Below are positions 1-64,000 of a DNA stretch of 64,000 nt, piece after piece. The position numbers and the translations under genes were made by a program. How positions within the stretch are numbered: the stretch's first letter is position 1; each line of letters opens with the position of its first letter. The notes beneath the pieces were generated by a model, which saw only the letters and a program-made list of their open reading frames with translations, ran no database searches and was not told where the DNA came from. The DNA lies in the NCBI GenBank assembly GCA_002710685.1, contig PALD01000037.1, positions 1 through 64,000 of the forward strand, written 5' to 3'. The DNA comes from Cytophagaceae bacterium (GTDB lineage Bacteria > Bacteroidota > Bacteroidia > Flavobacteriales > Flavobacteriaceae).

Positions 1-36
1 ATCTTCCATAAGAAAACTGTAGTATTAAAATTAAAC

Positions 37-73
37 AAAAAAATAGGCGGGTTTAAAACCCGCCTATTTTTTT
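37..73. terminator. Bidirectional rho-independent terminator
   Basis: A near-perfect inverted repeat with AATAGGCGGG and CCCGCCTATT arms is bordered by A and T tracts on both sides, so it could stop transcription from either direction. The gene it serves lies to the left of the window. Confidence 0.75.
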
Positions 74-221
74 GTTTACACAGTTTTTTGGATACTACCA
101 GAAATATCTTGAAGCATCTAAACTCTATGATTCTATGATCTCATTAGGATTAACAACAAAGAGAGGTAATAATTTATTACCTCCAGATAAAGCTTATAGA
201 TATTCTACAAAAGTTAATTAA
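57..221 (+). pseudogene. Short coding-like remnant, no start codon
   Basis: One plus-strand frame is open from 57 to a TAA at 219-221 and reads like protein, with motifs such as YQKYLEASKLYDSM and NNLLPPDKAYRYSTKV. It has no ATG and a stop lies just upstream. Its stop codon abuts a terminator, as expected for a genuine 3' end. I cannot name the family. It could be the tail of a host or element gene whose 5' part was lost, or chance. Confidence 0.25.
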
Positions 222-249
222 GCCTAGTTAATCCTAGGCTTTTTCTTTT
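221..249 (+). terminator. Rho-independent terminator
   Basis: AGCCTAG (221-227) pairs with CTAGGCT (234-240) across a 6-nt loop and is followed by a T-rich run. It fits plus-strand termination of the remnant at 57-221. Confidence 0.6.
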
Positions 250-525
250 ATGAATCTTCATGCGTTGAAACACTTTCACTATCAGATAAGAAATTACCAA
301 AACCCAATTGAGAAGTAAATCTTATAGTATTGATTTTTTAATTAATCAAAGTAATACTCCAAATACATCTCGCTCACTTTTAAATTATTACCACTCCTTT
401 TTTTAAATAAAAAATCGTTTCTTGGATTACTGTAGCAAAATGGTAATTACTTATAAATTCATCCATATTAAATTTTATCTATTTACAAACCTTTATGTAA
501 TTTGAGCCGTAGATGTTTTTTGAAT
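250..525. other. AT-rich gap, no intact gene
   Basis: No full-length gene is visible. On the minus strand a 29-codon open stretch (about 248-337, motifs FTSQLGFGNF and VSTHEDS) ends beside the 221-249 hairpin and may be another gene remnant. The rest is AT-rich and stop-rich in all frames. Confidence 0.4.
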
Positions 526-1170
526 TCAATGAAGATTATATCCTAGTTCGGTCAATGCTTCCACTATCTTATCTAAATAGTATTGTGGGGTACCTCCATC
601 TACAATATCATATTTATAATTGATTTCCGTTCTGTCTGAAAGCCCATTAGATCCAGAATAGTTTCCAGTTCCGTTTTCAACCGCTTGTATAAACTGTTTA
701 AAATTTGTTCCACCAGCTTCTTCTACTTGAAATATAACGGAACGATAATAATTAGGAGCAAATAATTCTAGTCTGGTCCTGAATGTCAACAAATCGGTTT
801 CATATTGAGCTGTTCTGGCTTCTAACGGGTCAAATGAACCATCTTCATAAATGGTGCTTGCTTCATCTTGAAAAACCATTACGATCACATTACCTTCTGG
901 GGTAGTCCCAAACATATTAAGCGCTGCGAATGTTTGCTCATTAAATTCAGAATATTCACCGGCTCCACCCCAACTTATAATCTCTACACTATCATCATAT
1001 AATACACTGTCATTACCATATAACGGCAATAATCTATCCTTCAAGATCGTGTCTTTCATCGTTTGCAATGGCGCTAAAGTAGCATCCATACTTCCAGAAG
1101 CATCAAAAACAAATTTGATTTTGGTGTTTTGAGTTATCGCAAGTTCATTATCGCGATAATCCCAGATCAA
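526..1170 (-). CDS. von Willebrand factor A-like domain ORF (probably the 3' part of a frameshifted gene)
   Basis: The product contains a MIDAS-like metal-binding motif, FVFDASGSM (DxSxS), near its N-terminus, typical of vWA domains that bind Mg2+ and protein ligands. The nominal start is TTG, overlapping the TGA of the ORF at 1167-1595. The same frame stays open upstream to about 1280 and there encodes NNDNIYLIWDYRD, a sentence-like continuation. I therefore infer that this ORF and the next are one gene split by a -1 shift around 1190-1250, either a mutation, a sequencing error or true recoding. Function in the element is unknown; the position after a phage-type structural protein suggests a virion or tail accessory role. 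The vWA call is motif-based only. Confidence 0.5.
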   Translation of the reverse strand: MIWDYRDNELAITQNTKIKFVFDASGSMDATLAPLQTMKDTILKDRLLPLYGNDSVLYDDSVEIISWGGAGEYSEFNEQTFAALNMFGTTPEGNVIVMVFQDEASTIYEDGSFDPLEARTAQYETDLLTFRTRLELFAPNYYRSVIFQVEEAGGTNFKQFIQAVENGTGNYSGSNGLSDRTEINYKYDIVDGGTPQYYLDKIVEALTELGYNLH

Positions 1171-1595
1171 GTAAATATTGTCGTTGTTAGGCCTGTTAAA
1201 AACAAACTTGATTGGTCTAAGAACGTGCTTAATGTTTGTTGCGTGCTCTGTATCTCTGAGTATGTGGCTTCCGCCAAAATCGTTTCGATATCATCTGCAG
1301 TGTATTCTAGATCAGTAATAAGGTAGCCTAGCTTATTCTCGCGCTCTACATTAAACTTTCCTGTATTCGTACCTCCTTTATATGCCTGAATATTTATCGT
1401 GCTTCCACGCTCAGGAAATCTACTCACACCTTCTAATCCTTCAAGCGTTTCAAACTTGCTTATTTCACTTACTTCAAACAAGTGATTTTCTGAAAAGAAA
1501 GATGAGCTTCCCCATCTGAAACGGTTAACCATAGTTTTACCTAGATCCTTTTCATCTGCAAGTACAATACTTGTGATCTTTAATGGTATTCCCAC
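1167..1595 (-). CDS. Phage-like structural ORF fragment, unknown function
   Basis: A 142-residue ORF with a GTG start only 15 nt after the stop of the 1194-residue structural gene. Its central segment (GSTINIQAY, YLITDLEYTADDIETIL) looks like a beta-rich tail or adhesin module. The last 20 or so residues (QTLSTFLDQSS onward) lose that character. The -1 frame in the same stretch reads HVLRPIKFVFNRPNND and then YLIWDYRD, which runs into the vWA ORF. I read it as the N-terminal half of a frameshifted gene. It may even be the continuation of the 1610-5194 protein, because upstream of the GTG the frame reads SNICPVG, but a TAA separates them and no slippery heptamer in the right phase is present. 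Confidence 0.45.
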   Translation of the reverse strand: MGIPLKITSIVLADEKDLGKTMVNRFRWGSSSFFSENHLFEVSEISKFETLEGLEGVSRFPERGSTINIQAYKGGTNTGKFNVERENKLGYLITDLEYTADDIETILAEATYSEIQSTQQTLSTFLDQSSLFLTGLTTTIFT

Positions 1596-1609
1596 AGGGC
1601 AAATGTTGC

Positions 1610-4600
1610 TTATTTAAAAGTTGCTGCACCATCTACCGGCGTTACCGTAACATATACTTTTGAAACATCCAGATTATTACGAGGTATAGTAATGTTTCCG
1701 CTTGCATTTACATTTTCTGCATCATAATTCTCACCATCATAATTTGCTGAAATAGTTACTGCACCATTGAGCACTTCATAATTTAAGATGAAATCACCTA
1801 ATAAATTATTGATGTTCACTATGTATGTAAATGACTCATTAATCATTTTCTGGATGATGTTCCCACAATAGGTTTCAAATAATTTTTCGGGATCATCTTC
1901 TACCATTAATACATACTGTTTCCTATAGGGATCCCAACCGCCTATTTTTCTGGAAGTAGGATTTTTTATAAAAAGGTTTCTAAAGTGCGATGTCAATCCA
2001 TAGTTGATCTCGGTGGTCCCATCATTAGATAAGCGTACAGGTGTCCCATTCCTAGCGCTTACATAATAAACTCTATCACCATCCATATCCACACTTTCAG
2101 GATTATTACCAACCCCCAGTACTCCTGCATACGGTTGATAAATCCCCAGAATTTCATCCCCTTTCGTCAAAATTCTTTCGCCGCTAGCAGTTTCAAGTAA
2201 ATTTTTACCAAAAGAAACCCGTCCAATTTTTTCCTCTTGCATCACCAAAATATCATTTTCCCTGGCAATCAGCATCTGTATGCTTCCATTTTGCTTATCC
2301 AGTTCCTTATAGTTTGCTGTGCTCAGGTTAAACTCATTGAGGCCATTTATATTTGTGCTTTCTATGTACGGTTGTCCATAAGTGAGGTCTGCAAAACGCC
2401 TAACTTCCCTGTACTCTTCCACACTTGTCGCTGATGGTCGTAGATCAATGTTTAGGTAATTGGTATTGAGATCATCCTTGACGCGGTAACTTTCTATACC
2501 ATCACCTTGCGTAAAGCAGTTAAAGAAATCAAGTTCTATTATTCCCGGAGTTCCCGTTTCAAAATCTTGATTTTGGATATTTCCCGAATGGTTCCCATCA
2601 ATAACCTCATAACAATCCTGTGTTTCAAAAAAGGTTTCTTGGTCTGCAAGTTTGTTCTCTGTTTCAAAGGCATAAAAACCGCTTCCGGTCCTAACCACGA
2701 TTTTTGCGCGTACATACCCCTTCTTGCTTGCGCTTCCTTCAAGTAAACCCTGAATCTTAAGATATAGTTTTCCTGATGGGTCTTCCTGAAAAGCATAGGC
2801 TCCATTGGTGGTAATCAGGTTTCCCCTTACTAATTCCATCTGGGGCCTATAGTCTGAAACTTCATCTGAATTATCGTGTATTCCCTCTAGTTTCCTGCCA
2901 TCAACAAGTAATATATCATTAAACCAATCCCCAATGCTATCATATGCTCGCTGGGTATAAAATTCCTCATCAAAAGTGATGTTCTTCCATCCTGACTTAT
3001 AATTTCTTGAACTGTTGATAAATAGTTTAATATTGGTTCCCACGGGGAGGGGTTTTTCCTCAAGTCCTTCTCCATTATCTTCCGTGAACAGGTCAAGATA
3101 TCCTACAGGTTTATGGTCATTACCTGCGCCACGATCGCCAAATTCCCTTACATCAATATCAAAATCATTACGATCCATCGAAAATTCCTGTGGTGGCCTG
3201 ATCTTCATGTACCATCCCTTTTCCTCAAGGATTTCATTTTCATCTTCATCGGTATTGCCTGATATGAAATTTTCCTCCTGTTCTTTTAACTCAAGCACTT
3301 TTACCTTGGTAGGTTCTACCGCAACTTGTGCACCGGCCTTTTTAATGATCAGGATATCTCCTTCATTAATTTTATCCTTGTTGTTGCCTTCCAGCTTGCA
3401 CCAGGTATATAAATCCTCGGTATAGAACTTGGTGATAAATAGGGTCTGGTAGGTCAGTGGATTGGTCTTGACTACCAGTTTATAACGGTCTGCCCAGTAT
3501 GGGGGTTCATGGTTGATGCTGGCCACCAGCCTGTTTTGAAAAACACTGTATCGCTGCGGGATATATAGGGTATTGGATGCCGAGGTAAGCACCGTACTTC
3601 TCCTACCAAATTCATCCATGTAGATTATGCCTACCTCATAATTCCTATTGGTCTTGCAGCTTGTGGCATTGATCGTGTCGGTAATTGCAATAATGCTGGA
3701 TGCCCCAAAGTTTACGGTTACCGTCTGTGGGCTATCCCCATCATTGGTATCTTGAAAATCAATATCCTTAACCGTGAAAGTGGGGTTTCCTCCTTCCAGT
3801 GCATAAGTAATCTCGGTATCGTCCGTCAATGCCCACCCGTCAGGCACCGTAAATGTATAGTTGGCACGAAAATGTTGGTTGATGACCTCCAGCAAGGTTT
3901 TAAAATCCACACTGTTGAACACGTCATTGAGCGTGGGGTAATCATCATTGAGTATAAAGAAAAATTCATTGGTATAGGCCGAAACCCCATCCACGTCAAT
4001 TTCTATGGTGAGCACCAGTTTTTTTCCGGCCGTAAGTGCATAGGCTTCTTGATTCGTAATCTTTAATTTGGTGTTATTGGTAAGGTCCACCGTATAATCA
4101 TCACCATCTTCTATCAGGTTGTTCTGCAGGGCAACGGTGTAGTCGATATTGATGGGCTTGTTCTTGTTGTTGACAATGTTGTAGCCTTCCAGATAGTTTC
4201 CAAATATGGGATAGTTCTCTATCAATGCAAGCGCTTTTGCCTTCCTGGGCACATTGTCATAACTTCTATAAAGTTCCTTCTCTGGCAGTACCTTATAGAT
4301 TTTGCTATTTGAAAATACGTGTGAACGTGTAAGGAAATCCCCCCAGCCATTTTTTGCCTTGCTAAAGGTTTCCACGATATAAAGATTGTTGCTATTGGGC
4401 TGTTTTACCAATACCTGTATTTCCGTAACCTGTTTATCCCCCGTATTAAAATCAATCTTCATGGCGTTAAAACTATTCACCATACCCTGATTATCCAGGT
4501 TAAAATAATCAAGTTCAAAAGGTCCGGGATAAAAATTGTAATTGGTATAGTCCGATATTGCGCTATACTCACCATCACGGTACCTATACCGGTAGGCAAA

Positions 4601-5194
4601 GGATAAAAAACGTTCTTCAATATTGTTGCTGCCATCAGCCGTGTAGGTAGGTGTGACCCGTGGAGCAAAACGCGGTGGTTTTTTAATGAGGTAAATATCT
4701 TCCTTGTTGAAGTTGTTGGTTCCCCAGGTCTTTGCGCGCTCTATATTGATGCAACAAATCTCGCTATTGTCATCCGTCCACATAAAAAGGTCATTGCTCA
4801 CATCCTGGCTAATCACTTTTACAACCCCGGTAATCAGGTTTTCCTTCTTTAGTTTAAAAACCCTATCAGCTTCTGGCCGGGTATCTTCAAGCACCACGCT
4901 TTGTACTTGGTTGATATCATCCCATTCAAATAAGCGGCAACCGGTATCAGATAATGTAAACCAGTAGATTTTTTTCTGGTAGTTATCCATGGCCTTGCCC
5001 ATTTCATAGATATTTGCACCTAGTTCATAATGGGTCAATTGCTTGTTTGAATATGGTTTTTCCAGCGCGCCTTCATCATCACCCTCACTATGTATCACTT
5101 CAAGCGCGTATGCCCTGCGATATTCACCTTTCTTCAATAGGCGTTCATCGTCATCAAGGTTCATTCTTCCATTGACAAAAGTCTGTTTAAGCAT
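1610..5194 (-). CDS. Large phage-like tail/stabilisation protein
   Basis: This 1194-residue protein has no signal peptide or membrane segment. Its opening, MNLDDDERLLKKGEYRRA, matches my recollection of the N-terminal signature of head-tail 'stabilisation' proteins of crAss-like and other Bacteroidota podoviruses (MNxDxDERLxxxGEYRxA). The body is beta-rich with repeated aromatic motifs (FAYRYRYRDGEYSAISDY, YRKQYVLMVED), as expected of a propeller-like tail component. It precedes the two small ORFs at 526-1595 and is preceded by an XRE regulator. No portal, capsid or terminase genes are seen near it, which is odd for a virion protein. The family assignment is from memory and unverified. An alternative is a large surface or adhesin protein of the element. 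Confidence 0.5.
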   Translation of the reverse strand: MLKQTFVNGRMNLDDDERLLKKGEYRRAYALEVIHSEGDDEGALEKPYSNKQLTHYELGANIYEMGKAMDNYQKKIYWFTLSDTGCRLFEWDDINQVQSVVLEDTRPEADRVFKLKKENLITGVVKVISQDVSNDLFMWTDDNSEICCINIERAKTWGTNNFNKEDIYLIKKPPRFAPRVTPTYTADGSNNIEERFLSFAYRYRYRDGEYSAISDYTNYNFYPGPFELDYFNLDNQGMVNSFNAMKIDFNTGDKQVTEIQVLVKQPNSNNLYIVETFSKAKNGWGDFLTRSHVFSNSKIYKVLPEKELYRSYDNVPRKAKALALIENYPIFGNYLEGYNIVNNKNKPINIDYTVALQNNLIEDGDDYTVDLTNNTKLKITNQEAYALTAGKKLVLTIEIDVDGVSAYTNEFFFILNDDYPTLNDVFNSVDFKTLLEVINQHFRANYTFTVPDGWALTDDTEITYALEGGNPTFTVKDIDFQDTNDGDSPQTVTVNFGASSIIAITDTINATSCKTNRNYEVGIIYMDEFGRRSTVLTSASNTLYIPQRYSVFQNRLVASINHEPPYWADRYKLVVKTNPLTYQTLFITKFYTEDLYTWCKLEGNNKDKINEGDILIIKKAGAQVAVEPTKVKVLELKEQEENFISGNTDEDENEILEEKGWYMKIRPPQEFSMDRNDFDIDVREFGDRGAGNDHKPVGYLDLFTEDNGEGLEEKPLPVGTNIKLFINSSRNYKSGWKNITFDEEFYTQRAYDSIGDWFNDILLVDGRKLEGIHDNSDEVSDYRPQMELVRGNLITTNGAYAFQEDPSGKLYLKIQGLLEGSASKKGYVRAKIVVRTGSGFYAFETENKLADQETFFETQDCYEVIDGNHSGNIQNQDFETGTPGIIELDFFNCFTQGDGIESYRVKDDLNTNYLNIDLRPSATSVEEYREVRRFADLTYGQPYIESTNINGLNEFNLSTANYKELDKQNGSIQMLIARENDILVMQEEKIGRVSFGKNLLETASGERILTKGDEILGIYQPYAGVLGVGNNPESVDMDGDRVYYVSARNGTPVRLSNDGTTEINYGLTSHFRNLFIKNPTSRKIGGWDPYRKQYVLMVEDDPEKLFETYCGNIIQKMINESFTYIVNINNLLGDFILNYEVLNGAVTISANYDGENYDAENVNASGNITIPRNNLDVSKVYVTVTPVDGAATFK

Positions 5195-5228
5195 GGTCAG
5201 TTATTTTAGAGTAACCTATTTTTTATTA

Positions 5229-5468
5229 TTAAAGCATGTCCAGTTCGGCCCATTTTATATCTAGGCATTGTAAAACACGATTGAGTGTTTGAACGCTCAT
5301 GCCTTTTCGCTTTCGTCCTTCCAGCATGACGATATATCGTTCGCTCACACCTGAATATTTGGCAAGTGTGACCTGGGTCATGCCTATCTCCTTCCTTTTA
5401 GCACGAATAAGATTTGCAAGGTGATCAAGTTTTCTGTCCGCCATTTCTTTAACTGTCTTGTGTTTCAT
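5229..5468 (-). CDS. XRE-family HTH regulator
   Basis: A 79-residue protein consisting almost entirely of a Cro/C1-type helix-turn-helix. The motif MTQVTLAKYSGVSERYIVML, around residues 29-48, contains both DNA-contacting helices, followed by GRKRKGMSVQTLNRVLQCL. Such small XRE proteins control lysogeny or excision in mobile elements. It lies 34 bp upstream of the large structural gene and is transcribed in the same direction, so it could regulate or be co-transcribed with it. About 275 bp with no evident gene separates it from the second XRE gene. ATG start. Confidence 0.75.
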   Translation of the reverse strand: MKHKTVKEMADRKLDHLANLIRAKRKEIGMTQVTLAKYSGVSERYIVMLEGRKRKGMSVQTLNRVLQCLDIKWAELDML

Positions 5469-5744
5469 AATATGATGGTATAAAATTTTATCTGGTCTTC
5501 GGTTTTTCTTTTAATTCTTGCTCCCATGATATAAAGTGTTAATGTTATTACGCTGTTTTTATAATGCTTACATCCATATACTGAACTGTAACCATGATCT
5601 CTTTATGATGAATATGTATCTCTAAAATTCATATTAGAAAACTGATAATCATATTTTTAACTCAACAAATCTTTTCCTATCAGCCTTTAATTTCGATTAA
5701 TAGTCAAGTTCTTTATAAGCGCCGTTACCATTATTCTTTTTTGA

Positions 5745-5993
5745 TTAAAAGAAGGGTTTGTTTTTTCTGTCACATGCACTCGCGTATGTAGATATGTTTA
5801 TCCTTGCATTAAGCCCGTACAAGAGCTTATTGAGGCGGTCGAATGTCAGGTTTGATACCTTTCCTTTTTCAAGCTTGTTAATCCATGAACGATCAATGCA
5901 TGAAGTAAAGGATAAACCCTGCTGAGTTAAGCCTAATTCATTCCTCCTTGTTATCACAAATTCCCGTAAATCATCAATATTATCTACATTCAT
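5745..5993 (-). CDS. XRE-family HTH regulator
   Basis: An 82-residue protein with an XRE domain (LREFVITRRNELGLTQQGLS, then IDRSWINKLEKGKVSNLTF). I place the start at the ATG at 5993; a TTG 33 nt upstream would add 11 residues. Its 5' side faces the six-unit 13-bp repeat array at 6042-6119, which lies about 50 bp upstream, so this protein is the natural candidate to bind that array and autoregulate. The C-terminus (NARINISTYA) resembles HTH proteins of HipB-like modules, but no HipA or toxin partner is next to it. Confidence 0.7.
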   Translation of the reverse strand: MNVDNIDDLREFVITRRNELGLTQQGLSFTSCIDRSWINKLEKGKVSNLTFDRLNKLLYGLNARINISTYASACDRKNKPFF

Positions 5994-6041
5994 TTTCTCA
6001 ATTATTTTTCCTGTTTTTATCCTCAAAAAAATCTAGACCAT

Positions 6042-6119
6042 TAATAAGGTATTATACTAAGGTTTATTACTAATGTCCTCTACTAAGGTTTTTTAATAAG
6101 ATATTATACTCTACATTGT
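6042..6119. repeat. Six 13-bp tandem repeats (iteron or operator array)
   Basis: On the plus strand 8-mers start at 6042, 6055, 6068, 6081, 6094 and 6107, exactly 13 bp apart: TAATAAGG, TACTAAGG, TACTAATG, TACTAAGG, TAATAAGA, TACTCTAC. The 5-bp spacers vary in sequence (TATTA, TTTAT, TCCTC, TTTTT, TATTA). The last unit is the most divergent. The array lies between the end of the replication-type gene (6181) and the start of an XRE gene (5993), in very AT-rich DNA. This is the arrangement of replication iterons or of a multi-site repressor operator. Confidence 0.8.
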
Positions 6120-6180
6120 TTTTTATTAAAACACTTTTCAAAATCAAAAAAATTAAACTGGGGGCGGCTGACAAAACTCA

Positions 6181-6882
6181 TTACTCTTTTAATTTTTTAC
6201 GCCGGGCCCGTTTTTCTTCCCTCATTTTTTTGAGCTTGTATTTTTCGGTTCTTTTATAGGCCCAATCATTTAGGTTTTCTTGGGAAAGTTTATAACTCCA
6301 ACAGGCACCATATGAATTTTTATCGGGTGTTTTTAAGCCCCATTTTAACATCAGCAAGTCCCTAATCTTTGATCTTTTGTGTGGTGTGTAAAATGTTGCT
6401 ATTTCATATGATATTGCTTCAAGGGGAACAACTGTTCTATGTCCATCCATCCGGCTGAAAAGAAATTTATAGGTGATCACTTCAACTTTGCTTGGTCCAA
6501 TGATACTTTTAGATGCCAAAAATGCAAGAAGGCATATTTTATCATACTTATTTTTTGTTTCATGGTTATTAAAATAATCCCAGAAAACCTTTTCTGAAAT
6601 ACCCGTTATCGGACTTTTATCAGGGATGCTATTATGTAGGAGTTCTCCTCTTTGATAAATAAAGTGCCTATTATCATCATCACCCCCTGTATTTTTTAGA
6701 TATTCACCAACCCTTTCCATTGCTGTAAATAAACATTCCACTCCCTGATCTTCCATAAAATCATTTACCAGTTTGTAGAATACATAACTGAATATATCAC
6801 CTAGGGTTTCTTTTGGTCGAACCATAAAACCAGAAATCAACTGGATAGGGAAGTTGAAGTATTTATGTTCTTTCCTACTCAT
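6181..6882 (-). CDS. Putative replication-type protein of the element
   Basis: A 233-residue protein without signal peptide or membrane segments. It has an N-terminal aromatic-rich segment (YFNFPIQLISGFM, GDIFSYVFYKLVND), a middle region resembling a winged-helix-like fold, and a strongly basic tail (KLKKMREEKRARRKKLKE) suited to nucleic-acid binding. I do not recognise a named family. The replication suggestion is inference from position: it follows a nuclease gene with an ATGA overlap (translational coupling), belongs to the 7638-6181 operon, and is followed directly by the iteron-like array. An alternative is a DNA-binding regulator. Confidence 0.4.
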   Translation of the reverse strand: MSRKEHKYFNFPIQLISGFMVRPKETLGDIFSYVFYKLVNDFMEDQGVECLFTAMERVGEYLKNTGGDDDNRHFIYQRGELLHNSIPDKSPITGISEKVFWDYFNNHETKNKYDKICLLAFLASKSIIGPSKVEVITYKFLFSRMDGHRTVVPLEAISYEIATFYTPHKRSKIRDLLMLKWGLKTPDKNSYGACWSYKLSQENLNDWAYKRTEKYKLKKMREEKRARRKKLKE

Positions 6883-7364
6883 CTAGGTTTTACAAATTCA
6901 TTAAACCAATTGAAAAAGCCCTGGAAATCCCTGGCAATAAGATATACGCCCCCTGCTTGCTCTATCTTTTTCTGATAGGCTTTCTGGTCGTTGCTCTGAT
7001 AATTATCGCCAGTAGCCTTGCATTTAACCTCAATCTTAACGGATATGCCTAAAATCGTCGCCGAAATATCTGCAGTACCTTTTGTTGAGGTTCCTTTAAT
7101 CCACTCAACACTTCCTACCGTCCGGGTCCTCCCTAACACATCCTTAACTGTTTTTCTGCGGTCCACCTGACGCCCCATTGAGTTAACTCTTTCCGCCTGG
7201 AATCCATTAAGCTGAATAAAATCAATAATACACTTGGTGAGGCTGTTCGCGTTCTTATCGCTATACTTTGGCTTAGGTATGGCATGTGGAGGTATGCTAG
7301 GATACTTTTTGGCGAGTTCATTTAACTTGAGGGTCTCTAAGGCTTTAATGGCGTTTTTGCTCAT
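6879..7364 (-). CDS. VRR-NUC-like PD-(D/E)XK nuclease
   Basis: A 161-residue protein. The C-terminal 80 residues carry the PD-(D/E)XK nuclease signature as seen in VRR-NUC proteins: GTADISATILG supplies the first acid, KIEVKCK the E-x-K pair, and NDQKAYQKKIEQAGGVYLI the following helix and strand. VRR-NUC enzymes are structure-specific nucleases common in phages and mobile elements, where they process replication or recombination intermediates. The N-terminal 75 residues are basic and unassigned. The gene is 4 bp downstream of the HTH gene and overlaps the next gene by ATGA, so the three are probably one transcript. Confidence 0.7.
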   Translation of the reverse strand: MSKNAIKALETLKLNELAKKYPSIPPHAIPKPKYSDKNANSLTKCIIDFIQLNGFQAERVNSMGRQVDRRKTVKDVLGRTRTVGSVEWIKGTSTKGTADISATILGISVKIEVKCKATGDNYQSNDQKAYQKKIEQAGGVYLIARDFQGFFNWFNEFVKPR

Positions 7365-7368
7365 GGCC

Positions 7369-7638
7369 TTATTTTTTTAGATTTACTATCGCATTGTCAA
7401 TGGCCTCTTGAGTAAAATAAACCCTACCCCCAATACCTATAGAACTAATAACTCCCGAATTGACCCAGTTATACACGGTGCTAATATTAACACCAAACAT
7501 TTTTGCTAATTGAGCCCGTGAATAGTATTTGGGTGGTTCTTTAGGCTGAAAATTTTTTTCAAGATTTTCTAAAGAGTTTTGAATTTCTTGAAGTTTCTTT
7601 TTGTCTTCAGGAGAAAGACGGAATTCGATTGTTTGCAT
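7369..7638 (-). CDS. MerR/AlpA-type HTH protein (excisionase-like)
   Basis: An 89-residue protein. Residues 1-35 form a charged, coiled-coil-like helix (EDKKKLQEIQNSLENLEKN). The rest is the HTH_17 winged helix: YYSRAQLAKMFGVNISTVYN, then WVNSGVISSIGIGGRVYFT. Proteins of this type act as excisionases or activators of element genes in Bacteroidota mobile elements. It heads the operon with the nuclease and replication-type genes and is about 100 bp downstream of the integrase operon. The upstream spacer holds a possible operator, AGTTC at 7685 and GAACT at 7699. Confidence 0.7.
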   Translation of the reverse strand: MQTIEFRLSPEDKKKLQEIQNSLENLEKNFQPKEPPKYYSRAQLAKMFGVNISTVYNWVNSGVISSIGIGGRVYFTQEAIDNAIVNLKK

Positions 7639-7739
7639 AACGCTCAGTTTTTTAGTTAATCCTGAGCAAAAATTAGATTTCCCTAGTTCTGATTATAGGA
7701 ACTTTTTTCCGATAAATCCGAAAGATAGTTTAATGTATA

Positions 7740-8663
7740 TTATAAAAGATGATTAAAGTAATTACTAAAGTTCACTTCCCTTTCAGGTTTATTTAATTTA
7801 TTGAGAGGATAAAAACCTCCCTTCTCATTCAATTTTGAGTACCATTTTTCAGTTATAAATCCTTCATCTAACAACCATTGCATAAATTTAAAATCTGTTA
7901 TACTTGTTATTAGGTTAGTATCTTCCAATTTCTTTTTTAGATAACCATAATCAAGGTGATGTTCCGTTATTTGTCTATCATTTACAAATTTTTTAAAAGC
8001 CTCAAAAGCTCCAACTACAATAAACGGATAAGGGGGCTGTGTTAATATTTGATTTTCAATATTTTCTTTGAGTGTCTTTAATTTTTTAATCTCTGGGCTA
8101 TCAGTCCCATATATAAGATCTAATTCTCCTAATGAATAAATCCATTTGCTATATTCAATTTCTTGCCCCCCCATTGATGAAAGCTCCTTTATGTACTCTT
8201 GCCTTCTAATGTTATAATCAGATTTTAATATTTCATAAATCATATCCAGATTTACCAAAAAAAATCGATTTTCTAGTCTAATATTCAATATTGGCAATGG
8301 TTCAGGATTTATTGTTTTGTACAGTTTCTTGTAATACTCATACATAACTAGACAATGACTATATATAGCCTTTATTCTAACAAGATCTTTACTATTATAA
8401 TTTGCGCCTTCAAATATCAAGAAACTCTTATATCTGGATTTTAATCTAATCTTGGATATAAATCCAGACTCCCGCAAAAGAGTTAAAGTACTATCAAGAA
8501 GATTACTATCTGTGATATGACGCAAAAGCTCACCTATAACTAAAAATATATTAAAATTGTCATCTACATTATGGCTAATTTTTCCCTGTATAGTTAATTT
8601 AATAGCATTAAAAATCTCTTCGTTTGAAAATTCTGGAGCTTTATCTAAATCGTAAGCTATCAT
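7740..8663 (-). CDS. Unknown protein of the integrase operon
   Basis: A 307-residue predicted cytosolic, mostly helical protein with no family I recognise. Visible features are an acidic N-terminus (DLDKAPEFSNEEIF), paired aromatic stretches (MYEYYKKLYKT) and a C-terminal segment of alternating helices (HHLDYGYLKKKLED, FMQWLLDEGFITEKWY). It lies 13 bp downstream of the 118-residue ORF and they share the integrase transcript. Small unknown genes beside an integrase are often cargo such as defence genes, or control factors. Nothing in the sequence decides which. Confidence 0.6.
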   Translation of the reverse strand: MIAYDLDKAPEFSNEEIFNAIKLTIQGKISHNVDDNFNIFLVIGELLRHITDSNLLDSTLTLLRESGFISKIRLKSRYKSFLIFEGANYNSKDLVRIKAIYSHCLVMYEYYKKLYKTINPEPLPILNIRLENRFFLVNLDMIYEILKSDYNIRRQEYIKELSSMGGQEIEYSKWIYSLGELDLIYGTDSPEIKKLKTLKENIENQILTQPPYPFIVVGAFEAFKKFVNDRQITEHHLDYGYLKKKLEDTNLITSITDFKFMQWLLDEGFITEKWYSKLNEKGGFYPLNKLNKPEREVNFSNYFNHLL

Positions 8664-8676
8664 AAATCAAAAGAGT

Positions 8677-9033
8677 TTACATTTTTGGCAAAGGTGTTTT
8701 GTCAATTTTATCAATCTCTAGAATTAATTTCCAGTCAATTAAAATATGTTCAGCCATCTGAGTAATCATTTGTTCTTTTTCTAAGCCTTTCTCAAAATGC
8801 CTATCAAAGGCATCGGCTAATTTATTTTTTAAATCATGTTGTTCGTCATCAATATCCAATAGCAACCAAATACTATTAAATCCTGTGCTAGGATAGCCAT
8901 CTTCAAATTTTTCACTTAAAGTGTTGTGAGCGTTAAAGACTTGAATAAGGCCATTTTCAATACGCCTTATCAAAATGTTGTCGGTTAAAATGTTTTTAAT
9001 TAGATGCTCCTTGTCTTGATTTGATAAATTCAT
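8677..9033 (-). CDS. Unknown 118-residue protein beside the integrase
   Basis: A small, acidic, helical protein without signal peptide or membrane segment. Motifs are LLLDIDDEQHDLKNKLADAF and HILIDWKLILEIDKI. I do not recognise the family. It starts 14 bp after the integrase stop and ends 13 bp before the 307-residue gene, so it is almost certainly co-transcribed with both. The tight pairing suggests that it works with the 307-residue protein. Confidence 0.6.
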   Translation of the reverse strand: MNLSNQDKEHLIKNILTDNILIRRIENGLIQVFNAHNTLSEKFEDGYPSTGFNSIWLLLDIDDEQHDLKNKLADAFDRHFEKGLEKEQMITQMAEHILIDWKLILEIDKIDKTPLPKM

Positions 9034-9047
9034 GATATAGTTATTTA

Positions 9048-10373
9048 TTAGTTTACTTTCCTTAAAGTTTGATTTTGCTTTTCATTTGATTTTACTTTCA
9101 TTTTGTCAAATAAAGCCCGGGCGTTACGGGAATGCGTTTTATCTTCTTTATCAATGTATTTGTAAAAATTAGATTCATTTATGTGCCCGCTAATGTTCAT
9201 TATAACCGGTATAGTCCAACCGTCCTGGCCATAAAAATTAGAGCAAAAAGACCTTCGTCCAGTGTGATTGCTTATTAATTTATGTTTGGGATAATTATCT
9301 ATCTTGCCGTTAAAGCGTCCTCGGACAATCTCGTTTATGTTGGCTTCTTTGCAAACATCCTTTATGAGTTGTGAGAGGATTGATCTGTTACTTTGCTCGT
9401 TGTCTGTGAAACGTGGAGGGAATTTTCCCTGATACTTTTTTAGAATGTTTTCTACGTGGTAATGAATAGGAACCTCAACATAAGCACCGGTCTTGAATTG
9501 CTTGAAAACAATATAACGCCCTCCCTCAATGGTTTGGATATTCTTTTCAGTAAACCGAAATAAGTCCGAAATACGTTGCGCGGTGTATGATGCTATAATA
9601 AACCAATCCCTGGCAATGCCCATGCGTTCGCTTGGCATTGGGGTTTCTATTACCCTCTCAAGCTCTTCAAAGGTTAGGAAGGTTACTATATTCTCCCCCT
9701 CAAAGCCTTTTATTAGATTGTACTTTGGATTAACCTTCATACCGTTTACCTCAGCCTGTTTTAGGATGGTTTTAAGGCGTTTCACATATCTACCTTTAGT
9801 ATTTACTGACAATCCTTTTACATCCCCTAGATGCTCTAAAAATGAGTATGCGAAACTTTCGTCAACATCTGAGCATTTGAATTTTCCATGTTGGGAGTTT
9901 TCAAAATCTTTAAGTTGCTTAACGAAATTGGTGTATTTGTTAATGGTGTTTTGCGAATACTTGTATTGTACACCGTTTCTCTTATAGGTACTATTTTCTA
10001 ATCCTTTTGCGAAATTATCCGCAAAATTTACTAGCCCCTCATCTTCCGATTGGGGTTCTTCATTATTAAATTTTAGGATGATTTTTTTTAACCATTTACC
10101 ATCTATATCCGAAAAACTTCTATCGCCATCTTTTTCGACATCATAAATTTCGTTTTCAATTACAGTTCTTAATTTCCTTAATCTTTGATTAAGCTTTTTA
10201 ATGTTTGCGGTTTTTCCTTTTGCTAACTGGGTTTCAGATTTCCATAAGGTAGCATCTTCAATCGTGAGCATAGTTGACTGCCTAAGATCTACTTTATTTC
10301 TACCAATTTTTAAGCGAACATAGATTTTAGAAACCCCTTTTCCCTTATTGGGATAATAATTGATTGTAGCCAT
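9048..10373 (-). CDS. int: Tyrosine-type site-specific integrase
   Basis: A 441-residue recombinase of the phage/ICE family common in Bacteroidota: an N-terminal arm-binding domain (about 1-90), a SAM-like core-binding domain (about 110-210) and the C-terminal catalytic domain. Catalytic residues are visible: Arg in AQRISD (about 267), a lysine in FKTG, His370 and Arg373 in HTGRRS, His397 in ISGHINES, and the nucleophile Tyr406 (or Tyr404) in NFYKYID. It integrates and excises the element by recombination at att sites. It heads an operon with two unknown genes. A TATCTTTG promoter and three repeats that could be arm sites lie just upstream, so the attachment site is expected between 10,450 and about 10,600. 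Confidence 0.93.
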   Translation of the reverse strand: MATINYYPNKGKGVSKIYVRLKIGRNKVDLRQSTMLTIEDATLWKSETQLAKGKTANIKKLNQRLRKLRTVIENEIYDVEKDGDRSFSDIDGKWLKKIILKFNNEEPQSEDEGLVNFADNFAKGLENSTYKRNGVQYKYSQNTINKYTNFVKQLKDFENSQHGKFKCSDVDESFAYSFLEHLGDVKGLSVNTKGRYVKRLKTILKQAEVNGMKVNPKYNLIKGFEGENIVTFLTFEELERVIETPMPSERMGIARDWFIIASYTAQRISDLFRFTEKNIQTIEGGRYIVFKQFKTGAYVEVPIHYHVENILKKYQGKFPPRFTDNEQSNRSILSQLIKDVCKEANINEIVRGRFNGKIDNYPKHKLISNHTGRRSFCSNFYGQDGWTIPVIMNISGHINESNFYKYIDKEDKTHSRNARALFDKMKVKSNEKQNQTLRKVN

Positions 10374-10392
10374 AAATAAAATTTGAACATCT

Positions 10393-10400
10393 CAAAGATA
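10393..10400 (-). promoter_or_regulatory. Integrase promoter -7 box
   Basis: The minus strand reads TATCTTTG, a full match to the Bacteroidota TAnnTTTG element, 20 bp upstream of the integrase ATG. No clear TTTG -33 box is present; the expected position is occupied by the TTTATCCCACAT repeats. Confidence 0.55.
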
Positions 10401-10403
10401 TAA

Positions 10404-10448
10404 TTTATCCCACATTTTATCCTGCATTATTTAGATTTTATCCCACAT
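10404..10448. repeat. Three 12-bp direct repeats, candidate integrase arm sites or operator
   Basis: TTTATCCCACAT occurs at 10404-10415 and 10437-10448, with a variant TTTATCCTGCAT at 10416-10427. They sit immediately upstream of the integrase promoter box, where arm-type integrase sites or a repressor operator would be expected. Confidence 0.55.
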
Positions 10449-10558
10449 ATTTAAATATCATTAGAATAAAATAAGATATAAATGTCTTGTTACCAGTCAT
10501 ATTAATCTAATTTATATTAATAAATTCTAATCATAGCACCCCAAGAGGGGGAGCAAAC

Positions 10559-10586
10559 AAAGCCACACAGATTGTGTGGCTTTTTT
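10559..10586 (+). terminator. Rho-independent terminator without an obvious plus-strand gene
   Basis: AAAGCCACACA pairs with TGTGTGGCTTT around a GAT loop and is followed by further T residues, a strong plus-strand terminator. No plus-strand gene precedes it within the window. Confidence 0.7.
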
Positions 10587-10622
10587 GTTTTGTAGAAGTT
10601 TTGTTGTCCACCTTAAACTATC

Positions 10623-10646
10623 AAAGCCAGCACGAATGCTGGCTTT
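10623..10646. terminator. Hairpin terminator downstream of the symporter operon
   Basis: AAAGCCAGC pairs with GCTGGCTTT around a 6-nt loop. It can end the minus-strand operon starting at 12739. Confidence 0.5.
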
Positions 10647-10658
10647 GGTTTTTAATTT

Positions 10659-10674
10659 TTTGGCGGAAGCCAAA
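10659..10674. repeat. Short dispersed palindrome (TTTGGC/GCCAAA)
   Basis: TTTGGC-GGAA-GCCAAA lies in the spacer right of the integrated element. It is one member of the palindrome family found across the core part of the window. Confidence 0.6.
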
Positions 10675-10684
10675 TTTACCCTAT

Positions 10685-10828
10685 CTAATACATCTTAAGA
10701 AATGCCAATAGGGCCGACATGACAAAAAACACACAGGCTACTTCTGTAAGGGAAAATGTACACAAAAAGATACCCACGATGACTAGTAATGCCACACCTA
10801 TAAAATAATATGCTTTATTTACGGTCAT
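10685..10828 (-). CDS. Small membrane protein
   Basis: A 47-residue protein starting at the ATG at 10828 (MTVNKAYYF). A longer reading would use TTG at 10867. Two hydrophobic stretches (FIGVALLVIVGIFLC and VACVFFVMSALLAFL) should form a helical hairpin in the inner membrane. It follows the SSS symporter by about 70 bp on the same strand and may be its accessory subunit. No family was recognised. Confidence 0.5.
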   Translation of the reverse strand: MTVNKAYYFIGVALLVIVGIFLCTFSLTEVACVFFVMSALLAFLKMY

Positions 10829-10900
10829 GATAAAAGTTAGGTAATGCAAATTACCCCCTTGCACCAATGCACCACAACCGTATTTTTACCTGTTTTATGT

Positions 10901-12739
10901 CTAGAAGACCACCGCTTTTATCTTTGACCAGAACCGCTTGAGCATAAAGGCTGAGATTATCACGATAATGGTGAGTATTATGGCCGGGGTGTACTTGCCA
11001 TAAATCCAGTACCCGGTGGCAAAAAGGGCCCCATATATCATAAAAAGCCCCAGTATGGTCGCCTTGATCCCCGCGGGAACGTTCCACTTCTCGCTTTTTA
11101 CAATAATCTGTTCATTTTCAGCTTCGGCATCCTTGATGGTCTTTTCCCATCCCGGCCCCCCGGGCTGTATCTTCCTATAAAAGGAAAACAGGGTCTTTTT
11201 GCTTTCGGGCGGGGTCATGAATGTTACCGTGATCCACACGATTGAGGTGATCAAGACGATAAACGGGTAAAGCAGGTATGACGGCATGAGCCCTTCAAGG
11301 GTGGCTCCCGTAACATCATCTGTTCCACCAAAGAGCCAAATACCCACTCCCGTAAAGTTGAAGAGTATCGAGATTATGCCAGAGGAGAACATTGCAGATA
11401 TCTCGCTCCAAGCATTAATTCTCCACCAGAACCAGCGTAAGAGAAAGATTAGCCCAGTACCTGCTCCAAACATGATGATGATATCAAAGATCTGGGTGGC
11501 ATTGGTCAACGCCAATGCGAAAAGGGCACTTACGGCCATTAGCAACACCGTTGAAATCCTGCCAACGTTCACAAGTTTCTTTTCTGAAGCATCCTTCTCC
11601 ACATACTGCTTGTAAAAGTCATTTACGATATATGAAGATCCCCAGTTAAGGTGCGTTGATATCGTGGACATATATGCCGCGATCAAAGAAGCAAGCACCA
11701 GCCCCAGCAAGCCGCTGGGAAGCTTGGTCAACATCGCAGAATAAGCCAGGTCATTACCCAGTTTGCTCTCGGCCACCTGTGGGAAGGCCTCATGAATACT
11801 GGCTATATCAGGAAAAACCACTAATGATGCAAGGGCCACAAGGATCCATGGCCATGGGCGCAGTGCATAATGTAGGATATTAAAAAACAATGTTGCGCCT
11901 ATGGCGTGGTTTTCATCTTTTGCGGCAAGCATACGCTGCGCGATATACCCTCCTCCCCCGGGTTCGGCACCTGGGTACCAGGCGCTCCACCACTGCACTG
12001 CAAGCGGGATGATAAGCAATAAAATCAAACTGTTTGTATCACTAAAGTCTGGAAGGATGTTCATCTTGGCCTGCACGTTCTCATGCTGGAGCATCTCCGT
12101 GATTCCCCCTACTTCGGGAAGGTTGACACAGTACCATGCTGCGCCAATACCCCCCACAAATGCAGTTATAAACAGTATAAAGTCAGTATAGACAACGCCT
12201 TTAAAACCGCCCACGGTGCTAAATATCGCGGTGACCACACCGGCAAGCCCCACAATGGCAAGGGGTGATAGCCCCAGCATGATCTGGCCTATTTTTATGG
12301 CGGCAAGGGTTACCGCCGCCATGGCAAAAATGTTAAAGATAACGCCTAGGTAAACAGCCCTGAAACCACGTAAGAAACGTGCTGGTTTTCCGCCGTAGCG
12401 CAATGCATAAAACTCAATGTCAGTACCCACGTCGCTCTTGCGCCATAGTTTTGCATAGACAAAAACAGTAAGAAGCCCCGAAACCAGGAAGGCCCACCAA
12501 GACCAGTTGCCGGCAACACCGTCTGAGCGTACAAAGTCAGTCACCAGGTTGGGCGTGTCAGTTGAAAAGGTGGTGGCCACCATGCTTACCCCCAGTAACC
12601 ACCAGGGCATCGTGCGGCCTGAAAGAAAATACTCAGAACTGCTCTTGCCAGATTTTTTTGAGACCCAGAACCCCACGATAAGGGTTATGGCAAAGAAGCT
12701 AAAGATTAAGACATAGTCTAAGGTTGAAAGTGCAATCAT
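10901..12739 (-). CDS. Sodium:solute symporter (SSS family)
   Basis: A 612-residue inner-membrane protein with about 14 hydrophobic segments and the SSS hallmarks: SSSEYFLSGRTMPWWLLGVS near the N-terminus, a TFSTDTPNLV helix, and the long SSS core. A central GAEPGGGGYIAQRM loop and C-terminal extra helices match the long Bacteroidota subfamily. It imports a sugar or organic solute with Na+; the substrate cannot be read from sequence. The start is an ATG. The only companion is the small membrane ORF at 10685-10828. Confidence 0.9.
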   Translation of the reverse strand: MIALSTLDYVLIFSFFAITLIVGFWVSKKSGKSSSEYFLSGRTMPWWLLGVSMVATTFSTDTPNLVTDFVRSDGVAGNWSWWAFLVSGLLTVFVYAKLWRKSDVGTDIEFYALRYGGKPARFLRGFRAVYLGVIFNIFAMAAVTLAAIKIGQIMLGLSPLAIVGLAGVVTAIFSTVGGFKGVVYTDFILFITAFVGGIGAAWYCVNLPEVGGITEMLQHENVQAKMNILPDFSDTNSLILLLIIPLAVQWWSAWYPGAEPGGGGYIAQRMLAAKDENHAIGATLFFNILHYALRPWPWILVALASLVVFPDIASIHEAFPQVAESKLGNDLAYSAMLTKLPSGLLGLVLASLIAAYMSTISTHLNWGSSYIVNDFYKQYVEKDASEKKLVNVGRISTVLLMAVSALFALALTNATQIFDIIIMFGAGTGLIFLLRWFWWRINAWSEISAMFSSGIISILFNFTGVGIWLFGGTDDVTGATLEGLMPSYLLYPFIVLITSIVWITVTFMTPPESKKTLFSFYRKIQPGGPGWEKTIKDAEAENEQIIVKSEKWNVPAGIKATILGLFMIYGALFATGYWIYGKYTPAIILTIIVIISAFMLKRFWSKIKAVVF

Positions 12740-12920
12740 TAATAAAGGTGTTTGGATTAATTAAAATACAAACAGATGAGGGCAAATTCTGTTAGATTAC
12801 GGCTAATCTAAGACTTTAAATTAAATCCTTAGTTTTAATTTTGATATAATCCTTGTTCAGATTTTACCAAAGATTCATCTCTTTTTGCTTCAATAAGATA
12901 TTAAAACTATAAATTTCAGC

Positions 12921-13712
12921 ATGTTAAAGGCCCTTGCATACCTGCTCACAATAATTTTTTACATCGCATTTTTAATCCTGCTGTTATTTTTTCAAGCGGT
13001 GCAATGGGTGTGCTTTAATTTCTTTGGTTACCAGGCCCATAAAAAGAGCGTTGACTACCTCAACTTTTGCATCATGAAGTGCCTGTTGTTGATGGGCACA
13101 CGTTTTACGTTTAAAAACGATTTTCGCTTTAAGCGAAATTGCCCCCACATCATTGTCACCAACCATCAGGGAGAGTATGACATCCCCCCCATCATCTGGT
13201 ACCTGCGCCGGCTGCACCCCAAGTTCATAAGCAAGAAAGAACTGGGCCGCGGCGTGCCCAGCGTGAGCTACAACCTGCGCCATGGCGGCTCTGCCCTCAT
13301 AGACCGCAAGGATAAAGAACAGGCAATACGCGAAATAAAAAAACTCACCGATATGGTGCGGGAAACCAACAGGAGCATCGTGATCTTTCCTGAAGGCACC
13401 CGCAGCCGTGATGGCGTGCCCAGTGAATTTGCCCGCGGCGGCCTCACCACATTATTTGAGGCATTGCCCAATGCCAAGGTCATACCCATCACCATCCACA
13501 ATTCATATAAATTGCTCAGGTGGGGGCAGTTCCCGCTTTGTCCCGGGGCCCATATCACCCATACCGTCCACGGCGAGCTTGCTGTCGCAGATCATGAACC
13601 CCTGGAACTTGTGCAGAAAATTCAGGACATCATCCTAGCTGATTTTCCTGAAATACGCCCGCGCAAAAAAGGCCCCACCCCCATTAACCCCACTGACACA
13701 GATGCCCAGTAA
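12921..13712 (+). CDS. plsC: 1-acyl-sn-glycerol-3-phosphate acyltransferase
   Basis: A 263-residue membrane-anchored acyltransferase that makes phosphatidic acid from lysophosphatidic acid. An N-terminal hydrophobic helix (residues 5-35) precedes the NHX4D catalytic motif, NHQGEYD at about 80-86, and the glycerol-phosphate-binding FPEGTRSR at about 155. Length fits the family. It overlaps the following HD hydrolase gene by 11 bp, so the two are co-transcribed. A TTTCGC/GCGAAA palindrome lies inside the gene at 13122-13138. Confidence 0.9.
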   Translation: MLKALAYLLTIIFYIAFLILLLFFQAVQWVCFNFFGYQAHKKSVDYLNFCIMKCLLLMGTRFTFKNDFRFKRNCPHIIVTNHQGEYDIPPIIWYLRRLHPKFISKKELGRGVPSVSYNLRHGGSALIDRKDKEQAIREIKKLTDMVRETNRSIVIFPEGTRSRDGVPSEFARGGLTTLFEALPNAKVIPITIHNSYKLLRWGQFPLCPGAHITHTVHGELAVADHEPLELVQKIQDIILADFPEIRPRKKGPTPINPTDTDAQ

Positions 13713-14364
13713 AGCCCCCGAAGCCCTCATAGCAAAAACAATACTGTTTGTACAGGAAACCTTAAAAAACGCAGAGGGGGGCCACGACTGGTTTCATGTG
13801 GAGCGCGTGTACAAAAATGCCATGAATATCGCTCAGGGCGAAAAGGTAGATGACCTGGTTGTGGCCCTGGGCGCGTTGTTGCACGACATCGCAGACAGTA
13901 AGTTCCACAATGGCGACGAGACCGTGGGGCCCAGGCTGGCCAGCACCTTTTTAGTAAAGAACAATGTGGACAGCACCGTCATTGAGCATGTGGTGAGCAT
14001 CATCAAGAACGTTTCTTTTAAAGGTGGTAATTTTGAACCCACGTTCAGTTCACTTGAGCTGCAAGTGGTGCAGGATGCTGACCGCCTGGATGCCCTGGGC
14101 GCCATAGGTATTGCCCGTACCTTTAACTATGGTGGTCACAAGAACAGGAAGATGTATGACCCGGCCATTCCGCCCGTGCACGACATGACCCCAGAAGAAT
14201 ATAAAAAGTCAACCGCGCCCACAATCAACCATTTTTATGAAAAACTGCTGCTGCTCAAAGATTTGATGCATACGGCTTCCGCCAAAAAAATTGCGGCACA
14301 ACGCCATAAATACATGGAGGATTTCTTAAATCAGTTTTATGCAGAGTGGGATGGCAGGCGTTAA
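13702..14364 (+). CDS. HD-domain phosphohydrolase (YpgQ/YedJ-like)
   Basis: A 220-residue soluble hydrolase. Metal ligands of the HD fold are visible: His28 and His32 in GGHDWFH, His61-Asp62 in LLHDIAD, and the late aspartate in QDADRLDALGA. The spacing fits the YpgQ/YedJ group, some of which hydrolyse nucleotides. The substrate here is unknown. It overlaps plsC by 11 bp upstream and meets the radical SAM gene tail-to-tail with a 4-bp overlap. Confidence 0.88.
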   Translation: MPSKAPEALIAKTILFVQETLKNAEGGHDWFHVERVYKNAMNIAQGEKVDDLVVALGALLHDIADSKFHNGDETVGPRLASTFLVKNNVDSTVIEHVVSIIKNVSFKGGNFEPTFSSLELQVVQDADRLDALGAIGIARTFNYGGHKNRKMYDPAIPPVHDMTPEEYKKSTAPTINHFYEKLLLLKDLMHTASAKKIAAQRHKYMEDFLNQFYAEWDGRR

Positions 14365-15473
14365 AACAGTTTCATTTGACCGGTCTTGTATTGCTCATGG
14401 AGGTCACAATTGAGCTTTGGCATTTTACGCCCGCCCATGTATTTTGCAACTCCCAGTGCCACCTGTCTTGCAATCTGTAATGCAAACTCACCCTCACCCC
14501 GCATACGTGTCCCAAAACGGGAATCATTGAGCGTACCGCCGTGGCAGGCCGCAATTTGATTGAGGACCTTATCTGCCCTATCCGGCATGGCCTTACGTAT
14601 CCAATCTTCAAAGACATTCCCTATGGCCCCGTTGAGCCGCACTACCGTATGCCCTATTGAGCTTGCGCCATGGTCTGCGGCCGCCTTGATGAGTGGCAGT
14701 ATTTCATGATTGTTGATCCCCGGGATAATGGGCGCGGTCATTACCCGTACGGCTATCCCGGCTTTCGCCAAGGTTTCCACGGCCTGTAACCTTCTTTTTA
14801 TGGTCGCCGTGCGTGGCTCCAGCAATCTCCTGGTATCTTCAGAAAGAGAAGTTATTGATATGTTGGCACTCACCAGGTTGTCCTCCCGTAGTTGCTGCAA
14901 AACATCCAGGTCGCGCAAGATGAGTGCATTTTTTGTGATAATCCCCACCGGGTGACGGTACTTGAGAAAGACCTGGAGTAATTTTCGCGTAAGCTCAAAT
15001 TTCTTTTCGGCGGGCTGGTAACAATCTGTATTGCCAGAGAGTACTATGGGAGCTGCCCTCCAGGATCTTGAGGCAAGTTTTTTTTCCAGGAGCTGTACGG
15101 CATTACGCTTTACCAAAATACGGCTTTCAAAATCCAGCCCGGCATCGTAGCCCCAGTATTCATGAGAGTTACGGGCATAACAGTAGATGCAGCCGTGTTC
15201 ACACCCCTGATACGGATTTAAAGAAAACTGCATGCCCACATCCGGGCTCTCGACCTTGTTGACAATGGTCTTGGGAAATGTGTCAATGTAGAGGGTCTTG
15301 GTATTTTCGGGGTCGTCTCCCTCTGCGGCACAATGGTTTAAAAAATCATCCCGCATCTCATGGCTGTGCTCAAAAAACCTGTTGGCAACATGTTTTTGAG
15401 CCCCTCTTCCCTTTTTAAATTCTTCTTGTGACAATTTTGGTTTTATTCCAAATTTATGGAATAATTCCAACAT
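14361..15473 (-). CDS. PA0069-family radical SAM protein
   Basis: A 370-residue radical SAM enzyme. The 4Fe-4S motif CEHGCIYCYARNSHEYWG (CxxxCxxC) with its following YAR...H is typical of the PA0069 / SplB-related family. The GNTDCYQPAEKKFELTR segment follows at the usual distance. It cleaves S-adenosylmethionine to start radical chemistry; the substrate of this family is not established. It is convergent with the HD gene and about 150 bp from the next gene. Confidence 0.88.
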   Translation of the reverse strand: MLELFHKFGIKPKLSQEEFKKGRGAQKHVANRFFEHSHEMRDDFLNHCAAEGDDPENTKTLYIDTFPKTIVNKVESPDVGMQFSLNPYQGCEHGCIYCYARNSHEYWGYDAGLDFESRILVKRNAVQLLEKKLASRSWRAAPIVLSGNTDCYQPAEKKFELTRKLLQVFLKYRHPVGIITKNALILRDLDVLQQLREDNLVSANISITSLSEDTRRLLEPRTATIKRRLQAVETLAKAGIAVRVMTAPIIPGINNHEILPLIKAAADHGASSIGHTVVRLNGAIGNVFEDWIRKAMPDRADKVLNQIAACHGGTLNDSRFGTRMRGEGEFALQIARQVALGVAKYMGGRKMPKLNCDLHEQYKTGQMKLF

Positions 15474-15619
15474 CTATACACACATGACTGTAAAATCTTT
15501 GATGTGGTGCTGTATAAATTTCATGTTGGATTGAATCTTGTTATGCAAGATTGAAACTCCCTACCCTATCCTGGTTTATAAATTGCTTTCTTGAGCTTCA
15601 AGATTCCTTATAGGTGACA

Positions 15620-16396
15620 TTACCTTCCTGGAAAGTCTGCCTTTCTTTTCTCCAAGAATGCGGTGGTGCCCTCTTCAAAATCCTCAGTGCCAAAGGCTTC
15701 TCCAAATGCCTTGATTTCTTCCTGATACCCTGAGGTGTTGAAACCTGCATTTACCGCCTTGATGGCGGCGGTAATGGCAACAGGTGAATTGCGGGAAATC
15801 CTGCCCGCTATTTTTTCACAGAAGCCCATAAGCTCTTCTTGGGATACCACGTGGTTGACGAGGCCATATTGCAGGGCCTGGTGTGCATCAATCATACCGG
15901 CGGTGAGTATCATCTCAAGAGCACGGCCCTTGCCCACGAGCTGCGGCAACCGCTGTGTACCTCCATACCCGGGGATCAAACCCAGGGAAGTCTCTGGCAG
16001 GCCCATTTTAGCGTTTTCGCTGGCAACGCGTATGTGGCAGGCCATGGCCAGTTCCAGGCCGCCGCCCAGGGCAAAGCCATTTACCGCAGCAATCACGGGT
16101 GTACCCAGTTTTTCTACAAGGTCAAAAAGTTTTTCCTGGCCTTGCTGGGCAAGTTCAGCGCCTTCTTGTGGTGAGAAACCCGCAAATTCGCTGATGTCTG
16201 CCCCGGCCACAAAAGCCTTCTCACCGCTACCGGTCAAGATGATTGCCTTTATGGATTCATTTTGGTCAGCTTTAGCGAAAGCGTGACTTAGCTCTTCAAT
16301 GGTCTGTTTGTTTAGGGCGTTGAGCTTTTTTGGCCTATCAATGGTAATGTATGCCGTTTCATCTAGGATGGAATAGGTGATATTCTCAAATTTCAT
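15620..16396 (-). CDS. Enoyl-CoA hydratase
   Basis: A 258-residue crotonase-fold enzyme that hydrates trans-2-enoyl-CoA in fatty-acid or amino-acid breakdown. Both catalytic glutamates of true hydratases are present, in GGGLELAMACH and GLPETSLGLIPGYGGTQRL. The oxyanion-hole segment AFVAGADISEF is intact. Full length for the family. It lies 35 bp downstream of the histidine kinase gene on the same strand. A GCTTTAGCGAAAGC palindrome lies inside it at about 16269-16282. Confidence 0.92.
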   Translation of the reverse strand: MKFENITYSILDETAYITIDRPKKLNALNKQTIEELSHAFAKADQNESIKAIILTGSGEKAFVAGADISEFAGFSPQEGAELAQQGQEKLFDLVEKLGTPVIAAVNGFALGGGLELAMACHIRVASENAKMGLPETSLGLIPGYGGTQRLPQLVGKGRALEMILTAGMIDAHQALQYGLVNHVVSQEELMGFCEKIAGRISRNSPVAITAAIKAVNAGFNTSGYQEEIKAFGEAFGTEDFEEGTTAFLEKRKADFPGR

Positions 16397-16431
16397 GTTC
16401 TCTGTATTATGGTGTTCTTGCGGGCAACTGA

Positions 16432-17892
16432 CTAATCGGCAAGGGGCAGGGAGACTTTAAATACCGTGCCGGTGCCGGTGCGTGAAGTAAAGGTAACACT
16501 TCCATCACAGGATTCCACAATGCTTTTTACCATGGCAAGGCCCAGGCCCATGCCGCTGGTCTTTGTGGTAAACTTGGGCTGGAAGATCAGGGGTGCATTC
16601 TCATCGCTGATGCCCATACCATTATCGATAACCAGGATACATACCCGTTCTTTATCATTCTTGACCTCAACCCGTATCTGTGGATTTTCTACATCCTGTG
16701 TGGCCTGTATCGCGTTTTTTACAAGGTTTGTGACCACGCGTATGAGTTGGGTTCTGTCAAACTTTGCGATGATTTCTTCTTTTTCTGTATAGAAGGTTAT
16801 AAACTGCTCATTGAAGATATCGAGCGCAAGTTTTACCACGTAGGGCACGTTGAGGGTTTCTGTTTGCTGGGCGGGCATTTTTGCAAAGTTTGAGAATGTC
16901 TCGGCAATGGCGCTCATCACATCAATCTGCTGTATGAGGGTGTTGCTGTATTCATTGACCTTTTTGCGAATGTCAGGATCTGCGGGGTCAAACCGGTGCT
17001 GAAAGCTCTGTACGGTAAGGCGCATGGGGGTCAATGGGTTTTTTATCTCGTGGGCTACCTGTTTTGCCATTTCGCGCCAGGCTTGCTCCCTTTCGCCCTG
17101 AGCTAACTTTGCCGCACTGGTCTCCAGCTCGTCTATCATGTTGTTATATGCCTCCACGAGGTTTGTGATTTCCTCACTGGGGTCGTTTATATTGATGCGC
17201 TGGTTGCGTTTGTCCAGCCTGGTCTTTACCATCTGGTCGCTTATGGTCTTGAGGCTTTTTGTGATATAGCGGGACAAGATGTAAGAAAGTCCTATGGCCA
17301 CGAGAAACATAAAGAGGTAACCTTCGGCAAGGCGCCTTAGGAACTCGTCGAGTTCACGGGTGATGAACTCATCATTCTCCACATACCGCAAGCTCAGTAT
17401 GGCGAGGGGCTTGAACTGGTTATCGTTGATGTAAGTGTATGATTGTTGATATTGCACGCCGTCTATGGAGGTATGCTCCACCCAGCGCTTGCCTGGCGTG
17501 TTTGCGAGGTTTTCCAGGGTTTCATTGGCAATAAAGGTGTCTGAGGTATCCTTTACAAAACCATCATCGCTCTTGACTATGAGGTTGCCCTGTAGGTCAT
17601 AGATCTTTATGGGGATCTTATGTACGTTGGAAATCCTGTAAATATCCTCGTTTGCCTTAAAAATAAAGGGAAGGTTATACGTCTCGATGGGCCAGGTGGT
17701 GGCGCTGAGCACATAGGCAATCTCTGCGCGTATCTGGTCCTGCTTGCGTAAAAGACGGTCAGTATGGTACTCCTCAGCCTCTTCTTTATATTGATGTACT
17801 GAGAGTACACCTATGAGAATCGAAGCCCCTAGTATGAGCAATATCATACTAAAGAATATGCGTGTGCGCAAGGAGAGTTTATTGAGCTTCAT
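16432..17892 (-). CDS. NtrY-like membrane sensor histidine kinase
   Basis: A 486-residue sensor kinase. An N-terminal membrane helix (about 10-32), a periplasmic sensing region, a second helix (about 190-212), a HAMP linker with the NMIDELETS helix, the HisKA box AHEIKNPLTPMRL (His about 280) and a HATPase domain with NLVKNAIQAT (N box), DNGMGIS (G1) and GMGLGLAM (G2) are all visible. No response regulator gene is adjacent. Signal and partner are unknown. Confidence 0.9.
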   Translation of the reverse strand: MKLNKLSLRTRIFFSMILLILGASILIGVLSVHQYKEEAEEYHTDRLLRKQDQIRAEIAYVLSATTWPIETYNLPFIFKANEDIYRISNVHKIPIKIYDLQGNLIVKSDDGFVKDTSDTFIANETLENLANTPGKRWVEHTSIDGVQYQQSYTYINDNQFKPLAILSLRYVENDEFITRELDEFLRRLAEGYLFMFLVAIGLSYILSRYITKSLKTISDQMVKTRLDKRNQRININDPSEEITNLVEAYNNMIDELETSAAKLAQGEREQAWREMAKQVAHEIKNPLTPMRLTVQSFQHRFDPADPDIRKKVNEYSNTLIQQIDVMSAIAETFSNFAKMPAQQTETLNVPYVVKLALDIFNEQFITFYTEKEEIIAKFDRTQLIRVVTNLVKNAIQATQDVENPQIRVEVKNDKERVCILVIDNGMGISDENAPLIFQPKFTTKTSGMGLGLAMVKSIVESCDGSVTFTSRTGTGTVFKVSLPLAD

Positions 17893-17919
17893 TAATCAAA
17901 GATATCAAAAACCGCGCCG

Positions 17920-18465
17920 TTAGGCTTGGGGGTTCTTATCGCGTATGCGTTTGTACAGGCGTATTCCCAGCATGAGCAATACCCCCAGGCAAATCAACCC
18001 CACGAGCCCCCAGATCCAGTTTGTGGCGCTTTTGGTTATAACCAAGAAAACAACCGCAAAGAGTATCATGGTCGCCCCCTCGTTCCAGATGCGCATATAC
18101 CGGCTGGTGTACTTTACCTCGCCGCGCTGCAGCTCCCTGAACATAAGATGGTTCTTGATATGATACGCAATGAGCAACACGACAAACCCCAGTTTTATCT
18201 GCATCCACGGAGCGTGAATCAACCCGGGGGACATATGCAACATGACCAACCCAAAAACCACCGCAAGCACCATGGATGGCCAGGTGATGATAAACCAGAG
18301 CCTTTTTGCCATAAGGCCCAACTGTTTGTACAGGATGCCCTTTTCCGGTTCGGGCTTTTGGTGGGCCTCAATTTGATAAATAAACAGGCGGGGGATGTAG
18401 AACAATCCCGCAAACCACGTGATGACAAAGATGAGGTGCAGCGATTTTATGTACAGGTAGCTCAT
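17920..18465 (-). CDS. hemJ: Protoporphyrinogen IX oxidase HemJ (CopD-like)
   Basis: A 181-residue inner-membrane protein with four hydrophobic helices. The first contains the conserved HLIFVITWFAGLFYIPRLF, with the heme-ligating histidine (His10); MQIKLGFVVLLIAYH carries the conserved lysine and a further histidine. HemJ oxidises protoporphyrinogen IX to protoporphyrin IX. The rest of the heme pathway lies 6-17 kb away in this window with no other protoporphyrinogen oxidase, which supports this assignment over a copper-resistance CopD. ATG start; 27 bp upstream of the kinase gene on the same strand. Confidence 0.8.
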   Translation of the reverse strand: MSYLYIKSLHLIFVITWFAGLFYIPRLFIYQIEAHQKPEPEKGILYKQLGLMAKRLWFIITWPSMVLAVVFGLVMLHMSPGLIHAPWMQIKLGFVVLLIAYHIKNHLMFRELQRGEVKYTSRYMRIWNEGATMILFAVVFLVITKSATNWIWGLVGLICLGVLLMLGIRLYKRIRDKNPQA

Positions 18466-18581
18466 GGTACAAAGATAGCTGTTAGATATTAGTAATGAGA
18501 TATTAGATTTGAGATGTTAGGCAATCATAAAGCTGGGATAAAGATGCCTGATGCGGGAAGATTGAGTAGGATTTATTTCGC

Positions 18582-18591
18582 TTTCGCGAAA
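18582..18591. repeat. Short palindrome TTTCGCGAAA
   Basis: Perfect 10-bp palindrome in the spacer upstream of the serine hydrolase gene, with a short overlapping CTTTCGCG context. Member of the dispersed family. Confidence 0.5.
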
Positions 18592-18681
18592 AAACCACCC
18601 ATAACTTCGCCTTTGACAAAACCTCAGAAATCAATAAAATTGTAACGTTATTGCCCCGCAAGCGTCATACCACAAAACACC

Positions 18682-19731
18682 ATGCCAAAAATACGAACGA
18701 AGCGCGTCATACAGGTACTGCTCTTAACGGGCACTTTTATCTCCATGTTCTATGTGCCGTGGCCCATTATCTGGACGTGGATACAACCACTTCCAGATAC
18801 GGTACAAGAGCAGGTTGACGATGCCATAAATCACGGCTTTGACGGCATCATCGCGTATGTTGATGTCGCCGGAAAGCCTTCAAAGACCTATACGGCGGGA
18901 TGGCACAACAAAGCAAAAAAAATACCCGCACGCCCCGATGCCTACTTTAAGATTGCCAGCATCAGCAAACTATATGATGCCGTGGCCGTCACAAAATTGG
19001 TGAGCAGTGGTAAACTTTCACTAGATAAAACACTGGCCGATTACTTTCCAGAACTCAGCGACCGCATAGAAAATGCTGACCGTATCACCTTGCGCATGAT
19101 GGTGCAACACCGCAGCGGTATCCCAAATCTTACGGATACGCCTAACTTTTGGTCTGATCCGCCGGCAAATAGTGATGAGGCATTGCAACTTATTTTAGAC
19201 CTCCCGGCCGACTTTGAACCCGGGGAAGATTATGCTTATTCAAACACAAATTACCTCTTGATTCACAAATTGATCGAAAAAATTACCGGTGACGACAGGT
19301 TTGCCTATATAAAAAGTAAAATCCTTGAACCGCTGGGGCTTAAACATACTTTTGGTTCACTAGATGAAGTGAATAACGACGATGTGATGAGCGGGTATTA
19401 TGTGGGCATAGAAGAAGACATTAAAGACTCTCAATATGGCTCTAAGCTCACCTCAATGCTTGCCACGGCAGAAGATGTGGGTATCTTTTTACGTGCGTTA
19501 AATGATGGTTCTGTTTTTAATGGTGATGAGCAGGAAATTTATTCTTCCATCTACGTGTATAACCACACTGGTTATATGCCCGGTTATCAAAGCATCGCGG
19601 AGTATCACAAGGATATTGATGCCGTTGTGGTGCAGTTTACAAATACCACAAACTTTCAAGGGTATGAATGGAACATCTCTGAAATCATATATAACCGCAT
19701 CATAAAAATCCTCCAGAAAGAGCAGGACTAG
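18682..19731 (+). CDS. Class C beta-lactamase-like serine hydrolase
   Basis: A 349-residue protein with an N-terminal membrane anchor (VIQVLLLTGTFISMFYVPW). The penicillin-binding fold motifs are present: SISK (SxxK, about 94-97), YSN (YAYSNTNY, about 185) and a C-terminal HTG (NHTGYMPG, about 294) in place of KTG, as in many esterases and peptidases of this family. It is likely periplasmic and acts on a peptide, ester or cell-wall substrate. A true beta-lactamase is possible but not favoured. It stands alone, with a terminator 16 bp after its stop. Confidence 0.85.
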   Translation: MPKIRTKRVIQVLLLTGTFISMFYVPWPIIWTWIQPLPDTVQEQVDDAINHGFDGIIAYVDVAGKPSKTYTAGWHNKAKKIPARPDAYFKIASISKLYDAVAVTKLVSSGKLSLDKTLADYFPELSDRIENADRITLRMMVQHRSGIPNLTDTPNFWSDPPANSDEALQLILDLPADFEPGEDYAYSNTNYLLIHKLIEKITGDDRFAYIKSKILEPLGLKHTFGSLDEVNNDDVMSGYYVGIEEDIKDSQYGSKLTSMLATAEDVGIFLRALNDGSVFNGDEQEIYSSIYVYNHTGYMPGYQSIAEYHKDIDAVVVQFTNTTNFQGYEWNISEIIYNRIIKILQKEQD

Positions 19732-19746
19732 CAGCTTGAAAAGCAA

Positions 19747-19780
19747 AGCCCCCACAAGAATCTTGCGGGGGCTTTTTATT
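19747..19780. terminator. Rho-independent terminator
   Basis: AGCCCCC and GGGGGCT arms, extended by CAAG/CTTG with one mismatch, are followed by TTTTTATT. It ends the serine hydrolase gene and may also serve the convergent minus-strand gene. Confidence 0.75.
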
Positions 19781-19790
19781 GATTTTTTAC

Positions 19791-22700
19791 CTATTTTTCC
19801 TTATCGGTTTCCACAGAAAGGTAATCCAGTTCAAGGGCATTGAACTGCCGGTTAAATTCACTTACCTCAGCATCTACCAACGCATTGAACGCATCAAGTT
19901 CTTTATTGATTTGAGCCGTAAGTTCATCCTTAACGGCAATATCCTGGTCCGTGGGGCCAAAATCTCCCATCCCCACCAGGCTATTGAGATGGGCGAGTTT
20001 ATTGGTCAACCGTATGGGGAAATTAAGTGGGTCCTGCCCACTTCGGTTCTGGGTTTGATAAAGTGCCTTTTCTATATCGGCAAACTTTTCGCGTAAGTTT
20101 TTTGCTTTTTCACGCAAGTCCTTCGTGCGCTTATCGTCCTTATACCTACTTTCAAATTCCGTGAGCTTTTCTTCAACGCCCCGTATTTTCTTGATGCTTT
20201 TGTGCGCCTTGTCAACCGTGGCATTCACCTCATTGATAAAATCAAACTGCGCCTGCCAACCCTCTGGGGTTTCTTCAGAGCGGGGATCAGCGACTACTGT
20301 ATATGGTTTGGTTATCGTATTGCCGTTTACATCCAGGCTTACCTTGTAGTTTCCGGGGATTTGCATGGGGCCGTCTGTACTTGCCCACCACAGGATCATG
20401 CCCGGCAAACGCTCAGCACCATCATAGGTCATGTCCCAGTTAAATTCATTGAGACCTTTTTTCGCTTTAAGCGAATTCTTGCCATCTACGGTTGAGTAGG
20501 TCTTGATGGTATCGCCCTTGGCATCATAGTAGGTCAGGTGCACGGTGTCCTTTTTTTCATCAAAATCATCAAGGTAAAAATAGGTCATCACGCCACCGGG
20601 ATGATTAGCCCCGCTGGTGAGCGACCCGCTCCTGCCACCACCGCTCATGCGGTACGTATCCATGGGTTTGAAGAGAAATGTTTTGGTATCTTCAGGCATG
20701 GTGTACAGTTGATGCAGTACGGTAAGGTCATCTATGATATAAATGCTACGCCCCTGTGTGGCCACGATAAGATTATTGTCGCGCAGATATAGATCTGTGA
20801 TGGGAACAAGGGGCAGGTTAAGCTGAAAAGGTTTCCAGCTGCCGCCATCGTTAAATGATATATACATGCCGTTTTCTGTACCTGCATAGAGCAGCCCTTG
20901 CTGTTGTGGGTCTTCCCGCACCACACGGGTAAAGTGTTCCGCTGGGATTCCATCGGTGATTTTTTTCCAGGTCTTCCCGTAATCCGTTGTTTTGTAGAGA
21001 TAGGGTGCATAGTCTCCAGACTTATACATGGTGCCTGCCACATAACAGGTGCCCTCGTCAAAGTAACTGGGCTCGATACTGTTGATCATCATCCATTTTG
21101 GCATTCCTTTTGGCGTGACATTCTCCCAATTTTTCCCACCATCACGGGTAACGTGGATAAGGCCGTCATCACTGCCCACCCACAACAGGCCTTCTTTTAA
21201 CGGGCTTTCATTTACCGCAAAAATGGTGCAATAGTATTCCACGGAAGTGTTATCCTGGGTAATGGGGCCTCCTGAAGATTTTTGTTTTGATTTATCATCA
21301 GTGGTAAGGTCCGGGCTGATCACTTCCCAGCTTTGACCCTCATTTGTGGTAAGGTGCACATGGTTTGAAAAGGCATACAGCTTGTCTGGATCATGGCGTG
21401 AGAACATGATGGGAAAATTCCATTGAAAACGGTACTTCATGTCCTCTGCCCCGTGGCCCATGGGATTATCTGGCCATACGGAGACAGACCTCACGGTATT
21501 TTTTTCATGGTTTACCCTGGTCAAGAAACCGTCATAGCTTCCGCCATAGACAACCTCTGGGTTTTCTGGGTCAACCGCGATATGGGCAGACTCCCCACCA
21601 GCAGTACTTTCCCAATCATCATCAGAGATTGAATATCCATCAGTCCTGTACGGGATCCTAACGGTGGAGTTGTCCTGCTGGGCGGCATAAATGCGGTACG
21701 GGAAGGCATTATCAGTCGTCAAGCGGTAAAACTGTGCCGTGGGCTGATTGTGATATGTACTCCAGTTCTCTCCTCCATCATAACTGATCTGTGCGCCACC
21801 ATCATCTCCCATTATCATCCTCTCGGGATTTTCTGGGGCAATCCATAGGTCATGATGATCCCCGTGTGGTGCGTTGTAAGATTGAAACGTCTTACCGCCA
21901 TCAGTGCTTTTATGGTAGCTCACATTGAGTACATATACTTTGTCCTGGTCTTTACTGTCAGCATACACCCGTGTATAATACCATGCGCGCTGGCGCAGGT
22001 TTCTATCATCATTTATCAAGCTCCAGGTTTCTCCCCCATCGTTACTGCGGTAAAGCCCGCCCTTGTCCTTGTTTTCTACAATGGCAAATACCCGCTGGGA
22101 GTTTGCGGGGGATACTGAAACGCCTATTATCCCCAGCGTATCATGAGGGAAACCCTGGTTTTTTGAGATTTCCTTCCAGGTTACGCCACTGTCAGTACTT
22201 TTCCATAATGCTGAGCCTGGGCCACCACTGCTCAAACTGTATGGCGTGCGCCGAAGGTTCCATGTACAGGCGTACAAAATACGTGGATTGTTAGGATCCA
22301 GGACCAGGTCCACCGCTCCCGCATCTTCATTGGCAAACAGTACTTTTTTCCAGTTTTTACCACCATCTATCGTTTTAAAGACACCACGTTCTTGCGTGGG
22401 CTTGTAGATATCACCCAAAACGGCTGCATAGGCAATATCCGGATTGATGGGATGAATCCGTATCCTGGGGACGTGACGGCTTTTATCAAGGCCCGCACGC
22501 TGCCAGGTCTTACCGGCATCTATGGATTTCCATATACCATCTCCAGAAGACACGTTACCGCGAATGGTCTGCTCACCACCCCCCACATAAATCACGTTAT
22601 GGTCACTGGGCGCCACCTCAACCGCGCCTATGCTTCCGCCAAAAAACCCATCTGAAATATTCTCCCAGGTCTGGCCGCCATCCTGCGTGCGCCATACGCC

Positions 22701-22907
22701 GCCGCCAGTCGCGCCAAAGTAGTACAGGTTGGGCTTACCGGGAACACCGGTCACGGCTGCGCTTCGGCCCCCGCGAAAGGGACCTATCAACCTGTACTCC
22801 AGACCATCATAGATGGATGCGTCAAAATCTTGTGCGGTCATGCTTTCGGCGAAAGCCAAAAAAACAAACAGAAAAACATAAAAAGGAGATGTGAAGTTTT
22901 GTTTCAT
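19791..22907 (-). CDS. Secreted Asp-box beta-propeller protein (VPS10/BNR-like)
   Basis: A 1038-residue protein with an N-terminal signal peptide ending around AFAESMTAQ. It contains many Asp-box repeats (TQDGGQTW, SIDAGKTW, STDSGVTW, SNDGGETW, STDGGKTF, TRDGGKNW), the turn motif of sortilin/VPS10 and BNR propellers. The C-terminal about 200 residues are charged helices (VEEKLTEFESRYKDDKRTKD). Proteins of this family in Bacteroidota are periplasmic or outer-membrane-associated with unknown substrates; 'glycosyl hydrolase' labels are not supported by visible catalytic residues. It stands alone between a terminator and the MATE gene. Confidence 0.85.
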   Translation of the reverse strand: MKQNFTSPFYVFLFVFLAFAESMTAQDFDASIYDGLEYRLIGPFRGGRSAAVTGVPGKPNLYYFGATGGGVWRTQDGGQTWENISDGFFGGSIGAVEVAPSDHNVIYVGGGEQTIRGNVSSGDGIWKSIDAGKTWQRAGLDKSRHVPRIRIHPINPDIAYAAVLGDIYKPTQERGVFKTIDGGKNWKKVLFANEDAGAVDLVLDPNNPRILYACTWNLRRTPYSLSSGGPGSALWKSTDSGVTWKEISKNQGFPHDTLGIIGVSVSPANSQRVFAIVENKDKGGLYRSNDGGETWSLINDDRNLRQRAWYYTRVYADSKDQDKVYVLNVSYHKSTDGGKTFQSYNAPHGDHHDLWIAPENPERMIMGDDGGAQISYDGGENWSTYHNQPTAQFYRLTTDNAFPYRIYAAQQDNSTVRIPYRTDGYSISDDDWESTAGGESAHIAVDPENPEVVYGGSYDGFLTRVNHEKNTVRSVSVWPDNPMGHGAEDMKYRFQWNFPIMFSRHDPDKLYAFSNHVHLTTNEGQSWEVISPDLTTDDKSKQKSSGGPITQDNTSVEYYCTIFAVNESPLKEGLLWVGSDDGLIHVTRDGGKNWENVTPKGMPKWMMINSIEPSYFDEGTCYVAGTMYKSGDYAPYLYKTTDYGKTWKKITDGIPAEHFTRVVREDPQQQGLLYAGTENGMYISFNDGGSWKPFQLNLPLVPITDLYLRDNNLIVATQGRSIYIIDDLTVLHQLYTMPEDTKTFLFKPMDTYRMSGGGRSGSLTSGANHPGGVMTYFYLDDFDEKKDTVHLTYYDAKGDTIKTYSTVDGKNSLKAKKGLNEFNWDMTYDGAERLPGMILWWASTDGPMQIPGNYKVSLDVNGNTITKPYTVVADPRSEETPEGWQAQFDFINEVNATVDKAHKSIKKIRGVEEKLTEFESRYKDDKRTKDLREKAKNLREKFADIEKALYQTQNRSGQDPLNFPIRLTNKLAHLNSLVGMGDFGPTDQDIAVKDELTAQINKELDAFNALVDAEVSEFNRQFNALELDYLSVETDKEK

Positions 22908-22960
22908 TACAGACAGTTTTTTAGGATTGCTGTCTAAAAATAATCAAAAAGGGCTTTTCA

Positions 22961-24307
22961 TTAAGAATTTATCAAGGTTTTGCGTATTTCCCTGTTGAGA
23001 AAATAACCCGTAATGATTGTAGAAAGTAAATCGGCTAATGGAAAGGAGAACCATACACCCATCTCGCCATACATTTTAGATAGTATCAAGACCAGTGGGA
23101 TAAAGAAGAATCCCTGCCGGGTAAGGGTGAGCAACAACGCCGGTGTCGCCTTACCGATGGCCTGAAAATAGGCAGAGCCTATCAACTGAATCCCCACGAT
23201 GGGAACCGCGGCAAACACCCACCGCATGGCATGCGGCGTACTGGAGACAATCTCGGCATCATCTGTAAAAACAGAGACGATTGCCGTGGGAAATGCCATG
23301 ATCAACAAGAAGATGACAAGAGCCATGGCACTGGCATAAAATATCGCCTTGTTGATGCTCTCGCGCACGCGCTGATATTTTTCTGCTCCATAATTGTAAC
23401 CTGCAATGGGCAGGAAGCCCTGTGTCACGCCCAGCACTGGGAAAAGAGCAAACATGAGCATCCGGCCTATGATGGCATATACGGTGACCGATGTCTCCCC
23501 GCCCAGGTTAAACAGGATATTGTTGATGATAAGATAGGTCACACTCACCACGGCCTGGCGCGCCAGGGTCACAAAGCCCAGCGCTCCCATTTCCCTTAAT
23601 ATTTTCGCTTTAAGCGAAAGGTGGCCCAATGCGGGCTTAAGCTGCGAATGCCTGCTTAAAAAATACCACAGGATATACCCAAAGCAAAAGAAATAAGACG
23701 CGGTGGTTGCCCACGCCGCACCATACATCCCCCAGTCGAGGATATTGATCAACAGGTAGTCAAGCAGCAGGTTCCCCACAGAGGGTATGATCATGGCGAT
23801 CATGGCAAATTTGGGGTTGCCCTCTGCGCGTATGACCGTGTTGCCCATCATGCAGAATGCCAGTACGGGAACACCATAAAGCACGATTTGATAATAGATT
23901 TTTGCCGGGTCAAAAATGTCTCCCTTGCCACCAAAAGCAGGTATGATCTCATCAACAAAGGTCAAGCCCAATGCGACCATGGTGATGGTAAGTATAAGTG
24001 TTACGGATATCTGATTTCCAAAGGTATGCAGTGCATGCTCATTGTTGCCCGCCCCCAGCGCCCTTGAGATCATGGAAGATCCCCCGATGCCAATGGCCAT
24101 GCCCAGCGCGGCGATAAAAAAGGAAACCGGCAGGACAACATTAATGGCGGCAATGGCGATAGGCCCTATCCAGTTGCCCACAAAAATCGTATCGACAAGA
24201 ATGTTGAGGGACATCACCAAAATCCCGATGGACGCGGGAACAGCTTGTTGAACCAGCAATGAACCGATTGATTTTGTACCTAGTGCGTCTGATTTATTGG
24301 GTTCCAA
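22961..24307 (-). CDS. MATE-family multidrug efflux transporter
   Basis: A 448-residue inner-membrane protein with twelve hydrophobic segments in two repeated halves. The N-terminal LGTKSIGSLLVQQAVPASIG and the GIGGSSMISRALGAGN motif are typical of MATE exporters, which expel drugs or metabolites in exchange for Na+ or H+. The start is TTG: the frame has a stop upstream and no ATG before the first helix. A TTTCGCTTTAAGCGAAA palindrome lies inside the gene. Divergence from other nearby genes gives no substrate hint. Confidence 0.9.
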   Translation of the reverse strand: MEPNKSDALGTKSIGSLLVQQAVPASIGILVMSLNILVDTIFVGNWIGPIAIAAINVVLPVSFFIAALGMAIGIGGSSMISRALGAGNNEHALHTFGNQISVTLILTITMVALGLTFVDEIIPAFGGKGDIFDPAKIYYQIVLYGVPVLAFCMMGNTVIRAEGNPKFAMIAMIIPSVGNLLLDYLLINILDWGMYGAAWATTASYFFCFGYILWYFLSRHSQLKPALGHLSLKAKILREMGALGFVTLARQAVVSVTYLIINNILFNLGGETSVTVYAIIGRMLMFALFPVLGVTQGFLPIAGYNYGAEKYQRVRESINKAIFYASAMALVIFLLIMAFPTAIVSVFTDDAEIVSSTPHAMRWVFAAVPIVGIQLIGSAYFQAIGKATPALLLTLTRQGFFFIPLVLILSKMYGEMGVWFSFPLADLLSTIITGYFLNREIRKTLINS

Positions 24308-24331
24308 AAGACCTGTTTTTTTATTTTATGG

Positions 24332-25372
24332 CTAGACAACGTGGCTTTCGGCAGCTACTTGCGCCCAGTCATTTATCCAACCAGAAAGTACTGCTGCCCA
24401 ATCATCACGGTCATTTAAGCAAGGGATGGTCGTAAATTCTTTACCGCCCATCTCATGAAAGATTTCCTCGCCTTCCATGGCAATCTCTTCTAACGTCTCC
24501 AAGCAATCGCTTACAAATGCCGGAGTGACAATGGCCATGTTCTTAATACCTTCTTTACCCAGGCGCTCAATGGTACGGTCTGTATATGGCTTTAACCAGG
24601 GGTCAAAACCCAAACGTGATTGAAACGAAGTAGAATAAGTTCCTGCTTTAAGGTTTAACTTTTCAGCGACCTGTTTTGTAGTTTCAAAACACTGATGGCG
24701 ATAGCAAAATTGATGCGCAGCCGACTCCGTATTGCAACAGGTGCCATCAATCTTACAATGGCTTTTTGTTACGTCGCTTTTGCGAATGTGACGCTCTGGT
24801 ACTCCATGATAACTGAATAACAGATGCTCATAGTCCAGATTTTCAATTTGCTCGTTTATGCTTCGGGAAAGTACCTCGATATATTCTTTCTTGTTGTAAA
24901 AAGCAGGCAAGTCTGCAAACTGCATGTTTGGGAAATGTTTCTTGCGCAATTCTTCAGCCAACACAAGGATTGTTTCGGTAGTTGCCATGGCAAACTGTGG
25001 ATACAACGGAACAATCAAAACCTCATCTACTCCCTGGTCTTGCAATTCTTGCAATCCTGTTTGAAGCGAAGGTTTCCCGTAACGCATCGCCAGAGAAACC
25101 GGCATGTCCACATGCTGTTTTATTTTCGCCGTAAGGCGCTCAGAAATCACAATAAGCGGTGAACCCTCTTCCCACCAAATCTTAGCATAGGCCTCAGCCG
25201 ATTTCTTGGGGCGGGTGTTTAAAACAATACCTTTTACTAGAAACGCCCGAAACCAATAAGGCACGTCAATCACGCGCTCGTCCATTAAAAATTCACCCAA
25301 ATAACGCTTTACATCCTTAGGATTAGTGCTGTCTGGTGACCCAAGATTTACAAGAAGTACTCCTTTTTTCAT
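24332..25372 (-). CDS. hemH: Ferrochelatase
   Basis: A 346-residue enzyme that inserts Fe2+ into protoporphyrin IX, the last step to protoheme. The ATG at 25372 gives the classic start MKKGVLLVNLGSPDS; a TTG 21 nt upstream is less likely. The catalytic His lies in LLFSYHGVPERHI; the metal-proximal SFQSRLGFDPWLKPYT and the glutamate-rich FVSDCLETLEEIA segment are intact. A cysteine-containing CKIDGTCCNTESAAH stretch in the middle is common in Bacteroidota. It is about 1.9 kb from hemA and reads away from it. Confidence 0.95.
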   Translation of the reverse strand: MKKGVLLVNLGSPDSTNPKDVKRYLGEFLMDERVIDVPYWFRAFLVKGIVLNTRPKKSAEAYAKIWWEEGSPLIVISERLTAKIKQHVDMPVSLAMRYGKPSLQTGLQELQDQGVDEVLIVPLYPQFAMATTETILVLAEELRKKHFPNMQFADLPAFYNKKEYIEVLSRSINEQIENLDYEHLLFSYHGVPERHIRKSDVTKSHCKIDGTCCNTESAAHQFCYRHQCFETTKQVAEKLNLKAGTYSTSFQSRLGFDPWLKPYTDRTIERLGKEGIKNMAIVTPAFVSDCLETLEEIAMEGEEIFHEMGGKEFTTIPCLNDRDDWAAVLSGWINDWAQVAAESHVV

Positions 25373-25460
25373 GCTATTCTTATTCGGTTTCAAATTTACA
25401 ACTACCTATGCGTACGAGGCACGCGCTCTCAATAATCTTTATCGATAAAACAATAATCTT

Positions 25461-26156
25461 TTATTTGAGCAGCCACAGCATCACGTCTTCTAAATGCTGT
25501 CTAAAACCAGGTTCGTCATATGATTCTTCAGTATGGCCGCCACCGGTATAGTACATTAAGCCATCACCCACCTTTTGAAACCACGCGTGTGGATGATTTT
25601 CTCCATTCTCACCGCCCTCATAGGATGATTCATCTAGCGAGAGTGTTACGGTAACCGCTGGGTTTAAGTTGTAAAAATTATACCATTCGTCAAAACGTTG
25701 CATCGTTTCGGGGAAGGCTTTTACCGTTTCATGTTCTGCAGTTTTATGGATTGTGGCGTTTTGCTGCTTCGGGTGACTTTTAAAATATCCACCTATGAAT
25801 TTCCCAAACCACTCCCATTCAAACTCTGTGTCAGACGCGGCATGAATGCCAAAGAACCTTCCGCCGTTTTCCATATAGTTTTTAAAGGCTTTTTCTTGGC
25901 TTTCGCCAAAAATATCACCGGTAGTATTCAGGAATACCACGAGGTCAATGCGGTCGAGATTCTTTTTGGTGAAAACCAAAGAATCCTCAGATTGGTTGAC
26001 GCTCCAATTATGCTTTGCTGCTATTTCTTTAAAGGTTCGCACGCCTTTTTCAATTGAAGAATGTCTAAAACCATTAGTTTTGGTGAAAACCAGAATCTCT
26101 TGCTGCGCCTGCAGAACGGAGCAGAAAAGTAGCGCTAGAATAAGTGTGGATCTCAT
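25461..26156 (-). CDS. ThuA-domain secreted protein
   Basis: A 231-residue protein with a signal peptide (MRSTLILALLFCSVLQA) and a class I glutamine amidotransferase-like fold: ILVFTKTNGFRHSSIEKG at the start, then GGRFFGIHAASD and HPHAWF. ThuA proteins are linked to sugar metabolism, but biochemical roles are poorly defined. It overlaps the upstream AraC gene (ATGA), so the two are translationally coupled. A TTGGC/GCCAA palindrome lies inside at about 25896-25910. Confidence 0.85.
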   Translation of the reverse strand: MRSTLILALLFCSVLQAQQEILVFTKTNGFRHSSIEKGVRTFKEIAAKHNWSVNQSEDSLVFTKKNLDRIDLVVFLNTTGDIFGESQEKAFKNYMENGGRFFGIHAASDTEFEWEWFGKFIGGYFKSHPKQQNATIHKTAEHETVKAFPETMQRFDEWYNFYNLNPAVTVTLSLDESSYEGGENGENHPHAWFQKVGDGLMYYTGGGHTEESYDEPGFRQHLEDVMLWLLK

Positions 26157-27037
26157 ACCAAGGATTGTATGTATTTCTTGGGCGTGGTGCCAAATTGCTT
26201 CTTGAACGCCGAAATAAAATGACTCGCCGTGCTATAACCCACACGCAATCCCACTTCGTTTACATTATGCGAACCAGAAGCTAATAATTGGCGTGCAACC
26301 TCCATTTTATAATCAAACAAAAAACTATAGACCGAGTCGCCATAAATCTGTTTAAAACCTTCTTTAAGTTTGTTGAGGCTCAGTCCCACTTCTTCTGAAA
26401 GTTCCTGTAAAGTTGGGGGCTCGGCCATGCGGGCGAGGATTATCTCCTTTGCTTTTTTTATCTTGATAACATTCTCTTCATCCACTAAGAATGGGCATTG
26501 CTCCACATCAACATCCGTGGGCCGGTTGAAATATAAGCTCAGCAATTCGTAAGCCTTTCCCTTAAAATACAGCGGCTTGATGCTGGGGTGTAAGTTGAAA
26601 TTGATAAGCTGATTCAGCACGATTGCCATGCTGGGTGTCAGGCTACCGTCTTTATAATATTTTCGGTTTTTGTTCTCGTCGCTCAAGAAGGTGATATAGT
26701 TCGCTTCACGCGAAAACAACGAATGAAATTTTTTGATGGAAATCAAAATAGAGATCACCCAAGAATCTGTGTTCACATCCAGGTTCATGGGCAAATCCCG
26801 CTGTGGATTATACAACAACAATGAGTTTTCTTCCTGCAACGGCAGTTTATAATTGCCATCATTAAATTTAAAAACCGCCGAACCCTTTGCACAAAAATGA
26901 AACTGAATGAAACTGCTGTTTACCTCACGTGTAACCCGTTGAGGTTCCTGTGATTCATTATTGAATTTAAGCACCGAAAAACCATCTTCAATCTCGGTTT
27001 CTTCATACAGGCTTAGGGCGTTATTTTTGACTTCCAT
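26153..27037 (-). CDS. AraC-family transcriptional regulator
   Basis: A 294-residue regulator with an N-terminal cupin-like sensing half and a C-terminal AraC DNA-binding domain of two helix-turn-helices (LQELSEEVGLSLNKLKEGF, then VNEVGLRVGYSTASHFISAF and KQFGTTPKKYI). It is divergent from hemA, sharing a 203-bp spacer, and co-transcribed with the ThuA gene. Position makes it a candidate regulator of the heme operon, but no operator could be identified, so this is inference. Confidence 0.88.
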   Translation of the reverse strand: MEVKNNALSLYEETEIEDGFSVLKFNNESQEPQRVTREVNSSFIQFHFCAKGSAVFKFNDGNYKLPLQEENSLLLYNPQRDLPMNLDVNTDSWVISILISIKKFHSLFSREANYITFLSDENKNRKYYKDGSLTPSMAIVLNQLINFNLHPSIKPLYFKGKAYELLSLYFNRPTDVDVEQCPFLVDEENVIKIKKAKEIILARMAEPPTLQELSEEVGLSLNKLKEGFKQIYGDSVYSFLFDYKMEVARQLLASGSHNVNEVGLRVGYSTASHFISAFKKQFGTTPKKYIQSLV

Positions 27038-27213
27038 AACTCCTTAAATTTTCTTAATTATTTAGAACATTTCTAAACAACTTGATTTTGAACAAGCGCA
27101 ATTTTCCCACTAAAATAGCTTATTCTGGGCATTTTAATGCCTCTGGCGTTGTTTTTATTCGCATCCCGACACAATTCGTGCTTCTAGCGTTATTTTTTTA
27201 AAAATGTGCCACA

Positions 27214-27221
27214 TACTTTTG
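27214..27221 (+). promoter_or_regulatory. hemA promoter -7 box
   Basis: TACTTTTG matches the Bacteroidota TAnnTTTG element and lies 19 bp before the hemA ATG. A good -33 TTTG is not evident. It would drive the whole heme operon. Confidence 0.6.
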
Positions 27222-27240
27222 CACCCGTTGACAATTAAGT

Positions 27241-28500
27241 ATGAGCGTCAAACCCCATTTTTATCCTTCCTATACAGGAAATTTTTATGCCATAGGCCTT
27301 AGTTACCTCAAAGCAGATGCTGAGGTACGTGGTCATTTTAGTATTGATGCTCCTACACAAATCAACATTCTAGAGCAGGCAAAACAAAACGGTCTTGAGG
27401 GGCTTACCATCATTTCTACCTGCAACCGCACAGAGATTTATGGTTTTGCAAAAGATGCCGGAGACCTTATCGATTTGCTTTGCGTGCACACACAGGGAAC
27501 GCGTGAGGAATTTGAAAAAGTAGCCTACATCTACAAAAATGAAGCTGCCGTTGACCACCTTTTTAAAGTGGGCACAGGTCTGGACAGTCAGATTCTGGGT
27601 GATTTTGAAATCATTAGTCAATTAAAGACTGGCTTTAAACGTGCCAAAAAACTCAACCTTGTCAATCCCTTTATGGAGCGTTTGATAAACGCTGTTATCC
27701 AGGCGAGCAAACACATCAAGAGCAAAACAAATATTTCAAGCGGGGCGACTTCGGTGAGTTTTGCCTCCGTGCAATATATTTTGGCCCGCGTACCCTTTAT
27801 TTCTGAAAAGAACATCTTGCTTTTTGGCACTGGTAAAATAGGCCGCAATACCTGCGAAAACCTGGTAAAGCACACCCAGAACGACCACATCGTTTTAATA
27901 AACCGCACAAAGGATAAAGCGGAAAAAATCGCCGGAAAATTTAATCTTGTGGTTAAGGATTATGCGAATATCCAAGCTGAAATTGCAAACGCGGATATCT
28001 TGATCGTAGCCACGGGAGCAAGCAAACCTACTATTTCTAAGGAGTTACTATACCTCAAAAAACCGTTGCTTATCCTCGACCTTTCAATTCCCAAAAATGT
28101 GGATGAAAATGTCCAGGAAATTGAGGGCGTCTCACTGGTTCATCTTGATCAACTCTCAAAAATGACTGATGAAACCCTTAACCGTCGTAAGGAACAAGTT
28201 CCACAAGCGCTGGGTATCATTAAAGAAATACAAAGCGAATTTTACGAGTGGTTAGAGACCCGAAAATTTGCTCCTACCATTAAAGCTTTAAAGAATAAAC
28301 TGGTTGACCTTAAGGAAGGTGAACTTGATTTTCAGCGTAAGAAAATAGCAAACTTCAACGAAGAGCAGGCGGAGATCATCAGCAACCGTATTATTCATAA
28401 AATCACAACACAATTTGCCAGTCATTTAAAATCTGAAAATGGTTCGCAGGCCGCTAGCCTTGAACTCATTCAGAAAGTGTTCAAACTGGAAAATCAATAG
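27241..28500 (+). CDS. hemA: Glutamyl-tRNA reductase
   Basis: A 419-residue cytosolic enzyme that reduces glutamyl-tRNA to glutamate-1-semialdehyde with NADPH, the first committed step of the C5 heme pathway. The catalytic cysteine sits in STCNRTEIYGF. The NADPH-binding segment ILLFGTGKIGRNTC and C-terminal dimerisation helices are intact. It is the first gene of the heme operon, 3 bp upstream of hemC. A hemL gene (the next enzyme) is not in the window. Confidence 0.97.
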   Translation: MSVKPHFYPSYTGNFYAIGLSYLKADAEVRGHFSIDAPTQINILEQAKQNGLEGLTIISTCNRTEIYGFAKDAGDLIDLLCVHTQGTREEFEKVAYIYKNEAAVDHLFKVGTGLDSQILGDFEIISQLKTGFKRAKKLNLVNPFMERLINAVIQASKHIKSKTNISSGATSVSFASVQYILARVPFISEKNILLFGTGKIGRNTCENLVKHTQNDHIVLINRTKDKAEKIAGKFNLVVKDYANIQAEIANADILIVATGASKPTISKELLYLKKPLLILDLSIPKNVDENVQEIEGVSLVHLDQLSKMTDETLNRRKEQVPQALGIIKEIQSEFYEWLETRKFAPTIKALKNKLVDLKEGELDFQRKKIANFNEEQAEIISNRIIHKITTQFASHLKSENGSQAASLELIQKVFKLENQ

Positions 28501-28503
28501 CCC

Positions 28504-29421
28504 TTGACAAAGACCATCCGCATCGGCACACGCGACAGCGAACTTGCCCTTTGGCAGGCCAATACCGTAAAAAATAAGCTGGAAAATTTGGGTTACACAT
28601 CTGAGCTCGTCCCAGTAAAATCAACGGGCGACCTCATTCTAGACCAACCGCTTTATGAGCTAGGCATCACAGGTATTTTCACAAAAACGCTTGATGTCGC
28701 CATGATTAAGGGCGAGGTAGATATCGCGGTACACAGCATGAAAGATGTTCCTACGCTTTTACCCAATGGTATCGTACAAGCTGCCGTTTTAGAACGCGCC
28801 GCGGTTAAGGATATTTTAGTGCATAAAAGCGATGATCTCCATGCAGATTTAACTCAGCCCAAAACTATTGCAACCGGAAGTCTTCGCCGCAAGGCACAAT
28901 GGCTGCATCGCTATGAAAATCACGAAGTGGTCGATTTGCGTGGCAATGTAAATACGCGAATGCAAAAGTTGGAAGACAGCGATTGGTTAGGAGCGATTTT
29001 CGCGCAAGCGGGATTAGAACGCATCAACATCAAGCCAGAAAATCACATTGAGCTAGACTGGATGATCCCAGCGCCGGCACAAGGTGCGATGGTTATCGCC
29101 GCAATGGAAAATGATGTTTTTTGTAAGGAGGCTTGCGCCAAATTAAACGATGAAGAATCGGAGATCTGCACGCGAATAGAACGTGAGTTTCTAAGAACTT
29201 TAGAAGGCGGTTGTACCGCGCCGATAGGCGCTTTAGCCACGGTTGAAGGTGATGAGATAAGATTTATTGGGGCGTTGTTTAGCTTAGATGGTAAAACAAA
29301 AATCGAACTTGAGCGAACCATGCGTTTCTCAGATTATGAAGGTTTTGGTAAGGCTTGCGCCAAAGAGATTTTAGCAGATGGCGGCGCTGAACTGATGCAG
29401 AAAATAAAAGAACAATTATAA
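28504..29421 (+). CDS. hemC: Hydroxymethylbilane synthase
   Basis: A 305-residue enzyme that polymerises four porphobilinogens to hydroxymethylbilane on a dipyrromethane cofactor. Motifs are IRIGTRDSELALWQA at the start, VHSMKDVP, and the cofactor-attaching cysteine in FLRTLEGGCTAPIGA. The only suitable start is TTG at 28504, 3 bp after hemA; no ATG precedes IRIGTR. The gene ends at the left repeat of the DUF559 cassette. Confidence 0.95.
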   Translation: MTKTIRIGTRDSELALWQANTVKNKLENLGYTSELVPVKSTGDLILDQPLYELGITGIFTKTLDVAMIKGEVDIAVHSMKDVPTLLPNGIVQAAVLERAAVKDILVHKSDDLHADLTQPKTIATGSLRRKAQWLHRYENHEVVDLRGNVNTRMQKLEDSDWLGAIFAQAGLERINIKPENHIELDWMIPAPAQGAMVIAAMENDVFCKEACAKLNDEESEICTRIEREFLRTLEGGCTAPIGALATVEGDEIRFIGALFSLDGKTKIELERTMRFSDYEGFGKACAKEILADGGAELMQKIKEQL

Positions 29422-29422
29422 A

Positions 29423-29449
29423 CCTCCCCTATTCCCTTTGGGAGAGGGA
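29423..29449. repeat. Left border repeat of the DUF559 cassette
   Basis: A C-rich then G-rich stretch ending in GGGAGAGGGA lies two bases after the hemC stop. The same GGGAGAGGG core recurs at 29849-29858, so the pair brackets the DUF559 coding segment. Confidence 0.6.
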
Positions 29450-29455
29450 ATATAC

Positions 29456-30595
29456 ATGAAAATCTCAAAAACAAATATCGCAAGGCAATTAAGGCAGGAA
29501 CAAACCGAAGCTGAAAAATTGCTATGGGACTTTTTGAGAAACAGAAAAGTTGAAAATCTTAAATTCAGAAGACAACACCCTCTCAAAGATTATATCGTAG
29601 ATTTTTATTGCCATCAGTTAATGCTTGTAATAGAATTAGATGGTGGCTATCACAATAAAGCCGAACAAAAATTCAAGGATGAACAACGTGATTTTCATTT
29701 AGAATTTTTGGGATATATAGTCCTTAGATACAAAAATGAAGTCGTCACAGAAAATCCTAAAAAAATATTTGAGGATATAGCAAAAGTAAAAATGCATAGA
29801 GAAGCAAACCCGATAAAAAAATACGAAAACCTATCTCCCCTCTCCGGCGGGAGAGGGGCTGGGGGTGAGGAGAAAAAAGAACCGAAAAACTCAAATCACA
29901 AAATTCCTTCTTCCTCAATTAAGAGAGCAGACGGTGGTGATGTAACTTCTCGCACGATCCTATCCACAAAAACATTGAGCCTGGCTCAAAAAAACCTCAT
30001 CCTGAATGCAGGAGTTGGCTTTGTGGAATATGATGCGATCAAAATAGTTTTCGGGCAATTTGAAATGCCCCGCAGCATCACAAATGCCATTTTCACCAGC
30101 CAGAATGCGGTGCGCGTGATAAATTTTGGCGAAAGCCAGATCAAAAACTGTTTTTGTGTGGGTGAAAAGACTGCTGAGCTTTTAAAGCAAAAAGGTCAAA
30201 ATGTGGTTAAAATCGCTCAAAACGCGTCAGAATTGGGTAAATATATTGCAGAAAATCACAAAAACGAACGCTTTTACTTTTTGTCAGGAAACAAACGCAG
30301 AGACGAACTTCCTGAGATTATGAAAGAAAATAATATTGATTTGACCGAAATCGCAGTGTACGAGACGAAGCTGAATTACAAGAAATTTGAACAGGATTTT
30401 GATGCGGTTTTATTCTTTAGCCCTAGCGGTATTGAAGCGTTTGCACATCACAATCCTATAGAAGATAAACTAGCGGTTTGCATTGGCGAGACCACTGCTG
30501 CCCAGGCCAAAAAACATGCACTGAATATCGCTGTGGCAAACAGCACCAGCATTGAAAGTGTGATTGCTAAGGCCGTGAAAAAACTAGCCAAATAA
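29456..30595 (+). CDS. hemD: DUF559 endonuclease-like domain fused to uroporphyrinogen-III synthase
   Basis: A 379-residue fusion (ATG at 29456; a TTG lies 18 nt upstream). Residues 1-110 form a DUF559 domain related to PD-(D/E)XK/Vsr-type nucleases, with acids Asp49 (YIVDFYC) and Glu60/Asp62 (VIELDG). Residues 122-165 are a low-complexity linker encoded by a GC-rich repeat ([11 protein letters not shown]). From about 167 ([18 protein letters not shown]) the rest is HemD, which cyclises hydroxymethylbilane to uroporphyrinogen III. No ATG, GTG or TTG start lies at the HemD boundary, so HemD appears to depend on the fused start. This looks like an in-frame insertion of a mobile DUF559 cassette between hemC and hemD. 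It follows hemC and precedes hemE by 1 bp. Confidence 0.85.
29833..29871. repeat. Right border repeat of the DUF559 cassette
   Basis: CCCCTCTCC (29837-29845) pairs with GGAGAGGGG (29850-29858) around a GC-rich loop, followed by CTGGGGGTGAGG. Sequences of this kind (GGGAGAGGGGCTGGGGGTGAGG-like, here kept short) are known as dispersed repeats beside DUF559 genes in many bacteria. The repeat is translated as part of the linker. Confidence 0.7.
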
Positions 30596-30596
30596 C

Positions 30597-31625
30597 ATGA
30601 TAAAAAACGACTTGTTTTTAAGAGCCTTAAAGGGCGAAACCGTTGAGCGACCGCCGGTGTGGATGATGCGTCAAGCTGGGCGATACCTGCCAGAATTTAT
30701 GGAGCTCAAGGATAAATATGACTTCTTCACACGTTGTCAAACCCCAGAACTTGCAAGCGAAATCACCGTGCAACCCATTCGCAGGTATGGGATGGATGCG
30801 GCGATATTGTTCAGTGATATTCTGGTGATCCCACAGGCGATGAATATTGATGTAGAGATGCGTCCGGGTGTTGGACCTTGGTTGCCAGAACCTATTCAAA
30901 AACCAGAGGATCTAGACCGCGTTATTGTGCCAGATATCAATGATACGCTAGGTTATGTGATGGATGCCATTAAGATGACAAAAGAGAAACTCAACGACGA
31001 GATTCCGTTGATAGGTTTTGCAGGTAGCCCATGGACGATTTTATGTTATTGCGTTCAAGGTCAGGGTTCTAAAAACTTTGATAAAGCAAAAGGTTTCTGC
31101 TTCACTCAACCAGAAGCTGCGCATCAATTGCTTCAAAAAATCACAGACACCACTATTCTTTATCTTAAAGAAAAGGTGAAAAACGGTGTGAACGCCGTGC
31201 AGGTTTTTGACAGTTGGGGTGGCATGCTTTCTCCGGTAGATTATCAAGAATTTAGCTGGCAGTATATTCAGCAGATTATTGATGCGTTGAAAGATGAGAT
31301 TCCTGTAATCGCCTTTGGTAAAGGTTGCTGGTTCGCTCTAGGCGAAATGGCAAAGAGTGGCGCTTCTGCCCTAGGTATAGATTGGACGTGCAGTGCAAGA
31401 AATGCCCGTTACCTAACCGGTGGAAACATCACCTTGCAAGGAAACTTTGACCCGTCGCGCTTGCTTTCGCCACCGAGCGAAATAAAGAAAATGGTGAAGC
31501 AAATGATTGATGAATTTGGCAAAGACAAGTACATCGTGAACTTGGGACACGGTATTTTACCCAATATCCCTATTGAAAATGCGGGTGCATTTATTGAGGC
31601 TGTAAAAGAATATAAGCAAGACTGA
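30597..31625 (+). CDS. hemE: Uroporphyrinogen decarboxylase
   Basis: A 342-residue enzyme that removes the four acetate carboxyls of uroporphyrinogen III to give coproporphyrinogen III. N-terminal [16 protein letters not shown] contains the substrate-binding Arg; the catalytic aspartate is in AILFSDILV, and [12 protein letters not shown] and [11 protein letters not shown] are intact. It starts one base after the hemD stop and overlaps the next gene (TGATG). Confidence 0.97.
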
Positions 31626-32113
31626 TGAAGGTCTGGTCACGGTTAAAAACCATGAATTTGTCGCAACTACTTAAGTTGGCAAAGGTTTTTATTCAGCGGC
31701 CGCAATACATCAACCTGACGCTTAAAGCCTCCCGAAAAGCGATGACAATCGCCTCCCGGGAATATGGCAAAAAGCATTATGGCAATAATCCCGCAAATGC
31801 CTTTAGACATGCGCTTTGGGTAACGCTTATCGCACAAGGCGTGTATCGCAAAAAGAAGGATTTGGCTGCAGCCAAAAACTGGGCGAAAAAAGTAACCGAT
31901 TTGCACGAAGATATTGCTGTAAATAAGCCGCTTGAACGCGCGATGGATTTGCATAACAATAAAATAGGTTTACTATATTTTGACGCGATTTTTGACAAAA
32001 ACGAGCAAGAAACGGTTGATTTTTTAAAGAAAATAACTGAAAAGGCACAGAAAATCAAAAAACCGGAAGACACAAAAAACCACCCAAAAGAATTTGTTTT
32101 TATAGATGATTAG
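31625..32113 (+). CDS. DUF6973-like protein
   Basis: A 162-residue soluble basic protein. The motif GNNPANAFRHALWVTLIA with later DLHEDIAVN resembles the DUF6973 domain, whose function is unknown. It lies within the heme operon between hemE and the EI24-type membrane gene, overlapping both (TGATG upstream, 8 bp downstream). Its place in the operon suggests co-regulation with heme synthesis, but no role is known. An internal ATG at 31652 is an alternative start. Confidence 0.65.
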   Translation: MKVWSRLKTMNLSQLLKLAKVFIQRPQYINLTLKASRKAMTIASREYGKKHYGNNPANAFRHALWVTLIAQGVYRKKKDLAAAKNWAKKVTDLHEDIAVNKPLERAMDLHNNKIGLLYFDAIFDKNEQETVDFLKKITEKAQKIKKPEDTKNHPKEFVFIDD

Positions 32114-32861
32114 CAACATTGTAAAAGGACTGGCGGCATACAAAGACTCGTTTTCCCTTATCGGGAAATTGGGCTTATGGAAGTATTTTGCCGTGCCCAT
32201 GCTAATTAGTTTTTTGACCGCAGTTCTGATTGGGTTTTCAGCTTGGGGATTATCTGATAATCTGGGCGCATGGATCGCAAAAATCTGGTTTTGGGATTGG
32301 GGTGCAGAAACCTTTAGAACCATCAGCAACTGGATAGGCGCAGTTGCGATTATCGCGCTGGGATTGATTTTATACAAACACATCGTGATGGCACTTTCTG
32401 CGCCATTTATGAGTCCGGTGTCTGAAAAAATCGAGGCGTATTTATACGATGGTGTTCATCAACATCGTGATACAACAAACCTGGGCCAACTGTGGCGCGG
32501 CACGAAAATTAACGTGCGAAACCTTGTTTATGAGTTGCTACTTTCAATCCCTATTTTACTTCTGGGGTTGATTCCTGTGGTGAATATTTTCACCTCTATT
32601 TTGCTTTTTCTTGTGCAAGCATACTACGCCGGTTTCGGGAATATGGATTACACGCTCGAGCGTCATTTTCGCTATAGCGAAAGCATAAAATTTGTGAAGC
32701 AAAACCGTGGTTTTGCGATAGGAAACGGCATTGTTTTTATGCTGTTTTTGCTCATTCCCGTGGTGGGAATTATTTTGGTTTTGCCTATTTCGGTAACTGC
32801 GGCGAGCAAGACCACTTTAGATATTTTGAACAAAGAAAAACAAATCACGCATGCGAGATAA
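32106..32861 (+). CDS. EI24/CysZ-like inner-membrane protein
   Basis: A 251-residue membrane protein with about four hydrophobic segments: FAVPMLISFLTAVLIGF, AVAIIALGLILYKHIVM, LLLSIPILLLGLIPVVN and NGIVFMLFLLIPVVGIILV. The APFMSPVSEKIEAYLYDG motif and overall plan match EI24-domain proteins, to which the sulfate-uptake protein CysZ belongs. A transport function in heme synthesis is not established. It overlaps the next gene, hemF, by 11 bp. A TTTCGC/GCGAAA-type palindrome lies at 32667-32682. Confidence 0.8.
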   Translation: MISNIVKGLAAYKDSFSLIGKLGLWKYFAVPMLISFLTAVLIGFSAWGLSDNLGAWIAKIWFWDWGAETFRTISNWIGAVAIIALGLILYKHIVMALSAPFMSPVSEKIEAYLYDGVHQHRDTTNLGQLWRGTKINVRNLVYELLLSIPILLLGLIPVVNIFTSILLFLVQAYYAGFGNMDYTLERHFRYSESIKFVKQNRGFAIGNGIVFMLFLLIPVVGIILVLPISVTAASKTTLDILNKEKQITHAR

Positions 32862-33753
32862 GTTTGTAAACTTTATAGAAAACTTACAAGACAAAATCAC
32901 CGAAACCCTTGAAAATATTGATGGTGAGGCTAAATTTCATCAAGATCTATGGGAGCGCCCAGAAGGTGGCGGTGGCCGTACGCGCGTGATTGAAAATGGA
33001 GCTGTTTTTGAAAAAGGCGGCGTGAATATTTCTAAAGTTCACGGTGCGCTTGCTCCAGCGATGCAGCAATATTTTAAAGTGGGCGATGTAGATTTTTTCG
33101 CCTGTGGATTGAGTCTCGTTTTGCATCCTAAAAATCCATACGCGCCTACCGTGCATGCAAATTGGCGTTATTTTGAGATGTTTGAAAAAGACGGTACGCT
33201 GGTCGATAGTTGGTTTGGTGGCGGTCAGGATTTGACGCCGTATTATCTTTTTGAGGAAGATGCTAAGCATTTTCATGAAGTTTCAAAAGCGGCTTGTGAT
33301 GCGCATGAAAAGACATTTTATCCTGAATACAAGAAAAAGTGCGATGAATATTTTCACAATGCGCATCGTGGTGAAGCACGAGGAATAGGTGGATTGTTTT
33401 TTGACTATCTTAAAGCCACCGAAACTCAAAGCATGCAAGATTGGTACAACTTTGTGACCCAGGTGGGCGACAGTTTTTTAAGCGCATATGTTCCCATCAT
33501 TGAGCGTAGAAAAGATTTGCCTTACGGCGAAAGGGAGCGCAACTGGCAAGAAGTGCGCCGCGGCCGTTATGTAGAGTTTAATCTTGTGCATGATAAAGGG
33601 ACGCTTTTTGGTTTAAAAACAAACGGTAGGATTGAAAGTATCCTGATGAGTTTACCACCAGTCGTGCAATGGAAATATGACCATCATCCTGAGCCAGGAA
33701 GCGAAGAAGAAAAGTTAGTTGAAGTACTGAAAAACCCAAAAGACTGGGCATGA
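32851..33753 (+). CDS. hemF: Oxygen-dependent coproporphyrinogen III oxidase
   Basis: A 300-residue enzyme that converts coproporphyrinogen III to protoporphyrinogen IX with O2. The family signatures FHEVSKAACDAHEKTFYPEY, GEARGIGGLFFDYL and WFGGGQDLTPYYLFEEDA are intact. Its presence means aerobic heme synthesis; an oxygen-independent HemN is not in the window. It overlaps the RraB-like gene by 4 bp. Confidence 0.96.
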   Translation: MRDKFVNFIENLQDKITETLENIDGEAKFHQDLWERPEGGGGRTRVIENGAVFEKGGVNISKVHGALAPAMQQYFKVGDVDFFACGLSLVLHPKNPYAPTVHANWRYFEMFEKDGTLVDSWFGGGQDLTPYYLFEEDAKHFHEVSKAACDAHEKTFYPEYKKKCDEYFHNAHRGEARGIGGLFFDYLKATETQSMQDWYNFVTQVGDSFLSAYVPIIERRKDLPYGERERNWQEVRRGRYVEFNLVHDKGTLFGLKTNGRIESILMSLPPVVQWKYDHHPEPGSEEEKLVEVLKNPKDWA

Positions 33754-34085
33754 ACAAGCAATTCTTTAAAAAATTAAATGCCACGCTTTTTAAGCTTTTA
33801 AAGAAAAGCGGAGACCCACTTACCGAGAAGCGGGAATTTACGCATTGGTTCTACTTTGAAAAACTTGATGACCTGGAGAAAATGGAGCAATATGCCTTTG
33901 ACATCGGTTTTCATACCGTTACAAAAGACACCATTAAACAGCCGGGCAAGGATTTACAGTTGATTATGGGTATCGATGAAAAGCCCAATCTTGCCCGTAT
34001 GGATTTTGATTACATGGAGTTTTATAAAAAAGCCGAAGAATACAATGGTAAGTATGACGGCTGGGAGACTTCTTTAGAGAATTAA
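33750..34085 (+). CDS. RraB-like protein (ribonuclease inhibitor family)
   Basis: A 111-residue protein ending in GKYDGWETS, the RraB-family tail motif, with THWFYFEKLDDLEKMEQYAF and GFHTVT typical of the rest. E. coli RraB binds RNase E and lowers its activity. The role in Bacteroidota is unknown. It overlaps hemF by 4 bp and precedes hemB, so it is co-transcribed with them. Confidence 0.75.
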   Translation: MNKQFFKKLNATLFKLLKKSGDPLTEKREFTHWFYFEKLDDLEKMEQYAFDIGFHTVTKDTIKQPGKDLQLIMGIDEKPNLARMDFDYMEFYKKAEEYNGKYDGWETSLEN

Positions 34086-34094
34086 CAAGACAGC

Positions 34095-34113
34095 TTTTGG
34101 CTTTAAGCCAAAA
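34095..34113. repeat. Short dispersed palindrome upstream of hemB
   Basis: TTTTGGC-TTTAA-GCCAAAA, perfect arms, in the 56-bp gap between the RraB-like gene and the hemB ATG. It could form a hairpin in the operon mRNA. Confidence 0.7.
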
Positions 34114-34141
34114 AATAAAAACATTAAAAAAGAATATCACG

Positions 34142-35131
34142 ATGTTCCCATTACAAAGAAATAGAAGACTAAGAACCAGTGAGGCACTACGCTCCATGGT
34201 GCGCGAAACCATAATAACCCCCAGCGATTTTATCGTGCCACTTTTTGTTGTAGAAGGTAAGGGCAAAAAAGAAGAAATCGCCTCCATGCCGGGATATTTT
34301 AGGTTAAGCCTGGATAATCTGGAGAAAGAGGTCAATGAGCTCTGGAACATGGGATTGAAGTCGGTTTTATTGTTTGTTAAGGTTGATGATAAGCTCAAGG
34401 ATAATGCCGGGACCGAAGCCCTAAATCCTGATGGATTGATGCAGCGTGCCATCAAAACCGTGAAAAACGCATGCCCAGAAATGGTGGTGATGACAGATGT
34501 TGCGCTAGACCCTTTTTCAAGTTTTGGACATGATGGTATTGTTTCTGGAGGTAAGATTTTAAACGATGACACCTCGGCCATCCTTGCAGAGATGGCACTT
34601 TCTCATGCCAAGGCCGGTGCTGATATCGTTGCTCCTAGCGACATGATGGATGGCCGTATTTTTGAAATGCGCACCCTGCTGGAAGATGAAGGATATCACG
34701 ATACGGGCATCATGAGCTACTCAGCGAAATATGCCAGCGCATTTTATGGACCTTTCCGCGATGCACTAGATTCTGCCCCCGTGGATTTAAAAGATGTGCC
34801 CAAGGATAAAAAAACCTATCAAATGGATCCTGCAAACCGCACGGAAGCTGTCAAGGAAACCTTAATGGATATTGATGAAGGTGCAGACATCGTGATGGTA
34901 AAGCCCGGCCTTTGCTATCTGGATATTGTACGCGATATTAAAAATGCCGTTGATGTTCCTGTTTCGGTATATCAAGTAAGTGGTGAATATGCGATGATCA
35001 AAGCCGCTTCAGAGCGTGGCTGGCTTGATCATGATGCCGTTGTTATGGAGCAGGTAACCGCGATTAAACGTGCTGGTGCAGATCTTATCGCGAGTTATTT
35101 TGCTAAGGATGTCATGCACCTGCTGGGCTAA
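34142..35131 (+). CDS. hemB: Porphobilinogen synthase
   Basis: A 329-residue enzyme that condenses two 5-aminolevulinate molecules to porphobilinogen. The ATG at 34142 gives the usual start MFPLQRNRRLRTSEALR; a TTG 45 nt upstream lies in the palindrome and is unlikely. Active-site segments APSDMMDGRIFEMR (first Schiff-base lysine region nearby) and MVKPGLCYLDIV (catalytic lysine) are intact. It is the last heme gene; its stop overlaps the convergent lipoprotein gene by 4 bp. Confidence 0.95.
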   Translation: MFPLQRNRRLRTSEALRSMVRETIITPSDFIVPLFVVEGKGKKEEIASMPGYFRLSLDNLEKEVNELWNMGLKSVLLFVKVDDKLKDNAGTEALNPDGLMQRAIKTVKNACPEMVVMTDVALDPFSSFGHDGIVSGGKILNDDTSAILAEMALSHAKAGADIVAPSDMMDGRIFEMRTLLEDEGYHDTGIMSYSAKYASAFYGPFRDALDSAPVDLKDVPKDKKTYQMDPANRTEAVKETLMDIDEGADIVMVKPGLCYLDIVRDIKNAVDVPVSVYQVSGEYAMIKAASERGWLDHDAVVMEQVTAIKRAGADLIASYFAKDVMHLLG

Positions 35132-35724
35132 TCGCCATAAAGCACGTTCTCAAAACTTACTGTAACGCCTATACTTACTTCTCGGTTCAATTGGTCATTG
35201 AACACCCAGGTCACAAAATAAAAATCTCCACTTATGTAATAGGCATTATGGTCAGTAATGTTTACATACCCACCCTGTCGCACCGTGCCAGTGCCCAAAT
35301 AGGCAGACGGGGTATAACCTTCCCCGCCCTGGATGAGTATGCCGTTGTTGATGCCCTCGACCCAAAACTCGGGGTACACCGTTGTTGAGTACACATCACC
35401 CCTCATTTTTAATGAGGCCGAAGGGTTATAAAGCAAAGGGTAATTTCCCACACCGGTTATATCAAGGTCCTTCATCACCACCCATTCAATCCCATTTTCC
35501 AGACTGTTATCAGCAAAACGGATTGAGCCCTCGTTCCAGTAAGCAGTATTGAATTCATAATATGGTTCAGAAAAGGTTCCCGTTGAACCTACATAGGTCC
35601 ACTTAATGGAAAGGGGTAACTCAACAAATTCTTCTTCTTCTTCCTCAAGATCATCCTCAAGAAAATCACAGGAGTTAAAAACAAGGAGCATGGCGCACAA
35701 AGCAAGTAGGTAGGTTTTTTTCAT
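35128..35724 (-). CDS. Putative lipoprotein, unknown function
   Basis: A 198-residue protein starting at the ATG at 35724, with a lipoprotein signal (MKKTYLLALCAMLLVFNSC, modified Cys19) and a very acidic linker (DDLEEEEEEF). The mature part is beta-rich with aromatic motifs (YYEFNTAYWNEGSIRF, YYISGDFYFVTWVF) suggesting a surface or periplasmic beta-sandwich. A longer reading from a TTG at 35778 would extend past the lipobox and is rejected. No family was recognised. It is convergent with hemB. Confidence 0.75.
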   Translation of the reverse strand: MKKTYLLALCAMLLVFNSCDFLEDDLEEEEEEFVELPLSIKWTYVGSTGTFSEPYYEFNTAYWNEGSIRFADNSLENGIEWVVMKDLDITGVGNYPLLYNPSASLKMRGDVYSTTVYPEFWVEGINNGILIQGGEGYTPSAYLGTGTVRQGGYVNITDHNAYYISGDFYFVTWVFNDQLNREVSIGVTVSFENVLYGD

Positions 35725-35800
35725 GATGAAGACTTTTAATATTGTGGTAAAAATCTTCTCAAAATGTATCCTCAACAATACCCACTACTGGGTATTTTAC

Positions 35801-35820
35801 TATTTGGCTTTAGCCAAATA
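35801..35820. repeat. Short dispersed palindrome
   Basis: TATTTGGC-TTTA-GCCAAATA, perfect 8-bp arms, in the gap between two minus-strand genes. Confidence 0.7.
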
Positions 35821-35834
35821 AAATTGAAGCAGCC

Positions 35835-37031
35835 CTATTTTTCAAATCCCTTAATTGCTAATTTAGGGCTCCAGTTCAAGCCCAAGAGGGTCATGAGATT
35901 GTTTTCTTGTGGAAAATCCTTGCCAAAACCCGTGGTAAGGCTCATCTGTGGTGAAAGCTGGTAGGTCACATTGCCCACTGAACGGTACATCTCAAGGCTT
36001 CCCTGCCTGTGTATGTACTCATAAGAAAACTGAAACTTCCTGAGTTCAAAAGAAACCTTGCCACCGTAATCCCAAAACGTTTTGGTGGTGTACCCACCAT
36101 CATCGAGAACCAAGAATCCATCATTGATGTATTTCCCTATGGCCAAAAGGTGAAAATAGCCCCCATGGGGCAAATCTAGGGCTAGGTCAGCGGTAACCCA
36201 GCCACCTAAGCGGTTTGCCGTCTGGGCATCGATGCTGTTTTCCTTGAACAAAAGACTGTATGCAATTGCACCATCCATCCTAAAAATGGGCTTTATCGTC
36301 TGTGGATTATAGTAAAAAGCCTCCATCGCGGCACAGGCGGAGGAGAAATAATAATCCACCAAGTACTCCGCATTGAACCTATCGGTATATTGCGGGTTTC
36401 TTTCTAAAAAGCTTTTGGCCGCAGCCAGATATTCCTGCTTTTTCTCATCCTTGTGGGCGCATATATTTTCATCCACCTTCATGATGTCAAGCCTCACGAA
36501 AAATTCTATAAAAGCATTAAGGGCCTCATCTTCCATGTCACTTTCAATGGCAGAGAGCACATCCACGACCTGGGCGGTCCTTTTCTTTCCGTAAACTTCT
36601 ATAAATGTGGTCCTTGCCCCCAGGGAGACCGTTCTTTTTTCATCTGGGAATCCATCAAACTGCTTAGCAAGATATCCAGCCGAAAAAGTGAGGTTGCGGT
36701 AAAGGGCCTTGAAGGGGTTGATGGAAAGGCCATCTCCCTTTACCCTGATGCCGCGATAGTCTCTATATGATGTATCGTTGTTGCCCACTACCCAGTAAGG
36801 GCTCAGTTCTAATGCCACATTGCTGTTAGAGAACCCACTGGAGAGGTAAAGCGCTAGACTCCTGAAGTTGTATGGGGTGTTTATGTAGGACGGTGTCTCG
36901 TCGAGCAATAATAAGGCAGGATTTGAGACACTCTCAAAATCAAAATCATTGATGGATGGTTTTTTTGTTTCCTCTTGCGCAACGATAAAAAGCGTGAAGA
37001 AAAGGGCAGGAAGTATGAAGTATTTGTTCAT
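35835..37031 (-). CDS. Secreted beta-rich protein, possibly outer membrane
   Basis: A 398-residue protein with a signal peptide (MNKYFILPALFFTLFIVA). The mature part has alternating aromatic beta strands (LALYLSSGFSNSN, LTFSAGYLAKQF, FSYEYIHRQGSLEMY) and a C-terminal strand ending in an aromatic-rich region, as in small outer-membrane barrels. No named family is recognised. Its gene overlaps the 145-residue gene upstream by ATGA, so the two are a translationally coupled pair. Confidence 0.65.
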   Translation of the reverse strand: MNKYFILPALFFTLFIVAQEETKKPSINDFDFESVSNPALLLLDETPSYINTPYNFRSLALYLSSGFSNSNVALELSPYWVVGNNDTSYRDYRGIRVKGDGLSINPFKALYRNLTFSAGYLAKQFDGFPDEKRTVSLGARTTFIEVYGKKRTAQVVDVLSAIESDMEDEALNAFIEFFVRLDIMKVDENICAHKDEKKQEYLAAAKSFLERNPQYTDRFNAEYLVDYYFSSACAAMEAFYYNPQTIKPIFRMDGAIAYSLLFKENSIDAQTANRLGGWVTADLALDLPHGGYFHLLAIGKYINDGFLVLDDGGYTTKTFWDYGGKVSFELRKFQFSYEYIHRQGSLEMYRSVGNVTYQLSPQMSLTTGFGKDFPQENNLMTLLGLNWSPKLAIKGFEK

Positions 37032-37465
37032 GTGTTCTGGTCATTTTCTTCAACAATCCCGGGGTGGTCAATGACCAACTCTATTTTTTTGGTCACCCTG
37101 AACACATTGCTACCCCCATCTTTATATTCATGTGAAAAAGATGTATGGTCCGTGATAAAGTTTTTGGCCATCCCCTCTTCACTAAAAGCATAAAATACTT
37201 TTGTACCCTTGATAATTTCCATTTTATTGGGCATCTGGGCAGAGTCTAGTGCAAAGTGGGTCACTGCCTCAAAAACATTGTGGGCATATAGGTTACCCTT
37301 TTCAATCCATGTGGAATCATTGACGTTCTCAAGTTCAATGAAATCAAATGGGTCTGACTTACTTTTTAGGGAAAAAACCACACTGCCCATCTTTACGGCC
37401 AGCGATTCGCAGGTAACTTCCACTTTGACCAGGTTGGTATCTTGCCGGGTATTATATGTTTCCAT
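37028..37465 (-). CDS. Unknown protein paired with the outer-membrane-type gene
   Basis: A 145-residue protein without a signal peptide or membrane segment. Motifs: LVKVEVTCESLAVKMGSVVF near the start and VFRVTKKIELVI near the end. It overlaps the following 398-residue gene by 4 bp, which implies joint expression. Absence of a signal peptide next to a secreted partner is unusual; either it acts in the cytosol or its start is elsewhere. No family was recognised. Confidence 0.55.
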   Translation of the reverse strand: METYNTRQDTNLVKVEVTCESLAVKMGSVVFSLKSKSDPFDFIELENVNDSTWIEKGNLYAHNVFEAVTHFALDSAQMPNKMEIIKGTKVFYAFSEEGMAKNFITDHTSFSHEYKDGGSNVFRVTKKIELVIDHPGIVEENDQNT

Positions 37466-37719
37466 ATACGTAGAGTTAAAGCTTTAATTAAAACCAAAAA
37501 CTTGTATAACAAAAAAGGGGGCAAAAATTTAGGGGGGTATGCGCTTACCTAGTGCTGCATTTTAGCTTAAATGTAAAGTTTTTAATTGAATAAATCTTGA
37601 TTCGCATTTTTTAGTATACCGTTGCCAACTCCCAATCTTTCTTAATATTTCTCCAAGCTTTATTTAAGGCTACCGTCAAATCACTCAATTATATTACCTT
37701 TAACTAAAACTATACATCC

Positions 37720-38868
37720 ATGGCCTTACTCATCGCTTTTGCGCTGATTTCTATATTCTTTTCCTTTTTATGCTCTATCCTAGAAGCCGTGCTTTTGAGT
37801 TTGACACCCTCCTTTTTGCGTATCAAGACTAAAGAAGGTAAACATTATGCCCATACACTGGCAAATTTTAAAAAAGATATAGACAGGCCCCTTATCGCCA
37901 TCCTTACGCTCAATACCGTGGCCCATACCGTGGGTGCCATCCTGGTGGGCAATCAAGCAGGTAAAATGGCCGTTGAGGGCGGCTGGGACATAAGCTTCTT
38001 TGGAATTGATTTTGTAGGGCTCATATCGGCGGTGATGACACTTTTGATCCTCGTGCTTTCTGAAATCATCCCCAAGACCATAGGCGCGACCTACTGGCAA
38101 TCACTGGGCAATTTTACCGCAAAGACGCTGGGCATCATCATCTTCTTCTTGAAGTATACGGGCATTCTCTGGCTCATGACCTTGATTACAAAAGCCGTGG
38201 GCAAATCTGCCCACGTGAATACGATGAGCAGGGAAGAGTTCATAGCCCTCACAGATGCAGCCGAAAAAGAAGGCGCAATAGAAGAAGACGAGACCACCGT
38301 GATACGCAACATGCTCATATTTAAGTCTGTACAGGCAAAGGATGTCATGACGCCTTTTCCCGTGGTCACCATGGAAGAAGAGGGAACAACGCTCAAGGAA
38401 TTCCACAAAAAATACAAGCACCTTAAATTTTCACGGGTTCCCATTTATAAAGAGAAGACCCATAATATCACTGGCTTTATCCTTAAGGATGACGTGCTCG
38501 AGGAAATCGTGGATGAGCATGGCGAGAAGGCACTTTCTGAACTTCGCCGTGAAATACGCGTAGTCAACGGCGACAAGCCCATTCCTGAGCTTTTTGAAAC
38601 GTTTATACAACTGCGCACGCACATCGCCCTGGTCGTGGATGAATTTGGCAATACCGTGGGCATAGTGACCATGGAGGATATCATCGAGACCCTGCTGGGG
38701 CTTGAGATCATGGACGAGAGCGACACCATAGAAGATATGCAGGTCCAGGCCCGCCGCAACTGGGAACGCCGCGCAAAACGTATGGGCATTGAACTGCAAA
38801 AGGACGGCAAGGACCTCAAAGACACACCCCAACCCTCCAAAGAAGAAACTCCTGATGAAAACAAATGA
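37720..38868 (+). CDS. CNNM/CBS-domain membrane protein (TlyC/CorC-like)
   Basis: A 382-residue protein: an N-terminal CNNM (DUF21) membrane domain of about four segments (residues 1-160, with ILSEIIPKTIGATY), then a CBS-domain pair (about 190-330, with AKDVMTPFPVVTMEEE and HIALVVDEFGNTVGIVTMEDI). It lacks the C-terminal CorC_HlyC domain of many relatives. CNNM proteins are linked to Mg2+ or Co2+ export. The 3' end overlaps the ogt gene by 14 bp. Confidence 0.88.
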   Translation: MALLIAFALISIFFSFLCSILEAVLLSLTPSFLRIKTKEGKHYAHTLANFKKDIDRPLIAILTLNTVAHTVGAILVGNQAGKMAVEGGWDISFFGIDFVGLISAVMTLLILVLSEIIPKTIGATYWQSLGNFTAKTLGIIIFFLKYTGILWLMTLITKAVGKSAHVNTMSREEFIALTDAAEKEGAIEEDETTVIRNMLIFKSVQAKDVMTPFPVVTMEEEGTTLKEFHKKYKHLKFSRVPIYKEKTHNITGFILKDDVLEEIVDEHGEKALSELRREIRVVNGDKPIPELFETFIQLRTHIALVVDEFGNTVGIVTMEDIIETLLGLEIMDESDTIEDMQVQARRNWERRAKRMGIELQKDGKDLKDTPQPSKEETPDENK

Positions 38869-39337
38869 TAAAGCCATCATTGACTCCCCACTGGGTCAAA
38901 TCCTGCTGGAGGGTGATAAAGATGGACTGAGTATCGTAAAATTCCTGGAGGAAGAACACGAGATTACTCAAAAAATACCTCAAAGCCTGGCTTTCGCCGA
39001 AAGGCAACTTAAAGCATACTTTGCAGGCGAGCACAAGGATTTTGACCTCAGGCTAAATCCAGAAGGCACCGGTTTTCAACAGCGGGTATGGAAGAAATTG
39101 CAGGACATACCATCTGGCAAGACCACCACATACATGGAGATGGCAAAACAGCTGGGCGACCCAAAGGTGATACGTGCAGCGGCCAGTGCAAACGGCAAGA
39201 ACCCCATAGCCATCATCATCCCCTGTCACCGTGTGATAGGCAGTGATAACTCCCTCACGGGCTATGCCGGCGGTCTGTGGCGCAAAAAGTGGTTGCTGGA
39301 GCATGAACAGCCCGTGAAGCAAACCTCACTGTTCTAA
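38855..39337 (+). CDS. ogt: Methylated-DNA-[protein]-cysteine S-methyltransferase
   Basis: A 160-residue DNA repair protein that removes methyl groups from O6-methylguanine by transfer to its own cysteine in IPCHRVIG. The helix-turn-helix segment DIPSGKTTTYMEMAK and the KVIRAAASANGKNP stretch are intact. The ATG at 38855 is chosen; an upstream TTG at 38789 would add 22 residues of non-family sequence. It overlaps the CNNM gene by 14 bp. Confidence 0.93.
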   Translation: MKTNDKAIIDSPLGQILLEGDKDGLSIVKFLEEEHEITQKIPQSLAFAERQLKAYFAGEHKDFDLRLNPEGTGFQQRVWKKLQDIPSGKTTTYMEMAKQLGDPKVIRAAASANGKNPIAIIIPCHRVIGSDNSLTGYAGGLWRKKWLLEHEQPVKQTSLF

Positions 39338-39379
39338 ATTATTGATTTTTAATTATATTCGTTTACACGAAAGCTACTC

Positions 39380-40093
39380 ATGATTGCCAGGCTTAACCTA
39401 GAAAACATACTTTTTCTTGATATTGAGACCGTTCCGCAGGAGCGCTCGTTTGACATGCTCGACAAAGATTTTCAGGAACTTTATGCCGACAAAACAAGAT
39501 ATCAGCGCAAGGATGAATTCACACCGAGTGAATTTTATGAAAAGGCAGGAATCTGGGCAGAATTTGGCAAGATCATATGCATATCGGTGGGATATTTTAA
39601 ACTTACGGGAGACCTGCGGCAGTTCCGCACGACATCCTTTCACGGAAGTGAAGACATCATCCTCAAGGATTTTAAAAACCTGCTTGAAGCGCATTTTGGG
39701 CGTGCTCAGCACGTGCTTTGTGCACACAACGGCAAGGAGTTTGATTTTCCATATATTGCCCGCAGGATGATTGTAAATGGCATCAAACTGCCTTTTAAAC
39801 TGGATTTGTTCGGTAAAAAACCATGGGAGGTCCCACACCTCGACACACTGGAGCTTTGGAAATTTGGCGACTACAAGCATTATACCTCGCTTAAACTGCT
39901 CACCAAGATCCTGGGAATACCTTCTCCCAAGCAAGATATAGATGGTAGCCAGGTGCGCGATGTTTTTTATGAAGAAAACGATGTGGACCGCATCATAGAA
40001 TATTGTGAGCGAGATGTTGTGGCTGTTGCCCAGATTGTCTTGCGCCTGCGCAATGAAGAACTGTTGACCGAGGATGAAATCCTATCCGTCTAG
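39380..40093 (+). CDS. DEDD-family 3'-5' exonuclease (PolB-exonuclease-like)
   Basis: A 237-residue protein carrying the three exonuclease motifs of DnaQ-like enzymes: FLDIETVPQE (Exo I), CAHNGKEFDFPYI (Exo II) and YCERDVVAVAQI (Exo III). The layout matches stand-alone relatives of the PolB exonuclease domain, which act in DNA repair or proofreading, though the role here is not known. It is followed by a terminator. Confidence 0.88.
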   Translation: MIARLNLENILFLDIETVPQERSFDMLDKDFQELYADKTRYQRKDEFTPSEFYEKAGIWAEFGKIICISVGYFKLTGDLRQFRTTSFHGSEDIILKDFKNLLEAHFGRAQHVLCAHNGKEFDFPYIARRMIVNGIKLPFKLDLFGKKPWEVPHLDTLELWKFGDYKHYTSLKLLTKILGIPSPKQDIDGSQVRDVFYEENDVDRIIEYCERDVVAVAQIVLRLRNEELLTEDEILSV

Positions 40094-40100
40094 AACAATA

Positions 40101-40137
40101 AAGCCCGGAGCGTGATGCTCCGGGCTTTTGTTTTTTG
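40101..40137 (+). terminator. Rho-independent terminator
   Basis: AAGCCCGGAGC (40101-40111) pairs with GCTCCGGGCTT (40117-40127) around GTGAT and is followed by a T-rich run. It ends the exonuclease transcript. Confidence 0.85.
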
Positions 40138-40150
40138 GCTTTAAGCCAAA
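40134..40150. repeat. Short dispersed palindrome next to a stop codon
   Basis: TTTGGC-TTTAA-GCCAAA. The stop codon of the M4 protease gene (TTA at 40151-40153 on plus) follows immediately. Confidence 0.7.
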
Positions 40151-43100
40151 TTATTGCTTGATCAATTTTGAAACCTCCTTCATTCCTGAGCTTGAGTTGA
40201 CCTCAACGGTATAGACCCCCGTTTGCAGTTTTGACACATCAATAGCCTCTATAAATAGCTCGCTATCTAAGTTGTTGTAAAACTTGCTCATCACTAGGGA
40301 GCCTCTCAAATCGTAGATGGAAACCGACACGTTCACTGGCTCATCTTCAATATCAATAGCTAGGCTGATTGCCGCAAATCTATCCACGGGATTGGGGTAG
40401 ATGCTGAAATCGCCCTCAAAAAGTGGTTCATTCTCTGCAGAAGGTCCGGCAAAACCTGGGTTTGTATTTACCTCGGCAATGCTATTTGCATTAAAGCCGG
40501 CGCCAGAAATACCGTTGATCACGACCGCATCGATGTAGACGTGGTCACCATTAGCACTGGCATCGTTTTGAAACCTGAACCTAGCCCCGTTAGTAAGATT
40601 ATATTGGGCACTACTCAAGGTAATTGAAGCCGTGTAGAATGTATTGTTGTTAAAATGTGTTCCACGCGCATAGGCTGCAATGGTCTGCCAGCCAGAACCA
40701 TCATTGTAGCGTATCCAGAAATCTTCTCCATTTTCCATACTATATGCATACATCGAGAAATTGAGCTCCACGGTATCATACCCTGCCAGGTTGAGCGCAG
40801 GGCTTGTCATTGCAGATGCAGCACCACTATTATCCCTAAGCCTAATGGAATATGAACCCTCTGGAGAACGTGAGCCGCTGTAACGGGCAACGTCGCTACC
40901 GCCATCCTGCCAACCGTCCCAGCCGTTTTCAAAATAGCTGGCCAGTAAAATATCAGTTCCTCCACTACCACCACCGGTCGTGGTAACATCTATGCTTCCG
41001 CTTTGCGCGGAAGTATTACCGGCATCATCGCTGGCACTTACCGCAAAGGTATAGGTCGTGCCAGCTGTAAGGCCGGTGATATTTGCCGTTGTACCAGCCA
41101 CCGAACCTAGCAAGCTACCATCCATATACACATTATATCCGGTTACACCCACATTGTCTGATGCTGCATTCCAGGAAAGGTCCACAGTGGTATCGGCAAT
41201 ATTTGAAGCACTGAGTCCCGTGGGTAAACTAGGTGCCTGTGTATCTGCCACCGTGCCACCATCTGTCGTCACATTTAGCGTATTGCTCGCTGCAGAGCTG
41301 TTTCCAGCAGTGTCTTTTGCAATAACATAAAATGCATACGTGGTTTCTGAGGTAAGGCCATTTACCGTAGCGGTAGTTCCTGTAACAGTGCCTAGTAAAG
41401 CTCCATCTTGGTACACTTCATATTCCGTTACGCCCACATTGTCAGTAGATGCATTCCAGCTTAAATCAACCGAAGTTTCAGTAATGTTAGAAGCAGAAAG
41501 ATTTGCAGGGGCAGATGGAGCTTCCGTATCTGGACCATCGGCAATAATGTTTATCGTGTAATCTTCTACTTCGCCATATGTAAATGTTTCACAAGAGCTA
41601 GGGACGCCATTGTATTTCATGCTTACGCGCATTCTTGTGGCCCCAGCTATGGCAGACGATGGCACGGTAAAACTACCGCCTACAGAAGCAGCAGTTGTTG
41701 CGCTCCTGCTATACACAAGTTCACCAGCATCCCCAAAACTTCCATTTTGATCATAATCAATCCATACGGCATATCCTTCAGAATATACTGTTCCCGTCCA
41801 GGTGGGTGTGATGGTGACGGTGTTTGAGGAACCCTTGGCCAAATCAACGGATACATTTGTGAAATCTGAATAGAACTGTGCTCCCGATGTGTTATCAAGG
41901 CTACCCAGTTGTACCCTGCTGATATATTCATCATTAACATTATTACTTTGTGAAGAGCAATAATCTGTGCCACCCGTGCCACCACCACTATAGGCATTGC
42001 CCACATTAACGGCATACCAGGCGTTGGTCACGGTCTCTTCCTCCTGGCTACCAGCGCCATATAAATCAATGGCAGACTGTATTGCGGCACTACGTGCATT
42101 GGCATACGTTGAATTTGAAGACAAATATTGAGATTCCATCCTATAAGAAATATTTGCGGCCTTGGTTATCCCTATTCCGGTAACGGTATAATTGTCACCT
42201 ACATCATTAGAGCCAGAGCCGCCCATTACAGCAAGATAAAACCAGTGGTTCAACACTCCAGAATTGGTATGCACACCGCAGTAATCATTAAATCGCGTAG
42301 GACTTCCACAATTGGGATTTTGCCAATAGGTTCCTCCATAGGTATCAGGCTGACCTTGTGATTTAGGGTCGCTCATAGACCGCAGGGCGGCTGAGCCGCT
42401 TCTCCTGTCTATTTCATCTCCTATCAACCACACCTCAGGATCGGGAAATTCTGTACCATTGCCCTTTGCAAAGTGCTCCACGGCGGCTCCCCATATATCA
42501 GAAAATCCTTCATTGAGGCCGCCGGATTCTCTTTGATATGCCAAGTCTGCAGTATATGAGCATACCGCATGGCCTATTTCATGGGCGGCAACATCAATGG
42601 ATGTAAGGGCATCAAAGCTGCCGTTACCTTCCTGGCCATTGCTGGTACCGTCTCCATAAGACATTACCGAACCATTCCAGAAGGCATTGTCATAATTCAC
42701 ATCTACATGAACGTAACTGCGTATCTGTGCACCATTACCATCATAACTATCCCTATTATGCTTTTGAATCCAGTAATCATATGTTTTCATTGCTCCCCAG
42801 TGTGCATCAAGGGCTGCGTTATCCTTGTTGGCACTATGCTCTGCAGTTGTCCAGTTATTGTCATTATCAGTAAATTCATCATAATTGTTGATATATGGAT
42901 ACGTTGAACCAGGGGCCTGATTTTTTGCATCACGGGTATAGACTTTTCTACTAACATCATTAAGTGTATAGTTTCCACCGCTCAAGGTAGTCTCAATGGA
43001 TTGTGTGCCACTGTACCTCGTCTGAGCCGTTCCCGTCACAAATATCGCTTCCGCAGAATTTTTCCAGGCTTCATCAAGTTCAGCCTTGGTCCTCGCGGTT

Positions 43101-43795
43101 ACTTTGGGCGCACCCACGTGGCCAAACTCGGTAGCATGCTTGATGATGCTATTATAGAAAAGGGGCTTGCCGGTATTTGCATCCATGTACAGCTCACCCC
43201 TACTCAAGGGCTTTGTTGCAAAAATGTCATATTTGTAGGCAAGTTTAAGCTCTACTTCTTCTTCCCTATCGTAAACCGGAAGAACAACAAGTTCACCCTC
43301 GGGCTTCTTGTAATCTATCTCTTTTGATGCGCCTGGTGATTCCCACATGTATTTTGAGGCCCCTATGTGAGCAATTGCCATTTGAAAGGCTTGTGCCTTG
43401 TTTATTTTGGGATTTACATCCAGGTTTTCAACCTTATAAAATTCACCACTGATTGAGATAGGTGTTCCATTCTTGAGGTGCATGGTGGGTTTAGCAAACT
43501 CAACAGGAACGTTTTTATAGGTCTGTTGAAACACTTGGTGAGTAAAGCCCAATTTATCTGCCTTAGCATCTATGGGGTCAAACGTATTCTCATCATTGAG
43601 TTGAAGCTCTTTCTTAAAGATTGCAGCGGCACTATTCATGCTTTTTGAACGCTCCTGATCAAGCTTAATGATACCTACAGAACTGTTTTTCTTTTCTTCT
43701 TGGGGTTTAAGGGAGGGTTTATCTTGTGCATTTGCCGACAAGATGCCTGCTCCCAATGCCAACGCAAGAAAAAGCCTTTTGTAATTTTTCTGCAT
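40151..43795 (-). CDS. Secreted M4 metalloprotease with type IX secretion C-terminal domain
   Basis: A 1214-residue zinc protease. An N-terminal signal peptide (LALALGAGILSANA), a FTP/pro-region (about 60-200), an M4 catalytic domain with AAHEIGHAV (His405 region) and the third ligand in LNEGFSDIWG, a GEVED module (CETFTYGEVEDY, about 665-750), two fibronectin type III domains (about 755-945), a jelly-roll/MAM-like segment (about 950-1100) and a C-terminal sorting domain (FSIYPNPVDRF to the end, about 1130-1214) are visible. The last domain marks export through the Por (type IX) secretion system, expected in gliding Bacteroidota. It likely degrades extracellular protein. Full length; monocistronic. 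Confidence 0.93.
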   Translation of the reverse strand: MQKNYKRLFLALALGAGILSANAQDKPSLKPQEEKKNSSVGIIKLDQERSKSMNSAAAIFKKELQLNDENTFDPIDAKADKLGFTHQVFQQTYKNVPVEFAKPTMHLKNGTPISISGEFYKVENLDVNPKINKAQAFQMAIAHIGASKYMWESPGASKEIDYKKPEGELVVLPVYDREEEVELKLAYKYDIFATKPLSRGELYMDANTGKPLFYNSIIKHATEFGHVGAPKVTARTKAELDEAWKNSAEAIFVTGTAQTRYSGTQSIETTLSGGNYTLNDVSRKVYTRDAKNQAPGSTYPYINNYDEFTDNDNNWTTAEHSANKDNAALDAHWGAMKTYDYWIQKHNRDSYDGNGAQIRSYVHVDVNYDNAFWNGSVMSYGDGTSNGQEGNGSFDALTSIDVAAHEIGHAVCSYTADLAYQRESGGLNEGFSDIWGAAVEHFAKGNGTEFPDPEVWLIGDEIDRRSGSAALRSMSDPKSQGQPDTYGGTYWQNPNCGSPTRFNDYCGVHTNSGVLNHWFYLAVMGGSGSNDVGDNYTVTGIGITKAANISYRMESQYLSSNSTYANARSAAIQSAIDLYGAGSQEEETVTNAWYAVNVGNAYSGGGTGGTDYCSSQSNNVNDEYISRVQLGSLDNTSGAQFYSDFTNVSVDLAKGSSNTVTITPTWTGTVYSEGYAVWIDYDQNGSFGDAGELVYSRSATTAASVGGSFTVPSSAIAGATRMRVSMKYNGVPSSCETFTYGEVEDYTINIIADGPDTEAPSAPANLSASNITETSVDLSWNASTDNVGVTEYEVYQDGALLGTVTGTTATVNGLTSETTYAFYVIAKDTAGNSSAASNTLNVTTDGGTVADTQAPSLPTGLSASNIADTTVDLSWNAASDNVGVTGYNVYMDGSLLGSVAGTTANITGLTAGTTYTFAVSASDDAGNTSAQSGSIDVTTTGGGSGGTDILLASYFENGWDGWQDGGSDVARYSGSRSPEGSYSIRLRDNSGAASAMTSPALNLAGYDTVELNFSMYAYSMENGEDFWIRYNDGSGWQTIAAYARGTHFNNNTFYTASITLSSAQYNLTNGARFRFQNDASANGDHVYIDAVVINGISGAGFNANSIAEVNTNPGFAGPSAENEPLFEGDFSIYPNPVDRFAAISLAIDIEDEPVNVSVSIYDLRGSLVMSKFYNNLDSELFIEAIDVSKLQTGVYTVEVNSSSGMKEVSKLIKQ

Positions 43796-43989
43796 AAAAG
43801 TTGAATTTTAATGAGTTAAATTGATTTAGGATTAATGTATCTTCTGCAAATTGTGATTTTAAGTTAAAAACCGCTAATTAATAAATCGTTTAATCAAAAG
43901 AAGTTATCAACATTTTGGCTTTTTAAGTGTAGTTTATTTCTTACTTCAAAGAAAAATGCGCTACCAATATTCTTTTGTAATTTACCCTC

Positions 43990-45681
43990 ATGGAGAGAGA
44001 CGCAATACTAAAGGTTAATGACCTGGCAATAGCCTTTAAGCATGAAGGCCACCTTACAGAGGTGATTCATAAAATCAGTTTTGAGCTCTATGAGGATGAA
44101 ATCCTGGGCATCGTGGGCGAGTCAGGTTCTGGAAAATCAGTGAGCAACCTTGCCATATTGGGCCTATTGCAGCAAAAACTGGCATCCATTACCTCGGGTA
44201 AAATTATTTTTGAGGATAGCGATATCCTTCAAAAAAATGAAAAAGAACTACAACGCTTACGCGGAAACGATATCTCCATGATCTTTCAGGAGCCCATGAG
44301 CTCGCTCAATCCTTCCATGAAATGTGGAAAGCAGGTTCAGGAAATCCTCTTACAACATAAAAACCTTTCAAGGTCACGGGCCAGGGAAGAGGTCATCAAC
44401 CTTTTTGACAAAGTTAAATTGCCCCGGCCAGAAGCCATCTATTCATCTTTTCCACATGAGATAAGCGGTGGTCAAAAGCAGCGTGTCATGATTGCCATGG
44501 CCATTGCCTGTGAACCTAAAATACTTATTGCAGATGAACCCACAACAGCACTGGATGTCACCGTGCAAAAGGAAATCATACTCTTGCTCAAGGAGCTGCA
44601 GCAAAAAAACGGGATGAGCGTGATTTTTATCTCACATGACCTTGCCCTGGTAAGTGAATTTGCAAACAGGGTGCTGGTCATGTATCAGGGCAACATTGTC
44701 GAGCAGGGTACGGCACAAACTATTTTTAAAGACCCGCAACACGATTATACCAAGGCGCTGGTCCATGCCCGCCCTCCAGAAAATACCCGCCCCCTTCGCT
44801 TGCCCACGGTTTCAGATTTTTTGGGCCATAGGCCGCGGGCAGAGGATATTTCGGCGAAAGCCAGAACAGCAAAACATGAAAAAATCTACGACCAGCAACC
44901 CTTGCTCGAAATAAAAAACGTGGATAAAACCTACTTTTCAAATGCTGGTTTCTTGAGAAAACCCAGTGAAACCAAGGCGGTCAACCAGGTGAATTTTAAA
45001 ATTTATCCCGGGGAAACCCTCGGTCTGGTAGGAGAGTCAGGATGTGGCAAATCAACCCTGGGCAATGTAATCTTACAGCTCGATAAGGCCACCCAGGGGC
45101 AAATCTTTTATAAAGGTGAAGACATAACACATATAAAACCGGCCAATCTTAAAAAACTGCGCCGCGATATACAGATTATCTTTCAAGACCCCTACTCTTC
45201 TTTAAATCCCAGGATTACCGTGGGCCGGGCAATTGTTGAGGTCATGCAGGTGCATGGACTTTATGAAAATTATAACGAGCGCAAAAAAGAAGCAATCCAT
45301 ATCCTGCAACAGGTAGGCCTCTCTGCTGAACATTACAGCCGCTACCCGCACGAGTTTAGCGGTGGGCAAAGACAGCGTGTGGGCATTGCACGTACCATTG
45401 CACTGAAACCCCGTTTTATTGTTTGTGATGAGTCAGTCTCTGCACTGGATATTTCTGTACAGGCACAGGTATTGAACCTGCTTAATGACCTTAAGGAAGA
45501 ACTAGGTTTTACCTATCTTTTTATTTCGCACGACCTTGCAGTGGTAAAATTCATGGCAGACCGCTTACTGGTCATGCGTGAAGGAAAAATCGTAGAAGCG
45601 GGTGACCCTGATATAATCTATTCAAACCCCACGCAGCAATACACACGGGAACTGATAGATGCAATACCCAAGGGAATCTAG
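43990..45681 (+). CDS. Dipeptide/oligopeptide ABC transporter, two-ATPase fusion
   Basis: A 563-residue protein with two complete ABC ATPase domains, as in YejF or DppD-DppF fusions. Domain 1: GESGSGKS (about 43) and ISGGQKQRV; domain 2: GESGCGKS (about 350) and FSGGQRQRV, with LLIADEPTTALDV and FIVCDESVSALDI Walker B motifs. The two C-terminal QHDYTKALV/QQYTRELI tails are typical of peptide transporters. Permease and binding protein are not adjacent, so they must lie elsewhere. Upstream TTCTTTTG at 43970 is a near-match to the -7 box. Confidence 0.9.
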   Translation: MERDAILKVNDLAIAFKHEGHLTEVIHKISFELYEDEILGIVGESGSGKSVSNLAILGLLQQKLASITSGKIIFEDSDILQKNEKELQRLRGNDISMIFQEPMSSLNPSMKCGKQVQEILLQHKNLSRSRAREEVINLFDKVKLPRPEAIYSSFPHEISGGQKQRVMIAMAIACEPKILIADEPTTALDVTVQKEIILLLKELQQKNGMSVIFISHDLALVSEFANRVLVMYQGNIVEQGTAQTIFKDPQHDYTKALVHARPPENTRPLRLPTVSDFLGHRPRAEDISAKARTAKHEKIYDQQPLLEIKNVDKTYFSNAGFLRKPSETKAVNQVNFKIYPGETLGLVGESGCGKSTLGNVILQLDKATQGQIFYKGEDITHIKPANLKKLRRDIQIIFQDPYSSLNPRITVGRAIVEVMQVHGLYENYNERKKEAIHILQQVGLSAEHYSRYPHEFSGGQRQRVGIARTIALKPRFIVCDESVSALDISVQAQVLNLLNDLKEELGFTYLFISHDLAVVKFMADRLLVMREGKIVEAGDPDIIYSNPTQQYTRELIDAIPKGI

Positions 45682-45883
45682 AACATAAATAAAAACACCT
45701 TCTTTGCAACATAGAAGAAATGAGCACAGACTCTAACGCCATTTTTAAAGTTTGACCAACTTCTAGAAATTGCTGATTGTGGTTGAGTAATTGTATTTTC
45801 CATCCTGGGTCTGGTTAGGGTTTAGGTATTAAAGAAACCTTAAATTTATACAAATTTTATGTTAATTCAATAGGATTTGGGGT
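45682..45883. other. Gap after the ABC ATPase gene
   Basis: No gene or clear signal seen in these 200 bp apart from AT-rich DNA; the candidate sRNA lies to its right. Confidence 0.4.
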
Positions 45884-46013
45884 AAAAAAACAGCGGATGG
45901 TTTGTCCGCTGTTTCAACAAATCATAACATCAAAACACTCTTAAACATTTTGAAAATGTGATGCCCGAGACCTCACTTCGAGCATGTTATCAAAAAATAA
46001 TTCTGCTTTGGGG
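45884..46013 (-). ncRNA. Candidate structured small RNA (about 130 nt)
   Basis: On the minus strand a near-consensus promoter (46018-46049) is followed by about 110 nt without a coding frame and then a strong terminator (AAACAGCGGA at 45888-45897 pairing with TCCGCTGTTT at 45905-45914; seven U follow on the minus strand). Inside, ATAACAT pairs with ATGTTAT to close a multibranch loop containing two hairpins: ATGCTCGA with TCGGGCAT (plus 45961-45985) and ACATTTT with AAAATGT. The plus strand has no T tract, so the terminator serves this strand. No gene ends nearby that would need it. 6S-like or other regulatory RNA is possible; family unknown. Confidence 0.65.
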
Positions 46014-46017
46014 ACTG

Positions 46018-46049
46018 CTAAGATAGTATAATTCTTCTCTATTCCAAAA
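46018..46049 (-). promoter_or_regulatory. Promoter of the candidate sRNA
   Basis: Minus strand reads TTTTG, exactly 19 nt, then TATCTTAG. This is the Bacteroidota TTTG-N19-TAnnTTTG arrangement with one mismatch in the -7 box. Confidence 0.6.
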
Positions 46050-46170
46050 CAGAAACACTCACAAATGTTAAAATTTAGTGTATTTCATCGAAAATAGTCA
46101 AATTTTCATCTTGTAAAACAGTTTTTCAATGCCTTTGGTCGTGTTTTGAGATGTGTTGGGCTTGTTTTTG

Positions 46171-46187
46171 TTTGGCTTTAAGCCAAA
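46171..46187. repeat. Short dispersed palindrome over the scoB stop codon
   Basis: TTTGGC-TTTAA-GCCAAA, perfect arms; the scoB stop codon (46178-46180) lies in the loop. Confidence 0.7.
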
Positions 46188-46834
46188 ACCATTTCTGGGA
46201 TATTTCCTTCTACGATAAGATTGCCCTGGGTAGCCTTGATGATTTCGTCAATTGTAGTGCCCGGAGCCCTTTCCAGAAGTTTAAAACCGGCGGGGGTGAC
46301 TTCAATCACGGCCAGGTTTGTGACGATTTTCTTGACGCAACCCACACCTGTAAGCGGTAGTGAGCATTGTTTGAGCAGTTTTGACTCTCCTGCCCTATTG
46401 GTATGCATCATGGCCACAATAATATTTTCTGCGCTTGAAACAAGGTCCATCGCACCGCCCATGCCCTTGACCATCTTGCCCGGGATCTTCCAGTTTGCGA
46501 TATCCCCATTTTCAGCAACTTCCATAGCGCCTAGAATAGTAAGGTCTACATGCTGGCCACGTATCATGGAAAAGCTCAATGCCGAGTCAAAGAAAGATGC
46601 GCCCCTAAGCGTCGTGATGGTCTGTTTGCCCGCATTGATAATATCTGCGTCTTCTTCACCCTCAAAGGGGAAGGGGCCCATACCCAGAACCCCGTTCTCA
46701 CTTTGAAATTCTACTTCAATATCATCGCGCACATAGTTTGCCACCAGTGTGGGGATGCCTATGCCCAGGTTTACATAATATCCATCTTTTACCTCTCGGG
46801 CAATGCGCCTTGCTATTCCGTTTTTGTCAAGCAT
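46178..46834 (-). CDS. scoB: 3-oxoacid CoA-transferase subunit B
   Basis: A 218-residue subunit of succinyl-CoA:3-ketoacid CoA-transferase, which moves CoA between succinate and acetoacetate. The catalytic glutamate is in SENGVLGMGP (about residue 46). Length is normal. It partners with scoA, but a peroxiredoxin gene lies between them. 3 bp separate it from that gene; all three are on the same strand and spaced for one transcript. Confidence 0.92.
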   Translation of the reverse strand: MLDKNGIARRIAREVKDGYYVNLGIGIPTLVANYVRDDIEVEFQSENGVLGMGPFPFEGEEDADIINAGKQTITTLRGASFFDSALSFSMIRGQHVDLTILGAMEVAENGDIANWKIPGKMVKGMGGAMDLVSSAENIIVAMMHTNRAGESKLLKQCSLPLTGVGCVKKIVTNLAVIEVTPAGFKLLERAPGTTIDEIIKATQGNLIVEGNIPEMVLA

Positions 46835-46836
46835 TT

Positions 46837-47475
46837 TTATTTGTTAGGTTGTGGTGTCATCCTTAGATAAGGTTTGATCTCTGTATATCCCTTTGGAAAA
46901 TGATCTGGGATATCTTCAGTCTTAATGGATGGGGAGACTACACAATCATCACCGTCTTTCCAGTTTGCCGGTGTGGCCACTTTATGGTATGCGGTCAATT
47001 GTAATGAATCGATAACCCTGAGAATCTCATCAAAGTTCCTCCCTGTTGAGGGCGGGTAGGTAAGCGTTAGCTTGATTTCTTTATTAGGGTCTATGATAAA
47101 AACAGACCTTACGGTGTTCTTTGAACTTGCATTGGGGTGAATCATGTCATACAGCTCGGCAACCTTGTGGTCCTCATCTGCAATGATGGGGTAATTTACC
47201 TGGGTGTTTTGCGTCTCGTTTATATCCTTGATCCACTCTTTGTGAGATACCAGGCCATCTACGCTCAATGCGATGGGTTTTACATTTCTCTTCTCAAATT
47301 CAGGATAATAGTTTGCTACCGTTCCCAGCTCAGTTGTGCAGACCGGTGTATAATCTGCAGGGTGTGAAAACAATATCCCCCAGCTTTCTCCCAGAAAGTC
47401 ATAAAAGTCAATATTTCCTTGTGAGGTCTCTGCGGTAAAGTTTGGTGCTTTATCACCTAATCTTAAATGTGCCAT
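46837..47475 (-). CDS. Peroxiredoxin, 1-Cys (Prx6-like)
   Basis: A 212-residue thiol peroxidase that reduces H2O2 and organic peroxides. The peroxidatic cysteine is in HPADYTPVCTTE (about 46). The length and the C-terminal extension (HFPKGYTEIKPYL) match the 1-Cys Prx6 group; a second cysteine in DDCVV (about 173) has no typical resolving context. It sits between scoB and scoA, an unusual position, separated by 3 bp on one side and about 40 bp on the other. Confidence 0.9.
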   Translation of the reverse strand: MAHLRLGDKAPNFTAETSQGNIDFYDFLGESWGILFSHPADYTPVCTTELGTVANYYPEFEKRNVKPIALSVDGLVSHKEWIKDINETQNTQVNYPIIADEDHKVAELYDMIHPNASSKNTVRSVFIIDPNKEIKLTLTYPPSTGRNFDEILRVIDSLQLTAYHKVATPANWKDGDDCVVSPSIKTEDIPDHFPKGYTEIKPYLRMTPQPNK

Positions 47476-47516
47476 TGTTTAAATTTTTTTGGTTAATCCT
47501 AGTAATTCTGTCGGAT

Positions 47517-48218
47517 TTATATTTTTTGTCTTACAGTCCTTTGTTCTATTCTTTTTTCAAATTTCTCGCCCTTGAAGATGCGTTGCACAAAGATGCCGGG
47601 TATATGAATCTCGTTAGGGTTTAATTTGCCTGCCGGCAAAAGTTCTTCAACCTCGACCACGGTGATTTTTGCGGCACCGCACATAACGGGGTTAAAATTG
47701 CGTGCCGTGCCCTTAAAGACCAGATTGCCCGCTTCATCTCCCTTCCATGCCTTCACAAATGAAAAATCTGCCTTAAAGGCTTCCTCAAGCACATACATCT
47801 TGCCGTTGAACTCACGGGTCTCCTTGCCCATGGCAACTTCTGTACCGTAGCCTGCCGGTGTGTAAAAGGCGGGTATGCCTGCCTGGGCGGCCCTGCAACG
47901 TTCTGCGAGCGTGCCCTGCGGCAATAATTCAACATCAAGTTCACCACTCAGCATTTGCCGTTCAAACTCTGCATTTTCCCCCACATAGCTAGATATCATT
48001 TTCTTAACCTGATGCTTTTTAAGTAAGAGGCCTAGGCCAAAGTCATCCACACCTGCATTATTTGAGATACAGGTAAGTCCTTTTACATTGAGATCTACAA
48101 GTTTGTTTATTGCATTTTCTGGGATGCCACAAAGACCAAAACCGCCCAGCATCATGGTCATGTTGTCTTCAACACCTTTTAAGGCTTCTTGTACCGTTGC
48201 AACGGTCTTGTTTATCAT
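47517..48218 (-). CDS. scoA: 3-oxoacid CoA-transferase subunit A
   Basis: A 233-residue subunit of the CoA-transferase, with the CoA-binding [13 protein letters not shown] and the [13 protein letters not shown] motif of this subunit family. Together with scoB it activates or uses acetoacetate. Its own promoter (TAAATTTG at 48224-48231) lies only 5 bp before the ATG, so the mRNA may be leaderless. Confidence 0.92.
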
Positions 48219-48223
48219 AATCT

Positions 48224-48231
48224 CAAATTTA
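48224..48231 (-). promoter_or_regulatory. scoA promoter -7 box
   Basis: Minus strand TAAATTTG matches TAnnTTTG exactly and lies 5 bp from the scoA ATG; the start of transcription would fall at or just before the start codon. Confidence 0.5.
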
Positions 48232-48330
48232 TTCTTTGAAAATTACGAAAAATCGAATGTGACGGCAATGCATTTAAGAGAATTATAGTAATCAAGGCAC
48301 GGGCCGCGCCAGCGATTGAAGAGAAAATCA

Positions 48331-48358
48331 AATGCCCCCGTTGTGGCGGGGGCATTTA
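48331..48358. terminator. Rho-independent terminator
   Basis: AAATGCCCCCG pairs with CGGGGGCATTT around a short loop. It lies after the PBP1A gene stop on the minus strand. Confidence 0.7.
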
Positions 48359-48398
48359 TTGTATCGTAAAGCGCGGTTGCCAAACGTGGCAAGGTGCC

Positions 48399-50726
48399 CT
48401 AAAAATCCAGTTCGTCCGGAAGTTCTTGATTTGTATTAGCATTCTCTGGGGGCAAGGAACAGTCTATACGTATGCTTAGGTTATCAGGCTTTTTAAAGGC
48501 TTCCTTGGAGACCTCCAGTTCATCATCTGCATAGCATTTTCTCATATAGAGTGCCCATGTGGGCAGGGCCATGGTTGCGCCCTGGCCATATCGTATGCCA
48601 GGAAAGTGTATTGACCTGTTGTCTCCGCCCACCCATACGCCAGTAACCAGGTTGGGAACAATACCCATGAACCACCCATCACTTTGATTTTGGGTCGTAC
48701 CCGTTTTACCCGCAATGGGGTTGGTAAAACCATAAGGATAGCCGGTAACCACATTTTTATAATCATAACGGTTGCTTGCCCCTGACCGTAAACGTGCCCC
48801 TGAGCCATATTGTGTAACACCCTCCATGAGGTTGAGTGTAACGTAGGCAGACTCTGCACTGATGACATCCCGTGTTTCTGGAACACTTTGATACAGGATC
48901 GTGCCATTCTTGTCAACTATGGTGGTGACGATTTGTGGGGAGACATGCACCCCTTGATTTGCAAATGCCGAATATGCGGAGACCATCTCAAATAGGCTTA
49001 AATCTACCGCTCCCAGTGCTATTGCGGGCACGGCGGGGATGTTTTGTGTATCTACACCCAGTTTATCCAGTAGTTCTATGACTGGTCGCGGGCCCACACG
49101 GTGCATGAGCCTTGCTGATACGGTGTTGATGGATTCTGCAAGGGCAGTCTTTAAAGTTACCATACCACCCATTTCCCCACTACTGTTCTCGGGGCACCAG
49201 TCTTTAGTATTGCCCATCTCTCCCGCGGGGATGCAGTGCAGTACATTGGGCACGGTATCACAGGGAGAAAGATGAAGTTGGTCTATTGCGGTGGCATATA
49301 AAAAGGGTTTAAAGGTCGATCCCACCTGCCTCTTGCCCTGCTTCACATGGTCATATTGAAAATGCTTATAATCATTACCGCCCACCCAGGCCTTGACCTC
49401 ACCGGTATGTGGGTCCATGCTCAAAAGCCCGGTTTGAAGAAAACGCTTATAATACAAGATGGAATCCCTGGGTGTCATGATGGTATCCCGCTCTCCTTGC
49501 CATGTAAAGACACGCATATCTGTCTCTATCTTGAACGACTTCTTGATGTCAGCTTCAGAAATGTCCTTTGCCTTCATCTTGCGCCAGCGGTCACTGTTTC
49601 GCATGGCGCTTTGAATGATGCTCTCTGTTTCTTCTTGCGTAATGTCTCTAAAAGGTGCCGTCTTGTTGTTCTTGTTCTGCTTATCAAACTCCCTTTGCAG
49701 GTTTGACATATGCTCGGTCACCGCCTCTTCTGCATGTTTTTGCATCCTAGAGTCAATGGTCGTGGTTATTACCAGGCCATCACGGTACATGTTGTAATAC
49801 TCGGGGTTGCCATCAGCATCCATGCCTTTGGGGTTTTCCTTGATCCAGTCTTTCATGAATGCCCTGAGGTACTCCCTGAAATAGGTTGCAATACCGTCTG
49901 CATGGCCTTCCGGCGAAAATTCTATCTCCATGGGCAACGCCTGGAGGCTATCTTTCTGCACTTGGCTTATCTTACCGGTTTCTTCCATCAGCGCCAGCAC
50001 GGTGTTTCTCCTCCTGAAGGCGATATCCTTGGTAGATTCCCGCTGTGGATTGTAAAGGCTGGGGTTCTTGAGCATGGCCGCAATGACGGCAGATTCCTCG
50101 GGTTTAAGTTCCTTTGGCTCCTTGCCAAAATAGATTTTTGATGCAGACCTTATCCCCACGGCATTGTAGAGAAAATCCTGCTTGTTGAGGTACATGGTGA
50201 TAATCTCTTCCTTTGTGTACTGCCTCTCGAGACGGGTCGCAATAATCCACTCCTTTACCTTTTGAATCAACCGCTCTACGGTGCTGCTCGGCGCTTCAGA
50301 AAACAAAAGCTTAGCCAATTGTTGCGTGATGGTACTGGCGCCCCCTTTTGAGCCCAGGTAGGCAAAAGCCCTTGCCGTGCCCCGGCCATCAATGCCCGCA
50401 TGGTCATAAAACCTTCTGTCTTCGGTAGCGACAACGGCATCAACCAGGTTTTGTGGTAGATCTTCATATTTTACCGGGGTCCTGTTTTCGTTGAAAAACT
50501 TGCCCAGGGTTTTTCCATCAGAAGAAAGGATTTCTGTAGCTAGATTGTTTTCTGGATTTTCAAGCTCCTCAAACGTGGGCAGCTTACCAAAAACCCCCCA
50601 ACCCGCGAGCAGGAATACTAAAAAAGCAGCGAGGATACCGCTGCCAAAAATTATCCAGAATATTTTGATATACTTACCGTTGCCCTGGGGCTGCTTCTTT
50701 TTTGTTGCTTTTTTCTGCTGGGCCAT
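48399..50726 (-). CDS. Penicillin-binding protein 1A (transglycosylase/transpeptidase)
   Basis: A 775-residue bifunctional peptidoglycan synthase. An N-terminal membrane anchor (FWIIFGSGILAAFLVFLLAG), the glycosyltransferase motif EDRRFYDHAG (about 100), and the transpeptidase motifs STFK (about 470), SIN (about 531) and KTGTT (about 673) are all visible. Length is typical. It starts with TAATG overlap after gldH, so PBP1A, gldH and the ricT-like gene form an operon of cell-envelope and surface genes. Confidence 0.93.
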   Translation of the reverse strand: MAQQKKATKKKQPQGNGKYIKIFWIIFGSGILAAFLVFLLAGWGVFGKLPTFEELENPENNLATEILSSDGKTLGKFFNENRTPVKYEDLPQNLVDAVVATEDRRFYDHAGIDGRGTARAFAYLGSKGGASTITQQLAKLLFSEAPSSTVERLIQKVKEWIIATRLERQYTKEEIITMYLNKQDFLYNAVGIRSASKIYFGKEPKELKPEESAVIAAMLKNPSLYNPQRESTKDIAFRRRNTVLALMEETGKISQVQKDSLQALPMEIEFSPEGHADGIATYFREYLRAFMKDWIKENPKGMDADGNPEYYNMYRDGLVITTTIDSRMQKHAEEAVTEHMSNLQREFDKQNKNNKTAPFRDITQEETESIIQSAMRNSDRWRKMKAKDISEADIKKSFKIETDMRVFTWQGERDTIMTPRDSILYYKRFLQTGLLSMDPHTGEVKAWVGGNDYKHFQYDHVKQGKRQVGSTFKPFLYATAIDQLHLSPCDTVPNVLHCIPAGEMGNTKDWCPENSSGEMGGMVTLKTALAESINTVSARLMHRVGPRPVIELLDKLGVDTQNIPAVPAIALGAVDLSLFEMVSAYSAFANQGVHVSPQIVTTIVDKNGTILYQSVPETRDVISAESAYVTLNLMEGVTQYGSGARLRSGASNRYDYKNVVTGYPYGFTNPIAGKTGTTQNQSDGWFMGIVPNLVTGVWVGGDNRSIHFPGIRYGQGATMALPTWALYMRKCYADDELEVSKEAFKKPDNLSIRIDCSLPPENANTNQELPDELDF

Positions 50727-51211
50727 TACTCTTGTTTGATTTTTTCAATTCTAAGACCTACATCCCTAATCCCCCCTAGTTCTTGCAGGGGGTCGATGTC
50801 ACCATTGACGCGCATGGCATGGCGCACCTTGAACACATAAGTGCCATTTTCATCAAAGACCACGTCTTGTTTATACCACAGTTTATTTTCTTTTATATCT
50901 CCAGAACCTTCCCCCAGGAAACTGCCATCAGGGTTTGCCATGGCATATTCAAGTGTATCGGTTATGGTACGCCCGTGTGGAAACTGCATACTGGTGATTA
51001 AAAACAGGTTGTTAAATGCATATTCATGGTCATTGCGGAGGGTGATGAACAGATTGTATGGATTGATGGTATCTGGCGGGTTGACCTTAAATACAATCGT
51101 GCTATCCTTGTTCCATTTACCAGGGACTTCCTTATATTCATGAAAAACGAAATCATTATCACAGGAAACCATTATGGCCATCAGGGCAAAAACCGCAAGT
51201 ATCCTACGCAT
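50726..51211 (-). CDS. gldH: Gliding-motility lipoprotein GldH
   Basis: A 161-residue lipoprotein (signal MRRILAVFALMAIMVSC, modified Cys17) with the GldH motif set FHEYKEVPGKWNKDSTIVF and VRHAMRVNGDIDPLQEL. GldH is required for gliding in Flavobacterium and is a marker of type IX-secreting, gliding Bacteroidota. The ATG at 51211 is chosen; 29 extra residues from a TTG at 51298 would precede the lipobox and are rejected. The gene overlaps both neighbours. Confidence 0.92.
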   Translation of the reverse strand: MRRILAVFALMAIMVSCDNDFVFHEYKEVPGKWNKDSTIVFKVNPPDTINPYNLFITLRNDHEYAFNNLFLITSMQFPHGRTITDTLEYAMANPDGSFLGEGSGDIKENKLWYKQDVVFDENGTYVFKVRHAMRVNGDIDPLQELGGIRDVGLRIEKIKQE

Positions 51212-52379
51212 TTTTATTTGATGGTTTTTTTCGGTAATTCCTGTTTTTTTTACCGCCTTTTCCCTTTCTGCTCTTCCTTTTTCCCTTAGGGGTATCAAAT
51301 CGTGTCAAACTATCTTGACCCACAACGTTGCCAAAATCAGTTTTAGTATCATCGATATGCTCAGCTGCATATTCTTCCAGGCTTGCAACGGGCTGGTTTT
51401 TTTTGTTTGCCTCTATGACCTCGTTAGCCTGTGAGGTGGTCAACTTGTGCCAGTTCATCCACTCCCCTTCATAGGCATACCACAGGAAGCCCTGGAAGAT
51501 GTCGATTTTTTGACAGACTGCCGTGCCCTTTTCAGTCTTGAGCTTTATTTCTGTCTTGGGAAAATCCTTCAGGGCATCCAGGTAGGCATCCAGTTCATAG
51601 TTAAGGCAACATTTAAGCTTGCCACATTGCCCGGCGAGCTTTTGTGGGTTTAGGGAGAGTTGTTGATACCTTGCGGCGCTTGTGGTCACTGACCTAAAAT
51701 CAGTAAGCCAGGTGGAGCAGCAAAGTTCCCTACCGCATGAACCTATACCGCCCAGGCGGGCTGCCTCTTGGCGAAAGCCTATCTGGCGCATTTCGATCCT
51801 TGTGCGGAATTCATGTGCAAACTCCTTGATCAACTGCCTAAAATCCACCCTGTCCTCAGCGGTGTAATAAAAGGTTGCCTTACTACCATCACCCTGAAAT
51901 TCTATATCTGAAATCTTCATGGCCAGGTTGAGCCGTATGGCTATTTGACGGGAACGTACTTTCATGGGCTCCTCACGCTCCTTGACACCTTTCCAGATGT
52001 CGATATCCCGCTGGGTTGCCTTGCGGTAAATCTTTAAAAAATCATCAGTATCATATGGGACTTTCTTTTGCTTCATCTGTATCCTTACCAGTTCACCGGC
52101 AAGTGATACGATGCCTATGTCATGACCGGACTGTGCCTGTACCGCGAGCACATCGCCCATGTTGATCTGCAGGCCGTCAACATTCTTGTAATAGTGCTTG
52201 CGCCCGTTTTTAAAACGTACCTCAACAAAATCAAAAGGTTCTTGACCGTCTGGCAAACTCATGTTTGACAACCAGTCAAAGACCGTTAACTTGTTGCAGC
52301 CATCCGTGCCGCAGGTTCCATTATTCTTACATCCTCGTGGTTGACCATTTACCATGGTACCACAGCTTCCACACGCCAT
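51204..52379 (-). CDS. PSP1/RicT-domain protein
   Basis: A 391-residue protein. The core from about 40 to 330 matches the PSP1 (RicT, formerly YaaT) family, with the Cys-rich GSCGRELCCSTW and LAGQCGKLKCCLNYELDAYL motifs that bind a metal or Fe-S cluster in the B. subtilis Ric complex. The N-terminal CGSCGTMVNGQPRGCKNNG adds more cysteines. A basic tail (KGKRKSRKGKGGKKNRNYRK) suggests RNA binding. It overlaps gldH by 8 bp. Confidence 0.88.
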   Translation of the reverse strand: MACGSCGTMVNGQPRGCKNNGTCGTDGCNKLTVFDWLSNMSLPDGQEPFDFVEVRFKNGRKHYYKNVDGLQINMGDVLAVQAQSGHDIGIVSLAGELVRIQMKQKKVPYDTDDFLKIYRKATQRDIDIWKGVKEREEPMKVRSRQIAIRLNLAMKISDIEFQGDGSKATFYYTAEDRVDFRQLIKEFAHEFRTRIEMRQIGFRQEAARLGGIGSCGRELCCSTWLTDFRSVTTSAARYQQLSLNPQKLAGQCGKLKCCLNYELDAYLDALKDFPKTEIKLKTEKGTAVCQKIDIFQGFLWYAYEGEWMNWHKLTTSQANEVIEANKKNQPVASLEEYAAEHIDDTKTDFGNVVGQDSLTRFDTPKGKRKSRKGKGGKKNRNYRKKPSNKNA

Positions 52380-52808
52380 GAAGTCCTATATTTTGAAGGC
52401 TGGCAGCGATTAGTTTCGCCCCGCCTGATGATTAAAAAAATCCGTTAGGCAAAGTTGCACAAAAACGATGATATTCTTTTTGTGACTTCACAAATTAATA
52501 AATTAAAAACGAAATGTATGGGATTATCTGGTTTCATGTGTGTAAAAACCGTTATTAGATACAAGTGTTCACCCCACAAAACGGGATGAAATGCGAGATT
52601 GCCCTACAGCCCGGCCTGAGTATTTTTGGCGAAAGCCAAATTAAAAACCCACGCAAACCCCTCAAAACAGCTCTTTAAGTTTTATTGCCAAAACCTCACC
52701 GATAACCTCCAGATTGTTAGAATAAACAAAAAAATATATCGTTTTCGTAGTTTTTTTGAAATAAATCGTTAAACCTTTATAAAAAACCTTTGTCTATATT
52801 AAATTAGT
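52380..52808. other. Intergenic region between RicT-like and RND operons
   Basis: No gene seen. It contains one palindrome at 52625-52640 and AT-rich DNA upstream of the efflux operon. Both flanking operons must start here, diverging, so their promoters are probably in it. Confidence 0.45.
52625..52640. repeat. Short dispersed palindrome
   Basis: TTTGGC-GAAA-GCCAAA, perfect arms, in the spacer between divergent operons. Confidence 0.65.
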
Positions 52809-52850
52809 TTGCGCCTAATCACGCATTTTCCAGCCAGAATCAACAATACA

Positions 52851-53912
52851 ATGACTAAGTATTTTATTTATATATTAATAGGGCTAGGTGTTTCTGCCCT
52901 TGTAATCTATAGAATCGTAGAGAATAGCGAAGGCCCCAAGGCCGGTGGACAACCCCGGGCGGCAACAGCTACCGTTATCGAGGGCATGGTGCTCAGGCCC
53001 CAGGCTTTTGCCGAAGACCTTTCCCTTTCGGGTTCGCTGGAGGCCAATGAGCAACTCGAGCTGCACAGTGAAGTTTCCGGAGTTGTTGAAAGCATCAATT
53101 TTAATGAGGGTAGAAACGTTGCAAAGGGCCAGGTACTCTTTAGGGTCAATGACCTGGAGATGAGGGCGCAGCTGGCCAAGGCCAAGACCGCAGAGCGCCT
53201 TGCCTCTGAAAACCAGCGAAGGGCAAAGCTACTTCTGGAAAAACAGGCCATAAGCCAGGAGGAATATGATATCGCAGAAGCTGATTATCAATCTGCCCAG
53301 GCTGAGGCCCAGCTTATTGACGCGCAACTTGCAAAAGCGACCGTGCGCGCACCATTTTCAGGAACCATAGGCTTGCGCAACATTTCGCAGGGCACGTATG
53401 TAACCCCTGCAACGCTCATTGCAAAACTCGTGAATACCGATAAATTGAAGATAACCTTCAACATCCCCGAAAAATATGCATCCCAGATTCAATTAAACGA
53501 TACGTTGAACTTTACCACATCAAGTTCAGATAAAACATACGCCGCCACGATATATGCCATTGAACCAGAAATCGAGGTGGTGACAAGAACATTAAAGCTA
53601 AGGGCCGTTGCAGACAACAGTGACGGAACATTGATACCAGGAACATATGCCAATGTCACCCTACCACTGGCGCCCGTTAACGATGCACTCCTTGTCCCGG
53701 CAGAATCGCTCATCCCCATCCAGAACGGCAAGATGATCTATGTGCTTAAAGGCGGCGTGGCAAAGGAGGTCGAGGTAAAAACCGGGACCCGCACAAACAC
53801 ATCGGTAAGGGTGGTTTCTGGCTTAAAGCCAAATGATACCATATTGACGTCAGGCGTAATGACGCTAAAAGATGGATTGCCGGTCAAGATGAAATTAATC
53901 AACGCGCAGTAG
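52851..53912 (+). CDS. RND efflux periplasmic adaptor (membrane fusion) protein
   Basis: A 353-residue HlyD/AcrA-type protein. One N-terminal membrane helix (KYFIYILIGLGVSALVIYRIV), a lipoyl-like domain (SGVVESINFNEGRNVAKGQ), a coiled coil (ANSAQ-type helices around 150-200) and a beta barrel (LIPGTYANVTLPL) are visible. It connects the RND pump to the TolC-type channel. The ATG at 52851 is chosen; a TTG at 52809 is rejected because its extension is not family-like. The stop overlaps the next start (TAGATG). Confidence 0.9.
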   Translation: MTKYFIYILIGLGVSALVIYRIVENSEGPKAGGQPRAATATVIEGMVLRPQAFAEDLSLSGSLEANEQLELHSEVSGVVESINFNEGRNVAKGQVLFRVNDLEMRAQLAKAKTAERLASENQRRAKLLLEKQAISQEEYDIAEADYQSAQAEAQLIDAQLAKATVRAPFSGTIGLRNISQGTYVTPATLIAKLVNTDKLKITFNIPEKYASQIQLNDTLNFTTSSSDKTYAATIYAIEPEIEVVTRTLKLRAVADNSDGTLIPGTYANVTLPLAPVNDALLVPAESLIPIQNGKMIYVLKGGVAKEVEVKTGTRTNTSVRVVSGLKPNDTILTSGVMTLKDGLPVKMKLINAQ

Positions 53913-56900
53913 ATGAGCCTTTCAACAACAAGTATAAAACGCCCGGTACTTACCATTGTACTGAATTTACTCTTGGTGCTTTTTGGAATATTGGGGTACT
54001 CCTTCCTGGGCGTCAGGGAATTTCCCTCCATCGACCCCGCACAGGTTTCGGTAAGGACAAACTATTCTGGGGCAAATTCAGATATCATTGAATCCCAAAT
54101 AACGGAACCTCTTGAAAAAGCAATCAACGGGATAGATGGCATTAGGAACATCACTTCTTCCAGCAGCCAGGGCTCCAGCAGTATAAACATTGAGTTCAAC
54201 CTTGACAAGAACCTTGAAGAGGCCGCCAATGACGTCAGGGACAAGGTGTCCCAGGCAGTGCGCAGCTTGCCACAGGATATTGATGCGCCTCCAGTGGTCT
54301 CAAAGGCTGATGCTGACTCGCAATCCATCATTTCGATGACAATCGAAAGTTCAAACAAGAACATCCTTGAACTTTCTGACTATGCCGAGAATGTAATCGC
54401 TGAACGAATCCAGACAATACCCGGGGTGAGCGGGGTACAGATATGGGGGCAGCGCCGCTATGCCATGCGCTTGTGGATTGACCCTGTTAAACTGGCTTCT
54501 TATGGGCTGACCGTTGCCGATGTGCGCACCGCGCTCAACGCACAAAACGTTGAACTGCCCTCTGGAAAGCTTACCGGCGCCAATACTGAGCTTACCGTAA
54601 AGACCATTGGGAACCTCTCTAGCGAAGAGGAGTTCAACAACATCATCATCAAGGCTGATGGTGAGAAGATCATTCGCATGAGCGATATAGGCAAGGCCTC
54701 GCTTGAAGCTGAAAACATGGAGACCAAGCTGAGCAACTTTGGCCGGCAGATGGTTGCCGTTGCCATCATCCCCCAGCCGGGTACAAACTACCTGGAAATC
54801 GCTGATGCATTCTACAAGCAGTATGACCAACTTCAAAAGGACCTCCCCGAAGATTTTAAACTAAACATTGCAAAAGACGATACGGCCTTTGTGAAAAAGG
54901 CGATTGAAGAAGTTGCCGAAACCCTGGTGATTTCCGTAATCCTCGTAATCCTGGTCATCTACCTCTTTTTCAGGAACTGGTCCATGGCATTGCGCCCGCT
55001 CATTGATATCCCGGTTTCGCTCATAGCCACATTTTTTATCATGTGGGCCTTTGGCTTCTCAATTAATGTACTGACCCTGCTTGCCATTGTTCTTGCTACG
55101 GGGCTTGTTGTTGATGATGGTATCGTTGTCACGGAAAACATATACAAGAAGGTTGAAGAGGGCATGTCGCCCATTGAGGCCGCCATCAAGGGGTCTAATG
55201 AAATTTTCTTTGCCGTACTATCGATTTCCATAACGCTGGCAGCGGTGTTTCTCCCGGTAATATTTCTTGAAGGTTTTGTGGGGAGGCTCTTTAGGGAATT
55301 TGGTGTGGTCATAGGTGCCGCCGTGCTTATCTCTGCATTTGTATCGCTTACCCTTACGCCCATGCTCAACGCCTACCTGATGCGCCCCGGCAAGAAACAG
55401 CATTCCCGTTTTTACAATTTTACCGAAAAATACTTTGTACGCCTCAATGAGTCTTATAGCCGTGCACTACATTCATTCATGAAGCGCAAATGGCTAAGTT
55501 TTCCCATCCTCCTGCTCTGTATAGGTGCCATTGTACTTTTTTATAGCCTCTTGAAAAAAGAGACCGCGCCCTATGATGACCGTAGTGTGGTAAGGGTAAA
55601 TGTCACGGCTCCCGAAGGTTCATCTTATGATTACATGGACCGTTACATGAACGAGATTGCTGATTTGATAAACGACTCGGTACCTGAAACCAAGGTAGGT
55701 TTGATCATCACCTCTCCCGGTTTTGGTTCTGCCTCTGTAAACAGTGGCCGTGCCGTGGTGATCCTTGATGAGCCCAATGAAAGGATACGCTCACAGGAAG
55801 AAATCGCAAATGATCTTACCAAGTGGACGAGTTCGTTTGTAAATGCCAAGACACACGTAGCACAAACGCCCACCATTGCAGTAAACCGCCGGGGTGGATA
55901 TCCCATTCAATACATCATACAGGCACCTAATTTTGAACAGCTCCAGCAGAAAATTCCTGAATTTATGAAAGAGGTGGAACAGGACCCTACCTTTTCCGGT
56001 TCAGATGTTGATCTTAAATTCAACAAACCAGAGCTATATGTCACCATTGACCGTGAAAAAGCACAGAGCCTGGGTGTATCTGTGCGGGATGTAGCCCAAA
56101 CACTCCAGCTCTCCCTGAGCGGACAACGTTTTGGCTATTTCCTCAAAAATGGAAAACAATATCAGGTCATTGGGCAATTTGATGAAAAAGACAGGGATGC
56201 GCCCATAGACCTCACCTCAATCTTTGTGAAGAACAAGGACGGCCTGCTCATACAGCTGGACAATCTCGTTTCTACAGAAGAGCAGAGCAGCCCACCTCAA
56301 TTATACCATAACAATAGGTTCATGTCTGCCACAGTATCAGCTGGGCTTTCACCAGGAAACAGCATCAGCGATGGTATTGAAGCCATGGAGCGCATCAAGG
56401 ACAACGTGCTCACCGAAGATTTTACGACAGCCCTGGGCGGGGAATCACGTGATTTTGTGGAAAGCAGTTCAAATACCTCGTTTGCCTTTGGCCTTGCGCT
56501 GTTGCTGATTTTTTTAATACTTGCCGCACAGTTTGAGAGTTTTATAGATCCATTCATAATCATACTTACCGTGCCCATGGCAGTTGCCGGTGCATTGTTT
56601 TCGCTATGGCTTTTTGATCAAACGTGGAATATTTTCAGTCAGATAGGTACGGTGATGTTGATAGGCCTTGTGACCAAGAACGGTATCTTGATCGTGGAGT
56701 TTGCAAACCAGCTCCGGGAGCAGGGAGTACCAAAAGCTGATGCCATAATGCGTGCCGCAGAGTCCAGGCTGCGCCCCATCTTGATGACCAGCTTGACCAT
56801 TGCCCTGGGAGCATTGCCCATTGCCGTTGCCCTGGGCGCCGCATCCACTAGCCGTATAGGGATGGGCGTCGTGATCATAGGTGGAACCATGTTCTCACTC

Positions 56901-57002
56901 TTGCTGACACTATTTATTATCCCGGCAATTTATTTAATGTGGTCCCGGCAGAAAAAGCACCGTCCAGAATTTGATAGCCTTGAACTTGTTATAGATGAGT
57001 AA
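53913..57002 (+). CDS. RND-family inner-membrane efflux pump (AcrB-like)
   Basis: A 1029-residue proton-driven exporter. Motifs: RPVLTIVLNLLLVLFGILGY at the start, twelve membrane helices in two halves, LVVDDGIVVTENIYKKVEEG and a second helix cluster (GLALLLIFLILAAQFESF, VMLIGLVTKNGILIVEFANQ). Together with the adaptor and the TolC protein it forms a tripartite efflux system spanning both membranes. The substrate cannot be predicted. It overlaps the TolC gene by 8 bp. Confidence 0.94.
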   Translation: MSLSTTSIKRPVLTIVLNLLLVLFGILGYSFLGVREFPSIDPAQVSVRTNYSGANSDIIESQITEPLEKAINGIDGIRNITSSSSQGSSSINIEFNLDKNLEEAANDVRDKVSQAVRSLPQDIDAPPVVSKADADSQSIISMTIESSNKNILELSDYAENVIAERIQTIPGVSGVQIWGQRRYAMRLWIDPVKLASYGLTVADVRTALNAQNVELPSGKLTGANTELTVKTIGNLSSEEEFNNIIIKADGEKIIRMSDIGKASLEAENMETKLSNFGRQMVAVAIIPQPGTNYLEIADAFYKQYDQLQKDLPEDFKLNIAKDDTAFVKKAIEEVAETLVISVILVILVIYLFFRNWSMALRPLIDIPVSLIATFFIMWAFGFSINVLTLLAIVLATGLVVDDGIVVTENIYKKVEEGMSPIEAAIKGSNEIFFAVLSISITLAAVFLPVIFLEGFVGRLFREFGVVIGAAVLISAFVSLTLTPMLNAYLMRPGKKQHSRFYNFTEKYFVRLNESYSRALHSFMKRKWLSFPILLLCIGAIVLFYSLLKKETAPYDDRSVVRVNVTAPEGSSYDYMDRYMNEIADLINDSVPETKVGLIITSPGFGSASVNSGRAVVILDEPNERIRSQEEIANDLTKWTSSFVNAKTHVAQTPTIAVNRRGGYPIQYIIQAPNFEQLQQKIPEFMKEVEQDPTFSGSDVDLKFNKPELYVTIDREKAQSLGVSVRDVAQTLQLSLSGQRFGYFLKNGKQYQVIGQFDEKDRDAPIDLTSIFVKNKDGLLIQLDNLVSTEEQSSPPQLYHNNRFMSATVSAGLSPGNSISDGIEAMERIKDNVLTEDFTTALGGESRDFVESSSNTSFAFGLALLLIFLILAAQFESFIDPFIIILTVPMAVAGALFSLWLFDQTWNIFSQIGTVMLIGLVTKNGILIVEFANQLREQGVPKADAIMRAAESRLRPILMTSLTIALGALPIAVALGAASTSRIGMGVVIIGGTMFSLLLTLFIIPAIYLMWSRQKKHRPEFDSLELVIDE

Positions 57003-58305
57003 GCATACATTATACCCCATCATCCTTATCCTTTTTTTTGCCCTTTGCACTTGTAATGCGCAAGAGATGCTAACCGTAAGGGATGCAGTGAACATTGCCC
57101 TGCAAAACAATTATGAAATCAAGATTCAAGAAAATGACCTTAAGGTGGACAGCATGGGGGTAGGCGTTGCCAATGCCGGGATGCTCCCCACGGTAGACGC
57201 GGTACTTACCAGCAACAACAGTATACAGAACAGTTCACAAACACGCTCCTCGGGAGAAATCGTAGAACTTGACAATGCTGAAAACAACAGCCTGAACTAT
57301 GGAGTTACCCTGGGCTGGACGCTCTTTGACGGTTTTAGCATGTTTGCCCGATATAATCAACTAAAAGAGCAAAGAAACCTGGGCGAAGCCGAATTTCAAC
57401 AAACGGTCCTTGCCCGTATGAGTGATGTGATGGTCACTTATTTTGACCTGGTACAACAGCAGCAACAATTATCTGCACTAGACAGTACACTGGTCATCTC
57501 AAAACAACGGGTTGATCTTGCCCAAAACAGGTTTACCATAGGCAAGGCCTCAAAACTGGAGGTGCTCAATGCACAGGTAGACCTCAATACTGATCAAACC
57601 ACCTACCTAAGGCAAAAGGAATCACTTGCCAATACCAAGGTTCAACTCAATGAGATACTTGCTCGTGAGACGGACATAGATTTTATGGTGAGTGAGGATT
57701 TTGATGTTGACCAGGCACTTTTTTTGCCCATGCTGCAGGCCGAGGCCAAAGAAGAAAATCCCTCCCTAAAACTACAGTACATCAACAAGCGTATCGCAGA
57801 ATTGCAGCTCAAACAGGTCAAGGCAAACCGCTACCCTTCGGTGGCGGCATCTGTGGGTTATAATTTTAGCGATTCTCAATCCAGTCTTGGGTTTACTACC
57901 ACATCGTCTGCCCGGGGATGGAATTACGGCTTTACAGCGCGCCTGAACATCTTTAATGGATTCCTGCAGCACCGCAATGAGAAAATCGCAAATATCCAGC
58001 TTAAAACCTCATCCCTGGTCATTGAGCAACAATCCAAGGCCATAGAATCACAATTGGCACAAGCCTATCAAACCTATTTGACCAATATTAGCCTGATAGA
58101 ACTGGAGAAGAACAATGAGGCCATTGCCAAGGAAAACCTGAGCATAACCCTTGATAAATTCAAGATTGGGACCATCCCCACGATTGAGTTCCGTACCGCA
58201 CAGTTGAATTATATCAATGCCGTGGCGCGTTACAACAATGCCTTGTTTCAGGCCAAGCTCTCAGAAATCACGCTCAAGGAAATCGCGGGGAGCTTGTCTA
58301 TATAG
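56995..58305 (+). CDS. TolC-family outer-membrane channel
   Basis: A 436-residue outer-membrane protein with a signal peptide (PIILILFFALCTCNA) and the repeated helical layout of the OEP/TolC family (LTVRDAVNIALQNNYEIKIQ, then YFDLVQQQQQLSAL; the second half begins near YINKRIAELQLKQVKANRYP). It completes the RND system. The stop codon overlaps the first base of a perfect palindrome (58305-58318). Confidence 0.9.
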   Translation: MSKHTLYPIILILFFALCTCNAQEMLTVRDAVNIALQNNYEIKIQENDLKVDSMGVGVANAGMLPTVDAVLTSNNSIQNSSQTRSSGEIVELDNAENNSLNYGVTLGWTLFDGFSMFARYNQLKEQRNLGEAEFQQTVLARMSDVMVTYFDLVQQQQQLSALDSTLVISKQRVDLAQNRFTIGKASKLEVLNAQVDLNTDQTTYLRQKESLANTKVQLNEILARETDIDFMVSEDFDVDQALFLPMLQAEAKEENPSLKLQYINKRIAELQLKQVKANRYPSVAASVGYNFSDSQSSLGFTTTSSARGWNYGFTARLNIFNGFLQHRNEKIANIQLKTSSLVIEQQSKAIESQLAQAYQTYLTNISLIELEKNNEAIAKENLSITLDKFKIGTIPTIEFRTAQLNYINAVARYNNALFQAKLSEITLKEIAGSLSI

Positions 58306-58318
58306 CTTTCGCGAAAGC
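58305..58318. repeat. Perfect palindrome GCTTTCGCGAAAGC
   Basis: 14-bp perfect palindrome that starts in the TolC stop codon. Member of the dispersed family, here without a loop. Confidence 0.7.
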
Positions 58319-58329
58319 ATTAAGAATAC

Positions 58330-58355
58330 AAAAGCCAGTGTGTTCACTGGCTTTT
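58330..58355. terminator. Rho-independent terminator
   Basis: AAAAGCCAGTG pairs with CACTGGCTTTT around a short loop. It can serve both the efflux operon (plus) and pgk (minus), which converge here. Confidence 0.75.
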
Positions 58356-58378
58356 ACTGTATATATCAGGTTTATTTC

Positions 58379-59566
58379 TTAGTCTTCAATAGCGGCGATA
58401 CCTGGAAGGGTCTTGCCCTCCAGCATCTCCAGCATGGCTCCACCACCGGTAGAAACATAGCTTACCTTGTCATCAAAGCCAAACTGTTTTACCGCGGCCA
58501 CGCTATCTCCACCCCCTACGAGTGAGAAAGCCCCATTTTGAGTTGCCTCATCGATGAAGTTGCCCAGTTGTATGGTGCCATTTGCAAAGGGTTTCATCTC
58601 AAAAACACCCAACGGACCATTCCACAGGATGGTTTTACTGCCCAGCACCACGTCCTTGAAGTTTTCAAGTGATTTGGGCCCGGCATCAAGACCTTGCCAT
58701 CCATCCGGGATTTCATAGATATCCTCCACCTTGGTGTTGGCAAATTCAGAGAAGCTGTCTGCAGCGACAACATCCACGGGAAGGTGGATGTTCACCCCTT
58801 TTTCATCAGCTTTTTTAAGAATGTCCAGGGCCAGCTCTTGCTTATCATCTTCACAGATCGAGCTTCCTACCTTGCCGCCTTGTGCTTTTATAAAGGTATA
58901 GGCCATGCCCCCGCCGATGATCAGGTCATCAACCTTGTCGAGCACGTTTTCAATCACGGTGATCTTTGAAGAAACCTTTGCTCCTCCCAAAATGGCAAGT
59001 ACCGGCTTTTCATTGTTGTTCAAAACCTTGTCCAGGCTCTCGATTTCTTTGGCAAGCAGGTAACCGAAGCATTTTTTATCTGGGAAAAACCCTGCTACAA
59101 TGGTTGTTGAAGCATGGGCTCTATGTGCGGTACCAAAGGCGTCATTAACATAAATATCGCCCAGTTTTGACAACTTTTCGGCGAAAGCCCTATCTCCTGC
59201 CGTTTCTTCTTTGTGGTATCTTAGGTTTTCAAGCAAGAGGATTTCTCCCGCTTCAAGGCTATTTGCAGCAGCCTCGGCTTCTGGGCCCACGCAGTTTTCA
59301 ACAAACTTTACCTGTACCCCTATAATTTCAGAAACCTTAGAGATGATGTGCTTTAATGAAAACTCTGCCTCTTGTGCCTTGGGCCGGCCTAGATGTGACA
59401 TCAATACAGCACTGCCGCCATCTTCCAAAATCTTCACAATAGTGGGCTTTGCGGCCTCTATCCTGGTAGCATCTGTCACTTCATGGTCTTCATTGAGCGG
59501 TACGTTAAAATCAACACGTATCAATGCCTTTTTATCCTTAAAGTCAAAATCGTCTATAGTCTTCAT
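58379..59566 (-). CDS. pgk: Phosphoglycerate kinase
   Basis: A 395-residue glycolytic enzyme that transfers phosphate from 1,3-bisphosphoglycerate to [12 protein letters not shown] (substrate-binding Arg region) at the start, [24 protein letters not shown] and the C-terminal [13 protein letters not shown] with [13 protein letters not shown] are intact. It diverges from holB; the 119-bp spacer holds promoters for both and an 18-bp palindrome. Confidence 0.97.
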
Positions 59567-59603
59567 TAAGTGGTTGGTTTTTTCTTGATTTAATTATGGG
59601 TCC

Positions 59604-59621
59604 TTGCTTTCGCGAAAGCAA
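59604..59621. repeat. Perfect 18-bp palindrome in the pgk leader
   Basis: TTGCTTTCGCGAAAGCAA is a perfect palindrome lying between the pgk ATG and its -7 box, so it would fold in the mRNA leader. Confidence 0.7.
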
Positions 59622-59631
59622 AAAAGGTCAA

Positions 59632-59639
59632 CAAATATA
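59632..59639 (-). promoter_or_regulatory. pgk promoter -7 box
   Basis: Minus strand TATATTTG, an exact TAnnTTTG match, about 65 bp before the pgk start. Confidence 0.55.
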
Positions 59640-59673
59640 ACCGATAGCGATAATTAATACGTTACAATTCTGT

Positions 59674-59681
59674 TATATTTG
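59674..59681 (+). promoter_or_regulatory. holB promoter -7 box
   Basis: TATATTTG matches TAnnTTTG exactly and lies 4 bp before the holB ATG, which places transcription start at or next to the start codon; a leaderless mRNA is likely. Confidence 0.55.
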
Positions 59682-59685
59682 GCGC

Positions 59686-60834
59686 ATGTTGTTCAAGGAG
59701 ATCGTAGGCCAGGAATTTATCATCAACCACCTTACCACCAGTGCAGATGCCGGCAGGATTGCCCACGCGCAACTCTTTGTGGGCCCGCCAGGAAGGGGTG
59801 TGCTCCCCACCGCCATTGCTTATGCACAATACCTTGTTTGTCAAAATCAAAATGGTGAAAATGAAAATGGCAATGCCTCTTGCAATCTGAAATTTGAGCA
59901 CATGGCCCACCCCGATCTGCATTTTGCATTTCCCGTGACCACGACCGAGGAGGTTAAAAAGCATCCCGTTTCAGCAAAATTTGGGAAAGAATGGCGCAGT
60001 TTTCTTACCAAAAATCCCTACGCGAACCTTTTTGAATGGTATGGTCATCTAGGTGTGGAAAACAAGCAGGGGCAAATAGGTGTGGACGAGGCCCAGGAGA
60101 TATTAAAGTCGCTTTCGCTCAAAGCGTATGAAGGAGGGCTCAAGGTACTCATCGTGTGGATGGCCGAAAAAATGAACACGGCTGCTTCAAACAAGCTGCT
60201 CAAGCTTATTGAGGAGCCGCCTGACAAGACCGTGATCATCCTTGTGGCGGAGACCGAGGAGAATATTATACAGACCATCAGGTCGCGTTGCCAGGTGCTG
60301 CAGTTTCCACCGCTGGGAGAAGCCTATATTGAAAATGCGCTTGTAAAGAATGAAGGTGTTTCTTTGGCCGAAGCCAAAAAAATAGCGCATCAATGTCAAG
60401 GAGATTACAATACCGCATTGCATATCCTGCATCGGGATGGTGACGAAGAAGAGTTTGAAAACTGGTTTGTGACCTGGGTACGGACGGCCTTTAGGGCAAA
60501 GGGGAACAAAAAAGCCATACTGGAGCTCATGGCCTGGGCAGACAGCATCGCTTCAAAGGGGCGTGAGACGCAAAAGAAGTTCTTGAGCTACTGCATTGAT
60601 TTTTTTAGGCAGGCCATGCTCTTGAACTATAAGGCAGACACGCTGGTCTACCTAAAGCCTGTAACAAAATTTGAGTTGGCAAAATTTGCCCCCTTTATTC
60701 ATGGCAAGAACATCCTTGATATTACCAAAGAGCTGGAAGATGCTGCTTATCATATAGAGCGCAACGGCAATGCAAAGATCATCCTTACCGATCTCTCCAT
60801 AAAACTTACCCGTTTGCTTCATAAAAAGCAATAA
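59686..60834 (+). CDS. holB: DNA polymerase III subunit delta'
   Basis: A 382-residue clamp-loader subunit with the AAA+ layout, helping load the beta clamp. The start MLFKEIVGQEFIINHLTTS is typical, and the P-loop is degenerate (VGPPGRGVLP, no GKS/T), as usual in delta', which does not hydrolyse ATP. The sensor region LLKLIEEPPDKTVIILV and the SRC motif (TIRSRCQVLQF) are intact. Terminator-linked to the gene downstream. Confidence 0.9.
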   Translation: MLFKEIVGQEFIINHLTTSADAGRIAHAQLFVGPPGRGVLPTAIAYAQYLVCQNQNGENENGNASCNLKFEHMAHPDLHFAFPVTTTEEVKKHPVSAKFGKEWRSFLTKNPYANLFEWYGHLGVENKQGQIGVDEAQEILKSLSLKAYEGGLKVLIVWMAEKMNTAASNKLLKLIEEPPDKTVIILVAETEENIIQTIRSRCQVLQFPPLGEAYIENALVKNEGVSLAEAKKIAHQCQGDYNTALHILHRDGDEEEFENWFVTWVRTAFRAKGNKKAILELMAWADSIASKGRETQKKFLSYCIDFFRQAMLLNYKADTLVYLKPVTKFELAKFAPFIHGKNILDITKELEDAAYHIERNGNAKIILTDLSIKLTRLLHKKQ

Positions 60835-60837
60835 AAA

Positions 60838-60857
60838 ACCCCGCGGTATGCGGGGTG
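60838..60857 (-). terminator. Rho-independent terminator
   Basis: ACCCCGC pairs with GCGGGGT; on the minus strand it is followed by a T-rich run, so it ends the OmpH-like gene. Confidence 0.65.
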
Positions 60858-60881
60858 TGATTTATATTCTTGAATACTCAA

Positions 60882-61448
60882 TTATTTTGTCGCCGTGGTA
60901 TCAGTTGTCTCGGCGGCAGGTGTGCTTGATGTAGAACCCGGGGTGTACTTGGCGTTAAGCTCTTCAAGTATCTCTGAAGTAAGGTCATACTGCTCCTTAC
61001 CATACATAACGCTTCCACCTTCGTTTTGCCCATAGATGTAATCGTAGCCGTTGTTCTCACCATAATCTTTTACAAATACCTTGATTTTCTTGATAATGGT
61101 ATCAATTGCGGCCTGGCTTTCAGCCTGAAGCTGGCGTGAGCGGGTTTGTTGCTCATTTTGAATCTGGTTTCTCAACGCCAGGATTTCTTCTTCTTTTGAA
61201 CTTCTTTCAGAAGCGCTCATCTTGGCAGCATTTTTTTGATAAAGCTGCACCTTTGCTTCATAAGATTGAATCTTCCCTTCTAGGGAGGATTGAAAATCTT
61301 CATTCATTTTAGAGTACTTATCCTGAGCATCGGTCATCTCCTTATACTCTTTCACAATTTTTTCGGTGTTAACAAAACCAGTTTTTGCTTGTTTTTGACA
61401 ACCTACGAACATTGCAGCTGCACATAGCAGCACCATGATTTGTTTCAT
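60882..61448 (-). CDS. OmpH/Skp-like periplasmic lipoprotein
   Basis: A 188-residue lipoprotein (signal to Cys17 in MKQIMVLLCAAAMFVGCQKQ) with the OmpH/Skp helical coiled-coil body (GFVNTEKIVKEYKEMTDAQD, SYEAKVQLYQKNAAKMSA). It likely chaperones outer-membrane proteins. The ATG at 61448 is chosen; a TTG 60 nt upstream is rejected. Promoter TATATTTG at 61506-61513 on the minus strand. Confidence 0.85.
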   Translation of the reverse strand: MKQIMVLLCAAAMFVGCQKQAKTGFVNTEKIVKEYKEMTDAQDKYSKMNEDFQSSLEGKIQSYEAKVQLYQKNAAKMSASERSSKEEEILALRNQIQNEQQTRSRQLQAESQAAIDTIIKKIKVFVKDYGENNGYDYIYGQNEGGSVMYGKEQYDLTSEILEELNAKYTPGSTSSTPAAETTDTTATK

Positions 61449-61505
61449 TATTTTATAATTTTTGACAAATGTAAAAAAACAGACTACTTTGAAGATAAAA
61501 TGTTG

Positions 61506-61513
61506 CAAATATA
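61506..61513 (-). promoter_or_regulatory. OmpH-like gene promoter -7 box
   Basis: Minus strand TATATTTG, exact TAnnTTTG match, about 58 bp upstream of the ATG. Confidence 0.5.
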
Positions 61514-61659
61514 AGGAGTATTGATAAATTTTATGGTTAATATATATCCTATAAATAATACTAATTATAAACTACTTCTTTAAAAGCTTAATTACAACAT
61601 CATCTTAATCTAGGCCAGCCCAAAGGCCATTAAATCATTAAAAGCTCCTTAAATCGGCT

Positions 61660-62499
61660 CTAATTGCGTTTTTTAAGCACATAAATGTGTGATGAGGCTT
61701 CTTTGGTAAACAAAGCTGACACGTTTGATATTACTCCCGTTAAAAACCCTCTTAAAAATCTTAATTTATTATTTTCATATTTTTCTGAAAGTATAGAAAC
61801 ATAAAAACTATCAAACCACATGGGTTTCACATTTAACAAATCAAATCCGTTGTGGTGAAAAATCTTATGGATGGATTTTTTTGAGAAATGAAATACATGG
61901 CGAGGAACATCATACGCTGCCCAATGTTCTTTATATTTTTTAGCATCGTAAGATTTATAATTAGGAACCGCGATAATCAAGTATCCTGAAGTCTTAACAT
62001 GATTACCCAGCCATTTTGCTTCTTCCATAAAATCGGTAAGATGCTCGAGAACATGCCACATGGTAATAACATCATAAGGTTGCTCAATAGTATCTTTTGT
62101 GGTCAATAAATCCACATTCTTTTTTACGGCAAGTGACCTGGCTTTACTGTTGGGTTCTACACCCGTAATCTTAAAGTTTTCCCTTTTGGCTGTAGCCAAA
62201 AAATCTCCCGTACCTGCACCAATATCCAAAAGGGTCCCTCCAGAAACGTATTTTTTAACCAAAGCGATTTTCTTGTTCAGCATATGTCTCTTGACAAACT
62301 GATAGGCTTTGTTAAAGATTCCGTTTGAGGCATCTGTATGCGAAATATAATCCTCGCTTTGATAATATCTGGGCAATTCTTCTGGTGAAGGCTTTGGGGT
62401 TGTTTCCAACAGGTCATAGGTACTATTGTAAACAAGCTTGAATTCTTCTCCCGAAACACTATGATCTTTAAGCGTAAGAAAAACTTGTTGTTTAGTCAT
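61660..62499 (-). CDS. Class I SAM-dependent methyltransferase
   Basis: A 279-residue protein with the Rossmann-fold SAM-binding motif LLDIGAGTGDFLATA and later motifs ITGVEPNS and ITMWHVLEHLTDF. Its substrate is unknown; such proteins occur in surface polysaccharide or ubiquinone-like pathways. It is AT-rich compared with neighbours, which may point to transfer. Just upstream is the parS site. Confidence 0.85.
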   Translation of the reverse strand: MTKQQVFLTLKDHSVSGEEFKLVYNSTYDLLETTPKPSPEELPRYYQSEDYISHTDASNGIFNKAYQFVKRHMLNKKIALVKKYVSGGTLLDIGAGTGDFLATAKRENFKITGVEPNSKARSLAVKKNVDLLTTKDTIEQPYDVITMWHVLEHLTDFMEEAKWLGNHVKTSGYLIIAVPNYKSYDAKKYKEHWAAYDVPRHVFHFSKKSIHKIFHHNGFDLLNVKPMWFDSFYVSILSEKYENNKLRFLRGFLTGVISNVSALFTKEASSHIYVLKKRN

Positions 62500-62512
62500 T
62501 TAAAATAAAGAT

Positions 62513-62528
62513 TGTTTCACGTGAAACG
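62513..62528. promoter_or_regulatory. parS chromosome-partition site
   Basis: TGTTTCACGTGAAACG contains the perfect 14-bp ParB-binding core GTTTCACGTGAAAC, one base off the 16-bp consensus at the last position. It lies between the methyltransferase start and the mnmG stop. parS sites cluster near replication origins. Confidence 0.85.
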
Positions 62529-64000
62529 TTAGCGACCCATGTAAACCAGCATCACCGAAATATCGCTAGGGGAAACCCCGCTAACCCGTGAAGCTTGAGA
62601 AATTGTAGTGGGTCTTATCTTGGTAAGTTTTTCTTTGGCCTCATAAGAAAGTGATTTAAGCTTTGAATAATCAAAATCATCTGGGATGCGTATGTGCTCA
62701 AGTCTATTCAACTTATCAGCGTTTGCCTTCTCCTTCTCGATATAGCCCGCATACTTAACCCGTATTTCTGCTTGTTCAAGCACCTCCTGCCCCAGCGCAT
62801 GATCATCGATGTATTTTTTAACCTCCGTAAAATTTACCATTTCATCAAGGGTAATCTGTGGCCTGCTGAAGATCTTGAACATTTTATCAGATTGCTTCAT
62901 GACCGAAGACCCTTTTTGTTCAAGTATAGGGTTTGCTTCTTCAGGGGCAAGACTAGTTTCTTTAAAGAAATGAATCAATCCTTCTGCTTGTTCTTTCTTT
63001 TTTTCCATCGCACGAAGACGATCTTCTTTTGCGAGACCTATCTCATAAGATTTTGGCGTAAGCCTAATATCTGCATTATCCTGCCTTAACAAGGTGCGGT
63101 ATTCAGCTCGGGACGTGAACATGCGATAGGGTTCTTCGGTTCCCTTTGTGATCAAATCATCAATCAATACCCCGATGTAGGCTTCATTTCTCTTGAGGAT
63201 AAATGGGTCTTTATCCTTTGCTTTGAGGCTAGCATTTATACCGGCCATCAAACCTTGTGAACCAGCTTCTTCATATCCCGTGGTTCCATTGATTTGCCCA
63301 GCAAAGAACAATCCATCTACCAACTTGGTCTCAAGGGTGTGTTTTAATTGTGTGGGCGGAAAATAATCATATTCTATGGCATAACCCGGCCTAAAAAATT
63401 TTACGTTCTCAAAACCCGCAACGGACCGTAAGGCTTTTGCCTGGACATCCTCTGGCAAAGAAGTTGAAAAGCCATTGATGTAATATTCACACGTATCCCA
63501 ACCTTCTGGTTCAGCAAAAAGCTGATGCCTGTCTTTATCAGCAAACCTGTTTATCTTATCTTCTATGGAGGGGCAATATCTAGGCCCTGTAGATTGAATC
63601 CTTCCATTAAACATAGGTGAACGGTCAAAACCTTCACGAAGCAGATCATGAACTTGGGGACTGGTATAACTCATATGACAGGCCCTTTGATGTTGTAAAG
63701 GTTTAGTAGAAGAAGAATAACTGAATTTTTGTGGGTCTTCATCTCCAGGCTGTATAATCATTTTAGAGAAATCTAGTGATCGACCATCCACGCGGGGAGG
63801 AGTACCAGTTTTCATCCTACCGGAATCAAAACCTAAATCAACCAGCTGTTCAGTGATGCCCGTAGCAGCTCTTTCTCCAGCCCTACCCCCACCAAATTGT
63901 TTTTCACCTATATGAATCAACCCGTTTAAAAAAGTACCGTTAGTCAACACCACGGTCTTACCAAAGACCTCAATTCCTAAACTTGTACGAACACCGGTAA
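62529..64000 (-). CDS. mnmG: tRNA uridine-5-carboxymethylaminomethyl enzyme MnmG (partial)
   Basis: The C-terminal part (about 490 residues) of MnmG (GidA), which with MnmE modifies U34 of tRNAs; the 5' end lies beyond the window, and the frame stays open to its edge. Motifs: GKTVVLTNGTFLNGLIHIG, FGGGRAGERAATGI, RMKTGTPPRVDGRSLDF, SIEDKINRFADKDRHQLF, GTTGYEEAGSQGLMAGINA and LLRQDNADIRLTPKSYEIG. The usual C-terminal helical domain is present to the stop. Gene position beside parS is typical of origin-proximal mnmG. Confidence 0.95.
   Translation of the reverse strand, partial: TGVRTSLGIEVFGKTVVLTNGTFLNGLIHIGEKQFGGGRAGERAATGITEQLVDLGFDSGRMKTGTPPRVDGRSLDFSKMIIQPGDEDPQKFSYSSSTKPLQHQRACHMSYTSPQVHDLLREGFDRSPMFNGRIQSTGPRYCPSIEDKINRFADKDRHQLFAEPEGWDTCEYYINGFSTSLPEDVQAKALRSVAGFENVKFFRPGYAIEYDYFPPTQLKHTLETKLVDGLFFAGQINGTTGYEEAGSQGLMAGINASLKAKDKDPFILKRNEAYIGVLIDDLITKGTEEPYRMFTSRAEYRTLLRQDNADIRLTPKSYEIGLAKEDRLRAMEKKKEQAEGLIHFFKETSLAPEEANPILEQKGSSVMKQSDKMFKIFSRPQITLDEMVNFTEVKKYIDDHALGQEVLEQAEIRVKYAGYIEKEKANADKLNRLEHIRIPDDFDYSKLKSLSYEAKEKLTKIRPTTISQASRVSGVSPSDISVMLVYMGR

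Follow-up and report, generated by a model that had tools for sequence, protein, structure and literature searches.

Selfish genes residing within essential genes are generally considered to need either splicing, as in introns and inteins, or a tiny size, as in Rickettsia palindromic elements (RPEs). Homing endonuclease genes are patchily distributed and spread horizontally. Like the inserts treated here, they place a nuclease gene in a conserved host gene, and in-frame fusion occurs; the passages concerned in one paper describe such a fusion of a LAGLIDADG coding sequence with mitochondrial rps3 (PMC7902536). Inteins resemble our inserts as in-frame guests, often with a nuclease, within housekeeping proteins. 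RPEs and intragenic REPs are, according to the relevant sections of two papers, in-frame palindromes in unrelated protein genes (PMC10969869, PMC3733652), and in this respect, as far as those sections go, both they and the DUF559 inserts are selfish palindromic DNA in frame inside protein genes. REP-associated tyrosine transposases (RAYT)/TIRYT are presented in part of one of these papers as a small nuclease-type gene between inverted repeats (PMC3733652). The DUF559 domain (PF04480) itself occurs in the solved protein 3HRL and in Caulobacter VsrA, on which, in the sections of the report concerned, the DNA-damage response of cells without the methyltransferase ScmA depends (PMC12907096).

The inserts described below, one of which lies in a window of 64,000 nucleotides (the whole stretch of DNA analysed, from a genome labelled G000), depart from each of these systems. 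In 3HRL and VsrA the DUF559 domain belongs to free-standing genes, whereas here it is a guest inside other proteins. Unlike homing endonuclease genes, the inserts have no intron or intein seen around them, carry a DUF559/Vsr-like domain, occupy many host genes, insert centrally with both sides translated and possess inverted arms. In contrast to inteins, no splicing family was found in 20 proteins scanned, and, judged from the sequence, the guest remains part of the protein. RPEs measure about 150 bp with a short peptide ORF, whereas the DUF559 insert of about 0.4-0.5 kb holds a full nuclease domain between its arms; furthermore, the two arm sequences searched are not high-copy, in contrast to RPEs and intragenic REPs. 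The inserts are also unlike RAYT/TIRYT as described in the section cited, being in-frame guests with a PD-(D/E)XK-like domain instead of a tyrosine transposase. Neither introns, inteins nor RPEs are unspliced translated homing nuclease guests of the DUF559 kind. A survey of the open-access literature, judged by titles, abstract starts and passages, found no paper on translated DUF559 guests, and among open-access papers mentioning DUF559, judged by titles, abstract starts and the passages of one paper, none dealt with such guests.

Structure of the fused DUF559-HemD gene

Directly after hemC in the hem operon of the window, a complete DUF559 domain reads in one frame via a repeat-encoded linker into HemD (uroporphyrinogen-III synthase). 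The features are as follows, the identities of hemC and of the downstream hemE having been assigned by eye from the ORF list:

28504..29421, + strand: hemC, the upstream neighbour, ending one base before the left arm
29423..29449, + strand: left arm of the insert, a short CCC-TTT-GGG hairpin and GGGAGAGGG, decayed in the window copy
29456..30595, + strand: DUF559-HemD fused frame with ATG start; TTG 29438 is in frame too
29468..29785, + strand: DUF559 nuclease domain (Pfam match), with candidate catalytic residues D49, E60 and D62 and conserved E20 and H66 (numbering from ATG 29456)
29837..29869, + strand: right arm, a CCCCTCTCC/GGAGAGGGG hairpin and GGGGGTGAG tail, read as a Gly/Pro/Ser/Arg-rich linker
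29870..29947, + strand: rest of the linker ahead of HemD, without in-frame start codon
29948..30592, + strand: HemD domain

Translated from 29459, the 378-aa sequence gives Pfam matches to both domains and so bears out the single frame proposed in the initial annotation: DUF559 covers residues 4-109 (E 5.7e-35; 119.9 bits against a cut-off of 20.6, profile positions 3-106 of 109) and HEM4/HemD (PF02602) residues 206-369 (E 1.4e-32; 113.2 bits against a cut-off of 27.5). This frame starts at TTG 29438 or, more plausibly, at ATG 29456, in which case the left arm (29423..29449) is untranslated, and stops at 30593-30595. Asp49, Glu60 and Asp62 (from ATG 29456), which had been noted as retained, are indeed present and near-invariant across fused copies, and the GGGAGAGGG repeats reported to flank DUF559 were found at 29440-29448 and 29849-29857, at most one base off the places first given. 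The absence of a usable HemD start at the boundary was likewise confirmed: ATG 29792, located 55 codons before the ILSTK motif, is the sole in-frame ATG, GTG or TTG between the Pfam-type domain match and HemD. The right-arm hairpin is intact (9 nt, 100%), and the left arm of the window copy is without recognisable pairing to the right arm. One solved relative was found for the window DUF559, namely 3HRL_A ("Endonuclease-Like Protein", E 5.4e-18), and the AlphaFold prediction of the single window protein reached a mean pLDDT of 39.6, too low to use. hemC is listed as starting at TTG 28504, which lies three bases past the stop of the preceding gene (window 28500-28506).

Elsewhere, G000 encodes a second HEM4-family protein (L314:522-1265, G000:C34; Pfam E 1.8e-31, 24-27% identical), which leaves unproven the earlier claim that the fusion is the sole form of an essential enzyme. 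At least two HemD matches were obtained in 42 of 60 genomes searched, some of these being pieces of one gene. The second HEM4 gene of G000 is situated about 6 kb from a leucyl-tRNA synthetase (LeuRS) frame with another DUF559 insert.

The hemD site in related genomes

Comparison of hemC-hemD junctions within the genus (13 genomes) was expected to yield unfused hemD, and this applies to seven genomes (G001, G003, G004, G006, G007, G008, G012) but not to the other six, in which a DUF559-HemD frame is present (G000, G002, G005, G009, G010, G011). Other genera of the family contribute at least eight more fusions (G074, G128, G130, G171, G186, G251, G256, G329); with at least 13 further genomes having the same fusion, a private or artefactual origin is ruled out. 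All 14 hemD copies of DUF559 fall on one side of one branch (support 86) in a 177-row FastTree of the domain based on few columns, and this single lineage, together with its presence in at least 13 other genomes, implies that the fusion is old and not, as first assumed, new in this genome. On a tree of 31 HemD rows the fused state requires 9 changes (8-10 over the bootstraps; mean with shuffled labels 10.4-10.5), and the supported sisters G005/G004 and G009/G003 differ in it, pointing to an old lineage that was gained or lost many times. Inside the genus the insert diverges approximately in step with HemD (for example, 94.2% versus 94.1% in G010/G011), so that recent transfer is not seen at this site within the genus.

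In the insert-free genomes G004 and G006, the bases before the HemD ATG are exact matches to 14 and 12 nt, respectively, of the left end of the insert (0/500 shuffles each). They are apparent deletion scars that would have recreated a start codon; alternatively, the target itself may resemble the end of the insert. The same search gave nothing above shuffles in G001, G003 and G008 (three of the five insert-free genomes tested). Regarding start codons within the fusions, an ATG lies at most 6 codons from HemD in 2/14 (G130, G329) and a GTG at most 5 codons from it in G256, G002, G005, G074 and G329, while seven of the 13 fusions other than the window have no start within 18 codons of HemD.

Two further observations concern insert-free members of the genus. 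The hemC-hemD gap of G007 (L069:1240-1893) contains a separate NUMOD4-HNH endonuclease gene, and the DUF559 insert is absent there; such genes are of a kind known from homing elements. HemD of G004 without DUF559 (L015:1252-1962) harbours a repeat-like 12-residue peptide in an internal loop, and G006 looks similar.

DUF559 domains in other host genes

DUF559 is present in 188/397 genomes of the family and in 182/395 of the class. G000 itself has three matches: the window copy, a second within a frame of 158 aa and a third within a frame of 1181 aa. The last of these is LeuRS (NCBIfam leuS_bact, 891.8 bits against a cut-off of 548.4), and the nuclease occupies its residues 335-439. We sampled DUF559 matches in long open frames among the matches listed (149 loci, 147 ORFs kept, 118 genomes), frame length being the selection criterion, which over-represents in-frame copies. 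Left out of the sample were partial or weak DUF559 matches and the listed long frames G503:C100, G629:C21, G501:C1:3588869, G456:C7, G586:C96 and G040:C1; L134 and L170 (frames of about 200 aa judged spurious) were dropped as well, but are still contained in the arm loci and the direct/inverted count below.

Single-linkage BLAST clusters of these 147 ORFs among the matches listed gave LeuRS (58), MetH (21), HemD (14), RecG (13) and acetate-CoA ligase (Acs, 7) as host groups, followed by IleRS (6), SpoIIE-type (3), RecJ (3), IcmF (3), HisD (2), HisF (2), MutS (2) and 13 singles. Altogether, 19 host families were named by HMM in the 147 ORFs among the matches listed, using one representative per host group (ten by NCBIfam, HemD and SpoIIE by Pfam) and, for singles, Pfam (UvrD-type helicase, CoA-transferase III, TsaD, Eco57I-type RM enzyme, M23 peptidase, GATase_5 and HsdR). 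Additional scans covered 11 second-site LeuRS members, two further IcmF members and a single member each of MetH and SpoIIE. All were in agreement but the SpoIIE member, whose sole match was to a phosphatase model, below its cut-off. The scan of the single L266 found DUF559-type families only; L212, L245, L261 and L265 stood outside the host scan, and L221 is without host name. In-frame DUF559 inserts are thus common in family and class, with another one in LeuRS of G000, and the capture of a housekeeping gene loses the exceptional character ascribed to it. Overall, the idea of a mobile nuclease cassette capturing the start of hemD stands as regards an in-frame cassette with repeat-like arms from a family behaving as mobile, but not as regards its rarity, newness and exclusivity.

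In 123/147 ORFs the open frame extends 60 aa or more to either side of the domain; of the others, 19 have the domain N-terminal and five C-terminal or otherwise placed. At the main LeuRS site the insert lies at a frame position below 400 (47/58), other sites lying at 500-671 (11, all LeuRS); MetH has three insert sites and IcmF two. The second site of MetH L108 is occupied by a short segment that preserves the frame, has repeat-like ends and lacks a nuclease. Another methionine synthase, L107 (G265), has two in-frame DUF559 domains at two sites, and in MetH of G042 (L169) the insert lies between two similar repeat translations of about 34 residues in direct order, as if two complete short elements were present.

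Short-frame copies served for comparison; 28 loci were considered free-standing and, leaving out L195, 27 were used, none of which was found to split a gene of the host set. Outside the domain, host-type matches were limited to two loci: L198, which has a second DUF559, and L057, whose copy has a type I restriction gene next to it. A search for related loci in genome contigs gave a single hit, a DUF559 gene standing free in a Saccharicrinis MAG. The idea of a phage or plasmid gene as obvious source was rejected, as the two phage records matched were both below 60% identity and, of 42 plasmid records matched, three showed 60-80% and 39 less than 60% identity.

Conservation of the nuclease and its arms

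Residues E16, D45 and D58 of DUF559 are kept in 147/147 fused rows and E56 and H62 in 146 (L171, too divergent, was left out of this count and the second domain of L107 added). D45, E56 and D58, kept in the window copy and in 146-147 of the 147 rows, are presumably the catalytic acidic residues of PD-(D/E)XK type. Median dN/dS of the inserts amounts to 0.12 in HemD (3 pairs), 0.11 in RecG (4), 0.27 in MetH (10) and 0.29 in LeuRS (118), where the inserts are under weaker constraint than LeuRS itself (0.29 versus 0.11). Conserved residues and low dN/dS imply that selection keeps the nuclease, as expected of either a selfish copying enzyme or a host function.

The arms are GC-rich hairpins in inverted order (for example, GCCCCCCAACCCCCAAAGGGGGAGC on the left and GCTCCCCCTTCGGGGGCGGGGGGGGC on the right in MetH L108), with a GC peak of 0.68 versus 0.57 in the control, and their translations, in other copies too, are Pro/Gly/Ser/Arg-rich linkers. 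Alignment of left arms to reverse-complemented right arms (148 of 149 fetched loci) gave a mean score of 19.3 for own pairs, 12.6 for swapped partners from other sites and 10.2 for shuffled sequences; the own match beats all 40 swapped partners in 43/148 loci and all 20 shuffles in 112/148. The inverted match exceeds the direct one in 124/148 loci, the direct one being better in 19. Arm scores are alike in the 27 short-frame copies (19.5 own, 11.8 swapped, 10.7 shuffled). On average the arms are inverted, but their resemblance to the terminal inverted repeats of insertion sequences is uneven across copies: compared with all right ends of other sites, 60/146 elements rank in the top 5% (median 10%), and the window copy does not, its score of 11 being reached by 69/132 swapped partners.

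Searched with up to 3 mismatches allowed, the right arm of the window has a single occurrence in G000, which contains three DUF559 matches in all; its interpretation as a dispersed repeat unit of G000 is rejected. The LeuRS right arm has one copy in five of seven genus genomes searched and none in two. Filled and empty sites at hemD, LeuRS and TsaD were inspected for target duplication, for which the loops are too variable to define one. Downstream of HisD in L147 (G443), at least one further left-arm repeat copy follows the HisD-DUF559 fusion.

Exchange, inheritance and loss of inserts

Between G008 and G001, the LeuRS inserts have 2 differences in about 315 nt (99.4%, dS 0.03), whereas their LeuRS hosts are 86% identical (dS 0.66-0.68), and identity drops close to the insert; assuming the host rate, a binomial estimate for this pair is 4.5e-18, and assuming 8% divergence it is 1.6e-9. 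In G002/G009, inserts of 95.8% identity (dS 0.18) reside in LeuRS of 83% (dS 0.65-0.67), the border being less sharp and the estimates 6e-12 and 0.005, respectively. Judged by these nucleotide differences, the insert has been exchanged horizontally at LeuRS, independent of the host gene, and probably so at RecJ, where the G600/G460 inserts share 92.3% (dS 0.35) as opposed to 83.0% (dS 1.43) in the host. Comparing G002 or G009 with G001, G005, G006 and G008 (8 pairs), the inserts are approximately 60% identical within LeuRS of 77-81% identity, so that different lineages occupy one site. Spread of the homing type, independent of the host gene, was thus observed at the LeuRS site and not at the hemD site. 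In the 39 pairs that share a site and whose host divergence is usable, six inserts are much closer than their hosts, seven to eight much further apart and about 25 in step, from which we conclude that vertical inheritance dominates, with horizontal exchange on top.

In the genus, the LeuRS site is filled in 8/13 genomes and empty in five, with 4 changes on the 13-row LeuRS tree versus a shuffled mean of 4.2. Site labels require 32 changes on the domain tree, compared with 109.4 when shuffled (the tree being a FastTree from few columns with 79/173 branches unresolved). Copies in HemD, SpoIIE, RecJ, HisD, HisF and MutS are each found on one side of a branch, the label changes being 11 for LeuRS (58 rows), 5 for MetH, 5 for IleRS (6 rows), 3 each for RecG and Acs and 2 for IcmF. 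Across the seven genomes of one genus, the TsaD site holds the complete insert in G656 and both arms in frame, with the nuclease gone, in G600; G570 has one arm-like remnant there, and G460, G503, G629 and G539 show no recognised trace in a length-variable loop. The LeuRS loop of G003 contains a different repeat, a 21-mer that occurs at two places in that genome; such loops hence tolerate inserts of several kinds, and the recurrent insert sites may merely be tolerant loops.

Possible explanations

The best reading, which we consider rather likely to be correct, is a homing-like selfish element that is not spliced out and persists in the host protein as a translated guest domain. Such an element of about 0.4-0.5 kb would comprise a DUF559 nuclease of PD-(D/E)XK-like type, flanked by two arms that are rich in GC, form hairpins and are inverted relative to each other; it would enter protein genes, stay there unspliced and survive where both nuclease and arms keep the reading frame of the host, with the arms serving as flexible linkers. 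We infer copying driven by the nuclease, which would cut insert-free alleles or new targets and have the insert copied during repair (homing), now and then jumping to a new site; the fusion protein would likewise stay unspliced. At hemD, the insert would have entered long ago at the start codon, its own ATG thereby becoming the start of HemD, and some descendants would have lost it and regained a short HemD. Sequence comparison establishes the anatomy, the recurrence in 19 named host families, the retained catalytic residues and the remnant states at the TsaD site. That class-wide, autonomous, unspliced homing elements exist whose nuclease copies itself into housekeeping genes and stays as a translated guest, with arms doubling as DNA ends and protein linkers, is a tentative generalisation on which we would not quite rely.

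Kept catalytic residues and purifying selection in the insert (median dN/dS 0.11-0.29) would also suit a domesticated domain, DUF559 being useful to host enzymes in DNA tethering, regulation or defence and the fusions being ordinary multidomain proteins under selection. This is, however, distinctly unlikely given the patchy occurrence (9 changes on the HemD and 4 on the LeuRS tree, typically no fewer than with shuffled labels), sister species that differ, unrelated host functions, arms inverted on average and horizontal exchange of the insert alone; patchiness and exchange favour a selfish copying enzyme over a host function. The inserts might otherwise be accidents of permissive loops, in which repeat expansion drops DUF559 genes anywhere and in-frame copies in tolerant loops survive, the nuclease having no part in site choice or copying and exchange being plain recombination of host genes. 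Other repeats in the same loops, imprecise boundaries and the finding that 0/27 short-frame copies split a host-set gene agree with this, but near-identity limited to insert and close borders in G008/G001 at 14% host difference, several site-specific lineages on the domain tree and the near-absolute conservation of catalytic residues make it unlikely.

Separate translation of HemD from an internal start, by which the fusion in the window would be only apparent, gains some credit from the ATG within 6 codons of HemD in 2/14 fusions and the GTG within 5 codons in five; with the nearest in-frame ATG, GTG or TTG 55 codons upstream in the window and none within 18 codons in 7/13 others, we regard it as very unlikely. 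Still harder to believe is an insert removed by splicing at the RNA or protein level (an intron or intein of unfamiliar type) to restore the enzyme, even if complementary arms could bring the flanks together and housekeeping hosts are typical for inteins, as stated in part of one paper (PMC9410109). The frame remains open via both arms and the nuclease in 123 ORFs, which is needless for an intron, albeit long frames were selected; the intein was rejected with no splicing family in the 20 proteins at the thresholds used and a frame open on both sides; and in hemD the insert supplies the start codon.

Implications

Translated nuclease guests in housekeeping genes are a broader and more interesting finding than the hemD case. 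A whole nuclease domain is apparently tolerated in aminoacyl-tRNA synthetases, DNA-repair and metabolic enzymes across a bacterial class, and the exchange of these guest domains between species and their seeming loss offer natural experiments on domain insertion and protein evolvability. The inserts may represent an unsuspected homing mechanism and could explain oversized LeuRS, MetH or RecG proteins.
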